The notes below the pieces were generated by a model. The model had not been told where the DNA came from. It saw only the letters and a list, made by a program, of their open reading frames with translations, and did not search any database. A stretch of 49,733 bases of DNA. Source: an uncultured Alphaproteobacteria bacterium (GTDB lineage: Bacteria; Pseudomonadota; Alphaproteobacteria; Bin95). The stretch covers positions 1 through 49,733 of the forward strand of contig CALAHN010000061.1 in assembly GCA_937891825.1 (NCBI GenBank), given 5' to 3'. Positions 1-49,733 of the stretch are shown in pieces. Each line of letters begins with the position of its first letter. Within the stretch, counting starts at the first letter, position 1. The translations under genes were made by a program, and so were the position numbers.

Positions 1-592
1 CCAGAATTGCGACGATATTCGCGATCAATAGAAGCCGCCTCACGGGCGTGTCTCGGCCGAAACGGGGCTGGCGTCCGCATCCCCCGCGTAGCCATACACG
101 CCAGCGCATCTGCTCCGCTGGATGGCGGCGAACACCGATACTTCATTGATATTCTGGATGAAAGCCTCGCCGGAGCCTCGGTTTCTCACTTAACAAATTC
201 CCACTTCTCGGCGCTCTTCGTGCTTCCAGGAGGAGGTTATCCTTTCGAGGCGGACCGAGGCGCCTGGAGTCGCCACGGTTCAGATATCTTCGGAGGAAGG
301 CACGAATCAACAGCCACAAGAATGCGCGTTTAACCCCGGCAGGTCGAGAGTGGACGGTTCGCACAAAGCCGAGCGGGCAAACGCCGGAGGCCGCCGCACG
401 TCGCACGCGCCGCAGGCGTTTGTCCTCGGAAAGCGCAGACGCAGTTAGGGTATGGCGCGTCCCGATGGACACGCGATCCAGCTCTAACTTATTGTTGTAG
501 TTCAATCCAGTCTTGGACGGAATCTTCTAAGGCTGGGTCATTTGACCGAGATTGAACAGTTTGCGCATCGCGGAATTGCGCTGGGAGCCAGA
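1..592. other. gene-poor left edge
   Basis: I find no convincing gene here. Short open frames exist on both strands (7-333 plus, 143-505 minus) but their translations are arginine-rich, low in conserved motifs and have no recognisable domain. Base composition is less G+C-rich near 170-240 and 480-540 than in the genes. An imperfect inverted repeat lies at 456-475 (arms CGCGT and ACGCG, with an inner GTCC/GGAC pair). It is followed by a TTAGAGC-type string (minus strand, near 481-488). This layout resembles the dispersed intergenic repeats common in Alphaproteobacteria, but I cannot confirm copies elsewhere. Confidence 0.5.
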
Positions 593-1222
593 ATGACCGA
601 TGCCGGGGACGATCTCATCGACATGCTTGACCTCCTCGACGCCGTCGAGGGGATCGCTTACGTCGTTGCGCCGGACTTTACGATCCGCGCGATCGGCCCC
701 CAGTCCTGGCGGACATTCGCCGAGGCCAATGCCACGCCCGCGCTCGCCGATAGCCAGGGGATCGTCGGCAAGAGTTTGTTCGAGTTCATCGCCGGCGACG
801 AGGTCCAGGCATGGTACAGGCGTTGCTTTGACGCGATCGCGCGCGACGAACGTCGCTCGCTTACATTCGAATATCGCTGTGACGGGCCGGACTGCGCGAG
901 GGAATGTCGGCTATCCATTTCCGCGATTGGCGGGAAAGGCGCGCCACGTGGCTATCTCTTTCAGTCGGTCGTGCTGCATGAGCGCGTGCGCCCGCCGGTG
1001 ACGCTATTCGAGCCGGAGCAGATGCTCGCCGCGGTGCAGGCGCAGGCCCACCTGCCCATCCTTACCCTGTGCGGCATCTGCCAGCGCTTGCACGCCGATA
1101 AGGAAGCCGATTCGTGGATCGAAGCGGAGGAGTACTATCGCCGCGGCGGCAGCGGGGATGTGCGCATCAGCCACGGCATATGCCCCCGATGCGTCGACAT
1201 ATGGGAACAGGATGCCGCCTGA
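593..1222 (+). CDS. PAS-domain protein with C-terminal double-CxxC domain
   Basis: A 209-residue soluble sensor-like protein. Residues 10-130 read as a PAS fold: hydrophobic core strands, the FxxFI segment near 63-66, and ExR near 93. The C-terminus holds C160-x2-C163 and, after SHGIC, C197-x2-C200. This arrangement recurs at the end of many bacterial PAS or receiver proteins (the LCxxCxxIRxxxxxW...SHGICPxC type) and looks like a small zinc- or metal-binding module. There is no kinase, GGDEF or HTH domain, so it probably passes a signal by contact. I chose the ATG at 593 because GGGAG lies just upstream. An in-frame TTG at 542 would add 17 residues. It is convergent with the response regulator at 1299-1664. 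The ligand is unknown. Confidence 0.75.
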   Translation: MTDAGDDLIDMLDLLDAVEGIAYVVAPDFTIRAIGPQSWRTFAEANATPALADSQGIVGKSLFEFIAGDEVQAWYRRCFDAIARDERRSLTFEYRCDGPDCARECRLSISAIGGKGAPRGYLFQSVVLHERVRPPVTLFEPEQMLAAVQAQAHLPILTLCGICQRLHADKEADSWIEAEEYYRRGGSGDVRISHGICPRCVDIWEQDAA

Positions 1223-1298
1223 CCGGCGACGACTGGCGAAGGCGGCTGGTCGCGCGTCCTGGCCCCAGCCCTCAGCACGCTCGGGCGAGCGCCATACT

Positions 1299-1664
1299 CT
1301 AGCTGGAGGTCACCCTGGCGATCGCGTCGATGAGCTGCTGGGTGCGGAACGGCTTGGCCAGCGTTTCCGTCGCGCCCAGCTTCGACGCCATCTCGAGAAG
1401 CGCCGTGCCTTTGATGAAGCCGCCGCCGGAAATCGCGATTATGGGCAAATCGGGATTGGTCTTGCGCACCTCGATGATTGTCTCCACGCCTTCGCGCTGC
1501 GGCATGATGATGTCGATCACGAGGAGTTCCGGCGGGAAGTCCCGGAGCTCGTCCAGCGCCGCGTCGCCGTCGGGCGCAGTTCTGACCGTATGCCCGATGC
1601 TCTCCAGCACTGCCATGAGCGCTTCGCGAACGAGCGGATCGTCGTCCACCAGCAAAACTCGCAT
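1299..1664 (-). CDS. single-domain response regulator (receiver only)
   Basis: A CheY-like receiver of 121 residues and nothing else. The acidic pocket is D7-D8, the phospho-acceptor is D51 in the VIDIIMP context, the switch Ser is S79 and the conserved Lys is K104 in KPF. There is no output domain, so the protein must act through a partner. AGGA sits about nine bases before the ATG. The gene lies downstream of icd on the same strand, 213 bases away, with a strong inverted repeat between them, so it probably has its own promoter. It faces the PAS protein tail to tail, which makes a functional pair possible but unproven. No histidine kinase is present in the window. Confidence 0.9.
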   Translation of the reverse strand: MRVLLVDDDPLVREALMAVLESIGHTVRTAPDGDAALDELRDFPPELLVIDIIMPQREGVETIIEVRKTNPDLPIIAISGGGFIKGTALLEMASKLGATETLAKPFRTQQLIDAIARVTSS

Positions 1665-1697
1665 ACTCTGATCCTCAGGGACAGTTTGCTTAGGTCA

Positions 1698-1725
1698 ATA
1701 CCCGATATCGTCCCTTATCGGGTAT
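1698..1725. promoter_or_regulatory. 10-bp perfect inverted repeat upstream of the response regulator
   Basis: ATACCCGATA (1698-1707) and TATCGGGTAT (1716-1725) are exact reverse complements separated by eight bases. The element lies 34 bases before the start of the response regulator gene. A TTGACC box on the minus strand (1693-1698) abuts it. The geometry suits a dimeric repressor site or an RNA hairpin. No T-run follows on the minus strand, so a classical terminator for icd is less likely. Confidence 0.45.
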
Positions 1726-1877
1726 AGTCCGTCTTATACGCGCAAATCCCCATCCCGACCGCTCCCGATTACGCCGTTTGACGAAGCAGCGCGCGTCGTT
1801 AGAAATGCAGAATACCCTCTACACATTAGAGCATCGCCGCAATAAACCAAATCAGCCGCCCGCCAAGCCCTCGGCCC

Positions 1878-3092
1878 TCAGGCCGCCTTCTTCTGCAGGT
1901 TCTCGTCGAGCTTGGCGAGGAAGCGTTGGGTGGTGAGCCAGCCCTGTTCGGGGCCGACGAGGATCGCCAGGTCCTTGGTCATGAAGCCGCTCTCGACTGT
2001 CTCGACGCAGACATCCTCGACCGCCTGGGCGAACTGCTCCAACGCTGCGTTGTCGTCGAACTTGCCGCGATATTTGAGCGCCTGGGTCCAGGCGAAGATC
2101 GAGGCGATGGGGTTGGTCGAGGTCTCACGGCCGGCCTGATGCTCCCGGTAATGGCGGGTCACCGTGCCGTGGGCGGCTTCGGCCTCGACGCAATTGCCGT
2201 CCGGCGTCAGCAGGACGGACGTCATCAGGCCGAGCGAGCCGAAGCCCTGGGCGACCGTATCCGACTGCACGTCGCCGTCATAGTTCTTGCAGGCCCAGAG
2301 ATAGCCGCCTTCCCATTTCAGGGACGAGGCCACCATGTCGTCGATCAGGCGGTGCTGATACCAGATCTTCGCCTTGACGAACTTCTCCTTGAACTCGGCC
2401 TGATAAATCTCCTCGAACAGGTCCTTGAAGCGGCCGTCATAGGCTTTCAGGATGGTGTTCTTGGTGGAGAGATAGACCGGAAGCTTGCGCTGCAGGCCAT
2501 ACGCGAAGCAGGCCCGCGCGAACCCGGCGATAGACTCATCCAGGTTGTACATCGCCATGGCGACGCCAGCTTCCGGGAAGTCGAAGACCGTGCGTTCGAT
2601 CGGCGCCGAGCCGTCGGCCGGCGTGAAGGTCATCGTCAGCTTGCCGGGGCCGGGCACGGTGAAATCGGTCGCGCGGTATTGGTCGCCGAAGGCATGGCGG
2701 CCGATGACGATGGGCTTCGTCCAGCCGGGCACCAGACGCGGCACGTTCTTCGCGACGATCGGCTCCCGAAAGACGGTGCCGCCCAGGATGTTGCGGATCG
2801 TGCCGTTCGGCGAGCGCCACATCTGCTTCAGGCCGAATTCCTCGACCCGGGCTTCATCTGGCGTGATCGTCGCGCATTTCACGCCGACGCCGTATTGCTG
2901 GATCGCCTTGGCGGCGTCGATGGTGATCTGGTCGTTGGTTTCGTCGCGCTTCTGGATCGAGAGGTCGTAATATTTCAGGTCGATATCGAGATAGGGCTTG
3001 ACCAGCTTCTCCTTGATGAAGGCCCAGATGATGCGGGTCATCTCGTCGCCATCGAGTTCGACGACGGGGTTCTTCACGGCGATCTTGGCCAT
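1878..3092 (-). CDS. icd: NADP-dependent isocitrate dehydrogenase, eukaryote-like type
   Basis: Cytosolic TCA-cycle enzyme that oxidatively decarboxylates isocitrate to 2-oxoglutarate with NADP. At 404 residues it has the length of the homodimeric eukaryote-like (type II) family rather than the E. coli type. Substrate residues fall at the same numbers as in human IDH1: S94, N96, R100, R109, R132 in [10 protein letters not shown], and Y139. An AGGAGG sequence precedes the ATG at 3092. It is divergent from the heme A synthase gene. Its product is the substrate of the 2-oxoacid:ferredoxin oxidoreductase encoded at 7.6-12.4 kb, though the genes are not co-transcribed. Confidence 0.97.
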
Positions 3093-3215
3093 CGGGCGCC
3101 TCCTGGATATATCAGGCGGAACCTACATTTTATGGCGCAGGGGACCAAGCGATTTTGCCGCTTGCGGCGACGGGCCGCGTCGGCGGATCGGCGGATGTGC
3201 GCTATCTGGCGGCGT

Positions 3216-4271
3216 ATGACAGTCGCCCGCATCCCCCTCTCCCATTTTGCCCGCGCCCAGATCGGCGGCTGGCTGCTGATCGTCGCCGCCTTTGTCGGCG
3301 CCATGACGGTGATCGGCGGCATCACGCGGCTGACGGAATCGGGCCTCTCCATGGCGGAATGGCGCCCGCTGATCGGCTGGATCCCGCCCCACAACGACAT
3401 CGAGTGGGCGCGCGTCTTCGCGCTCTATCAGGCGACGCCGGAATACCGGCAGATCAACGCGGGCATGAGCCTCGCCGAGTTCCAGTCGATCTTCTGGTGG
3501 GAGTATATTCACCGGGTCTGGGGTCGGCTGATCGGCATCGTCTATGCGGCGCCCTTGGCCTATTTCTGGCTGAAGGGCTGGATTGTCGGGCCGCTCCGCG
3601 GGCGGCTCTTGTTGCTGCTGGCGCTTGGCGGCCTGCAGGGCGTGATCGGCTGGTGGATGGTGAAATCCGGCCTGGTCAACCGGCCGGATGTCAGCCATTA
3701 CCGGCTGGCCGTCCATCTGGGCATGGCTTTCCTGATCGCGGGCCTGCTGGTCTGGACGGCGCTCGACCTGATCGCCCGGCCGATGAAGCGCGCGGCCCAT
3801 GGCCTCCGCCGCCATGGCCAATGGGCGCTTGCGGCAGTTTCGCTTGTGGTCGTGCTCGGCGCGTTCGTCGCCGGAACCAATGCCGGCTTGATCTATAATG
3901 AGTTCCCCTACATGGGCGGCCGGTTGATTCCGGCTGACCTGATGGCGCTCTCGCCCTGGTGGCATAACCCGCTGGAGAACCTGACGACGATCCAGTTCCA
4001 GCATCGCTGGGCGGCCATGGCGACGGCTGTCGTGATCTTCTGGCTCTGGTTCGAGGCATGGGACCGGGCGCCGGAACGGGGCCAGCGCATCGCCGTGTCC
4101 TGGTTTGCGGCGACGGCCCTGGCGCAGATCGCGCTCGGCGTCGCGACGCTGATCGCGGCGGTTTGGATACCGCTCGCGGCGCTGCATCAGGCGATGGCGC
4201 TGCTGCTTTTCCTCGGTGCCGTCTGGACGGTCTGGAGCTTCCAGGGCGCGGGCGAGGCGCAAACTCCATGA
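3216..4271 (+). CDS. ctaA: heme A synthase (Cox15/CtaA family)
   Basis: Integral membrane enzyme that converts heme O to heme A for aa3-type cytochrome oxidases. The 351-residue protein has about eight hydrophobic spans and the two-fold repeat of the family. Four conserved histidines sit in typical contexts: H99 (IHRVWGR), H167 (AVHLGMA), H263 (FQHRWAA) and H324 (ALHQAMA). The N-terminal GGxTRLTxSGLSM signature is at 34-45. The long periplasmic segments and the PxxG motifs point to the alphaproteobacterial/mitochondrial type. ATG at 3216 is chosen; an ATG at 3195 in frame would add seven residues. The stop overlaps the start of the next gene (ATGA), so the two are translationally coupled. Confidence 0.95.
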   Translation: MTVARIPLSHFARAQIGGWLLIVAAFVGAMTVIGGITRLTESGLSMAEWRPLIGWIPPHNDIEWARVFALYQATPEYRQINAGMSLAEFQSIFWWEYIHRVWGRLIGIVYAAPLAYFWLKGWIVGPLRGRLLLLLALGGLQGVIGWWMVKSGLVNRPDVSHYRLAVHLGMAFLIAGLLVWTALDLIARPMKRAAHGLRRHGQWALAAVSLVVVLGAFVAGTNAGLIYNEFPYMGGRLIPADLMALSPWWHNPLENLTTIQFQHRWAAMATAVVIFWLWFEAWDRAPERGQRIAVSWFAATALAQIALGVATLIAAVWIPLAALHQAMALLLFLGAVWTVWSFQGAGEAQTP

Positions 4272-4918
4272 CCGACCGGGCGGTCCGCCCGATCACGGAA
4301 GCCGGCGCCATCCGCCGGATGCGGCGCGGCGTCAACATTCTGACCGCCAAGGACCCGGCCCTCGCCGCGATTGTCGCGCATGCCGGCCCGCCGGAGATCG
4401 CGCTCCGCCCGCCGGGCTTCCCGACGCTACTGCGCGCCATCGTCGCCCAACAGGTTTCCGCCGCTGCCGCGCGCACGATTTACAGCCGCATCGAAGCCGC
4501 AACCGACAGCCCGCCGACGGCGGCGGCCGTAGCGGCGCTCGGAACGGAGAACTTGCGCGCGCTTGGCCTGACCGGGCGGAAAACCGAATACATCCTGGGC
4601 CTTGCCGAAGCGGAGCTGACGGGCGCGCTCGACTTCGCGGCCCTCGCCCGCATGCCGGACGAACGGGCGATCGCGACGCTTGTGGCGCTCCGCGGCATCG
4701 GCCGCTGGACGGCAGAAGTCTACCTGCTGTTCGCGCTCGCCCGGCCCGATGTCTGGCCTGCCGCCGACCTGGCGCTCGCTGTCGCCGCCGGCCGGATGCG
4801 CGGTTTGACGGCGCGCCCGACCTTCCCGGAAGCCGCAAAGATCGCCGAAGCCTGGCGGCCCTGGCGCGGCGCGGCCGCGATCCTGCTCTGGCACTATTAC
4901 CGCACCATGCCCGCCTGA
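4268..4918 (+). CDS. DNA-3-methyladenine glycosylase II-like (HhH-GPD)
   Basis: Base-excision repair enzyme that would remove alkylated purines such as 3-methyladenine. The 216-residue protein has the HhH-GPD core: IVAQQVS at 58-64, the helix-hairpin-helix LRGIGRWTAE at 141-150, and the catalytic aspartate D167 in the PAADLAL context. It lacks the N-terminal domain of E. coli AlkA, as expected for the shorter alphaproteobacterial form. It starts inside the stop codon of the heme A synthase gene (ATGA at 4268-4271). The functional link to heme A synthesis is not obvious and is probably just operon packing. Confidence 0.9.
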   Translation: MTDRAVRPITEAGAIRRMRRGVNILTAKDPALAAIVAHAGPPEIALRPPGFPTLLRAIVAQQVSAAAARTIYSRIEAATDSPPTAAAVAALGTENLRALGLTGRKTEYILGLAEAELTGALDFAALARMPDERAIATLVALRGIGRWTAEVYLLFALARPDVWPAADLALAVAAGRMRGLTARPTFPEAAKIAEAWRPWRGAAAILLWHYYRTMPA

Positions 4919-5005
4919 CCCCTCCGCCCGGGCCGGCAGCGCCAGTTGCCTAACCCCGACGGCGGATCATACCATTCGCCAGCGCCAACAGCCGGAGGAC
5001 AGGCG

Positions 5006-5836
5006 ATGACCCTGACCAGCGCGGAGCGAGACCAATACGAGCGGGAAGGTTATCTGTTTCCCATCGACGTGCTGACTCAAGACGAAGTCGCCGCATGCCG
5101 GGCCAGCCTGGAAGCGGTCGAGGCGCGGAACGGCGGCAAGCTGCTGCCCGCCCAGCGGCCGAAATCCCACCTGCTGTTCAAGTGGCTGGACGACCTGATC
5201 CGCGATCCCCGCGTGCTTGACCCGATCGAAGCCTTGATCGGTCCGAATATCCTGTGCTGGAACACAATTTTCTGGATCAAGGACGCCGGGTCGGAAAGTT
5301 TCGTCTCCTGGCACCAGGACAATCGCTATTGGGGCCTATCGAGCGACAAGGTGATCACCGCCTGGCTCGCGCTCTCGCCGGCGCGGATCGAGAACGGCTG
5401 CATGCGCGTGATGCCGGGCACCCACAAGGGCGACGTGCTGCATCACGAAGACCGCTACCATGACGACAACATGCTGACCCGCGGCCAGGAAATTACGGAA
5501 GGCGTCGATGACGCCCGCGCGGTCTTCATGCCGCCGGAGCCGGGGCAGATGTCGATCCACAATTACCGCGCCGCCCACGCGAGCGGGCCCAATCGCGGCG
5601 CCGACCGGCGCATCGGCGTATCGATGCACTTCATGCCGGTCGAGACGGAGCAGGTCGTCGGCGCCTGGGATTCGGCGGCGCTGGTGCGCGGCCATGACCC
5701 ACGCCGCGCCTTCGAGCATACGCCGCGCGCGACCATGGACCTCGACCCGGAAATCCTGGCGTTCCACGCCAAAGCGGCGAAGGCGATCAACGATATTCTT
5801 TACCAGGGCGCCGCGACGAACACCGCCAAGCTGTAG
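5006..5836 (+). CDS. phytanoyl-CoA dioxygenase-family Fe(II)/2-oxoglutarate enzyme
   Basis: A 276-residue non-heme iron oxygenase of the PhyH superfamily, which hydroxylates a substrate with O2 and 2-oxoglutarate. The iron facial triad is visible as H103-x-D105 in WHQDN and the distal H191 in RAAHASGPN. An arginine pair at R201/R202 is placed to bind 2-oxoglutarate. An aromatic W109 follows the HxD motif. GGAGGA lies eight bases before the ATG. The substrate cannot be read from sequence, as family members act on fatty acyl-CoAs, ectoine, antibiotics and phosphonates. An LLM flavoenzyme follows 32 bases downstream, which suggests a shared degradative step. Confidence 0.88.
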   Translation: MTLTSAERDQYEREGYLFPIDVLTQDEVAACRASLEAVEARNGGKLLPAQRPKSHLLFKWLDDLIRDPRVLDPIEALIGPNILCWNTIFWIKDAGSESFVSWHQDNRYWGLSSDKVITAWLALSPARIENGCMRVMPGTHKGDVLHHEDRYHDDNMLTRGQEITEGVDDARAVFMPPEPGQMSIHNYRAAHASGPNRGADRRIGVSMHFMPVETEQVVGAWDSAALVRGHDPRRAFEHTPRATMDLDPEILAFHAKAAKAINDILYQGAATNTAKL

Positions 5837-5868
5837 GCCCCCGCGGCCCATTCCAGGAGACGTCCCCC

Positions 5869-6825
5869 ATGCAATTCGGCCTTTCGATCCCCCACCGCGG
5901 CCCGCTCGCCAATCCGGAAGCGATCCGCGCCATCGCCGAAAGCGCGGAGGCCCTTGGCTTCGATGTGCTGACCATCTCCGACCATATCGTCGTGCCCCGG
6001 ACGATCGCCTCGACTTATCCCTACAGCCCCGACGGCGGCTGGTCGGGCGGCGTCGACGGCGCCTGCTTCGAGCAGATTTCGCTTCTGAACTATGTCGCCG
6101 GCATCACGAAGCGGGCGCGCCTCCTGACCTCGATCATGGTGATCCCGCATCGAGAGCCGATCTTCACGGCGAAGGCGCTGGCGACGGCCGACCAGTTGTC
6201 GGGCGGGCGGGTCGAGCTCGGCATCGGCACCGGCTGGATGCGTGAGGAATTCGACCTTCTGAAGACCCAGCCCTTCGCCGAGCGGGGCGCCGTGACGGAT
6301 GAATACATCCAGGCTTTCAAGGTTCTCTGGCGCGAGGATAACCCAAGCTTTGACGGCAAGTATGTGCAGTTCCACGATATTTTCTTTCAGCCGAAGCCGC
6401 TGCAGCCGGGCGGGCCGAAAATCTGGGTCGGCGGCGAAAGCGGCCGGGCGCTCCGCCGGCTCGCGACGCTGGGCGATGTCTGGTACCCGATCGGCGGCGG
6501 CAACCCGAAGGCGCCGCTGGATACGCTCGCCAGCTATGACGCAGCCCTCGCCAAGTTGCGGCAGGCGGCCGAACAGGCCGGCCGCGACCCGGCCGAGATC
6601 GCGCTGGCCTACAGCGCCATGTTCCATTCGGCCAAGGACCGCAGCAACGCCGCTGGCGAGCGTATGCTAATGACCGGCAGCGCCGACGCCCGGCAGGCCG
6701 ACGCCGCCGCCCTGGCCGAACGGGGCGTCTCCACCATGGTCGTCAATGTGGCGGCGGGCACGGTCGAGGGCGCGCTCGCCAAACAGCAGGCCTTCGCGGA
6801 AGAGGTGATGCGCCCTCTCAAATAG
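5869..6825 (+). CDS. LLM-class (luciferase-like) flavin-dependent oxidoreductase
   Basis: A cytosolic TIM-barrel enzyme of 318 residues related to bacterial luciferase and F420-dependent dehydrogenases. Hallmarks are the N-terminal MQFGLSIP strand, ISDHIVVP near 36-43, GRVELGIGTGWM near 110-121 and the phosphate-binding KIWVGGES near 184-191. It fits the TIGR03619-type group, in which the cofactor may be F420 or FMN; sequence alone does not decide. AGGAG lies about ten bases before the ATG. It is probably co-transcribed with the dioxygenase gene upstream. It ends just before a convergent EthD-like gene, with short tandem repeats in between. Confidence 0.88.
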   Translation: MQFGLSIPHRGPLANPEAIRAIAESAEALGFDVLTISDHIVVPRTIASTYPYSPDGGWSGGVDGACFEQISLLNYVAGITKRARLLTSIMVIPHREPIFTAKALATADQLSGGRVELGIGTGWMREEFDLLKTQPFAERGAVTDEYIQAFKVLWREDNPSFDGKYVQFHDIFFQPKPLQPGGPKIWVGGESGRALRRLATLGDVWYPIGGGNPKAPLDTLASYDAALAKLRQAAEQAGRDPAEIALAYSAMFHSAKDRSNAAGERMLMTGSADARQADAAALAERGVSTMVVNVAAGTVEGALAKQQAFAEEVMRPLK

Positions 6826-6847
6826 CAGCGGGTATCCCCTGGAAGCG

Positions 6848-6887
6848 GCGCCGCTTAGCGCCGCATAACGCCGCTCAGCGCCGCGCC
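6848..6887. repeat. four tandem 10-bp units between convergent genes
   Basis: Four consecutive 10-base units read GCGCCGCTTA, GCGCCGCATA, ACGCCGCTCA and GCGCCGCGCC. The third and fourth units overlap the last codons and stop of the minus-strand EthD-like gene. The left part also forms the palindrome AGCGGCGCCGCT (6844-6855). The block could serve as a bidirectional transcription brake between converging genes, or be simple replication slippage. Confidence 0.55.
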
Positions 6888-7624
6888 GGGGCTTCGACGC
6901 CGACCATTTCCGTTTCGCAGCGATAGCGGAGCGTCCGCGCTTCGTCGGCCCATTGCTGGAACCCGTCCGGCTTCAGGATATCCCAGAACGCCGCCTGCGC
7001 CGCGCGGTCGGGGAAATAGAGCTCGGCCATGCCGGCATAGGGCGCATGCTCCAGATCGAGGCTGAGGCTAACCGCATAGCGGAAGCCGCCGACCTTCACC
7101 ATGGTTTCCTCGACGTTCGGGCCATGCACGTCGAGCCAATGGTCGAAGAACGCCGCCATATCGGCGCCCGGCTTGGCCGGAACCAGCGACACCTGCTTCA
7201 GAAAGCCGTTGCGGGTGCAGGGAAACGGCGCATTCAAGGTGGGCGGGTCGAGCGGCAGGGCGCCGTCGACGAACACCCATTCCTGGGTCGCCCAGGGCCA
7301 ATAGGGTTCGACCATCTGCTGGAACGTGTCGTAGGGCGTGACGCCGCTGGCCGCCGCCGGACGGGGCAGCGGCGCCCCGTACCACAATTGCGCGACGCCG
7401 TCCCAGACCTGGCGGCCCTCGCCTTCCGGCTGAAACAGGCTTGCGACATAGCGGCTGGCATGGGGCCGGCCTCCAGCCCTGGCGCTGGCGTTTCGCGCGA
7501 TCACGCCCGGCATGTGGTTGGCGAACCAATGGGCGATCAGCGCCTCACGGCTGACGGTCGGCCGCCGCTGGATCAGATATTGCATCTTCGCGCCGGGGGT
7601 CGGCTCGGGTCGCGCCGCCGTCAT
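6875..7624 (-). CDS. EthD-like dimeric alpha-beta barrel protein, duplicated
   Basis: A 249-residue protein built of two ferredoxin-like alpha/beta repeats. One starts at about residue 13 (MQYLIQRRP, AHWFANHMPGV) and the second near 140 (FLKQVSLVP, FDHWLDVHGPNV). The HW...HxP/HGP pattern is that of the EthD superfamily, small proteins that accompany oxidative or aromatic degradation enzymes. Their activity is often undefined. The start at 7624 follows AGGAG by seven bases. It lies 32 bases downstream of the ferredoxin oxidoreductase beta gene, on the same strand, so it is likely the last gene of that operon. Confidence 0.72.
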   Translation of the reverse strand: MTAARPEPTPGAKMQYLIQRRPTVSREALIAHWFANHMPGVIARNASARAGGRPHASRYVASLFQPEGEGRQVWDGVAQLWYGAPLPRPAAASGVTPYDTFQQMVEPYWPWATQEWVFVDGALPLDPPTLNAPFPCTRNGFLKQVSLVPAKPGADMAAFFDHWLDVHGPNVEETMVKVGGFRYAVSLSLDLEHAPYAGMAELYFPDRAAQAAFWDILKPDGFQQWADEARTLRYRCETEMVGVEAPARR

Positions 7625-7656
7625 CGAATGCTCCTTTCCCGGAGTCCGGGCCAGCG

Positions 7657-8712
7657 CTACCTCAGCGACGCATTGATCGCGTCGAGGGCGGCCTGGCCGG
7701 GGCAGAGGTCCTGCTCCGCCAATTGGTTCAAGGGCGTCGGAATCGTATTGAGCGCGCCGTGGAGGTCGCGCGGCAAGGGCTCGAGATACAGCAGGCCCGT
7801 CGCGACTTCGCCGAGCGCGGCTTTCTCCTGAATGAAACCGAGCGCGCCGGCCTTGTCCGACGGATCGTAGTCCGGCGTGATCCGGCGGAGACGCAGGTTC
7901 GATCCGTCGACCTGCGGCACCTCGATCATGCCGCCCGGCGGCACATCGGCCTCCATCGGCTCCGCGCCGACGATCAGGTCGAGCCGGTTCACGGCCGCAT
8001 TGTGGTCGCGAACGAAGTCGTAGCTCTTGGTCGACCCGGCATGGTTGTTGAAGGCGACGCACGGCGAGACGACGTCGAGGATCGCGGCGCCCGGATGGCT
8101 CATCGCCGCCTTGATCAGCGGCGTCAACTGCCCCTTGTCGCCCGAGAACGAGCGCGCCACGAAACTGGCGCCCATGATGATCGCCAGCGACGCCAGGTCG
8201 ATGCCGGCGTCATTGTTGACCGCGCCGCGCTTCGCGACCGACCCCTTGTCCGCCGTCGCCGAGAACTGGCCCTTGGTCAGGCCGTATACGCCATTGTTCA
8301 TGACGATATAGGTCATGTTCACGCCCCTCCGCATCAGGTGGGCGAACTGCCCGAGACCGATGGAGGCGCTGTCGCCGTCGCCGGAAACGCCCATGTAGAT
8401 CAGCTCGCGGTTGGCGAGATTGGCGCCGGTCAGGACGCTCGGCATGCGGCCGTGCACGGTGTTGAAGCCATGGCTGTCGCCAAGGAAATAGGTCGGCGCC
8501 TTGGAGGAGCAGCCGATGCCGGAGAGCTTCGCGACCCGGTGCGGTTCAATCGATAGCTCGAAGCAGGCCTGCACGATCGACGCGCTGATCGAATCGTGCC
8601 CGCATCCGGCGCAGAGGGTGGAGACCGCCCCTTCGTAATCCCGGCGCGTGAAGCCGATGTCGTTCCTCTTGAGGGCCGGGTGATGCAGCTTCGGTTTGGT
8701 CAGGTAGGTCAT
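7657..8712 (-). CDS. korB: 2-oxoacid:ferredoxin oxidoreductase, beta subunit
   Basis: Thiamine-diphosphate subunit of a 2-oxoacid:ferredoxin oxidoreductase, most likely acting on 2-oxoglutarate. It cleaves the oxoacid to acyl-CoA and CO2 and passes electrons to a low-potential carrier. At 351 residues it shows the cluster cysteines C34-x2-C37 (CAGCGHD) and C68 (IGCSS). The diphosphate-Mg motif is GDGD at 111-114 with N139-N140. A further cysteine in SPCVAFNNHAG could be the fourth ligand. The start overlaps the alpha-subunit stop by ATGA (8709-8712). 2-Oxoglutarate is inferred from family similarity; pyruvate or another oxoacid is not excluded. Confidence 0.92.
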   Translation of the reverse strand: MTYLTKPKLHHPALKRNDIGFTRRDYEGAVSTLCAGCGHDSISASIVQACFELSIEPHRVAKLSGIGCSSKAPTYFLGDSHGFNTVHGRMPSVLTGANLANRELIYMGVSGDGDSASIGLGQFAHLMRRGVNMTYIVMNNGVYGLTKGQFSATADKGSVAKRGAVNNDAGIDLASLAIIMGASFVARSFSGDKGQLTPLIKAAMSHPGAAILDVVSPCVAFNNHAGSTKSYDFVRDHNAAVNRLDLIVGAEPMEADVPPGGMIEVPQVDGSNLRLRRITPDYDPSDKAGALGFIQEKAALGEVATGLLYLEPLPRDLHGALNTIPTPLNQLAEQDLCPGQAALDAINASLR

Positions 8713-10571
8713 GACACGGCCTTCTCGAATGAGACGATCTTGAACGCTTCCATGTGGCGGGCGAAGGCGTCGCGGATGAAGCGGCCGGTGATCGGCGTGC
8801 CATCGTAGTTCAGCACGGGGATCAGGCGGGTCGCCTCGACGCCAAGCTCGGTCGTCAGCAGCGTCCGCATCTGGGCGTCGCGGTTCTGCTCGACCATGAA
8901 GACCTTGTCGTGGGCGTCGATGAAGTCCTTGACCGCCTTTGGGAACGGAAAGGCGCGGAGCCGCATGGCGTTGACGTGCAGGCCGTCGGCTTCCAGTTCA
9001 TCCAGCGCCTCGTCCATGGCCGGGCTGGTCGAGCCGAAATACAGCGCGCCAATGCGGGTCGCCGCCTTGGCCGGGCGGACGATCGGCTGCGGCACAAGCC
9101 CTTTCGCCGTCTCGAACTTGCGCAGCAGCCGCTCCATGTTGTCGACATAGACCGCGCCATCCTCGGAATAGCGGGCGTAGCGGTCCTTGGTGGTGCCGCG
9201 CGTGAAATAGGCGCCGCGGGTCGGGTGCGCGCCCGGCAGCGTGCGGAAGGGGATGCCGTCGCCGTCGACATCGAGGTAGCGGCCGAAGTCGCGGCCGGCC
9301 TCCAGCTCCGCGGCGGTCATGACCTTGCCGCGGTCGTAGCGCCGGCTGTCATCCCAGGTCAGCGGCTGGCAAAGCCGGTGGTTCATGCCGATATCCAGGT
9401 CCGACATCACGAAGATCGGCGTTTGCAGCCGGTCCGCGAGGTCGAGCGCGTCTGCGGAAAAGTCGAAGCATTCCCGCGGGTCTTCCGGGAACAGCAGCAC
9501 ATGCTTGGTGTCGCCGTTCGAGGCATAGGCGCAGGCCAGCAGGTCGGCCTGCTGGGTGCGCGTCGGCATCCCGGTCGACGGTCCGCCGCGCTGGATGTTG
9601 ATGATGACGGCCGGCACTTCCGCGAAATACGCAAGGCCGATGAATTCCGTCATCAAGCTGACGCCGGGCCCGGAGGTGGAAGTGAAGGCGCGGGCGCCGT
9701 TCCAGCCCGCGCCGATCACCATGCCGATCGAGGCCAGTTCGTCCTCGGCCTGGACGACCGCATAGCGCGCCTTGCCGGTTTCCGGATCGCGCCGGAATTC
9801 GGCGCAGTTCGCCTGAAACGCTTCCGCGACGGAGGACGACGGCGTGATCGGATACCAGGCGCAGACCGTCGCCCCGCCATAGACGCAGCCAAGCGCCGAG
9901 GCGGCATTGCCTTCCATGAAGATGCGCTCGCCGATCTTGTCCGCCCGGCGGACCTTCAGCCGGCAGGCGGAAACGTCCAGGTTCTCCAGCGCCCAGTCCC
10001 GGCCGAGATGCAGGGCGCGCTTGTTCGACGCCAGCAAAGCTTCCTTGCCCTTGAACTGTTCGCCGAACAGAACCTCGATCGCCGCCGGGTCGATATCCAG
10101 GAGCGCCGACAAGGCGCCGACATAGATGATATTCTTGAAAAGCTGGCGCTGGCGGGCGTCGCTGTAGGTCGCATTGCAGATCGCCGTCAGCGGCACGCCG
10201 ATCCGGTTGACGTCCTTGCGGAACGCGCTGTCGGGCATCGGTCGGGTCGAGTCGTAGAACAGATAGCCGCCGGCCGAAAGCTCCGCCATGTCCTGTTTCC
10301 AGGTTTGCGGGTTCATGGCGACCAGCATGTCGACGCGGCCGCGGCGGCCGAGATAGCCCTTCTCGCTGACCCGCACTTCATACCAGGTCGGCAGCCCCTG
10401 AATGTTCGACGGGAAGATGTTCCTGGGGCCGATCGGCACGCCCATGCGCAAGATCGCCCGACCGAACAGCTCATTGGCGCTGGCGGAGCCGGAGCCGTTG
10501 ACGTTCGCGAACTTGATGACGAATTCGTTGACCGCTTCGATGGCCGAAATGGTCTGGATGGCTGAGGTCAT
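8709..10571 (-). CDS. korA: 2-oxoacid:ferredoxin oxidoreductase, alpha subunit (gamma-alpha fusion)
   Basis: A 620-residue protein fusing the gamma domain (about residues 15-200, starting NVNGSGSASANELF) to the pyrimidine-binding alpha domain. The alpha part begins with the substrate motif YPITPSSSVAEAF near 250. It then has QAEDELAS, TSTSGPGVSLM and the C-terminal transketolase-like segment with FMVEQNRDAQM. The start is set by the ATGA overlap with the preceding gene (10568-10571), and the stop overlaps korB in the same way. Three tightly coupled genes therefore make one complex. The oxygen sensitivity of such enzymes is notable beside a fully aerobic gene set. Confidence 0.93.
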   Translation of the reverse strand: MTSAIQTISAIEAVNEFVIKFANVNGSGSASANELFGRAILRMGVPIGPRNIFPSNIQGLPTWYEVRVSEKGYLGRRGRVDMLVAMNPQTWKQDMAELSAGGYLFYDSTRPMPDSAFRKDVNRIGVPLTAICNATYSDARQRQLFKNIIYVGALSALLDIDPAAIEVLFGEQFKGKEALLASNKRALHLGRDWALENLDVSACRLKVRRADKIGERIFMEGNAASALGCVYGGATVCAWYPITPSSSVAEAFQANCAEFRRDPETGKARYAVVQAEDELASIGMVIGAGWNGARAFTSTSGPGVSLMTEFIGLAYFAEVPAVIINIQRGGPSTGMPTRTQQADLLACAYASNGDTKHVLLFPEDPRECFDFSADALDLADRLQTPIFVMSDLDIGMNHRLCQPLTWDDSRRYDRGKVMTAAELEAGRDFGRYLDVDGDGIPFRTLPGAHPTRGAYFTRGTTKDRYARYSEDGAVYVDNMERLLRKFETAKGLVPQPIVRPAKAATRIGALYFGSTSPAMDEALDELEADGLHVNAMRLRAFPFPKAVKDFIDAHDKVFMVEQNRDAQMRTLLTTELGVEATRLIPVLNYDGTPITGRFIRDAFARHMEAFKIVSFEKAVS

Positions 10572-12397
10572 GCCTGCCCCGCATGTGTCATTTCGATGAA
10601 ATACTTGCGCATGTCCCAGGCGCCGGTCGGGCACCGTTCGGCGCACAAGCCGCAATGGAGACAGACGTCCTCGTCCTTGACCATGACCCGGCCGGTCGGC
10701 AGCCCTTCGCCGATATAGAGGTCCTGATCCGCGTTGAGAGCCGGCGCCGTCAGCCTGAGCCGCAAGTCCTGTTCCTCGCCATTGTCGGCGAAGGTGATGC
10801 TGTCCATCGGGCAGATATCAACGCAGGCGTCGCACTCGATGCAAAGCTTCGGGGCGAAGACCGTCTGGATATCGCAGTTCAGGCAGCGCTGGGCTTCCTT
10901 GAACGCCAGCACGGGATCGAAGCCAAGCTCGACTTCCGCGCTCAGGTTCGCCAGCGACTCCTCCAGTGCCCGATGCGGCACCTTGAAGCGCGGGTCGACG
11001 CGGATGTCGTTGTCATAGCTCCACTCGTGAATGCCCATCTTCTGGCTGACGACATCCATCAGCGGCGCCGGGCGGTCCTTCAGATCCTCGCCTTCCAGCA
11101 GCTTGTGGATCGAAATCGCCGCGTCGTGCCCGTGGGCGGCGGCCCAGATGATATTCTCCGGCCCGAACGCCGCGTCGCCGCCGAAGAAGACTTTCGGATG
11201 GGTCGATTGCAGCGTCACCCGGTCGACCACCGGCATGTCCCAACGCGCGTCGAACTCCAGGCCGATATCCCGCTCGATCCAGGGAAATGCATTCTCCTGG
11301 CCGATGGCGACCAGCACGTCGTCGCATTCGACATACGGATCGGGATCGCCGGTGGGCACGAGCGAGCGCCGGCCCTTTTCGTCATATTCCGCGCGCACTG
11401 TCTCGAACGTCATGCCGACCAGCCGGCCGTCTTCCACATGGAAGGCCTTGGGCGTCATGAAGTTGAGGATCGGGATGTCCTCGGCCATGGCGTCGTCCTT
11501 TTCCCAGGGCGACGCCTTCATTTCCTCGAAGCCCGAGCGGACGATGACCTTGACCGTCTCGCCGCCGAGTCGGCGGGCCGTGCGGCAGCAGTCCATGGCC
11601 GTATTGCCGCCGCCAAGCACGATGACCTTCTTGCCGACCGTATCCACATGCCCGAACGATACCGAGGACAGCCAGTCGATGCCGATATGGATGTTCGCCG
11701 CCGCTGCATCGCGCCCCGGAATGGCGAGGTCGCGCCCGCGCGGCGCGCCGGTGCCGACGAAGATCGCATCCCAGTCCTCGGCGAGAACCGCTTTCAGGCT
11801 ATCGACCTCACGCTGCTTAAACGCGATGTTCCCGACGCTGGTGATGTAGTCCATTTCCTCGTCGATGACGGAGACCGGCAGGCGGAAATGGGGGATCTGG
11901 GTGCGGATCATGCCGCCAAGTTGCGGGTTCTGATCGAACAGCGTCACCTCATAGCCCATCACCGCCAGATCGCGGGCGACGGTCAGCGACGCCGGCCCTG
12001 CCCCAATGCAGGCGATCTTGCGGCCGTTGGAGACCTCGGGCGCCCTCGGCATCAGCCCCGAGACATCGTCCTTGAAATCCGCGGCGACCCGCTTCAACCG
12101 GCAGATCGCGACAGGCTCCTTCCGCGCGCCCACGACAGTTTCGTCCTCGACACGGGTCCGCCGGCATGCCGGCTCGCAGGGGCGGTCGCAGGTTCGTCCC
12201 AGAATTCCCGGGAAAACGTTGGATTTCCAGTTGATCATATAGGCGTCGGAATAGCGGCCATGGGCGATCAGCCGGATATATTCCGGGACCGGCGTATGGG
12301 CGGGGCACGCCCATTGGCAATCGACGACCTTATGGAAGTAGTTGGGATCGGTAATGTCAGTGGCCCGCAAGCCCATTCCTCCTGGCACGCAAAACAT
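10568..12397 (-). CDS. NADPH/FAD/Fe-S oxidoreductase subunit (GltD-like) of the Kor complex
   Basis: A 609-residue flavoprotein that probably connects NADP(H) with the low-potential electrons of KorAB. The N-terminus carries the GltD-type Fe-S domain, with C27, C31, C70, C74 and C78. An FAD Rossmann motif follows at 132-138 (GAGPASL). An NADPH Rossmann domain lies near 255-275 (LGGGNTAMDCC), then a second FAD segment ending FGGDAAFGPEN. The C-terminus adds a ferredoxin-like part with C505, C508, C519, C522, C525, C529 and the CLHCGLCAERCP motif from 579. A similar third subunit is known from the 2-oxoglutarate:NADP+ oxidoreductase of Azoarcus. The upstream in-frame stop makes ATG 12397 the first good start. 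Confidence 0.9.
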   Translation of the reverse strand: MFCVPGGMGLRATDITDPNYFHKVVDCQWACPAHTPVPEYIRLIAHGRYSDAYMINWKSNVFPGILGRTCDRPCEPACRRTRVEDETVVGARKEPVAICRLKRVAADFKDDVSGLMPRAPEVSNGRKIACIGAGPASLTVARDLAVMGYEVTLFDQNPQLGGMIRTQIPHFRLPVSVIDEEMDYITSVGNIAFKQREVDSLKAVLAEDWDAIFVGTGAPRGRDLAIPGRDAAAANIHIGIDWLSSVSFGHVDTVGKKVIVLGGGNTAMDCCRTARRLGGETVKVIVRSGFEEMKASPWEKDDAMAEDIPILNFMTPKAFHVEDGRLVGMTFETVRAEYDEKGRRSLVPTGDPDPYVECDDVLVAIGQENAFPWIERDIGLEFDARWDMPVVDRVTLQSTHPKVFFGGDAAFGPENIIWAAAHGHDAAISIHKLLEGEDLKDRPAPLMDVVSQKMGIHEWSYDNDIRVDPRFKVPHRALEESLANLSAEVELGFDPVLAFKEAQRCLNCDIQTVFAPKLCIECDACVDICPMDSITFADNGEEQDLRLRLTAPALNADQDLYIGEGLPTGRVMVKDEDVCLHCGLCAERCPTGAWDMRKYFIEMTHAGQA

Positions 12398-12645
12398 CGA
12401 CGCGACCTTGCATTCATGCAGCGCGGTCAGGCGGATTAGGGGTTTGGACTAACCGCCCGTCAAGGCGCGGCGGCCTGCATCGGCGGAACCATATGAAGCG
12501 CTTGCCGCCAAAATTTCAATATCCGCCCGCTCGGTAAACGTCCGGCTCAGGCGATCAATTGCGCCTCTGGAAACCGGAGCATCAGTCATTGATACTGGCG
12601 GGCAAAGGCGCTCCGCCGCCTGCCCAGTCTGTCATTGCAATAAAT

Positions 12646-12680
12646 GCAGATCACCATTGCCCAGACGCAATCCGATCTGC
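12646..12680. promoter_or_regulatory. nested inverted repeats abutting the monooxygenase ribosome site
   Basis: GCAGATC (12646-12652) pairs with GATCTGC (12674-12680). Inside them, ATTGC (12656-12660) pairs with GCAAT (12667-12671). The element ends directly at the GGAG ribosome site (12681-12684) of the gene starting at 12694. It is either an operator for a dimeric regulator or a leader hairpin that would sit against the ribosome site. It lies in the 296-base divergent spacer (12398-12693) between the Kor operon and the monooxygenase. I see nothing else definite in that spacer. Confidence 0.42.
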
Positions 12681-12693
12681 GGAGATGCGCGCC

Positions 12694-14511
12694 ATGAACC
12701 ACATCGACATTCCGCTGCAAGCCCAGCAACAGGCGGCCGAGGCTGAGCGCGCCGCGACGCGCTGGCTCGCCGCCTTTGAAGCTGCGCTTGGCGCAATGGA
12801 TCCGGCGACGGCGATCGCCGGCCTTCTCCACGGCGATTGCCATTGGCGCGATATCCTGGCGTTCACCTGGGACCTCTCAGCCGCCGAGGGCCGACAGGCT
12901 GTCGCCCAGGGCCTTGGCGCGCGGCAGGCGACGACAGGAGCCCGCGGGTTTCATCTGCCCTCCGGCCGCAAGCCGCCGCGGCATGTGCGCCGCGTCGGCC
13001 GCGATTGCATCGAGGCCATATTCGAATTCAGGACCGCGGTCGGCCGCGGCGCCGGCGTCGTCCGCCTGGCGCCAGAAGCCGGGCGCGACGGCGGCCCCCT
13101 CAAGGCATGGCACCTCGCGACGACGCTTGAGGAACTGGACGGGCATGCCGAAAGGATCGGCGCCAACCGGCCGACGGGCGCCGCCTATTCCCGGAATTTC
13201 GGCGGCGCCAACTGGGACGATGTCCGGCGGAAGGCGCAGGCATATGACGACCGGGACCCGACCGTCCTCGTCATCGGCGGCGCCCAGGCGGGCCTGTCGA
13301 TCGCGGCCCGGCTCAACCAGCTTGGCGTCGATACCCTGGTCGTCGAGACCTGGCCGCGCATCGGCGATAGCTGGCGCAAGCGCTATCACTCGCTGGCGCT
13401 GCACAACTCGATCCACATCAACCATCTGCCCTACATGGATTTCCCGCCGACCTGGCCGCGATACATTCCGAAGGACATGCTTGGCCTCTGGTTCGAGTTT
13501 TATGCCCAGGCGATGGAGATCAATTGCTGGACCGATACGGAATTCGTCGGCGGCGCCTGGGATGAAGCCGCAGAATGCTGGACAGCGCGGCTGAAACAGG
13601 GCGGCGGCAAGGAGCGCATCCTGCGGCCCCGGCATCTGGTGTTCGCCAACGGCGTCAGCAGCTACCCGATGATCCCGGATCTGCCGGGGCTGGACGACTT
13701 CAAGGGCGAGATCATCCATTCCGAGGGCTTCGACAGCGGCGCCGGATGGACCGGCAAGCGCGCGTTGATCCTCGGCACCGGCAGCAGCGCCAACGACATC
13801 GCGCTCGACCTCCATAGCCACGGCGTTCTGACCACGATGATCCAGCGCGGCTCGACCACCGTGGTTTCAATCGACCCAAGCGCCCGGCTGAACGAAGCGA
13901 TCTGGGACGAAGGTCCGCCGCTTGAGGACTGCGACCTGATCGTCGCCTCCGCGACGCCTGCTCTCGTCGTCGAAGCTTACAAGCAGGTCGCGCAGCGCAT
14001 GCTCGAGCTCGACAAGGACATGATCGCGGGCCTGCAAGGCATCGGCTTCAAGTTCGATATCGGCGAGGACGAGACCGGCCACCAGATGAAATATTTCCGT
14101 CGGGGCGGCGGCTACAATCTGGATGCCGGCAGTTCCGCCCTGATGATCAAGGGCGAGCTTGGCCTATTGCATTACGACCGGATCGAGCGGTTCGCCCCCG
14201 AGGGCGCCCGCCTGCATGACGGCACGACCGTCCCGGCCGATCTGATCGTCCTGGCGACAGGCTACTTTCCGCAGAAGGAACTGGTCCGGCGCGCGCTCGG
14301 CGAAGCGATCGCGGACCGCATCGGGCCGGTATGGGGCATCGGCCCGGACGGCGAGTTGAACAACATGTTCCGCCGCACGCCCCAGCCGGGCCTGTGGTTC
14401 ATCGCCGGCGGCCTCGCGCAATGCCGGATCAACTCGAAATATCTGGCGCTCCAGATCAAAGCGACGGAGCTTGGCTTGCTGGGACCGCTGGAAGCCGGCG
14501 CGCGCCCATAA
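12694..14511 (+). CDS. flavin-containing monooxygenase with NTF2-like N-terminal domain
   Basis: A 605-residue NADPH-dependent flavin monooxygenase that would insert one oxygen atom into a substrate (N/S-oxygenation or Baeyer-Villiger type). Residues 1-160 form a SnoaL/NTF2-like domain without flavin motifs. The catalytic part has the FAD motif GGAQAG at 195-200, the FMO signature FKGEIIHS at 336-343 and the NADPH motif GTGSSAND at 361-368. The end has ATGYFPQ. ATG 12694 is chosen because GGAG ends nine bases before it; ATG 12685 and a TTG at 12559 are weaker. It is followed 85 bases later by an amidohydrolase, which may act on its product. The substrate is not known. Confidence 0.88.
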   Translation: MNHIDIPLQAQQQAAEAERAATRWLAAFEAALGAMDPATAIAGLLHGDCHWRDILAFTWDLSAAEGRQAVAQGLGARQATTGARGFHLPSGRKPPRHVRRVGRDCIEAIFEFRTAVGRGAGVVRLAPEAGRDGGPLKAWHLATTLEELDGHAERIGANRPTGAAYSRNFGGANWDDVRRKAQAYDDRDPTVLVIGGAQAGLSIAARLNQLGVDTLVVETWPRIGDSWRKRYHSLALHNSIHINHLPYMDFPPTWPRYIPKDMLGLWFEFYAQAMEINCWTDTEFVGGAWDEAAECWTARLKQGGGKERILRPRHLVFANGVSSYPMIPDLPGLDDFKGEIIHSEGFDSGAGWTGKRALILGTGSSANDIALDLHSHGVLTTMIQRGSTTVVSIDPSARLNEAIWDEGPPLEDCDLIVASATPALVVEAYKQVAQRMLELDKDMIAGLQGIGFKFDIGEDETGHQMKYFRRGGGYNLDAGSSALMIKGELGLLHYDRIERFAPEGARLHDGTTVPADLIVLATGYFPQKELVRRALGEAIADRIGPVWGIGPDGELNNMFRRTPQPGLWFIAGGLAQCRINSKYLALQIKATELGLLGPLEAGARP

Positions 14512-14596
14512 TCGAACCGTCCTTTGGCAGTCGGCCCAAAGGCAGACCAGTTGACCGCGCTCCGACCGGGCGCACGTTTTTGAAAGGCGATGAGAG

Positions 14597-15619
14597 ATGA
14601 CACCCGCGACAAATCAGGCATGGCTCGATCAGGTTCAGGAAGAAACCCTGGAGCCGGACCTGCCGATCTGCGACCCGCACCATCATCTGTGGGAATTCCG
14701 CGTCGATCGGGTCGCGCACAAATACCTGCTCGACGAAATTCTGGCTGATGTGAACGCCGGCCACAATGTCGTCAGCACCGTCTTCATCGAATGCGGCGCC
14801 ATGTACAAGACCAGCGGCCCCGAAGCCTATCGCCCGGTCGGCGAGACGGAATTCGTCAATGGCGTCGCCGCCATGAGCGCATCCGGCCTCTACGGCGATT
14901 GCCGGGTGGCGGCAGGGATCGTCGGCTCCGTCGATCTCAATATCGGCGCGGAAGCTGGCGAGGTGCTCGACGCCCATATCCAGGCAGGCGGCGGGCGCTT
15001 TCGCGGCATCCGCTGCCAGGGCACGTGGGACGCTTCCGGCGCGGTCAGCAATGGCCGCGGCGTAACCGGGCCGGATCGTTTTGCGAGCGCGGCGTTCCGC
15101 GAGGGCTTCGCCGCCTTGCAGCCGCGCCGCCTCAGCTTCGAGGCCTGGTGCTACCATCCGCAAATCCCGGAGGTGACGGCCCTGGCGCGCGCCTTTCCCA
15201 ACACGACGATCATCCTGAACCATTTCGGCGGGCCGATCGGCATCGGCCCCTACAAGGGCAAGGCGGACGAAATCTATGCCGGCTGGCGGAAGGATATCGC
15301 CGAGTTGGCGCGCTGCGAAAACGTCGTCGCGAAGCTTGGCGGCCTCAACATGGAATTGAACGGCTTCGGCTGGCATGAGCGCGCCCGTCCGCCCAGCAGC
15401 GAAGAACTGATGGAGGCGACCCGGCGCTATTACGAATACACGATTGAGCGCTTTGGTTCCGACCGCTGCTTCTTCGAGTCGAATTTCCCGGTCGACATGG
15501 TGACCTGCAGCTACAACGTCCTCTGGAATTCCTTCAAGCGCCTGACCGCCGACTATAGCGCGGCGGAGAAGCAGAGCCTCTACCACGACAACGCCGCCCG
15601 GGTTTACCGGATCGACTGA
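14597..15619 (+). CDS. amidohydrolase-2 family metal-dependent hydrolase
   Basis: A 340-residue TIM-barrel hydrolase of the amidohydrolase-2 group, which includes lactonases and decarboxylases such as the 2-pyrone-4,6-dicarboxylate hydrolases. The metal motif is H28-x-H30 in CDPHHHLW. A further histidine lies in ILNHFGGPIG, and an acidic residue is placed late in ESNFPVDM. There is no signal peptide. It shares a strand and close spacing with the flavin monooxygenase. A Baeyer-Villiger step followed by ester or lactone opening would be chemically sensible, but that is inference. It converges with the SulP gene with only ten bases between the stops. Confidence 0.85.
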   Translation: MTPATNQAWLDQVQEETLEPDLPICDPHHHLWEFRVDRVAHKYLLDEILADVNAGHNVVSTVFIECGAMYKTSGPEAYRPVGETEFVNGVAAMSASGLYGDCRVAAGIVGSVDLNIGAEAGEVLDAHIQAGGGRFRGIRCQGTWDASGAVSNGRGVTGPDRFASAAFREGFAALQPRRLSFEAWCYHPQIPEVTALARAFPNTTIILNHFGGPIGIGPYKGKADEIYAGWRKDIAELARCENVVAKLGGLNMELNGFGWHERARPPSSEELMEATRRYYEYTIERFGSDRCFFESNFPVDMVTCSYNVLWNSFKRLTADYSAAEKQSLYHDNAARVYRID

Positions 15620-15629
15620 AGCGGCCGGA

Positions 15630-17354
15630 TCAGGCGATGCGCTCAGCCTGGAGGGTCGCGACCGCTGCGTGCTGGCTCAAGTAGACCGCGCCGTTCAGGC
15701 TTTCCAGAAAGTGCGTTCCCTTCAGCCTGTCCGTCACCGGGCCCTTCACCTCGCTCAAGTTGAAGGAAACGCCCAGGTCCCGCAGCCGCTCGTTGATCGC
15801 TTCAAGGGATTCGAGCGCGCTCAGATCGATTTCGTTGACGGCGGAGCACATCAGGATGACATGGCGGAGTTCCGGACGCTGCGCGACCATGTCGTAGAGC
15901 CGGTCTTCGAGATAGCGCGCATTGGCGAAATACAAGCTTTCATCGACCCGAAGCGTCAGGATATCGGGGCGCGTTATCACCTTGTGCCGGAGGACGTTTC
16001 GGTAATGCTCGGTCCCCGGAACCTGGCCGACCACCGCTAAATGCGGCCTCGACGATTTGTAAAGATGGATCAGGACTGAAACCGCGACCCCGGCGCTTAC
16101 CCCCGCCTCCACCCCGAACGCCAGCGTGACAAGCAGCGTGGCCGCGACCGCGGCGAAATCCGCCTTCGAATAGCCCCAGGCCCGACGCAGGATGGAGAAA
16201 TCGACCAGCGACAGGACCGCGACGATAATCGTCGCGGCGAGCGTCGCCTTCGGCAGATAGAAGACCAGCGGCGTCAGAGCGACGGCGGCGATGGCCAGGC
16301 CGATCGCCGTGAACGCGCCGGCGGCCGGCGTCTCCGCCCCCGCATCGAAATTGACGACCGAGCGCGCGAAGCCGCCAGTCACCGGATATCCGCCCGTGAA
16401 GGCGGCGCCAAGATTGGCGGCGCCAAGGCCGATCAACTCCTGGTTCGGATCGATGCGCTGACGCTTCTTGGCGGCGAGCGTCTGGGCGACCGAGACCGAT
16501 TCCACGAAGCCGATGATCGAAATCAGGATCGCCGATGGCAGGAGGTCGAGCATCAGATCCGGCGCGAAGTCTGGCCAGGTCAGCGGCGGCAAGCTTTGCG
16601 GAACCGCGCCGACGACCGCGACCCCTTGAGCGTCGAGGCCAAATCCGTAGACCGCGAGCGTCGTGGCCGCGACGACGGCGACCGGACCGGCCTTCGCCGC
16701 AAAGTCCGCCGCGCGCGCGCCGACGCCTGCCCGCATCAGCAGGCGTTTCAAGGATTTCCGAACCCAGAACAGAACGGCCGTCGCCGTGATGACGATCAGG
16801 CATGTCATCCCGTTGGCATCGCCAAGATCGCCCAAGAGCGACAGCACGAGCTCGTACAAGCTGTGGCCTTCGGCCTTCACGCCCAGAATATGCGTCAACT
16901 GACTGGCGGCGATGATGATGCCGGACGCTGAAATGAAGCCGGCGATGACGGGATGGGACAGGAAATTCGCGAGGAACCCCAATCGGAGCAAGCCAAGCGC
17001 CAGCAGGAAGGCGCCGGACATCGCCGCGAGCGTCAGGGCCGCCGCGACATAGCCCGCCGTGCCCGCCGCCGCCACTTCGCCGATCGCAGCCGCAGTCATC
17101 AGCGACACGACCGCGACCGGACCGACCGCCAGAACCCGGCTGGTCCCGAACACGGAATACAGCAGGATCGGCGCGATCGAGGCATAGATGCCAGCCTCCG
17201 GCGGCAGTCCCGCCAACAGCGCATAGGCGAGCGATTGCGGGATCAGCATGATCGTCACGATCACCGCCGCAGTCAGGTCGCTCGCCAGATTGTGTCGGGT
17301 ATAGGTCCGGCCCCACACGAGCACGGGCAGATAGCGCGCGACGCGATTACCCAT
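15630..17354 (-). CDS. SulP-family anion transporter with STAS domain
   Basis: Inner-membrane transporter of 574 residues, with about 10-12 hydrophobic spans (residues 20-410) and a cytosolic STAS domain (about 450-560). The STAS core is VILMCSAVNEIDLSALE. The family signature region PQSLAYALLAGLPPEAG lies near 39-56. SulP proteins move sulfate, bicarbonate or related anions. As the last gene behind sulfide:quinone reductase, 30 bases downstream of it, this one probably carries sulfate, sulfite or thiosulfate made from sulfide. Direction cannot be inferred. GGGAGG precedes the ATG at 17354 by eight bases. Confidence 0.92.
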   Translation of the reverse strand: MGNRVARYLPVLVWGRTYTRHNLASDLTAAVIVTIMLIPQSLAYALLAGLPPEAGIYASIAPILLYSVFGTSRVLAVGPVAVVSLMTAAAIGEVAAAGTAGYVAAALTLAAMSGAFLLALGLLRLGFLANFLSHPVIAGFISASGIIIAASQLTHILGVKAEGHSLYELVLSLLGDLGDANGMTCLIVITATAVLFWVRKSLKRLLMRAGVGARAADFAAKAGPVAVVAATTLAVYGFGLDAQGVAVVGAVPQSLPPLTWPDFAPDLMLDLLPSAILISIIGFVESVSVAQTLAAKKRQRIDPNQELIGLGAANLGAAFTGGYPVTGGFARSVVNFDAGAETPAAGAFTAIGLAIAAVALTPLVFYLPKATLAATIIVAVLSLVDFSILRRAWGYSKADFAAVAATLLVTLAFGVEAGVSAGVAVSVLIHLYKSSRPHLAVVGQVPGTEHYRNVLRHKVITRPDILTLRVDESLYFANARYLEDRLYDMVAQRPELRHVILMCSAVNEIDLSALESLEAINERLRDLGVSFNLSEVKGPVTDRLKGTHFLESLNGAVYLSQHAAVATLQAERIA

Positions 17355-17384
17355 GGCGAATGCCTCCCGGCGCCGTCGGCGCCA

Positions 17385-19061
17385 TTACTGGCGAACCCGC
17401 ACTTTCTCCGGCTTCGCCAGCCACTCCTTGCCGCGCAACATGGCTTTCCAATAGATCGGCGGCAGCAGCTTCTCCTTGAGGAGCCACGCCAGACGGGTCG
17501 CCTTCTGGCCGTTCAACAGCCATTTCGGGAAGCTCGGCAGCAGCTTGCCGCCATAGCCGAACTCCGCAAGCACGACCTTGCCGCGCTCGACCGTCAGCGG
17601 ACAGGAGCCGTAGCCGTCATATTCGGCGACGGCCGCCTTGCCGGCGATATCGGCCGCGACGTTCGCCGCGACCGTCGGCGCCTGTTTGCGCGCAGCCGCG
17701 GCCGTCTTGGCGTTCGGCGCGTTCATGACGTCGCCAAGCGACCAGATATTCTGAAAGGTTTTGTGCCGCAGCGTCGCCGGATCAACATCGACCCAGCCGG
17801 CCGCATCGGCGAGCGGCGAAACGCGAATGAAATCGGGCGCCGTCTGCGGCGGCACGACGTGGATCATATCGAAATCGACAGCGACGCGCCGGCGCTCCTT
17901 CTCCGGCTCAGCGATGTCGAACCAGGCAGTCTTGGCCTCGCCATCGATCGCGACCAGATTATTGAAATAATTGAGATTAACGTGATAGCGCTCGATGTAT
18001 TCCATCAGCGTCGGCACATAGGCCGGAACCCCGAACAGGACGCCGCCGGCATTATGAAAGCCGATCTCGATGTTATTGAGCATGCCTCTGCGCCGCCAAT
18101 GATCGGCCGAGAGGTACATCGACTTCTGCGGCGCGCCGGCGCATTTGATCGGCATCGGCGGCTGGGTGAAGAGCGCCCGCCCGCCTTTCATCTCCTGGAC
18201 GAGGCGCCAGGTATAAGAGGCCAGATCGTAGCGATAATTGGAGGTGACCCCGTTCCGCCCAAGCGTGTCGGTCAGGCCTTCGACTTTCGCCCAATCCAGC
18301 TTCAATCCCGGGCAAACGATCAGGCGCTTGTATTTGACGACCCGGCAGCCGTCCAGGATGACCGCGTCTTCCTTCGGCTCGAACGCGGCGACCGCGGACC
18401 TGATCCAGTGGACGCCCTTCGGGATCAGCGAACCCATGGTTCGGGCGGTCGCCTCAGCTTCGAAGATGCCGCCGCCGACCATGGTCCAGCCCGGCTGATA
18501 GTAGTGCACGTCGGCTGGGTCGAGGATGGCGACATCGAGATCCGGCAAGCGCGCGCGCAAGCTCGCGGCGACGGCGATGCCGGCCGACCCGCCGCCGACG
18601 ATCACGACGTCGAACGTCGCATCCGCCGTATCGGTCGGCGTTCGTCCGCCATTGGCGATGCGCCGGACGACGCCCGCCATATCGTAGCCCGCCGCTTGCG
18701 CGCGCGTCAGGATATCGACCGTTTCCCGCTTCGGCGCCTGGGAAAGCGCCCAGAGGGTCGCCGAGCGCGTGCCGGTCCGGCAATAGGCGAGCACAGGCTT
18801 CGGCAACTCATGCATCGCTCTCCCAAAGCTCTCGGCGGCGGCATCCTCGACCCGGCCCGAAACAACCGGGATATAGCGCGCCTCAAGGCCGGCCTGCTCC
18901 GCAGCGGCTTTGATCTCGGCGAAAGTCGGCTGATCGGCGCCCTCGCCATCCGGCCGATTGCAGATGACCGATCGAAACCCCGCCGCCGCGAGCGCCGCTA
19001 CATCCGCGACGCCGATCTGCGGGCTGACGGACAGCTCATTATCGATTGACCTGGCATCCAT
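17385..19061 (-). CDS. sqr: DUF442 phosphatase-like / sulfide:quinone reductase fusion
   Basis: A 558-residue two-part protein. Residues 1-140 are a DUF442 (TIGR01244, Blh-type) domain with the PTP-like loop C94-RTGT-R99. Residues 150-558 are an FAD enzyme of the human-type sulfide:quinone oxidoreductase family, with FAD motif GGGSAGIA at 156-163 and the active-site KCAGAPQK with C307. The second catalytic Cys of human SQOR lies in GDCTN; here the same place reads GDVMN (V445). C250 and C487 are other candidates for the disulfide partner. It would oxidise H2S at the membrane and reduce quinone. GGGAGAGG precedes ATG 19061. The fusion itself is known in Proteobacteria. Confidence 0.9.
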   Translation of the reverse strand: MDARSIDNELSVSPQIGVADVAALAAAGFRSVICNRPDGEGADQPTFAEIKAAAEQAGLEARYIPVVSGRVEDAAAESFGRAMHELPKPVLAYCRTGTRSATLWALSQAPKRETVDILTRAQAAGYDMAGVVRRIANGGRTPTDTADATFDVVIVGGGSAGIAVAASLRARLPDLDVAILDPADVHYYQPGWTMVGGGIFEAEATARTMGSLIPKGVHWIRSAVAAFEPKEDAVILDGCRVVKYKRLIVCPGLKLDWAKVEGLTDTLGRNGVTSNYRYDLASYTWRLVQEMKGGRALFTQPPMPIKCAGAPQKSMYLSADHWRRRGMLNNIEIGFHNAGGVLFGVPAYVPTLMEYIERYHVNLNYFNNLVAIDGEAKTAWFDIAEPEKERRRVAVDFDMIHVVPPQTAPDFIRVSPLADAAGWVDVDPATLRHKTFQNIWSLGDVMNAPNAKTAAAARKQAPTVAANVAADIAGKAAVAEYDGYGSCPLTVERGKVVLAEFGYGGKLLPSFPKWLLNGQKATRLAWLLKEKLLPPIYWKAMLRGKEWLAKPEKVRVRQ

Positions 19062-19102
19062 TTGCCTCTCCCTGTTCACGCCATCGATCGGGCGCTATCG
19101 AC

Positions 19103-19118
19103 CGCGCCTATGGGCGCG
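19103..19118. other. hairpin with T-run, antisense to the operon
   Basis: CGCGCC and GGCGCG pair around a TATG loop, and TTTTTT follows at 19123-19128 on the plus strand. The element lies in the 116-base gap between the MBL gene and the SQR gene, both minus-strand. In terminator orientation it would act on plus-strand transcripts, of which none is known here. On the minus strand it would be a hairpin inside the polycistronic message that could affect processing. Confidence 0.3.
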
Positions 19119-19177
19119 AGCATTTTTTGCGTTTGGCCGGATGGCAAAGCGCGAGCGCCGGCCTAATGACCCATCGC

Positions 19178-20062
19178 CTAGAGGGCGTTGATCGGCAGCT
19201 TCAGCATTTGCCGGCCCGTGCCGTCGGTCGGAATCTCGCCCGCGCGCATATTGACCTGGAGCGACGGCAGGATCAGTCGCGGCACGTCGAGGGTGGCGTC
19301 CCGCGCGGTACGGAACGCGATGAAATCCTCCCGGCTCTCGCCGCCGCCGACGTGAATGTTCTGAGCCTTCTCCGCGCCGACGGTCGTCTCCCATTGGATA
19401 TCGCGGCCATTGGGGCCGTAGTCGTGGCACATGAAGAGACGCAGGGCTTCAGGCAGGGCCAGGATCTTCTGGATCGAATCGTACAGCACGCCCGCGTCGC
19501 CGCCTGGGAAATCGGCGCGCGCGGAGCCGCCGTCCGGCATGAACAGGGTATCGCCGACGAAAGCCGCGTCCCCGATGACATGGGTCATGCAGGCCGGCGT
19601 ATGACCAGGCGTATGGATGGCGAACCCCGACATGCCGCCAATCTCATAGGTATCGCCATCGGCGAGCAGACGGTCGAACTGGCTGCCGTCCCGCAGAAAG
19701 TCCGGGCCTTCATTGAAGACTTCGCCAAACACTTTCTGGACGACGGAAATACGGTCGCCGATGGCGATCTTTCCGCCAAGCTTCCGCTTGATGTAGGGCG
19801 CGGCGGACAGGTGGTCGGCGTGGACATGGGTCTCGATCAGCCAGGCAAGCTCCAGGTCGTTCTGCTCGATATATTCGATGATTTTATCGGCATGATCGAA
19901 CGAGATCCGCCCCGCCGCGTAGTCGATATCCATGACCGGATCGATCACGGCGCAAGCCCGCGACGCGGGATCGCGGACGACATAGCTGATGGTGTTGGTC
20001 GCACTTTCGAAAAAGCCTTTGACTTCCGGCGTCACGGACAAGTCGATCTGATAGGCGGGCAT
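19178..20062 (-). CDS. MBL-fold persulfide dioxygenase-like hydrolase
   Basis: A 294-residue metallo-beta-lactamase-fold protein of the ETHE1/Blh group. The metal motif is H79-x-H81-x-D83-H84. It is followed by H154 (PGHTPACM), D171 (GDTLFMPD) and H213 (CHDYGPNGR). Relatives in SQR operons are iron enzymes that oxidise glutathione persulfide to sulfite. The neighbouring DUF442-SQR fusion supports that role, because the DUF442 and MBL parts occur fused in some bacteria. GGGAG lies before the ATG. Mono-iron chemistry versus thiol hydrolase activity cannot be settled from sequence. Confidence 0.9.
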   Translation of the reverse strand: MPAYQIDLSVTPEVKGFFESATNTISYVVRDPASRACAVIDPVMDIDYAAGRISFDHADKIIEYIEQNDLELAWLIETHVHADHLSAAPYIKRKLGGKIAIGDRISVVQKVFGEVFNEGPDFLRDGSQFDRLLADGDTYEIGGMSGFAIHTPGHTPACMTHVIGDAAFVGDTLFMPDGGSARADFPGGDAGVLYDSIQKILALPEALRLFMCHDYGPNGRDIQWETTVGAEKAQNIHVGGGESREDFIAFRTARDATLDVPRLILPSLQVNMRAGEIPTDGTGRQMLKLPINAL

Positions 20063-20108
20063 AATATTATTCTCCCATTGCGGACCGGCGGCAGGCCGGC
20101 GAGCGCTT

Positions 20109-20330
20109 TTAACCGATTGTCGAGCGGCAGGTATTGACCCCGATCAACTTGTAGAGCGGGCAGAACCGGAAGGCTGACGTCGCCGCAAGCACGACGCCGA
20201 CAGCGATCGCGCCATATTTCAGCTCAGGCGTCATGAAGCTGGAAAAGGTCCCGGCAAGCGCCGCGACAATCAAACCGACGCCGATCAACAGACGGGCGAT
20301 ACGGTCCAGGGTTCCAATATTTGCAGGCAT
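20109..20330 (-). CDS. DUF2892 (YgaP-type) small membrane protein
   Basis: A 73-residue protein with the DUF2892 pattern: NIGTLDRIARLLIG at the N-terminus, two hydrophobic segments (about 12-28 and 39-55), then FCPLYKLIGVNTC with C57 and C68. In E. coli YgaP this domain anchors a rhodanese in the inner membrane. Free-standing copies are common in sulfide oxidation loci. Here it lies between the Crp/Fnr regulator and the persulfide enzyme. I take ATG 20330, with GGAG about nine bases upstream; an ATG at 20345 would add five residues. A thiol-relay or membrane-docking role is inference. Confidence 0.85.
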   Translation of the reverse strand: MPANIGTLDRIARLLIGVGLIVAALAGTFSSFMTPELKYGAIAVGVVLAATSAFRFCPLYKLIGVNTCRSTIG

Positions 20331-20388
20331 TTGTCGGCGCTCCATCCAAGGGTTCGCCGTATCGATAGCGAACCGGCGCCGAATTGTC

Positions 20389-20403
20389 GGTGACCTAGTC
20401 ACC
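20389..20403. promoter_or_regulatory. 15-bp perfect palindrome between regulator and DUF2892 genes
   Basis: GGTGAC-CTA-GTCACC is an exact inverted repeat. It lies in the 85-base gap between the end of the Crp/Fnr gene and the start of the DUF2892 gene. The half-site resembles a Crp-type TGA/TCA pair but with five central bases rather than six. A second dyad lies beside it (GGTTCGC 20351-20357 with GCGAACC 20368-20374). An operator for the local regulator is a reasonable guess; a transcript hairpin is the alternative. Confidence 0.42.
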
Positions 20404-20415
20404 AAAGGCGCGGCG

Positions 20416-21072
20416 TCAGGCGGATTCGGCAAGCGCCTTTAATGCGTCCGGCTTACGAATGCGGATTTCGCCTCGGCCGATCTCGACCTCGCCCCGTCGC
20501 TGGAATTCCTGCAGCAACCGCGACACCACCTCACGGGCGGTGCCAAGTTCCGCCGCCATTATCTGGTGCGTCGCCTTGATCTGTCCGGCCTCGTCCGCCA
20601 TCGCCAGCAGCTTCTGCGCAAGGCGGATATCCATGCGCTGGAACGCGACCTCCTCGATGATCGTGAACAGGTCGGTGATCCGCCTGGAATAAGCCGAGAA
20701 GACAAAGCGCCGAAACGCTTCCGAATCGGCGATCAGCAGATCGAACACGCGGCGGGGAATTGCAACCGCCGTGACGTCGGTCTCCGCGACCCCTTCCGCC
20801 TGATAATCTTCATAGGCCAGCAGGCAAGCCGTCGTCAGCACGCAGCTTTCCCCGGCGGCGACGCGGTACAGCACGATCTCCCGGCCGCTTTCCGATGTTT
20901 GATGCACCCTAACGACCCCATCGAGCAGCAGCAGCATATTTTCCGGCGCCTTGCCGGGGCCGAAGATTACTGTCCCCTGGGGCACGGCGACGATCTTGCT
21001 GTCGTGGGTCAGGCGCGCCTTGATCGGAGCGGCGAGGCTGTCCAGGCCCTGAAAGCGCTGTAGCCATTCCAT
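20416..21072 (-). CDS. Crp/Fnr-family transcription regulator with two sensor-domain cysteines
   Basis: A 218-residue regulator with a cyclic-nucleotide-like beta-roll (about residues 25-110), a dimer helix (about 112-145) and a winged HTH (about 150-205, recognition helix near ELGTAREVVSRLL). It has only two cysteines, C77 and C83, both in GESCVLTTAC at the spot that contacts cAMP in Crp. The FNR-type N-terminal cysteine cluster is absent, so it should not bind an Fe-S cluster. A thiol or persulfide switch is a reasonable inference, given the sulfide genes it leads. ATG 21072 follows GGGGGAG at normal spacing. It is divergent from the bd oxidase operon, which it may control together with its own operon. 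Confidence 0.92.
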   Translation of the reverse strand: MEWLQRFQGLDSLAAPIKARLTHDSKIVAVPQGTVIFGPGKAPENMLLLLDGVVRVHQTSESGREIVLYRVAAGESCVLTTACLLAYEDYQAEGVAETDVTAVAIPRRVFDLLIADSEAFRRFVFSAYSRRITDLFTIIEEVAFQRMDIRLAQKLLAMADEAGQIKATHQIMAAELGTAREVVSRLLQEFQRRGEVEIGRGEIRIRKPDALKALAESA

Positions 21073-21276
21073 GTCGGCTCGTCTCCCCCGGTAAGTTCGG
21101 ATCGCCCGACAGACGGCGCCATTCGTTCCAGCGGCCGCAAGGCGCAATCGGCGCAAATGGTCGACTTCATGAAGCCGTCTCGTAACGCCCTGCGACAATA
21201 AGATATAGTTCAGATATTGCCTTTTATCCGGACGCGCGCAACTCCAATAGCTGAACCATTACTTTTGGAGAGCGCG
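21073..21276. promoter_or_regulatory. divergent control region, Crp/Fnr versus cydAB
   Basis: This 204-base spacer must hold both promoters. I see the palindrome CTTCATGAAG (21165-21174). Two direct AGATAT repeats lie 11 bases apart (21201 and 21212). A TATAGT box (21204-21209) could be the -10 of the cydA promoter. If so, the palindrome would be centred roughly 45 bases upstream of transcription start, a position used by activators of the Crp/Fnr family. No canonical TTGAT-N4-ATCAA Fnr box is present. Confidence 0.4.
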
Positions 21277-22686
21277 ATGCTGGATGGCTTGAGCGCCGAG
21301 ACGCTGGCGCGCGCGCAGTTCGCATTCACGGTTTCGTTCCACATCGTGTTTCCGGCTTTTTCCATCGGCCTCGCGAGTTATCTCGCTGTCCTGAATTTCA
21401 TGTGGCTGCGCACCAGCGACGCCGTTTACCGGTCGCTGTTCGACTACTGGAAGAAGATCTTCGCGGTCGCATTCGGCATGGGCGTCGTCTCGGGCATTGT
21501 CATGTCCTATCAGTTCGGAACGAACTGGAGCGTCTTCTCGGACAAGACCGGGCCGGTCCTGGGGCCGCTGATGGCCTATGAAGTGATGACCGCGTTTTTC
21601 CTCGAGGCTGGCTTCCTTGGCGTCATGCTGTTCGGGCGGGAGAAGGTCGGCCCCCGGCTCCACATGTTCGCGACCGGCATGGTCGCCGTCGGCACCCTGA
21701 TTTCCGCCACCTGGATTCTGGCGGTCAATAGCTGGATGCATACGCCCGCGGGGTACGGCATGAACGCGGCCGGACAGTTCATCCCGGTCGATTGGCTGGC
21801 GGTCGTCTTCAACCCATCCTTCCCGTACCGCTTGGTCCATATGTCGATCGCGGCCTACCTGACGACGGCGTTCGTGGTCGGCGGCGTCGGGGCATGGCAT
21901 CTCCTGAAGGGTCGGCGGGACCAGGCGCCGCGCACCATGGTTTCCATGGCGATGTGGATGGCGGCGATCGTCGCGCCCGTCCAGATCCTCGCGGGCGACG
22001 CGCACGGCCTCAACACGCTTGAGCATCAACCGGTCAAGGTCATGGCGATGGAAGGCCATTTCGACAGCTATCCCGATGGCGCGCCCTTGATCCTGTTCGG
22101 CGTGCCGAACATCGCCGAAAAGCGGATCGATTACGCGATCTCGATCCCGAAGCTCTCAAGCTTGATCCTGAAGCATGACCTGAATGCGCCGATGGCGGGC
22201 CTCGATACAGTCCCGGATGCGGACGAACCGCCAGTCGCCATCGTATTCTGGAGTTTCCGCGTCATGGTCGCGATCGGCTTCGCGATGCTCGGCCTCGGTC
22301 TCTGGAGCTTGTACCGCCGCTGGCGCGGAACGCTCTACGAGGGCGCATGGCTGCATCGGGCGATGGTTCTGATGGGCCCCACCGGCTTCGTGGCGGTGCT
22401 CGCCGGCTGGATCACGACTGAAGTCGGCCGCCAGCCGTTCACGGTTTACGGCTTGCTGCGGACCTCGGATTCCCTGGCGCCGGTGGCGGCTCCGGCCGTC
22501 GCGGCGTCGCTGATCGCGTTCATCGTCGTCTACTTTTTCGTCTTCGGCGCTGGGGTTTTCTACATCTTCCGCCTGATGGGCAAGGCGCCCGCCCCGTACG
22601 CGCCCAACCACGCGCCCGACCACGAGCCTGGACCGCTGCGGAGCGCAGGCATCACGCCGGCGCAACAGATCAAATCCGGCCGATAG
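21277..22686 (+). CDS. cydA: cytochrome bd-type ubiquinol oxidase subunit I (CioA-like)
   Basis: Inner-membrane subunit that oxidises ubiquinol and reduces O2 to water. The 469-residue length and the short loop between TM6 and TM7 fit the short-Q-loop, cyanide-insensitive CioA type. The axial heme ligands are H22 (SFHIVFP) and H188 (LVHMS). E102 and E110 are the proton-path glutamates near the heme b595/d site. The quinol motif lies in QPVKVMAMEG, and GRQPFTVYGLLRT is present. TTTTGGAG precedes ATG 21277. Bd oxidases resist sulfide, unlike heme-copper oxidases, which fits its place beside the SQR operon. Confidence 0.96.
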   Translation: MLDGLSAETLARAQFAFTVSFHIVFPAFSIGLASYLAVLNFMWLRTSDAVYRSLFDYWKKIFAVAFGMGVVSGIVMSYQFGTNWSVFSDKTGPVLGPLMAYEVMTAFFLEAGFLGVMLFGREKVGPRLHMFATGMVAVGTLISATWILAVNSWMHTPAGYGMNAAGQFIPVDWLAVVFNPSFPYRLVHMSIAAYLTTAFVVGGVGAWHLLKGRRDQAPRTMVSMAMWMAAIVAPVQILAGDAHGLNTLEHQPVKVMAMEGHFDSYPDGAPLILFGVPNIAEKRIDYAISIPKLSSLILKHDLNAPMAGLDTVPDADEPPVAIVFWSFRVMVAIGFAMLGLGLWSLYRRWRGTLYEGAWLHRAMVLMGPTGFVAVLAGWITTEVGRQPFTVYGLLRTSDSLAPVAAPAVAASLIAFIVVYFFVFGAGVFYIFRLMGKAPAPYAPNHAPDHEPGPLRSAGITPAQQIKSGR

Positions 22687-22704
22687 CGCCCAGGGAGACC
22701 AGCG

Positions 22705-23706
22705 ATGTTCGAACTCTCTACGATCTGGGCCGGCATCATCGCCTTCGCCGTTCTGACCTTTGTCGTTCTCGACGGTTTCGACCTTGGCGTCGGCATTCTC
22801 TTCCCCTTCGCCCGCAGCCATGACCACCGGGATGTGATGATGAACACCGTCGCGCCCGTCTGGGACGGCAACGAGACCTGGCTCGTGATGGGCGGCGGCG
22901 GTCTGTTCGCGGTCTTTCCGCTGGCCTATGCGATCGTCATGCCCGCGCTCTACATGCCGATCCTGTTGATGCTGCTCGCGCTGGTGTTCCGCGGCGTCGC
23001 GTTCGAGTTCCGGTGGCGGACGGAGCGCTGGCGCGGGGTCTGGGACATCGCCTTTATCGGCGGCTCGGCGCTGGCTGCTTTCTGTCAGGGGATCGCGCTC
23101 GGCGCCCTGGTGCAAGGCATCGAGGTCGACGGCCGGGCGTATGGCGGCGGCTGGTGGGACTGGTTGACGGGGTTCTCCATCCTGACCGGGGCCGCCGTCG
23201 TCTTGGGATATGCGCTGCTTGGGTCGACCTGGCTGGTCATGAAGACCGACGGCCCGTTGCAGGCCCAGATGCGCGCTTTGTCCTGGCCGCTTGGCGTGGC
23301 GACGCTGGCCTGTATCGGCGCGGTCAGCCTCGCGACGCCGTTCCTCGACCCTGTCTACTTCGAACGCTGGTTCACGCTGCCGTCCGCCCTTTATAGCGCT
23401 GCCGTGCCAGTGCTGCTCGCCGCCGCCGTCTGGCGCTTGTATCGCGGCTTGTCGGGCAATGCGGACATGGAGCCGTTCTTGGCGACGCTGGCGATCTTCG
23501 TCCTGTGCTTCATCGGCATCGGCATCAGTTTCTATCCGAATATCGTGCCGCCGAACCTCAGCATCGCCGCCGCCGCCGCGCCGGATGAGAGCTTGCTGTT
23601 CACGCTGGTCGGCGCCGCCGTCCTGTTGCCGCTGATTCTGGCCTATACGGCCTACGCCTACTGGGTCTTTCGCGGCAAGGTCGATGCCAAAACCGGGTAT
23701 CACTGA
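22705..23706 (+). CDS. cydB: cytochrome bd-type ubiquinol oxidase subunit II
   Basis: Partner membrane subunit of 333 residues, with about nine hydrophobic spans. The N-terminus has the conserved VLDGFDLGVGILFPF segment, followed by VWDGNETWLV, both hallmarks of CydB. The FYPNIVPP motif is present near 275. It begins 18 bases after cydA, with GGGAG at a normal distance from the ATG. Its stop overlaps the start of the DUF2474 gene (TGATG, 23704-23708), so the three genes form one operon. Confidence 0.96.
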   Translation: MFELSTIWAGIIAFAVLTFVVLDGFDLGVGILFPFARSHDHRDVMMNTVAPVWDGNETWLVMGGGGLFAVFPLAYAIVMPALYMPILLMLLALVFRGVAFEFRWRTERWRGVWDIAFIGGSALAAFCQGIALGALVQGIEVDGRAYGGGWWDWLTGFSILTGAAVVLGYALLGSTWLVMKTDGPLQAQMRALSWPLGVATLACIGAVSLATPFLDPVYFERWFTLPSALYSAAVPVLLAAAVWRLYRGLSGNADMEPFLATLAIFVLCFIGIGISFYPNIVPPNLSIAAAAAPDESLLFTLVGAAVLLPLILAYTAYAYWVFRGKVDAKTGYH

Positions 23707-23852
23707 TGGGCGCCGCCACGCCCACTCCCAAATCCACGCCCAAATCCGCTCCGAAGTCAGCGCGCCGCCTGCTCTGGTTCGTCGCCCTCTGGGCCGCCGG
23801 CGTCGCCGCGGTCGCCTGCGTCAGCCTGCTGCTGCGATTTATCCTGCTATAG
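23706..23852 (+). CDS. DUF2474-type small oxidase-associated membrane protein
   Basis: A 48-residue protein translated from the ATG that overlaps the cydB stop. Residues 1-21 are Pro/Lys/Ser-rich and basic (repeated PKS units). Residues 22-48 form a single hydrophobic helix starting RRLLWFVALWAAG and ending LLLRFILL. This is the DUF2474 pattern found after cydAB of the CioAB type, comparable in place to CydX of E. coli. It probably stabilises the oxidase. It is easily missed by gene finders because of its size. The N-terminal PKS repeats are an extra feature whose role I cannot assign. Confidence 0.85.
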   Translation: MGAATPTPKSTPKSAPKSARRLLWFVALWAAGVAAVACVSLLLRFILL

Positions 23853-23882
23853 CGACGCTTGTCCGGCAGCCCCGGCTGGCGT

Positions 23883-25346
23883 TCACGCCTCGATGTCCCG
23901 CCAGCGCCGGCCGTCCTGGTGCATCAGCATCAGCGCATCCTCCGGGCCGGAGGAATAGCTGTCATAGACCGCAGGCGGCTTCGATGCGGTCTCGGCCGCG
24001 TGGATCACCGGGTCCATCCAGGCCCAGGCGGCTTCCACCTCGTCGTCGCGCATGAACAGCGTCTGGTCGCCGCGAATGACGTCCATAACCAGCCGTTCAT
24101 AGGCGTCCGGCATCGCCCCGGCCTTGGCGCCCATCGCGGCGGCGAAGGTCATGTCCATCGGCGCTTCGCGCAGCCGCATCCCGCCGGGACCGGGGTCCTT
24201 GATGGTGAGCGACAGGGTGATGCCCTCATCGGGCTGCAGACGGATCGCCAGCACGTTCGGCGGCGCCCAGCCCGACTCCGCTGGAAAGATCGAATGCGGC
24301 GCTTCCTTGAAGACCACCGCGATTTCGGACATCCGCGCCCGCAGACGCTTGCCGGTGCGCAGGTAGAACGGCGTGCCGTTCCAGCGCCAGTTGGCGACCT
24401 CCGCCTTGAGGGCGACGAAGCTTTCGGTGTGGGAATCGGGGTTCCCGGCGTCTTCCTTGTATCCGGCCTCAGTGGCGGTCGGCCGGTATTGCCCCCGAAT
24501 GACGGACGTCAGCCCGTCGATCGGCTTCAAGCTGCGCAACACTTTCAGCTTTTCGTCGCGCACCGCCTTCGGCTCGAACGCCGCCGGCGGCTCCATCGCG
24601 GTCAGACACAGAAGCTGCAGGAGATGGTTCTGCATCATGTCCCGCATGGCGCCGTTCTGATCGTAATAAGCCCCTCGCCCGCCGATCCCGACCTGCTCCG
24701 CGACCGTGATCTGCACATGGTCGACATGACGCGCGTTCCAGAGCGGCTCGAACAAGGCGTTCGCGAAGCGCAGCGCCATCAGGTTCTGCACCGTCTCCTT
24801 GCCGAGATAGTGATCGATCCGGTAGACGTGCCGCTCGTCGAAGATCGAGGCGAGGCGCCGGTTCAGGCTTTGCGCGCTATCCAGGTCCCGGCCGAGCGGC
24901 TTCTCCACCACGAGGCGCGCTTCCGGCGTGAGGCAATCGGCGGCTTGCAGGCGTTCGCAGATCTGCCCGAAAAAATCGGGCGCGACGGAAAGATAAAACG
25001 CCCGGACCCGCGTCGAGCCATCGAGGGTTTTCGCCAGATTGGGCCAGCCGGCAGGGTCCGCCGCATCGACCTGAACATAGTCGAGCGCGGCCAGCAGGTT
25101 GGCGACGGCGCGCTGATCCAGGTCGCCGGCGGGCACGAATTCCTTGAGCGCCGCCTCGGCCATGCGGCGGAAGCTTTCCTGATTGAGGTCGCTGCGAGCG
25201 GCGCCGATGATCCGCGAGTCCGCCGGCGCCTGGCCAGCGCGCATGCGGTGATACAGCGCCGGAAGGAGCTTGCGTTTCGCCAGATCGCCGGTCGCGCCGA
25301 AGACCGTCAGGTCGAACGGCTCAACAGGAACCACGCGCGCCGCCAT
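23883..25346 (-). CDS. zwf: glucose-6-phosphate 1-dehydrogenase
   Basis: Cytosolic enzyme that oxidises glucose-6-phosphate to 6-phosphogluconolactone with NADP, the entry to the pentose phosphate and Entner-Doudoroff routes. At 487 residues it has normal length. The nucleotide motif is GATGDLAKRKLLPALY at 18-33 and the substrate motif is RIDHYLGKE near 180. GGAGGG lies before ATG 25346. The usual partners pgl, edd or gnd are not adjacent. It converges with the bd oxidase operon and shares a 280-base divergent spacer with the rhodanese gene. Confidence 0.96.
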   Translation of the reverse strand: MAARVVPVEPFDLTVFGATGDLAKRKLLPALYHRMRAGQAPADSRIIGAARSDLNQESFRRMAEAALKEFVPAGDLDQRAVANLLAALDYVQVDAADPAGWPNLAKTLDGSTRVRAFYLSVAPDFFGQICERLQAADCLTPEARLVVEKPLGRDLDSAQSLNRRLASIFDERHVYRIDHYLGKETVQNLMALRFANALFEPLWNARHVDHVQITVAEQVGIGGRGAYYDQNGAMRDMMQNHLLQLLCLTAMEPPAAFEPKAVRDEKLKVLRSLKPIDGLTSVIRGQYRPTATEAGYKEDAGNPDSHTESFVALKAEVANWRWNGTPFYLRTGKRLRARMSEIAVVFKEAPHSIFPAESGWAPPNVLAIRLQPDEGITLSLTIKDPGPGGMRLREAPMDMTFAAAMGAKAGAMPDAYERLVMDVIRGDQTLFMRDDEVEAAWAWMDPVIHAAETASKPPAVYDSYSSGPEDALMLMHQDGRRWRDIEA

Positions 25347-25571
25347 GATCAAATCCCTCCAGGACGGCGGTCGAGGATGCGCTGGCCACGAGACCGCCAG
25401 ACAGCGAGAAAACGTCCGAAGCCTGTCATGGCGACTATCTCCAAACCCGATTGACGGCGGCGAAGAACCGGCCCGGCCGACGCCTGATCCAGATGGTTAT
25501 ATGGCCAATCCGGGACAGCGCCAGTAGCGAGGAGGCGGATTGCGGCGAAGCGTTGACGCTTGGGGCGGCAA

Positions 25572-25588
25572 TGCCGAGAGTATCGGCA
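25572..25588. promoter_or_regulatory. 17-bp dyad upstream of the rhodanese gene
   Basis: TGCCGA (25572-25577) and TCGGCA (25583-25588) are exact inverted arms with five bases between. The dyad ends 38 bases before the rhodanese ATG, within the spacer divergent from zwf. A smaller stem AAGCG/CGCTT lies at 25548-25561. The placement suits an operator for either gene, but no binding protein can be named. Confidence 0.3.
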
Positions 25589-25626
25589 AGCGACGACGCG
25601 CCCCATCCACCTTCGGGATTGACCCT

Positions 25627-27234
25627 ATGACGATCAAGCGAATGAGCCCTCCGGACCTCAAGGCCGCGCTGCATGATGGCGGCGAGATCGCGCTCCTCGA
25701 CGCCCGCGAGGAAGTGGCGGTCGACCGCCGCCGCCTGCTGATGACCGCCTGCGCGCCGCTCGGCCGCCTGGAAGAACTGATTGACGGCATGGTCCCCCGC
25801 CGTGGCGTCCGGACGGTCTGGTGCGACGACGGCGAGACCGACGCATCGGGCCTGGGCCTTGCGGAAAAGGCGGCGCGGCGGATGGCGGCGTTGGGCTACA
25901 CCGATGTCGCGGTGCTTGAGGGCGGCGTCACGGCCTGGGAAGCCGCCGGATATCGGGTCTATGCCGGCGTGCATGTCCCGAGCAAGGCGTTCGCCGAAGT
26001 CGTCGAGCACGAAGCTGGCACGCCCTACATCACGGCGGAAGCCCTGAAAGACCTGATCGACGCGAAGGCCGATATCGCGATCTACGACACCCGATCCTAC
26101 GAGGAATACCACGCCAACAGCATTCCCGGCGCGACGAGCGTGCCGGGCGCGGAAATCGTCTACCGTTACAAAGACCTGACGCCGTCGACCGACACCCTGA
26201 TCGTGGTGAACTGCGGCGGCCGCACCCGCAGCATCATCGGCGCCCAGGCGCTGATCAATGCCGGCGTGCCGAACCGGGTCGTCTCCCTCAAGAACGGCAC
26301 CCAGGACTGGCATCTGGCGGGCTATGAAGTCGTCGAAGGCGCGACCCGGCGCCCGCCCGAGGTTTCGCCGGCCGGCAAGGCGGCCGCCCTCGAAGGCGCC
26401 GAACGGGTGGCGAAACTCAGCGGCGTCCGGACGATCGACCGGGCGACCCTCAAGCAATGGCAGTCTGAAAGCGACGGGCGCACGCTCTATCTGATCGACG
26501 TCCGGACGCCGGAAGAATATGTCGCCGGCCATGTTCCGGGCGCCAGGTCGGTCCCCGGCGGGCAATTGGTGCAGGAGACCGATCGCCACATGGCGACCTG
26601 GGGCGCCCGGGTCGTGCTGCTCGACAATGACGGCGTGCGCGCGACAATCACGGCGTCCTGGCTGCTGCAAATGGGCTGGGACGCGGTCATTCTATCCAAC
26701 GACGCCGCCGGCGGCGCGACCGAGCGCGGCCCCGGTCGCCCTCGCACGCTTGGGCTGGAAGCAGCGAAGCCGCGGCTGGTCGATCCCAAAACGCTCGCGG
26801 CCTGGAAGGACAGCGCGACGGTCGTCGACCTGAACTTCAGCCGCGGCTACCGGGCGGGACATATTCCCGGCGCCTGGTTCGCCCTCAGAAGCCGCCTCGA
26901 CGCGGACCTGAGCGAGGCAGGACCGATCCAGCGGCTAGTGTTCACGTCGCCCGACGGGGTTCTGGCCAAGCTCGCGGCGGCGGATTTCGCCGATGCGGCA
27001 GCCGAGACCTACGCCCTCGATGGCGGCACGACGGCCTGGAGCGCCGCCGGCCTGCCGCTCGCCAAGGGCGACGAGCGCATGGCGAGCTTGCCGGACGATA
27101 TCCGGCTCCGCGCCCGCGAAGACCCGAACGACGTCGAGGCGGCGATGCGCGCCTATCTCAGTTGGGAGATCGAACTGGTCAACCAGATGGCGGAAGACGA
27201 CGACCATCGCTTCAAGATCGTCGTCCCGGCCTGA
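25627..27234 (+). CDS. four-domain rhodanese sulfurtransferase
   Basis: A 535-residue protein made of four rhodanese-like domains (about residues 3-112, 133-236, 268-360 and 383-480). Domain 1 has a cysteine at the active loop (C66 in WCDDGE). Domain 2 has the best active site (C196 in NCGGRTRS). In domain 3 the position is Asp (D333, LLDNDG) and in domain 4 Ser (S441, FTSPDG), so these two should be inactive for sulfur transfer. Such proteins move sulfane sulfur between persulfides and thiols. A 55-residue acidic tail follows. No strong ribosome site is seen before ATG 25627. It lies near the sulfide operon but is not part of it. Confidence 0.9.
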   Translation: MTIKRMSPPDLKAALHDGGEIALLDAREEVAVDRRRLLMTACAPLGRLEELIDGMVPRRGVRTVWCDDGETDASGLGLAEKAARRMAALGYTDVAVLEGGVTAWEAAGYRVYAGVHVPSKAFAEVVEHEAGTPYITAEALKDLIDAKADIAIYDTRSYEEYHANSIPGATSVPGAEIVYRYKDLTPSTDTLIVVNCGGRTRSIIGAQALINAGVPNRVVSLKNGTQDWHLAGYEVVEGATRRPPEVSPAGKAAALEGAERVAKLSGVRTIDRATLKQWQSESDGRTLYLIDVRTPEEYVAGHVPGARSVPGGQLVQETDRHMATWGARVVLLDNDGVRATITASWLLQMGWDAVILSNDAAGGATERGPGRPRTLGLEAAKPRLVDPKTLAAWKDSATVVDLNFSRGYRAGHIPGAWFALRSRLDADLSEAGPIQRLVFTSPDGVLAKLAAADFADAAAETYALDGGTTAWSAAGLPLAKGDERMASLPDDIRLRAREDPNDVEAAMRAYLSWEIELVNQMAEDDDHRFKIVVPA

Positions 27235-27285
27235 GCCCGATCCCGAGACTGCGCCCAGATATTCAGAACCAGGAGGAATGCCAGG

Positions 27286-27987
27286 ATGCCCGGCAAGATG
27301 ACGACCATCACCATGAGCGGCGGCCAAACGGTCGAGGCCTATATCGCCCGGCCGACGGGCGCGGGGCCGCGGCCGGGACTGGTGATCCTGTCGGAGGTTT
27401 ATAACGTCAATCACTGGGTGCGGGAGGTCGCCGACGGCTATGCGGAGCAAGGCTATCTCTGCCTCGCCCCCGATCTCTACTGGCGTCAGGAACCGGGCCG
27501 ATATCTGAACTACAACCCGGACGATCAGAAAGTCGCCCGCACGCTTGGCTACGCCATGGACCTCGACGCCTTCACCGGCGACATGCAGGACTATGTGCGG
27601 ACATTGGCCGACGATCCCGGCTGCACAGGCCGGGTCGGGACGGTGGGTTACTGTCTCGGCGGCAAGCTGGTCTATCTCGCGGCCGCGCGCGGCCTCGTCG
27701 ATGTCGGCGTCGGCTACTACGCCGTGCAGCTCGACAAGTTCCTGGACGATGCGGCGCGGATCGAGCGGCCGCTGATGCTGCACTTCGCCGAGCTGGACGA
27801 GCATGTGCCGCAAGCGACGGTCGCGGCCGTGAAGGCGGCGGTCGCGGGCAAGCCGAATGTCGTCATCCACGACTATGCCGGCGCCGATCACGGCTTCAAC
27901 CGCTTCGGCTATCCGCCCTTCCACCCGGAAGCCGCCAAGCTCGCCCTCGCCCGGTCGCTGGAGTTCCTGGAGGCGGGCCTGCGCTGA
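27286..27987 (+). CDS. dienelactone hydrolase-family alpha/beta hydrolase
   Basis: A 233-residue alpha/beta hydrolase. The catalytic triad falls at the same numbers as in classical dienelactone hydrolase: C123 (GYCLGG), D171 (AELDEH) and H202 (GADHGF). E37 (LSEVYN) is the residue that activates the cysteine. The substrate is unknown, as many members are general carboxylesterases rather than catechol-pathway enzymes. AGGAGG lies nine bases before the ATG. It follows the rhodanese gene by 51 bases and may be co-transcribed. It converges with pgm across 19 bases. Confidence 0.9.
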   Translation: MPGKMTTITMSGGQTVEAYIARPTGAGPRPGLVILSEVYNVNHWVREVADGYAEQGYLCLAPDLYWRQEPGRYLNYNPDDQKVARTLGYAMDLDAFTGDMQDYVRTLADDPGCTGRVGTVGYCLGGKLVYLAAARGLVDVGVGYYAVQLDKFLDDAARIERPLMLHFAELDEHVPQATVAAVKAAVAGKPNVVIHDYAGADHGFNRFGYPPFHPEAAKLALARSLEFLEAGLR

Positions 27988-28006
27988 CGCAAGAGGGCGG
28001 CAGCGG

Positions 28007-29731
<1,725 letters not shown>

Positions 29732-31228
29732 CTAACGACTGAGCGTACGGCGGACCGCATCTTTCCACGCTGCATAGCGGCGGTCGCGTTCGTCTGCCCC
29801 CAGTTCCGGCTCGAACCGGCGGTCGAGCGCCCAATCCTTGGCGAAGGCCGCCTGATCCGGATAGACCCCAGCCCGCATCCCGGCGAGCCAGGCAGCGCCA
29901 AGCGCGGTCGTCTCCAGCACCTTCGGGCGGTCGACGGGCGCGCCGATGATGTCCGCCAGGAACTGCATGGTCCAGTCGCTGGCGCTCATCCCGCCGTCGA
30001 CGCGCAGGACCGGGGCCGCGCCGGCCTCGGTCCAGTCGGCGCGCATCGCCTCCAGCAGGTCCCGGGTCTGGAAGCCGACGCTTTCGAGCGCGGCCCGGGA
30101 AAGCTCCGCCGGACCGCTGTTCCGCGTCAGGCCGAAAATCGCGCCCCGGCATTCCGCGTCCCAGTAAGGCGCGCCGAGGCCAGTGAAGGCGGGCACGATG
30201 ACGACGCCCTGGCTCCGGTCGGCTTGTTCGGCCAGGGCCTGCGTTTCGCCAGCGTCGTCGATGATCTTGAGGCCGTCCCTCAGCCACTGCACCACGGCGC
30301 CCGCGACAAAGATCGACCCCTCCAGCGCATATGTGGGCTGGCCGTCCAGTTGATAGGCGATGGTCGTGAGCAGCCGGTTCTTCGAGACAACGGGCGTCGC
30401 GCCGGTATTCAGGAGCGCAAAACAGCCGGTGCCATAGGTCGATTTCACCATCCCCGGCCGGAAGCAGGCCTGACCGAGGGTCGCGGCCTGCTGGTCCCCG
30501 GCGACGCCAAGGATCGGGAGCGGCCGACCGAACAGCTCCGAGGCCGTCGTCCCGAAATCCGCCGCGCAATCGCGGACCTCAGGCAGCATCGCCATCGGAA
30601 TGTCGAGCAGCCGGCAGATGTCGGCGCTCCATGCGCCCGCGTTGATATCGTAGAGCAAGGTGCGGGCGGCGTTGGTCGCATCGGTCACATGGGCCGCACC
30701 CCCGGTCAACCGCCAGATCAAGTAGCTGTCGACCGTGCCGAACAGCAGTTCGCCCCGCTGGGCGCGAGCGCGGGCGCCCTCCACATGATCCAGCAGCCAC
30801 TTGAGTTTCGTCCCGGAAAAATAGGGATCGAGCAGCAGCCCGGTCGCGCGGCCAATGGCGGCTTCATGGCCGGCTTCCCGGAGGCTGCGGCAGATGTCCG
30901 CCGTCCGTCGATCCTGCCAGACGATCGCCCGATGGATCGCCCGGCCGCTCGCCCGCTCCCAGACCAGGGTCGTCTCGCGCTGGTTGGCGATGCCGACGCC
31001 CGCAATGGCGGACGGCGCCAGCCCGGCCCTGGCGATGGCGTCGCGGCAGGTCGCGACCGTCGTCCGCCAGAGATCCTCCGGCTCATGCTCGACCCAGCCC
31101 GAGGCCGGATAATGCTGCGGCAATTCCTGCTGGGCGACAGCGGCGATCCGCAGTCCCGCATCGAACAGAACCGCCCGCGTCGACGTCGTGCCCTGGTCGA
31201 TCGCGAGAACATGAGTTTGATCGGGCAT
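29732..31228 (-). CDS. glpK: glycerol kinase
   Basis: Phosphorylates glycerol to sn-glycerol-3-phosphate with ATP. The 498-residue length is normal for the FGGY family. The ATP-loop [13 protein letters not shown] lies at 11-23. [11 protein letters not shown], the substrate region NQRETT and the WQDRR segment are visible, and GALNTGATP-like and DGG motifs ([10 protein letters not shown]) occur later. No glpD, glpF or glpR is nearby in this window, so its control cannot be inferred from context. An inverted repeat lies 43-90 bases upstream of the start. Confidence 0.96.
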
Positions 31229-31270
31229 GGCTCAGGCCGCTCCGCCGTCGGGACGTGACTTGCGCCAGCC

Positions 31271-31318
31271 TAGATCAATCTGATCGAAGGCGGAAACGCC
31301 CAGGAGCAGCTTGATCTA
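31271..31318. promoter_or_regulatory. inverted repeat upstream of glpK
   Basis: TAGATCAA (31271-31278) and TTGATCTA (31311-31318) are exact inverted arms 32 bases apart. A small GGCG-GAAA-CGCC hairpin (31289-31300) sits between them. The element lies in the 128-base gap between the LLM gene and glpK. It may be an operator pair or a folded leader of glpK. The evidence is symmetry only. Confidence 0.3.
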
Positions 31319-31356
31319 TCTCACAAAATCAGCGCTCCGGCCGGGGCGTAGCGCCC

Positions 31357-32400
31357 TCAGTGGCCGGCGTAGCCCTTGAAGCGCATGGGCACTTTCTGAA
31401 TTTCGCGCACCACGTCGGCCAGGGGGCCGGGGGCCGTGTCCGTCGGGACGAACAGCGATAGCGTATCGACGAGGCCCTCATATTTTGCGCGCACCTTCGC
31501 CTCCAGTTCGTCATGGCGGGCGACGATGGCGAACAGTTCCAGGACATCGTCCGGGATCAACGCCGCCATCTCGCTCCAGCGGCCGGCCGCCGGATAGGGC
31601 CTGAGGCGCTCGCCAAGCTCCTCGAGGCCGTGCAGGCGGAGGACGTCCCAATAGGCCCGCGTCGAGCAATAGAACGAGATCCGGAAGCGCACATACTCCC
31701 GCATTTTCGCGACCGCCTCGTCCGTCGCGCCTGTCGCCATGAATGCGCCGGCGACCACTTCGATCTGGCTGCGGTCGCGCCCTGTCTTGTCGAGACCGGC
31801 CTGGAGGCGGGGCAGCGACACTTCCTGGAGATAGCGGCGCGTGCTGAAGGGATGCAGGCGGACGCCATCGGCGACCTCGCCCGCGACTTTCAACATGGCC
31901 GGGCCGACGGCGGACATGGCGATCGGGATCGGCGGCAGGCCAAGCGGCTTCGGCGAGAAATTCGGCGTGGTCAGGGTCAGCGTGTAGGCGTCGCTATGAT
32001 AGTCGAGCGGCTCGCCGGTCTCCCAGGCCCGCCAGACCGCGCGGACAGCGCCGATATAGTCGCGCATGCGCGGCGCCGGCGGCGTCCAGGTCAGGCCGTA
32101 GCGGCGCTCGTTATGGCCCTTCACCTGACTGCCAAGGCCGAGATAGAAGCGGCCGCCGCTGGCCTTGTTCAGGTCCCAGGCGAAATGCGCGGCGATGGTG
32201 GGGCTCCGCGGAAAGGCGATCGCAACCGCCGTGCCCAATTGCACGCGGCTGGTGGAAAGCGCGGCGGCCGTAAGCGGCGGGATCGGGCCATGGGCGTTCT
32301 CCAGCGCCACGACGCCGTCGAACCCCGCCGCTTCGGCCGCTTCCGCCGCCGCCATTGCGGCCCGGATATCGTCGTTCGGCAAATGATAGGCGACACGCAT
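31357..32400 (-). CDS. LLM-class flavin-dependent oxidoreductase, TIGR03617-like
   Basis: A 347-residue luciferase-like TIM-barrel enzyme. It begins directly with the first strand (MRVAYHLPNDD) and contains GVVALENAHGP, GRFYLGLGSQVKGH and PIPIAMSAVGP. These fit the actinobacterial/proteobacterial group annotated as probable F420-dependent oxidoreductases. The cofactor, F420 or FMN, is undecided. It is divergent from the IclR regulator across a 142-base spacer with a clear palindrome, so the regulator probably controls it. It lies upstream of glpK on the same strand. Confidence 0.87.
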   Translation of the reverse strand: MRVAYHLPNDDIRAAMAAAEAAEAAGFDGVVALENAHGPIPPLTAAALSTSRVQLGTAVAIAFPRSPTIAAHFAWDLNKASGGRFYLGLGSQVKGHNERRYGLTWTPPAPRMRDYIGAVRAVWRAWETGEPLDYHSDAYTLTLTTPNFSPKPLGLPPIPIAMSAVGPAMLKVAGEVADGVRLHPFSTRRYLQEVSLPRLQAGLDKTGRDRSQIEVVAGAFMATGATDEAVAKMREYVRFRISFYCSTRAYWDVLRLHGLEELGERLRPYPAAGRWSEMAALIPDDVLELFAIVARHDELEAKVRAKYEGLVDTLSLFVPTDTAPGPLADVVREIQKVPMRFKGYAGH

Positions 32401-32475
32401 GCTTGAAAACCCTCTTGTCCGTTTGCGCCTGGGCGCGATGACTGTTGGGCGCCAGACTTGTCCGGCCCCGGATCG

Positions 32476-32503
32476 TTGTCAAAATCAAATTCATGGATAT
32501 GGT
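32476..32503 (+). promoter_or_regulatory. candidate sigma-70 promoter of the IclR gene
   Basis: TTGTCA (32476-32481) and TATGGT (32498-32503) are separated by 16 bases. Both are near-consensus -35 and -10 boxes. They sit in a locally A+T-rich spacer 40 bases before the IclR ATG, directly upstream of the palindrome at 32506-32525. The regulator bound there would block initiation. Confidence 0.4.
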
Positions 32504-32505
32504 TG

Positions 32506-32525
32506 GATTTCATATATGTGAATTC
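32506..32525. promoter_or_regulatory. candidate IclR operator
   Basis: The stretch centres on TTCATATATGTGAA, a 14-base palindrome with a single mismatched pair. It extends outwards to GA...TC matches, giving about 20 bases of imperfect symmetry. It lies 17 bases before the IclR start and in the divergent spacer with the LLM gene. That is the usual place for autoregulatory IclR sites. Confidence 0.45.
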
Positions 32526-32542
32526 TGACGCAGGAGCCGCCC

Positions 32543-33307
32543 ATGACCGGCGTCGTCAAATCGGCCGCGCGGGTGCTGGAAATCTTTGAGTTCTTCGCCC
32601 ACCGCCAAGGCCCGGCCACCGTGTCGGAAGTGGCGACGGCGCTGGAATTTCCCGTCAGTTCGACATCGGTGCTGCTGAAGTCGCTGCTCGACCTGGGCTA
32701 TCTGGAGCATCAGCCGCGCTCCCGCGAATATCTGCCGACGATCCGGTTCGCGGTCCTGGGCTCCTGGATGCTCGACCGCTTCTTCTCCGATGCGGAGCCC
32801 GTGCCCCGGTTGATGGACGAACTGCAGCGCTCGACCGAGGAAACCATCGTGCTGGCGATGGAGCATGCGCTGTATCTCGACTATATCCGCATCCTGCAAT
32901 CGATCGCGCCGGTGCGCTTTCACCTGAAGCCCGGCGTCCGGCGCCCGATCTGGCGCGCCGCGGCGGGCCAGGTTCTGATGGCGCAATGGCCGACCGAGCG
33001 CGTCGAGAAAGTGCTGCAGGCCGCCAATTCCGACCCGGCCAATCCCCGCGTCCCGATCCAGGAATTCATCGGCGTGCTCAGCCGCATCCGCGCGCAGGGC
33101 TACGCCCTCACCGAAGGCCAGATCACGCCGGACGCAGCGATGATCGCGGTCGCGATCCCCGTCGGCGGCGGCCACCGGCCGCTGGCGCTCGCCGTATGCG
33201 GCCCGCGCGAGCGCATCCGGCGGAAGGAGCAAGAGATCGTCCAGACGATGCAGGCCCTGCTCCGGCGGTCGCTGCCGCCGCACCCAGCCGCGCCCCCTCC
33301 TGCCTGA
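32543..33307 (+). CDS. IclR-family transcription regulator
   Basis: A 254-residue regulator with an N-terminal winged HTH (about residues 3-70: VKSAARVLEIFEFF, then TVSEVATALEFPVSSTSVLL). A C-terminal IclR effector domain follows (about 85-245, with RRPIWRAAAGQVLMA and YALTEGQITPDAAMIAV). It binds a small metabolite and controls adjacent catabolic genes in the family at large. Likely targets are the divergent LLM enzyme and the reductase 24 bases downstream. AGGAG precedes the ATG by nine bases. Its ligand is unknown. Confidence 0.93.
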   Translation: MTGVVKSAARVLEIFEFFAHRQGPATVSEVATALEFPVSSTSVLLKSLLDLGYLEHQPRSREYLPTIRFAVLGSWMLDRFFSDAEPVPRLMDELQRSTEETIVLAMEHALYLDYIRILQSIAPVRFHLKPGVRRPIWRAAAGQVLMAQWPTERVEKVLQAANSDPANPRVPIQEFIGVLSRIRAQGYALTEGQITPDAAMIAVAIPVGGGHRPLALAVCGPRERIRRKEQEIVQTMQALLRRSLPPHPAAPPPA

Positions 33308-33331
33308 CCGCGCCATTGCCGGAGGGGCTGA

Positions 33332-34348
33332 ATGGCCGTTACCTTGGGCGCCGCACATCGGTCGGGACAATCGCGCATGAAGATCATCGTTCTGGGCGCC
33401 GGCGCCCTTGGCTCCATCGCATCCGCCCTGCTGCAGCAGGCGGGCCATGACGTCACTCTTGTCGCGCGCGGCGCCAGGGCGGAGCATCTGAGGGCGAACG
33501 GGGTCGCGGTCGAAGGTCTGGCGGAAGTCACGGCGCGCCCTGCCATCAATACCGAACCGTCGATGCTCGAGGACGCGGACCTTCTGATCGTCACGGTCAA
33601 GACCTACGACACGGAGGCCGCGTTGCAAGCGCTCGCCCACGTCAAGGTTGGGGCCTGCCTCTCGCTGCAGAACGGCCTGATGAAGGATGCGCAACTGGCG
33701 GCCGTGTTCGGGCGGCAAGCCGTCGTCGGCGCCATCGCGAACTTCTCCGGCGCCGTGCGGGAGGATGGCGTCGCGCTCTTCACAGTCAACGCCAGCATCA
33801 CCCTTGGCGAACTCGGCGGCGGCGTCACGCCACGCGTGCAGGCGATCGTCGACGCGCTGAACGGGGCCGGGATCAATGCCGACGGCAGTCCGGACATCGT
33901 TTCCGCCAGTTGGAGCAAGCTCATGATCTGGTCCAGCATGGCGATCGTCAGCGCCCTCACCCGCGAGCCAAGCGCGGTCGTGTTCTCCGACCCGGATACG
34001 ACCCTGCTCACGGCGCGCATCAACCGCGAGGTCCACGCAGTCCTCGAAGCCGAAGGCGCCGAGGCGCTGCCGGTGCCGCCCTACACGACCGCGGCCGCCC
34101 TCACAGCCCCCGATGAAGCCGCGGCGGCCAGGCTCATGCTGGACGTCGGCGCGTTCTTCCGGGCGAACGCGCCCTTGCACAAGCATTCGATGTTGCAGGA
34201 TCTGGAACGCGGCAAGCGGCTGGAGATCGACGAGACGCTCGGCGACATCGTCCGGCGCGGCGCCCGCCTCGGCGTCCCGACGCCCGCCATCGACGCCGGC
34301 TACAGGCTGCTCGCCGCCATCGACCGCTCGCGGCGCGCGAAGGCGTGA
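33332..34348 (+). CDS. panE: ketopantoate reductase family protein (PanE/ApbA-like)
   Basis: NADPH-dependent reductase with the Rossmann motif GAGALGS right after MKIIVLG and the C-terminal helical domain of 2-dehydropantoate 2-reductases (ALTREPSAV, HKHSMLQDLERGKRLEID). The family reduces ketopantoate in pantothenate synthesis, but many paralogues in catabolic operons act on other 2-oxoacids. The start is uncertain. ATG 33332 has GGAGGGG five bases upstream, while ATG 33377 would begin at the Rossmann strand as family members usually do. It is co-directional with the IclR gene. It converges with mmsA across 12 bases. Confidence 0.85.
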   Translation: MAVTLGAAHRSGQSRMKIIVLGAGALGSIASALLQQAGHDVTLVARGARAEHLRANGVAVEGLAEVTARPAINTEPSMLEDADLLIVTVKTYDTEAALQALAHVKVGACLSLQNGLMKDAQLAAVFGRQAVVGAIANFSGAVREDGVALFTVNASITLGELGGGVTPRVQAIVDALNGAGINADGSPDIVSASWSKLMIWSSMAIVSALTREPSAVVFSDPDTTLLTARINREVHAVLEAEGAEALPVPPYTTAAALTAPDEAAAARLMLDVGAFFRANAPLHKHSMLQDLERGKRLEIDETLGDIVRRGARLGVPTPAIDAGYRLLAAIDRSRRAKA

Positions 34349-34360
34349 ACCGGTATAGCC

Positions 34361-35872
<1,512 letters not shown>

Positions 35873-36037
35873 CGGCCCAATCCTTCCGTCATGCCACGGG
35901 TTCGCTTCGAAGCGTGCTCGCCGGACCCCGCCGCCGTCAAGCGCATGCCGGGCGCGCCGGACGCGGCCCGCGCGCTTGCCCGAAACGCCGGGGCAGGACG
36001 ATACTTCGCCGGAGCCGCCCGCTCAAAGGAGACCCCC

Positions 36038-36775
36038 ATGCCCGCCATGCCCGATCTCGCCGGCCGCGTCTGCCTCGTCACCGGAGCATCCAGGGGGATC
36101 GGCCGCGCCATCCTGCTGGCGCTCGCCGAGGCCGGCGGCGATGTCGCGGTCAATTGCCGGGCGCAGGTCGCGGCCGCCGAGGCCGTCGCCCGGTCGGCGC
36201 GCGAACTTGGACGGCGGGCGATTGTCGTTCAGGCAGACGTCAGCCAGGCGGACGCTGTGCGCCGCATGATATCGGCGACCGAAGCTGCGCTCGGGCCGAT
36301 CGACGTGCTGATCAACAATGCCGGGATCGCGATCCGGCGCGGCGTCGACGACCTTACGGAAGCGGACTTCGACCAGACCATCGCCGCCAACCTGAAATCC
36401 TGCTTCCTCTGCTCCCAGGCCGTGCTGCCGCATATGCGCCGCCAGGGCTGGGGCCGGATCGTGAATATATCGTCCGGCGCGGCGCGCGGCGCCGGCGGCA
36501 TCGGCCTGCACTACAACGCCTCCAAGGCCGGCATGGAAGGCCTGACCCGCGGCTATGCCAGCCGGGTCGTCCAGGACGGCGTGACCGTCAACGCGGTCGC
36601 GCCGTCGCTCATCGAGACCGATATGATGCCAGCCGCCCCGGACATGGCGGCGCGCGTCCCCCTCGGCCGCCTCGGTCGCGCCGACGAAGTCGCCCAGGCG
36701 ACGCTGATGGTCATCGCCAACGCCTATATGACGGGCCAGACCATTCACCTGAGCGGCGGCATGAGCTTCGACTGA
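36038..36775 (+). CDS. short-chain dehydrogenase/reductase (FabG-like)
   Basis: A 245-residue classical SDR with the coenzyme motif TGASRGIG at 15-22 and NNAG at 93-96. The catalytic residues are N118, S145 and the Y159-x3-K163 pair. Its length and pattern fit the 3-oxoacyl-ACP reductase-like group, but paralogues reduce many ketones. The AAAGGAG ribosome site before ATG 36038 is strong. The 165-base spacer to mmsA is divergent. It converges with the PhoD-like gene across 23 bases. Confidence 0.9.
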   Translation: MPAMPDLAGRVCLVTGASRGIGRAILLALAEAGGDVAVNCRAQVAAAEAVARSARELGRRAIVVQADVSQADAVRRMISATEAALGPIDVLINNAGIAIRRGVDDLTEADFDQTIAANLKSCFLCSQAVLPHMRRQGWGRIVNISSGAARGAGGIGLHYNASKAGMEGLTRGYASRVVQDGVTVNAVAPSLIETDMMPAAPDMAARVPLGRLGRADEVAQATLMVIANAYMTGQTIHLSGGMSFD

Positions 36776-36798
36776 GCGGCGGCCGAGGCGACCGTCGC

Positions 36799-38376
36799 TC
36801 AGGCGGCGGGTTCGGGATCGAGCGTGATCGACCAGAGCTCCTGATCGGCCCGGTCCATCAAGCGGACGGTCATTTGCCCTTCGGCGCCGTCGATGTCCAC
36901 CAGCCCGAAGAATTGCAGGCCCATCGACGGCGGCAGATTGGCCCCTTGTTCCGGCGTCGGCGCCTTCACGAACCGCACTTCGGGGCCGAACGTGCCATCG
37001 AGTTCGTTCGGCCCGAACGTGCCGGCGTGGAGCGGGCCGGAAACGAACTCCCAGAAGGGATTGAAGTCCTGGAACGCCGCCTTGTCGGGGTTGTAATAAT
37101 GGGCGGCGGTATAGTGCACGTCCGCCGTCAGCCAGACCGTGTTCTTGACGCCCGCGGTCTTGATGAAGCGCAGGATGTCCGCGAACTCGAGCTCCCGTCC
37201 CTTGGGCGCGCCCGGCTCGCCGTTGGCGACTGCCTCGACCCGCATTTCGCCCTTGTGCTTGTCCCAGACATTCAGGCCGATCGGCATATCGCAGGCGATC
37301 ACTTTCCAGGTGGCGGTCGACTGGGCGAGCGCGCGCTTCAGCCATGCCGTCTGCTCCGCGCCAAGGCCCTGGGACGCGGGGCTGAGTTCAGTCTCGAGGC
37401 CGCGGCTGTTGCCGCCGCGGTAACTGCGGAGGTCGAGGAAGAACACGTCCAGCAGCGGGCCGTAATTGATGGCCCGGTAGACCCGCCCCGGCTCGGCCGG
37501 CGTGTAGCTGATCGGCGTCATTTCATGAAACGCCTGCCCTGCCCGCGCGGCCAGGAGCGCCACCGATTTCTCGGCGTAACGCGTGTCCTCGCTCAGATCC
37601 TTGGCGGGCGACCAGTTGTTGACGACTTCATGGTCGTCCCACTGGAAGAAGGTCGGCACGGTCGCGTTCATCGCCTGAACATGCCGGTCCATCAGGTTGT
37701 ATTTCCACTGGCCGCGGAATTCACGAAGCATCTCCGCGACCTTGCGCTTCTCATCGATCAGGACGGCGTTGACCCATTTGGCGCCGTTGGGCAGCGTCAC
37801 CTCATCCTGCATCGGGCCGTCGGCATAGATCGTATCGCCCGAGTGCAGGAAGAAATCCGGCGCATGGCCGGCCATGGTCGCATAGGTCTTCATGCCCTCG
37901 CCGTCGATGCCCCAGCCCTGGCCGGCCGTATCCCCCGACCAGGCGAACCGGACGGAGCGGCGCGAAGCGGGCGCGGTCCTGAAGCGGCCGACGACCGGCG
38001 CTGAACTCGCCTGCAGGTCGGAGAGGTCGACCGCCGTAAACCGGTAAAAGATGTCCTGATCGGACGGCAGTCCCTCCAGCAGCCGCTTCACGGCGAAATC
38101 GCTGGACGGCAGGGCCGTCATGGGCGCGAGGCGCCGGGCGTTCCGGAAGCTCTCGGTCGTCGCGATCTCCATCATGATGCGGGACGGCCGGTCCACCCGG
38201 GTCCAGATCATGCCGGAGGATGGGCCGACGTCGCCGGACTGGACGCCGTGGGCGAACACAGGCCGGGCGGACGCGCGGGAAATTGCCGGCATCGCCAGCG
38301 CCGACGCCAGCGCCGTGCCGCCGATCAACACGTTGCGCCGGCTGAACGGCCGCGCCGAAAGGAATGGCTTCGTCAT
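36799..38376 (-). CDS. phoD: Tat-exported PhoD-like alkaline phosphatase
   Basis: A 525-residue secreted phosphoesterase. The N-terminus is a twin-arginine signal (SRRNVL at 12-17 followed by a hydrophobic run to about 36). A Fn3-like PhoD N-domain follows. The catalytic domain has metal motifs in SGDTAGQGWG, HSGDTIYADG, WDDHEVVNNW and LTADVHYTAAHYY. PhoD enzymes release phosphate from mono- and diesters outside the cytoplasm. AAGGA lies before ATG 38376. The reading frame stays open to 39516 on this strand, but that extension is antisense to the cupin-like gene and lacks the signal peptide context. No Pho box is evident upstream. Confidence 0.92.
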   Translation of the reverse strand: MTKPFLSARPFSRRNVLIGGTALASALAMPAISRASARPVFAHGVQSGDVGPSSGMIWTRVDRPSRIMMEIATTESFRNARRLAPMTALPSSDFAVKRLLEGLPSDQDIFYRFTAVDLSDLQASSAPVVGRFRTAPASRRSVRFAWSGDTAGQGWGIDGEGMKTYATMAGHAPDFFLHSGDTIYADGPMQDEVTLPNGAKWVNAVLIDEKRKVAEMLREFRGQWKYNLMDRHVQAMNATVPTFFQWDDHEVVNNWSPAKDLSEDTRYAEKSVALLAARAGQAFHEMTPISYTPAEPGRVYRAINYGPLLDVFFLDLRSYRGGNSRGLETELSPASQGLGAEQTAWLKRALAQSTATWKVIACDMPIGLNVWDKHKGEMRVEAVANGEPGAPKGRELEFADILRFIKTAGVKNTVWLTADVHYTAAHYYNPDKAAFQDFNPFWEFVSGPLHAGTFGPNELDGTFGPEVRFVKAPTPEQGANLPPSMGLQFFGLVDIDGAEGQMTVRLMDRADQELWSITLDPEPAA

Positions 38377-38601
38377 GATTGGTCCTTCTCTCGATGACGC
38401 TGATTGCAGACGGCCAGCCGATATCCGTCGACCGACATCCGCAAGATGGCAAGCCCGCATTGCATGTGCTCCGCCGATCGAATGATCCTTTCGTGAATTT
38501 CCGAAGTCATCGCCATGAACCGCAGCCGCTGCGCCGACATTTGACGGCGACCGCAGGAGGCGCCTCAATGGCGGACATCGATTGAGACGGAGGGATGGAC
38601 A

Positions 38602-39375
38602 ATGCGGACTGTCGCCTTTGACGATGCGATCGAGGTCGAGGTTCCCCGCCCAGGCGGCGTGGGCCGCCGACGGGATTATATCGGCCGGCCCGGACTGATC
38701 GACCCCAACCCCCAGGCTTTCTACGTGGATCGCCTCTATCCGAACGCCCGGATCGACCCGCATTTCCATGATATCGACCAATTTCAGGTCGTCGTCGACG
38801 GCTTCTGCCGCATGGGCAAGAAGCCCGCGCCGCCGATCACCTTCCAGTATGCCGACGCCTATACGCCCTACGGACCGATTGTCGGGGAAGCGGAAGGCTT
38901 CGCGTTCTATACCCTGCGCCCGATCGCCAGCGGCGGGTTCTTCGCCATGCCTGGCAACCGACAGAACATGCCCGGCCGCGCCGGCCGCAATATCGCCGGC
39001 GCCTTCGATCTGTCGGGAGCGCCGCCGCCGGCGCTTCAGGCGATGTCCGCCCATCTGATGCCGGAACAGCCGGACGGCGTCGACGCCGTCGGCATCCGGC
39101 TTGGATGCGGCGCGACTGCGACCGGACCGGCGTCGGTCGGCGGCGGCCGCTATTACCTTGTCTGCCGGGGCGCGGTCGCCGTGGACGGCAAAAGCCTGCC
39201 GGAGCGGTCGCTGCTCCATGTAGCGGCGGAGGAAGCTTTGCCGATGCTCACGGCCGGCCCGGACGGCGCCGACGTCCTGGCGCTGCAGTTCGCGCGGCCC
39301 TCGGCGCGTCCAGGCTCCGACCCGGCCGAACGCGCCGCCCGCGACCCCAACGCCTATACGCGCCGGCCCGACTAA
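38602..39375 (+). CDS. cupin-like protein, function unknown
   Basis: A 257-residue protein that I cannot assign to a named family. The segment DPHFHDIDQFQVVVDG (H54, H56, Q60) has the spacing of a cupin metal motif, followed by the GPI/EGF strand pattern. A second barrel-like half (about 150-240, GGRYYLVCRGAV, SLLHVAAEE) suggests a bicupin that keeps metal residues only in the N-terminal half. There is no signal peptide. The gene is divergent from the phosphatase across 225 bases. Small-molecule dioxygenase or isomerase activity is possible but unproven. Confidence 0.7.
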   Translation: MRTVAFDDAIEVEVPRPGGVGRRRDYIGRPGLIDPNPQAFYVDRLYPNARIDPHFHDIDQFQVVVDGFCRMGKKPAPPITFQYADAYTPYGPIVGEAEGFAFYTLRPIASGGFFAMPGNRQNMPGRAGRNIAGAFDLSGAPPPALQAMSAHLMPEQPDGVDAVGIRLGCGATATGPASVGGGRYYLVCRGAVAVDGKSLPERSLLHVAAEEALPMLTAGPDGADVLALQFARPSARPGSDPAERAARDPNAYTRRPD

Positions 39376-39695
39376 CTCGATTGGAACTAATCGGTTAGCG
39401 CGGAGACAGCGCGCGCATCGGAGCCCGCCGTCCGCCAGATCGATCTGCAGCAGCCGCAAGGACGCCGCATTTCCAGGCGCGGACCACTTTCCCAGAATTG
39501 CCGCATCGGCGGACAAGCTGCGCGCTGGCTGCGCGAATATCTGTCTTATTTTCTGATATTCTCAAAAACATGAACGAACATCCCCAATTATTGCCGACTA
39601 ACCTCTGTCTATAGAAAAAATTCCCGATTTCTGTCAATTTTTCCGCCATCAAGCCGCCATCCCGATGGCAGGCGTTTCGGACAGAGGGTCACGCG
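39376..39695. other. 320-base spacer upstream of the siroheme/sulfite reductase operon
   Basis: No gene is seen. The first half resembles surrounding G+C-rich DNA. The second half (about 39540-39645) is markedly A+T-rich and is the likely promoter of cysG. It contains the arms AAAAATT (39616-39622) and AATTTTT (39636-39642), 13 bases apart, and further on a GCCAT/ATGGC hairpin (39656-39669) 27 bases before the GTG start. A LysR-type (CysB/Cbl) site is a reasonable guess from the A+T-rich dyad, but I cannot match a consensus. Confidence 0.45.
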
Positions 39696-41108
39696 GTGCG
39701 ACATCTTCCAGTTTCGATCGACCTTCGCGGCAAGCGGGTCGTGATCGCCGGCGGCGGCGAGACGGCGCTCGCCAAGGCGCGCCTCGTGCTCAAGACCGAA
39801 GCGGCGCTGACGATCTGCGCGGCGAACCCAAGCCTCGCCATCAGGCAATTGGCGGCCGAGGGCCGGGCGACCCTGATCCCGCACCGGCTCGCAGCCTATG
39901 ACCTTCGCGGCGTCACGCTGCTCTATGCAGCGATGGACGATCCCGCGGAGGATAGCCGCGTCGTGGCGCGCGGCCGCGCCCATCGCGTGCTGACCAACAG
40001 CGTCGATAATCGCGACGGCGGCGATTTCCTGACGCCGGCCATCGTCGACCGCGCGCCGATCACCATCGCAATCGGGACGGAAGGCGCCGCCCCCGTGCTC
40101 GCCCGCATGATCAAGGCCGCCATCGAAGCCCGGCTGCCCGCCTGCATCGGCGCGCTCGCCCGGCTGGCGGAGGGCTATCGCGGCAAGGCTGCCGCACTGC
40201 CGGCCGGCGCGCGCCGGCGGCGCTTCTGGCGCAGGTTCTTCGCCGATGTCGGCCCCCGCGCCTATGCCGAGGCGGGCGCGGCCGGCGCGCTTGCGGCGCT
40301 TGACGCGCTGCATGCCGAGACGGCCGCCAGCAGCGCGGCGCCGGCCCATGTCGACCTGATCGGCGCCGGGCCTGGCGATCCCGACCTCCTGACGCTCAAG
40401 GCCCGGCGGCTCCTGTTCGATGCCGACGTGGTGATCCATGACCGGCTGGTTCCAGCGGCGGTGCTCGACCTGGCGCGGCGGGAAGCGCGCTTCATCGCAG
40501 TCGGCAAGACCCCTGGCGGCCAAAGCTGGCGACAGGACGACATCAACAACCTTCTCATCGAGGAAGCGCGCCGGGGCCAGCGCGTCGTCCGGCTGAAGTC
40601 CGGCGATCCCGGCATTTATGGCCGCCTGGACGAGGAAACGGCGGCGCTTGAGGCGGCGGGCGTCGCCTACGCCGTCGTGCCCGGCGTCACGGCCGCGATG
40701 GCGGCGGCGGCGGCGGCGAAGGTCTCCCTGTCCCGGCGCGGGCGCAATTCGAGCCTGCGCATCCTGACCGGCCAGGACATCAACGGCTTCGCGGAGCACG
40801 ACTGGCGCGCCCTCGCCCGGCCCGGCGCCACGGCGGCGATTTATATGGGCGTCGGCGCCGCGCCGTTCCTGCAAGGCCGGCTGCTGATGCACGGCGCCGA
40901 TCCGGCGACGCCCATGGGCGTCATAGAAAATGCCTCCCGGCCGGAACAGGTCATCATCGCCGCAGAGCTCAGCACGATCGCCCAGCGCATGGCGGCCGCG
41001 GCGATCGAGGGGCCGGCGATCCTGCTGTTCGGCGTCGCGCCGAAAGCGGCCTGCCTGGAGTTGGCGGCGCCTGAAGCCTCGCCCATCGCCCTGGCGGGAG
41101 GCCGATAG
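39696..41108 (+). CDS. cysG: siroheme synthase (dehydrogenase/ferrochelatase plus methyltransferase)
   Basis: Makes siroheme from uroporphyrinogen III for the sulfite reductase encoded downstream. The 470-residue fusion has the NAD-binding precorrin-2 dehydrogenase/ferrochelatase part (about 1-205, GGGETALAKARL near 19, catalytic D104 in NSVDNRDGGDF). The SAM-dependent uroporphyrinogen methyltransferase part starts at 219 (VDLIGAGPGDPDLLTL, LKSGDPGIYGRLDEE). The start is GTG 39696, with AGAGGG upstream. The stop codon directly abuts the ATG of the next gene (TAGATG). Confidence 0.95.
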   Translation: MRHLPVSIDLRGKRVVIAGGGETALAKARLVLKTEAALTICAANPSLAIRQLAAEGRATLIPHRLAAYDLRGVTLLYAAMDDPAEDSRVVARGRAHRVLTNSVDNRDGGDFLTPAIVDRAPITIAIGTEGAAPVLARMIKAAIEARLPACIGALARLAEGYRGKAAALPAGARRRRFWRRFFADVGPRAYAEAGAAGALAALDALHAETAASSAAPAHVDLIGAGPGDPDLLTLKARRLLFDADVVIHDRLVPAAVLDLARREARFIAVGKTPGGQSWRQDDINNLLIEEARRGQRVVRLKSGDPGIYGRLDEETAALEAAGVAYAVVPGVTAAMAAAAAAKVSLSRRGRNSSLRILTGQDINGFAEHDWRALARPGATAAIYMGVGAAPFLQGRLLMHGADPATPMGVIENASRPEQVIIAAELSTIAQRMAAAAIEGPAILLFGVAPKAACLELAAPEASPIALAGGR

Positions 41109-41426
41109 ATGGCGCGGGAACCCAGCTTGCAGATTGTGACGGCCAACGACCTGCTCGAAGGCGACGTCGTCTTCCTCACGCCTGACGGCGCCTGGCGACG
41201 CGCGCCGGAAGCGGCCGCCATCGCTGAAACGCCCGAAGGAGCGGCCCGCCTTCTGGCGATCGCGACCGGCCATGAAGGCAAGGTCGTCGGGCCGTATCTG
41301 GCCGAAGTGACGCTCGACGCAGCCGGCCGGCCGACGCCGACCCACTACCGGGAGCGGATCCGCCTGAAAGGGCCGACCAACCGGCTGGATCTCGGACGGC
41401 AGGCCGAGCGCCAGAGCGCGCCATAG
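41109..41426 (+). CDS. DUF2849 protein of the sulfite reductase operon
   Basis: A 105-residue protein of the DUF2849 family, recognised by its N-terminus (IVTANDLLEGDVVFL) and its fixed place between cysG and the sulfite reductase gene in Alphaproteobacteria. It has no cysteines and no membrane segment. Its role is not established; a helper for sulfite reductase assembly or electron delivery is a common guess. It starts immediately after the cysG stop and ends 13 bases before the next gene. Confidence 0.85.
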   Translation: MAREPSLQIVTANDLLEGDVVFLTPDGAWRRAPEAAAIAETPEGAARLLAIATGHEGKVVGPYLAEVTLDAAGRPTPTHYRERIRLKGPTNRLDLGRQAERQSAP

Positions 41427-41439
41427 GAGAGCCAAGCCG

Positions 41440-43170
41440 ATGTATCGCTATGACGAGTTCGACGACCGTTATGTTCGCGCCCGGGTCGCGGCGTTCCGCG
41501 ATCAGGTGGAGCGGCGCCTGTCGGGCGCCCTGACCGAGGACGAGTTCAAGCCGCTGCGGCTGCAGAACGGCCTTTATCTGCAATTGCACGCCTACATGCT
41601 GAGGGTGGCGATCCCCTATGGCACGCTGAACAGCCGCCAGATGCGCCAACTGGCGATGATCGCCGAGCGCTGGGACAAGGGCTACGGGCATTTCACGACG
41701 CGGCAGAACATCCAGTTCAACTGGCCGACCCTGAAAGACACGCCCGCGATCCTCTCCGCGCTCGCCGATGTCGGCATGCATGCGATCCAGACCTCGGGGA
41801 ACTGCATCCGGAATGTCACGGCCGATCATTTCGCCGGCGCGGCGGCCGACGAGATCGAGGACCCGCGCCCGACGGCTGAATTGCTCCGGCAATGGTCGAG
41901 CGGCCACCCGGAATTCGCGTTCCTGCCGCGCAAGTTCAAGATCGCCGTCACAGGATCGCCCAATGACCGCGCGGTGACCAAGGCGCACGACATCGGCCTC
42001 CGGATGGTGCGCGACGGCGACGGCGCGCCGGGCTTCGAGGTGATCGTCGGCGGCGGCCTCGGCCGGACGCCGATGATCGGCAAGGTGATGCGCGACTACC
42101 TGCCCAAGGCCGACCTGCTGCCCTATCTCGAGGCGATTCTCCGGGTCTACAATCTCCACGGACGCCGGGACAACAAATACAAGGCGCGCATCAAGATCCT
42201 GACCCATGAGACCGGGATCGACGTGCTCCGGGAGCAGGTCGAGGCTGAGTTCCGCCAACTCAAGGCTGCCGGTCCGGACGCGACGACCGCCGTCGACGCC
42301 CGCGAGATCGGCCGGATCGAGGCCTATTTCCGCCAATCCGCTTTCGTGAAGCTGCCCGCGACCGACGCCAGCTTCGACCGCGCCTGCGAGACCGACGCTG
42401 GCTTCCGCGCCTGGGTCGAAACCAATACGGCGCCGCACAAGCAGCAAGGCTACCGGATCGTGACGATCTCCCTGAAGCCCATCGGCGCGGCGCCGGGCGA
42501 CGCCAGCGCCGATCAGATGCGCGCCGTCGCCGAGATCGCGGCGCATTACGGGCTGGACGAAATCCGGGTCAGCCACGAACAGAATCTTGTCCTGCCCCAC
42601 ATTCGCCTCGGCGACTTGGCGACCGTGTTCGCGGCGCTGCAGAAGGCCGGCCTCGGGACGGCGAATGTCGGCCTCGCCTCCGATATCATCGCCTGCCCTG
42701 GCATGGACTATTGCGCGCTCGCGACGGCGCGCTCGATCCCCGTCGCTCAGGATATCGCCCGCCGGTTCAGCGACCCTGTCCTGGCGCGGGAAATCGGCAA
42801 GCTGCAGATCAAGATATCGGGCTGCATCAATGCCTGCGGCCATCACCATGTCGGCCATATCGGCATCCTGGGGCTGGAGAAAGCCGGCGTCGAAAGCTAC
42901 CAGATCACGCTTGGCGGCGACGCGACCGAAACGGCCGAAATCGGCAAGCGCGTCGGCCCCGGCTTCGCCTTCGAAGCGGTCGGGCCTGCGATCGAGCGGC
43001 TGGTCCAGGCTTATCTGGCCTTGCGCGCGTCGCCCGATGAAACCTTCCTGGCTGCCTATCGCCGCCTGGGGGCCGAGCCGTTCAAGCAAGCGCTCTATGG
43101 CGGCGCCGGGGAAACGCCCCGTGCAGCGCCGCCGCCGCCCGCCCCCGTCTTCGACACTTATCATTACTGA
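41440..43170 (+). CDS. cysI: nitrite/sulfite reductase, siroheme [4Fe-4S] subunit
   Basis: A 576-residue siroheme enzyme for six-electron reduction of sulfite to sulfide (or nitrite to ammonia). The coupled cluster ligands are C419-x5-C425 and C462-x3-C466 in GCINACGHHHVGH. The substrate-side motif HFTTRQNIQFNW (84-95) is present. Context with cysG, DUF2849 and DUF934 indicates assimilatory sulfite reduction, probably with ferredoxin or an unidentified flavoprotein as donor. No cysJ or cysH is present. An in-frame ATG with AGGAGAG upstream supports the start. Confidence 0.93.
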   Translation: MYRYDEFDDRYVRARVAAFRDQVERRLSGALTEDEFKPLRLQNGLYLQLHAYMLRVAIPYGTLNSRQMRQLAMIAERWDKGYGHFTTRQNIQFNWPTLKDTPAILSALADVGMHAIQTSGNCIRNVTADHFAGAAADEIEDPRPTAELLRQWSSGHPEFAFLPRKFKIAVTGSPNDRAVTKAHDIGLRMVRDGDGAPGFEVIVGGGLGRTPMIGKVMRDYLPKADLLPYLEAILRVYNLHGRRDNKYKARIKILTHETGIDVLREQVEAEFRQLKAAGPDATTAVDAREIGRIEAYFRQSAFVKLPATDASFDRACETDAGFRAWVETNTAPHKQQGYRIVTISLKPIGAAPGDASADQMRAVAEIAAHYGLDEIRVSHEQNLVLPHIRLGDLATVFAALQKAGLGTANVGLASDIIACPGMDYCALATARSIPVAQDIARRFSDPVLAREIGKLQIKISGCINACGHHHVGHIGILGLEKAGVESYQITLGGDATETAEIGKRVGPGFAFEAVGPAIERLVQAYLALRASPDETFLAAYRRLGAEPFKQALYGGAGETPRAAPPPPAPVFDTYHY

Positions 43171-43205
43171 CTGAAAGCGCGATTTCGGTTGAGGAGCTTC
43201 TGATC

Positions 43206-43628
43206 ATGCCCATCGTTTCGGATACGGGATTTTCCGCCGACGCCGCGCCAGTGGCCTTCGTGAACCTGCAGGCGGCCGAGAGCGGCGGCGGCGATCTGCC
43301 CCTGGCGCTCGAGATCACGAACGACGCCGATCCGAATGCCGTCGCCCGTCACTTCGGCCAGGCCGAACTGATCGCGGTGGCGTTCCCCAACTTCGCCGAT
43401 GGTCGGGGGTTCTCGCTCGCCCGCCGTCTTCGCGCCCTTGGCTACACGGGTCGCCTCCGCGCCAAGGGCCATGTCATCGCCGACCAATACCCCATGGCCC
43501 GCGCCTGCGGCTTCGACGAGGTCGAGATCGACGACCGTCTGGCGGCCCGGCAACCGGAAGGGGACTGGGTTAAGCTCCAGGACGCCGCGGTCAACTTGCC
43601 CGCCCATGCTCTCCGCGCGCGCCCCTAG
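43206..43628 (+). CDS. DUF934 protein of the sulfite reductase operon
   Basis: A 140-residue protein of the DUF934 family, seen by VAFPNFADGRGFSLARRLRALGYTGRLRA and DQYPMARACGFDEVE. In many Alphaproteobacteria DUF934 follows sulfite reductase, with the APS/PAPS reductase cysH next to it. Here cysH is absent and 174 bases of spacer follow. Its function is unknown. It starts 35 bases after the reductase, with GAGGAG about ten bases before the ATG. Confidence 0.88.
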   Translation: MPIVSDTGFSADAAPVAFVNLQAAESGGGDLPLALEITNDADPNAVARHFGQAELIAVAFPNFADGRGFSLARRLRALGYTGRLRAKGHVIADQYPMARACGFDEVEIDDRLAARQPEGDWVKLQDAAVNLPAHALRARP

Positions 43629-43802
43629 GTTAAGCCAGGGCGAAGGCGGCCTCCGCGTCCGTCTGGAAGGAACCAGCCAGATAAGCATCGATTTTTTGTT
43701 TCGCCCGGCTCTGGATCGAGGGGGCGATTCGTACTGTACTGCCGTCATCGTCGCGATGAAGCGACGCCTGTGCGCCAAAGAGCGCCAGCGGAGGAAAAAA
43801 CA

Positions 43803-44189
43803 ATGCATAAGTGGATCGATCATGTCGTCGTCAGGGTCGCGAACCTGGACGAAGCGATTGCGCACTATACGGACCGTCTCGGCTTTACCGTTACGGAGCC
43901 GCCGGAAGATCAACCCGAACTGGGGTTGAGGCGGGCCGTGCTTGGGCTTGGCGCTTCAGGCACATTTATTGAACTCGCAGAGCCGCTTGGCGCTACCGGC
44001 GACATCGGCAATTCGCTCGCCAAGCGCGGCGAGGGCGTACATCTGGTGGCGCTGGCGGTCGGCGATCTGGCGGCCGCGACGGCTGACCTGAAAGCCCGCG
44101 GCGCTCGAGTGATCGAAGCGAGCGGCCAGGTGTTCCTTCACCCCAAGGAAGGCCACGGCGTGATGTACCAACTGATCGAGCGCACCTGA
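43803..44189 (+). CDS. VOC-family (glyoxalase/epimerase fold) protein
   Basis: A 128-residue vicinal-oxygen-chelate protein with two beta-alpha-beta-beta-beta modules. Candidate metal ligands are H7, E57, H80 and E126, in the order expected for methylmalonyl-CoA epimerase or glyoxalase I. Length and the opening DHVVVRVANLDEAI favour the epimerase/lactoylglutathione-lyase-like group, but the substrate cannot be set. GGAGG lies eight bases before the ATG. It is on the same strand as the sulfur operon, but 174 bases away, so it probably has its own promoter. Confidence 0.85.
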   Translation: MHKWIDHVVVRVANLDEAIAHYTDRLGFTVTEPPEDQPELGLRRAVLGLGASGTFIELAEPLGATGDIGNSLAKRGEGVHLVALAVGDLAAATADLKARGARVIEASGQVFLHPKEGHGVMYQLIERT

Positions 44190-44261
44190 CCCGGACGGCC
44201 GCCGATCGCCGCCGAAGCTGCGTCAAACTGCATTTTCAGCCGCGAATGGGCGCTGTGGTCG

Positions 44262-44284
44262 TTGCCATGCGACCGGCATGGCAA
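44262..44284. promoter_or_regulatory. 23-bp dyad upstream of the TRAP transporter operon
   Basis: TTGCCATGC and GCATGGCAA are exact nine-base inverted arms around GACCG. The dyad lies 63 bases before the dctP start. A second dyad with one mismatch (ATGCGTCC 44304-44311, GGACGTAT 44317-44324) lies closer to the gene. Position and symmetry suit operators of a GntR- or LacI-type regulator, but no regulator gene is adjacent. Confidence 0.45.
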
Positions 44285-44346
44285 TATGGTTTACGTACAA
44301 ACTATGCGTCCGTTCGGGACGTATACAAAACCGAGAGGGAGGTTTC

Positions 44347-45444
44347 ATGGAACGTCGTAAATTTCTGAAAACGGCCGCAGTCGCCGGCTTGGGGGCAACG
44401 GCCGCCGCTTCGACGCTGGCGGCGCCGGCTGTCGCCCAGGGCAAGAAGACACTGACGATCGTCTCGACCTGGCCGCGCGACTTTCCGGGTCTCGGCTTGT
44501 CGGCGCAGCGCCTTGCCGCGCGCATCACGGAACTGTCGGAAGGCCGTCTGACGACCGAATATTTCGCCGCCGGCGAGCGGGTCGGCGCCTTTGACGTGTT
44601 CGACGAAGTCGCCTCCGGCAACAGCCAGGCCTATATCGGCGCCGACTATTACTGGACCGGCAAGCACCCGGGCTGGGCCTACTTCACGGCCGTGCCGTTC
44701 GGCATGACGACGCCGGAATGGAACGCCTGGATCAAGTTCAAGAACGGGCAAAAGCTCTGGGATGAGCTGGCGGGCGAATTCGGCCTGAAGAACATCACCT
44801 GCGGCGGCACCGGCACCCAGATGGGCGGCTGGTTCAACAAGGAAATCAACAGCGCGGCCGATCTCAAGGGCCTGAAGATGCGCATCCCCGGCCTCGGCGG
44901 CACGGTGATGTCGAAGCTCGGCGTCTCGACGGTCTCCCTGCCCGGCGGCCAGATTTACGAAAACCTGGTTTCCGGCGCGATCGAAGCGACGGAATGGGTC
45001 GGCCCGTACAACGACTACTTCATGAAATTCTACGAAGCCGCGCAGTTCTACTACACCGCCGGCATGCATGAGCCGGGCGGCGGCCTTGGCTTCGGCATGA
45101 ACGCATCCTGGTGGGGCTCGCTGACCAATTGGGAAAAGGCGGTCATCACCGCCGCGTGCAATGAAGAAATGGCCGCGCAGATCGAGGAAGCGGCCGCGAA
45201 CAACGGCATTTATCTTGCTCGGTTGGTCAAGGATCACGGCGTGAAACTGCGCGACTTCAGCGACGACACCTGGGATGCGTTCGGCGATGCATCCGCGGAA
45301 GTCTTCGAGGAAACCCGCAATCACTCCCCGCTCGCCGCGAAAATCAACGACGATTATCAGGCGGCGCTCCGTGAGATCGGCGGCTTCCGGAAAGTCGCGG
45401 AGATTGCCTTCTCGAACCAGCGCAATCGCGTGCTGGGCATCTAA
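44347..45444 (+). CDS. dctP: TRAP transporter periplasmic substrate-binding protein (TakP-like)
   Basis: A 365-residue binding protein exported by a Tat-type signal (RRKFLK at 3-8, hydrophobic to about 29, cleavage near AVAQG). Substrate-site features of the TakP/mannitol-chloroaromatic branch are Q158 (TQMGG), R179 in KMRIPGLGG, LPGGQIYE, and E216-W217 in ATEWVGPYND. In TakP the equivalent residues hold a 2-oxoacid with a cation, so a 2-oxoacid or similar carboxylate is a fair inference. GGGAGG precedes ATG 44347. A strong terminator follows it, which would let binding protein be made in excess over the permease. Confidence 0.95.
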   Translation: MERRKFLKTAAVAGLGATAAASTLAAPAVAQGKKTLTIVSTWPRDFPGLGLSAQRLAARITELSEGRLTTEYFAAGERVGAFDVFDEVASGNSQAYIGADYYWTGKHPGWAYFTAVPFGMTTPEWNAWIKFKNGQKLWDELAGEFGLKNITCGGTGTQMGGWFNKEINSAADLKGLKMRIPGLGGTVMSKLGVSTVSLPGGQIYENLVSGAIEATEWVGPYNDYFMKFYEAAQFYYTAGMHEPGGGLGFGMNASWWGSLTNWEKAVITAACNEEMAAQIEEAAANNGIYLARLVKDHGVKLRDFSDDTWDAFGDASAEVFEETRNHSPLAAKINDDYQAALREIGGFRKVAEIAFSNQRNRVLGI

Positions 45445-45476
45445 GACGGAACCGCTGTCGCGCGTGCGACGGCCAG

Positions 45477-45505
45477 AAGAGCGGGATTTCGATCCCGCTC
45501 TTTTT
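45477..45505 (+). terminator. intrinsic terminator inside the TRAP operon
   Basis: AAGAGCGGGAT and ATCCCGCTCTT form a perfect 11-base stem with a TTCG tetraloop, followed by further Ts (to 45505). It begins 33 bases after the dctP stop and precedes dctQ by 66 bases. Partial termination here would give the usual excess of periplasmic binding protein over the membrane subunits. Confidence 0.85.
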
Positions 45506-45570
45506 CGTATTGGGCCGGGCCGCCAGCGCCTGTCGGCGCCGGGCGGCCCGCTTGAATTGGGATTGGCAGC

Positions 45571-46566
45571 ATGATCGACGCCAGCATTGGCGATGTCCGC
45601 ACCGGCAGCCTTGGCGCGCCGAACGTCGTAAGGGCGTTCGGGTGGTCCATCCTGGCCGTCATGGCGGCCTTCCTGATCGACAATATACTGACCGTCGGTT
45701 TCGACATGCCGGGGAGTTCTGCGGCGCTGTCTGGCGGCGGGGCCGGCGCCTGGGCGCAGCTTGCGATCTACGCGCTGGGCGTCGCCTGCGCGGTCGCCTA
45801 TGTCGCGCGGCGGCCGGAGACCGCCTTGCGGTCCGACGCCAGAACGATCACCCGCGTGAACGCCTATCTGATCCGCGGCTGTTTCTGGGCCGTCGTGTTT
45901 GTCGGCGTCGTCGACGCCTCGATCGCCTTCATGCGGATCGAGAACCTGCTGACGCCCTTCTTCAACGAGGCGACGGTGCAAGCGCTCGGCCGGGCGCGCT
46001 ATGTCGGCCTGAACGTGCATTTCCCCTTGATCGTGCTGGCTTTTATCGTCGCAGCGTTTTCCCGCACGCTTGGCTTCACCTGGCTGACGCTGCTGATCGT
46101 GCTGGCTGAACTGCTGATCGTGCTGTCCCGTTTCATCTTCTCCTACGAGCAGGCCCTGATGGGCGATCTGGTGCGCTACTGGTACGCGGCGCTGTTCCTG
46201 TTCGCGTCCGCCTATACCTTGATCGAGGAAGGCCACGTTCGGGTCGACGTCTTCTATGCAGGCATGGCGCGGCGGACCAAGGGCTTCGTCAACGCCATCG
46301 GGTCCGTCGCGTTGGGGGTCAGCACCTGCTGGGTCATCCTGGCCATCGGCTTTCATGGCAAGCAATCGATCATCAACAGCCCCGTCGCCAATTTCGAGGT
46401 CACACAGACCGGCAGCGTCGGCATGTTCATCAAGTATCAGATGGCAGTTTTTCTCGCGGTCTTCGGCGTGACCATGATGATCCAATTTGTCAGCTTCCTG
46501 TTCGAAGCCGTGGCCGACATCCGGGACGAACCCGGTCATGTCGATCCGGCCTCGTCAACGCTGTAA
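45571..46566 (+). CDS. dctQ: TRAP transporter small permease with extra N-terminal membrane part
   Basis: A 331-residue membrane protein. The C-terminal part (about 150-320) is a typical four-helix DctQ, with LSRFIFSYEQALMGDLVRYW and the conserved EEGHVRVDVFY segment. The first 150 residues are extra. They hold about three further hydrophobic helices (near 22-42, 60-82 and 103-125) linked by charged loops. Ordinary DctQ proteins have about 160-200 residues, so this one is almost double. It lies after the terminator and is followed by dctM within 15 bases. The role of the additional helices is unknown. Confidence 0.9.
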   Translation: MIDASIGDVRTGSLGAPNVVRAFGWSILAVMAAFLIDNILTVGFDMPGSSAALSGGGAGAWAQLAIYALGVACAVAYVARRPETALRSDARTITRVNAYLIRGCFWAVVFVGVVDASIAFMRIENLLTPFFNEATVQALGRARYVGLNVHFPLIVLAFIVAAFSRTLGFTWLTLLIVLAELLIVLSRFIFSYEQALMGDLVRYWYAALFLFASAYTLIEEGHVRVDVFYAGMARRTKGFVNAIGSVALGVSTCWVILAIGFHGKQSIINSPVANFEVTQTGSVGMFIKYQMAVFLAVFGVTMMIQFVSFLFEAVADIRDEPGHVDPASSTL

Positions 46567-46581
46567 CCGGGGCGCCGCATC

Positions 46582-49242
46582 ATGGAACTTCTGTTTATCG
46601 CCATGCTGATGCTGCTGATGGCCCTGGCGCTCGGGTCCGGGTTTCCCGTGGCGTTCGCCCTGCCCGGCGCGGCGATCATCACCATCGGGACGGCCGCTGC
46701 GACTGGCTACATCTTTGCGGGCGACGTCGACGCCTACTTCCTTTCCGGCGGGCCGCGCCAGTGGCTTTCCGCCGGCGTCACCAATCTCCGCGGGGTTTAT
46801 TGGGAGGTCGAGCGGGATACCCTGATTGCGATTCCGCTTTTCATCTTCATGGGCATCATGCTCCAGCGGTCGAAGATCGCCGAGGATCTGCTGGTGACGA
46901 TGGCTCAGCTTTTCGGCGGCATTCCGGGCGGTCTCGGCATCTCGGTCGTATTCGTCGGCGCCCTTCTGGCCGCGACCACCGGCATCGTCGGCGCGACCGT
47001 CGTCGCCATGGGACTGATTTCGCTGCCGACCATGCTGCGCAACAAATATTCCCCGGCGCTCGCGACCGGGACGATCGCGGCGTCGGGCACGCTCGGCCAG
47101 ATCATTCCGCCGTCGATCGTGCTGATCATCCTGGCCGATCAGCTCTCCTCCGCCGCCGATCAGGCGAGCACGCTGCGCAAGGCCCTGCACAAGCAGGCGA
47201 CCGGCGAGATCAGCATGCCGTCGATCTTCGACGTGACCTCGACAAGCGCTGGCGAAATGTTCCTTGGCGCGCTCGTTCCGGGCCTGCTGCTCGTCGGCCT
47301 CTATATGCTGTTCATTCTGGTCTTCGCGATCGTCCGGCCAAGCGCCGCGCCGCCGGTGCCCTATGAAGGCGCGCGCAATCGCCAGTTCTGGGTCAATGTC
47401 GTCCTGACGCTCGTCCCGCCGCTTGCGCTGATCTTCCTGGTGCTCGGCTCGATTCTGATGGGCATCGCGACCGTCAACCAGGCTGGCGCGATCGGCGCCG
47501 CCGGCGCCATGATCATGGCGGGCTACCGCCTGCCGACCGAACGCCGCGGCGCCTTCCTGCCAGCGTTGCTCGCCCTGATCGCGCTTGGCGGCATCGCCTT
47601 CGCCCTCGCCAATTATGAAATGAACGTCAAGGCGATCAACTCGCCCGATGACGCCGTCGGCATTCAAATCGGCCTGGCCTCGGTCATCCTGCTTCTCGTC
47701 GCGCTGGCATGGAGCGGCGCGCGGGTCCTCAGGATCGACCGCACCCTGCAAGGGGTCATGATCGAAACGGCGAAAACCACCTCGCTGGTGTTCATCATTC
47801 TGCTCGGCGCCGCCATGCTGACCGCCGCCTTCCGGGCGTTTGGCGGCGAAGAGCTGGTGCGCGACTTCCTGAATTCGCTGCCCGGCGGGTTCTGGACGCA
47901 GTTCATCATCGTCATGGCCGTGATTTTCGTCCTCGGCTTCTTCCTCGACTTCATTGAAATCGCGGTCGTCGTCGTGCCGATCGTCGCGCCGATCCTGCTG
48001 TCCGACCCGGAAGCGAACATCACCGCTGTGTGGCTTGGCGTGATGATCGGCCTGAATATCCAGACCTCGTTCCTGACGCCGCCATTCGGCTTCGCGCTGT
48101 TCTACCTGCGCGGCGTCGCGCCGGCGGTCGTCAAGACGATCCACATGTACAAGGGCGTCATCGCGTTTATCGCCCTCCAACTTGTGGCGCTCGTCGTCGT
48201 CGGGCTCATGCCGCCGCTGGTGAATTACCTGCCCTACCGGGTCAGCTACCTGTCGGAAACCGCGCCGCCGCCGCGCAATCCTTCCCTGCAATATTGCCTG
48301 TCGGACTATACCCGCGAAAAGCTGCAGGCGGATGGCGGGGCGACGGCCGCCGCTATCGCAGCGGCTGAGCGGCTTGACCTCGCCAGCCTGCCGAAAAACC
48401 TCGCAACCAGGCTGACCGAGAGCTTCGGCGAGGGCAAAGCCGCGATCGCGGCGATCGACGACCTGTTTGCAGCCCGCGCCAAGATCGACGCCGCCGCCGG
48501 CGCCTACAAGCCGCTGCAGAGGGAGGTCCGCAATCTGGAAAAGGATATCCGGAAGATTGAGGTCGAGCAGAAGGACCTGAGGCTGCAACTCGCCCGGCTG
48601 CGCGATCCCGAGACCGCAGCGGACCGCAAGGCCGAGATCGATATCGAGCTGGAGCGACTTGAAGCCGAAAAGGCGGCGCTGGCAAGCCAGGTTCCCTTGG
48701 AATGGGCGGACGTCAGCACGGGCTTCAAGCAACTCCTGAAAGCCGAAACCCAAGCCCAGCGGGCGTTTGAACGCGGCGCCGACAGTTCCTATGAGCCCGT
48801 TCAAACTGTCCTGAAGATACTCAACGCGAACGCCGACTTCGCCGCCATGGCGGACGACCTGAATGGCTTGCGGACCGTGCTGACGGCCGGCGATTACGAC
48901 CGCGCGCTGGACGCTTTCGTCGACGTGTCGCAGCGCTTCGGCGCGATCGAGGGCAGCGATCCCGTGCAGTCCGCGCTCACCCGCGCGGCCCGTTCGCTGC
49001 GTGAGCGGTCGCGGGACCCGGAGAAAGCGATGGAGGCCTACGAAAAGGCGCTAGAGGCCTACCAGCAGCAGACGGCATGGCGAAGCGCGGCGAGCACAGC
49101 CGTTCAAAGCGATCTCCAAGCCTATGAAGCGGCGCTCAAGGGGACGTTGGGCGTCCGGTTGCAGCAGCGGATGACCCGCGAACAGGCGCTCTTCGTGGCC
49201 GCCTGCACGGCCAATCACCGCGACGTCTCGCTGAACTTTTAG
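46582..49242 (+). CDS. dctM: TRAP transporter large permease with long C-terminal coiled-coil tail
   Basis: An 886-residue fusion-like protein. Residues 1-555 are a DctM/SiaM-type permease with many helices and conserved segments FVGALLAATTGIVGATV, SGTLGQIIPPSIVLII and IGLNIQTSFLTPPFGFALFY. An enlarged central loop (about 192-215, 230-300) is present. Residues 560-886 form a soluble extension with no hydrophobic span, predicted helical, with heptad-like charged repeats (about 640-710, LEKDIRKIEVEQKDLRL) and repeat helices after 720. DctM proteins usually have 420-450 residues, or about 600 in this branch, so the tail is unusual. A perfect hairpin follows the stop. Confidence 0.92.
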   Translation: MELLFIAMLMLLMALALGSGFPVAFALPGAAIITIGTAAATGYIFAGDVDAYFLSGGPRQWLSAGVTNLRGVYWEVERDTLIAIPLFIFMGIMLQRSKIAEDLLVTMAQLFGGIPGGLGISVVFVGALLAATTGIVGATVVAMGLISLPTMLRNKYSPALATGTIAASGTLGQIIPPSIVLIILADQLSSAADQASTLRKALHKQATGEISMPSIFDVTSTSAGEMFLGALVPGLLLVGLYMLFILVFAIVRPSAAPPVPYEGARNRQFWVNVVLTLVPPLALIFLVLGSILMGIATVNQAGAIGAAGAMIMAGYRLPTERRGAFLPALLALIALGGIAFALANYEMNVKAINSPDDAVGIQIGLASVILLLVALAWSGARVLRIDRTLQGVMIETAKTTSLVFIILLGAAMLTAAFRAFGGEELVRDFLNSLPGGFWTQFIIVMAVIFVLGFFLDFIEIAVVVVPIVAPILLSDPEANITAVWLGVMIGLNIQTSFLTPPFGFALFYLRGVAPAVVKTIHMYKGVIAFIALQLVALVVVGLMPPLVNYLPYRVSYLSETAPPPRNPSLQYCLSDYTREKLQADGGATAAAIAAAERLDLASLPKNLATRLTESFGEGKAAIAAIDDLFAARAKIDAAAGAYKPLQREVRNLEKDIRKIEVEQKDLRLQLARLRDPETAADRKAEIDIELERLEAEKAALASQVPLEWADVSTGFKQLLKAETQAQRAFERGADSSYEPVQTVLKILNANADFAAMADDLNGLRTVLTAGDYDRALDAFVDVSQRFGAIEGSDPVQSALTRAARSLRERSRDPEKAMEAYEKALEAYQQQTAWRSAASTAVQSDLQAYEAALKGTLGVRLQQRMTREQALFVAACTANHRDVSLNF

Positions 49243-49248
49243 ATATAA

Positions 49249-49278
49249 CCGTTCTCAGGCGGAAACGCCTGAGAACGG
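49249..49278. terminator. 13-bp hairpin between convergent dctM and kinase genes
   Basis: CCGTTCTCAGGCG and CGCCTGAGAACGG pair perfectly around a GAAA tetraloop. It starts six bases after the dctM stop. The plus side lacks a T-run (ACAATCTG follows). The minus side continues into TTATATCT, so it may end transcription of the kinase gene better than that of dctM, or act on both through stem stability. Confidence 0.6.
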
Positions 49279-49301
49279 ACAATCTGATCGTTGTCATAGA
49301 G

Positions 49302-49733
49302 TTAGAACGTGGCTTCCATCAAACTGTCGAACGCCGCCTGGGCGGAGCCTGGACGGTCGGCCGGATCGCGCGCGGTCATCGCCGCAAGCCAGCGCGCCAG
49401 CGCCGGCGGCGCGCCGAAAGCCTCGTCGATGGGCTGGGGCCGACCCACCGGAAGAATGCCGGCCAGCATGCGGTAGAAGATGACGCCGATCGCATAAAGG
49501 TCCGTTCGGAAATCGACGCCAGCCGTACTTGCCGTCTGCTCCGGGCTCATGAAGCCCTCGGTTCCGAGCCAGCCGCTTTCCCGGGTCAGCCGCAGATCCG
49601 GATGGCGGCAGAGCCCGAAATCCACGATGCGCACGTCGCCGACGCCTGCCTCCGAGCGCTCCGCGCAGGCGGAAAGCATCAGGTTTGCCGGCTTCAAGTC
49701 CCGATGCACGACGCCGGCGCGATGGATCGCCTG
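49302..49733 (-). CDS. serine/threonine protein kinase, C-terminal part (cut by window edge)
   Basis: The visible 143 residues are the C-lobe of a eukaryotic-type (Hanks) kinase. The catalytic loop is VVHRDLKPANLML, the metal loop is VDFGLC, the activation segment is GTEGFMSPEQ, and the F-helix is DLYAIGVIFYRMLAG. The conserved arginine lies in DPADRPG. The stop comes soon after the kinase fold, so no C-terminal sensor domain is present. The N-lobe lies beyond the right edge. It converges with the TRAP operon. Targets are unknown. Confidence 0.92.
   Translation of the reverse strand, partial: QAIHRAGVVHRDLKPANLMLSACAERSEAGVGDVRIVDFGLCRHPDLRLTRESGWLGTEGFMSPEQTASTAGVDFRTDLYAIGVIFYRMLAGILPVGRPQPIDEAFGAPPALARWLAAMTARDPADRPGSAQAAFDSLMEATF

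Follow-up and report, generated by a model that had tools for sequence, protein, structure and literature searches.

The window, a stretch of DNA of 49,733 nucleotides, carries the genes of a TRAP transporter close to one end. A solute-binding protein (DctP), a small permease subunit (DctQ) and a large permease subunit (DctM) are encoded there by the following features, in which residue numbers refer to DctM unless DctQ is named:

44347..45444, + strand: DctP, a TakP-like (COG4663-type) solute-binding protein with a twin-arginine signal (Pfam DctP, E 6e-44)
45571..46566, + strand: DctQ, enlarged small permease subunit, 331 aa; PF04290 covers DctQ residues 181-314 only
45571..46050, + strand: N-terminal extension of DctQ, about 150-160 aa, with approximately four extra hydrophobic helices (hydropathy and alignment)
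46582-49242, + strand: DctM gene, a single open frame of 886 aa
46582..48234, + strand: membrane body of DctM, residues 1-551 (PF06808, E 9e-61; fold match to PpSiaM, 7qha_B)
about 48241/48247-49239, + strand: C-terminal tail of DctM, residues about 554/556-886, a predicted periplasmic all-helical domain (AlphaFold2 model), kept in 92/92 aligned proteins
48295..48297, + strand: codon of Cys572, invariant in 92/92 and kept in further tails; first member of a proposed disulfide pair
48394..48684, + strand: long helices 605-672 and 676-701, a possible antiparallel coiled-coil hairpin (DSSP of the AlphaFold2 model)
48703..49140, + strand: helical bundle part, residues 708-853 (AlphaFold2 model), of which 751-836 are largely absent in the relative L139
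49204..49239, + strand: Cys875 and the end C-x3-HRD[ILV]SLxF-stop; Cys875 and Phe886 are each present in 92/92

The match of DctM to PF06808 (206 bits against a cut-off of 23.8) is restricted to the membrane part of the protein, and the score with TIGR00786 (259.5) falls slightly below the cut-off of 268.45. In an alignment with PpSiaM, the C-terminus of that protein pairs with residue 553 of DctM, leaving approximately 330 residues beyond it. The initial annotation of this DNA, made from the sequence alone, had described a long C-terminal extension past the last DctM helix, and this holds: the extension lies in one frame and is without a membrane span, with a maximum 19-residue hydropathy mean of 0.58. 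Its description as rich in Lys/Glu heptads was loosely right at best, as the tail is an Ala/Leu/Arg/Glu-rich sequence (A 18.7%, L 11.2%, R 8.5%, E 8.2%) with only 4.8% lysine.

A scan of 84,980 species genomes recovered 80 full-length relatives, all with the tail in the same frame. The search for homologues that had been suggested at the outset thus yielded full-length tailed proteins, 55-67% identical to the window's, in Rhodobacterales, Rhizobiales, Sneathiella, SAR116, Granulosicoccus and other Gammaproteobacteria, and SAR324. Among 385 genomes of the class, 30 (~8%) contain a true tail match, a 31st match being a weak fragment. The mean frequency of the most common residue is 0.50 in the tail versus 0.80 in the body (92 aligned proteins), with some tail residues near-invariant, and nine columns are invariant among 77 diverse tails. 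The tail is well beyond chance, given its presence in all 92 aligned proteins and in about 8% of the sampled genomes of the class together with these invariant columns. A frameshift, an assembly fusion or a separate downstream gene read together with dctM would require the same fusion in each of the 92 proteins and in many lineages, and the full-length tail matches in three genome samples all lie inside frames of 838-960 aa. The same-frame tail across relatives refutes an artefact of this kind, whose probability we regard as negligible. The initial annotation had considered that the tail might be either a common, characterised feature of its TRAP branch or the product of a frameshift. It is indeed common in the branch, but there is no frameshift, and no description of such a DctM tail or of an enlarged DctQ was found in the literature searched, which covered few subscription journals.

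When the body only was used as the query, the relatives separated into proteins with 63-79% identical bodies, which are tailed, and proteins with ~50% identical bodies, which are untailed, apart from a single contig-end fragment (L140). Sixteen of the 18 untailed relatives examined end 0-9 residues after the aligned membrane part (approximately residue 555), so that the expectation that a DctM protein ends at the membrane is true of this sister group; the other two have 20 and 83 extra residues, without the tail domain. A branch with 100/100 support sets the 21 tailed bodies of a maximum-likelihood tree apart from the others. The tailed DctM proteins are one clade, in which the tail is inherited with the M subunit. 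Free-standing tail proteins were not found in the genome samples, in which weak matches outside the clade look like chance helical ones, and no tail was found on plasmid, phage or viral contigs.

The second unusual feature of the locus is the N-terminal extension of DctQ, whose first ~150 residues contain approximately four additional hydrophobic segments across 66 aligned DctQ proteins. Untailed sisters have an ordinary DctQ, mostly ~180-240 aa from stop to stop, without the extension. Among the 385 genomes, 31 have the DctQ extension and 30 the tail, with both present in 29. One of the two features is missing in three further genomes (G020, G049 and G121), all of them contig-end cases, in which either the start of DctM runs off the contig (G020, G049) or DctQ is cut (G121). 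The DctM tail and the DctQ extension are therefore an inseparable package. The extension belongs to no Pfam family, and it and the tail are two domains outside both Pfam and NCBIfam. A duplicated DctQ was considered as the source of the extension and rejected, as HHalign detected no similarity between them; none was found between the extension and the DctM tail either.

AlphaFold2 models the tail on its own as a confident all-helical domain (pLDDT 96.0, pTM 0.87), an outcome of the structure prediction that the initial annotation had proposed. When the full DctM was modelled, pLDDT in the tail was mostly 86-96 and the body was less confident. According to DSSP of the model, short helices are followed by the long pair at 605-672 and 676-701, by a helix at 708-748 and then by shorter ones, the last of which holds Cys875; the conserved C-terminal end is modelled less confidently than the rest. 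Residues 605-701 could form a coiled-coil hairpin, and to that extent the earlier proposal of a coiled-coil tail may stand. An extended coiled coil over the whole tail does not agree with the model, in which only these residues suit a hairpin and approximately two thirds of the tail is made of other helices in a compact fold. A natural short tail of 242 aa (L139 / L186, on contig 167 of genome G096) has lost most of residues 751-836 while retaining both cysteines and the C-terminal end. The loss of ~85 residues in this protein marks 751-836 as the less essential part of the tail.

A Foldseek search of the PDB with the tail gave no match at E<=0.001. With VIA-align, model residues ~190-285 match common four-helix bundles (PsbQ, Hpt and the McpS ligand domain) at Z about 9-11, which is within the range of unrelated helical proteins. 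The tail model thus appears to be without a clear known whole-domain fold, although the absence of a match is not proof of a new one. A TPR or EzrA-like domain was rejected, the matches being scattered, weak and typical of helical proteins. TPR_12 scores 21.7 in the window's tail alone (cut-off 30.1), and no TPR family is among the 25 most matched in the 77 tails, so that the domain is not TPR across the family. TatT is not among the matches listed by Foldseek and VIA-align, and no internal repeat was found in the tail.

Cys572 and Cys875, near the two ends of the tail, are the only cysteines of the window's DctM. Exactly two cysteines are present in 77/77 diverse tails, while those of the body vary from 0 to 3, and further tails keep both, including the short one of L139 and one divergent tail. 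For a cysteine pair so strictly fixed at either end of a domain in the periplasm, a disulfide is the simplest explanation, and Cys572-Cys875 is probably a bond that staples the ends of the tail together. Among the 92 aligned proteins, His879 is conserved at 93% and Asp881 at 96%; as His879 is near Cys875, a metal site is possible. With Phe as its invariant last residue, the ...HRD[ILV]SLxF end is reminiscent of C-terminal recognition peptides, such as signals of the PDZ or outer-membrane type, which have Phe at their end.

Placement of the tail on the periplasmic side follows from solved M subunits. PpSiaM is N-out/C-out in the cryo-EM structure of PpSiaQM (PMC9971032), and the authors of FnSiaQM put its C-terminus in the periplasm, noting no direct observation (PMC11801797). 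Residues 439-553 of DctM align with the solved M subunits from the TPP hairpin motif through the last helix, and the body model superimposes on 7qha_B with a TM-score of 0.77 by target length (Foldseek). Foldseek ranks only TRAP M structures among its best matches to the body (E 2e-8 to 6e-7), in keeping with the IT-superfamily elevator fold. Lys518 and Lys524 before the last helix, each at least 80% conserved, fit a cytoplasmic flank. Given the C-out topology of the solved proteins and the alignment of 439-553, the tail should be periplasmic. Homology fixes how the core is oriented, and the side on which the C-terminus lies is therefore unaffected by the additional helices in the middle of the protein.

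At 49302-49733, on the opposite strand, is a fragment of a Ser/Thr protein kinase gene that runs off the contig end. Its adjacency had led to the suggestion that the tail is phosphorylated by the kinase, and it is the one point in favor of a cytoplasmic tail serving as a phosphorylation or docking target. We consider this very improbable. Solved homologues are C-out, and a periplasmic tail would be beyond the reach of a cytoplasmic kinase; the tail also holds an invariant cysteine pair, the kinase gene has the opposite orientation, and a kinase homologue was found in none of 80 related loci.

DctP scores above the cut-off for the TIGR01409 Tat signal. It was aligned to 2hzk, 4pet and 5cm6, and its nearest solved relatives include TakP and a named ketoacid-binding protein. 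The residues that contact Na+/pyruvate in TakP have been named (PMC1839085), and in an HMMER alignment to 2hzk DctP retains Tyr100, Gln156, Arg177, Glu214, Trp215 and Glu240 of TakP. A 2-oxoacid or related monocarboxylate is the likely substrate, based on the conservation of these six ligand residues. The window has the P-Q-M order, as do nearly all relatives with contigs that extend far enough, and only DctP, DctQ and DctM recur around the 80 relatives. A glyoxalase-superfamily gene (methylmalonyl-CoA epimerase-like, below cut-off) is present upstream of dctP at 43770-44189 in the window; no such gene was found next to related operons.

We hypothesize that the tail folds as a periplasmic domain and marks out a separate subtype of TRAP transporter, in which an enlarged scaffold positions DctP; we place the probability of this reading at approximately 0.5. 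In this reading, Cys572 and Cys875 would form a disulfide that staples the domain's two ends together above the last membrane helix. Packing of the tail against the DctQ extension would create an enlarged periplasmic and membrane scaffold. With less certainty, this scaffold may capture or position DctP over the transport domain, possibly as a helix-swapped dimer of the kind described for TakP (PMC1839085). Positioning of DctP in this way would raise the efficiency of its delivery for cation-coupled import of a 2-oxoacid or similar monocarboxylate. The initial annotation had named docking or scaffolding as a possible role, which a long helical extension fits. A stronger version, in which the disulfide-stapled M domain and an eight-helix DctQ form a permanent dock that retains a (dimeric) DctP and replaces delivery by free diffusion, is put forward only tentatively.

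The positioning of DctP by the scaffold is favored at about even odds, and its main rival is a tail whose role within the QM complex is structural alone, bracing the enlarged DctQ and M scaffold or making QM dimers, with no DctP contact. We regard such a brace as possible but doubtful. It agrees with the obligate pairing with the DctQ extension, with a tail whose middle evolves quickly while its ends are conserved, and with the relative that lost most of 751-836 yet kept both ends and both cysteines; it leaves unexplained the need for a 330-residue soluble domain, given that sister systems work in its absence. Evolution in the middle of the tail is approximately sixfold faster than in the body (mean distance 1.49 vs 0.26), which disfavors a docking surface that is both large and conserved. 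In untailed sisters, a similar TakP-like DctP is used without a tail, and this counts against the positioning of DctP by the scaffold. A mirror-tree comparison of tail distances gave partial r of 0.18-0.23 with DctP, the DctQ extension and the DctQ core, singling out no partner. The long helices and the strongly conserved C-terminal end, modelled with lower confidence than the rest, would also suit a tail that links the transporter to another envelope partner (peptidoglycan, or an outer-membrane or sensor protein), with the terminal Phe end as recognition peptide. This is improbable, with no conserved neighbor except P-Q-M and family matches to generic helical families only.

SiaM of Photobacterium profundum (7QHA) and of Haemophilus (8THI) and IseQM (9PYM) resemble this DctM in body fold and last helices, but they end right after the last helix, whereas this DctM adds a 330-aa domain and extra middle helices. 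TakPQM, the 2-oxoacid TRAP transporter of Rhodobacter sphaeroides, is like this system in its binding protein, TakP being a close relative of DctP. In the untailed sister systems DctP is similar, but DctQ is short and the tail is absent. Among known arrangements, TPAT (TatT-TatP-TatQM) of Treponema pallidum comes closest, with a helical periplasmic accessory module near the TRAP solute-binding protein (PMC5812351). TatT is a separate TPR lipoprotein, whereas the domain described here belongs covalently to M and shows no consistent match to TPR. The tailed subtype bears on how a solute-binding protein, above all a dimeric one, is retained and handed over. In marine Alphaproteobacteria, TRAP transporters are major importers of organic acids, and to our knowledge the M subunit is bare in all solved TRAP transporters. 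Whether the binding protein can stay on the transporter could be tested directly in a widespread tailed subtype with an enlarged DctQ.

The source genome encodes approximately 20 DctM-type proteins, and the tail profile and the tail sequence match only that at 46582-49242. Two other long DctM frames of this genome (C88 and C135) were examined and are fused QM frames in which the tail is absent. Two tailed DctM systems (L003 and L014), 59% and 49% identical to that of the window, occur together in genome G119.
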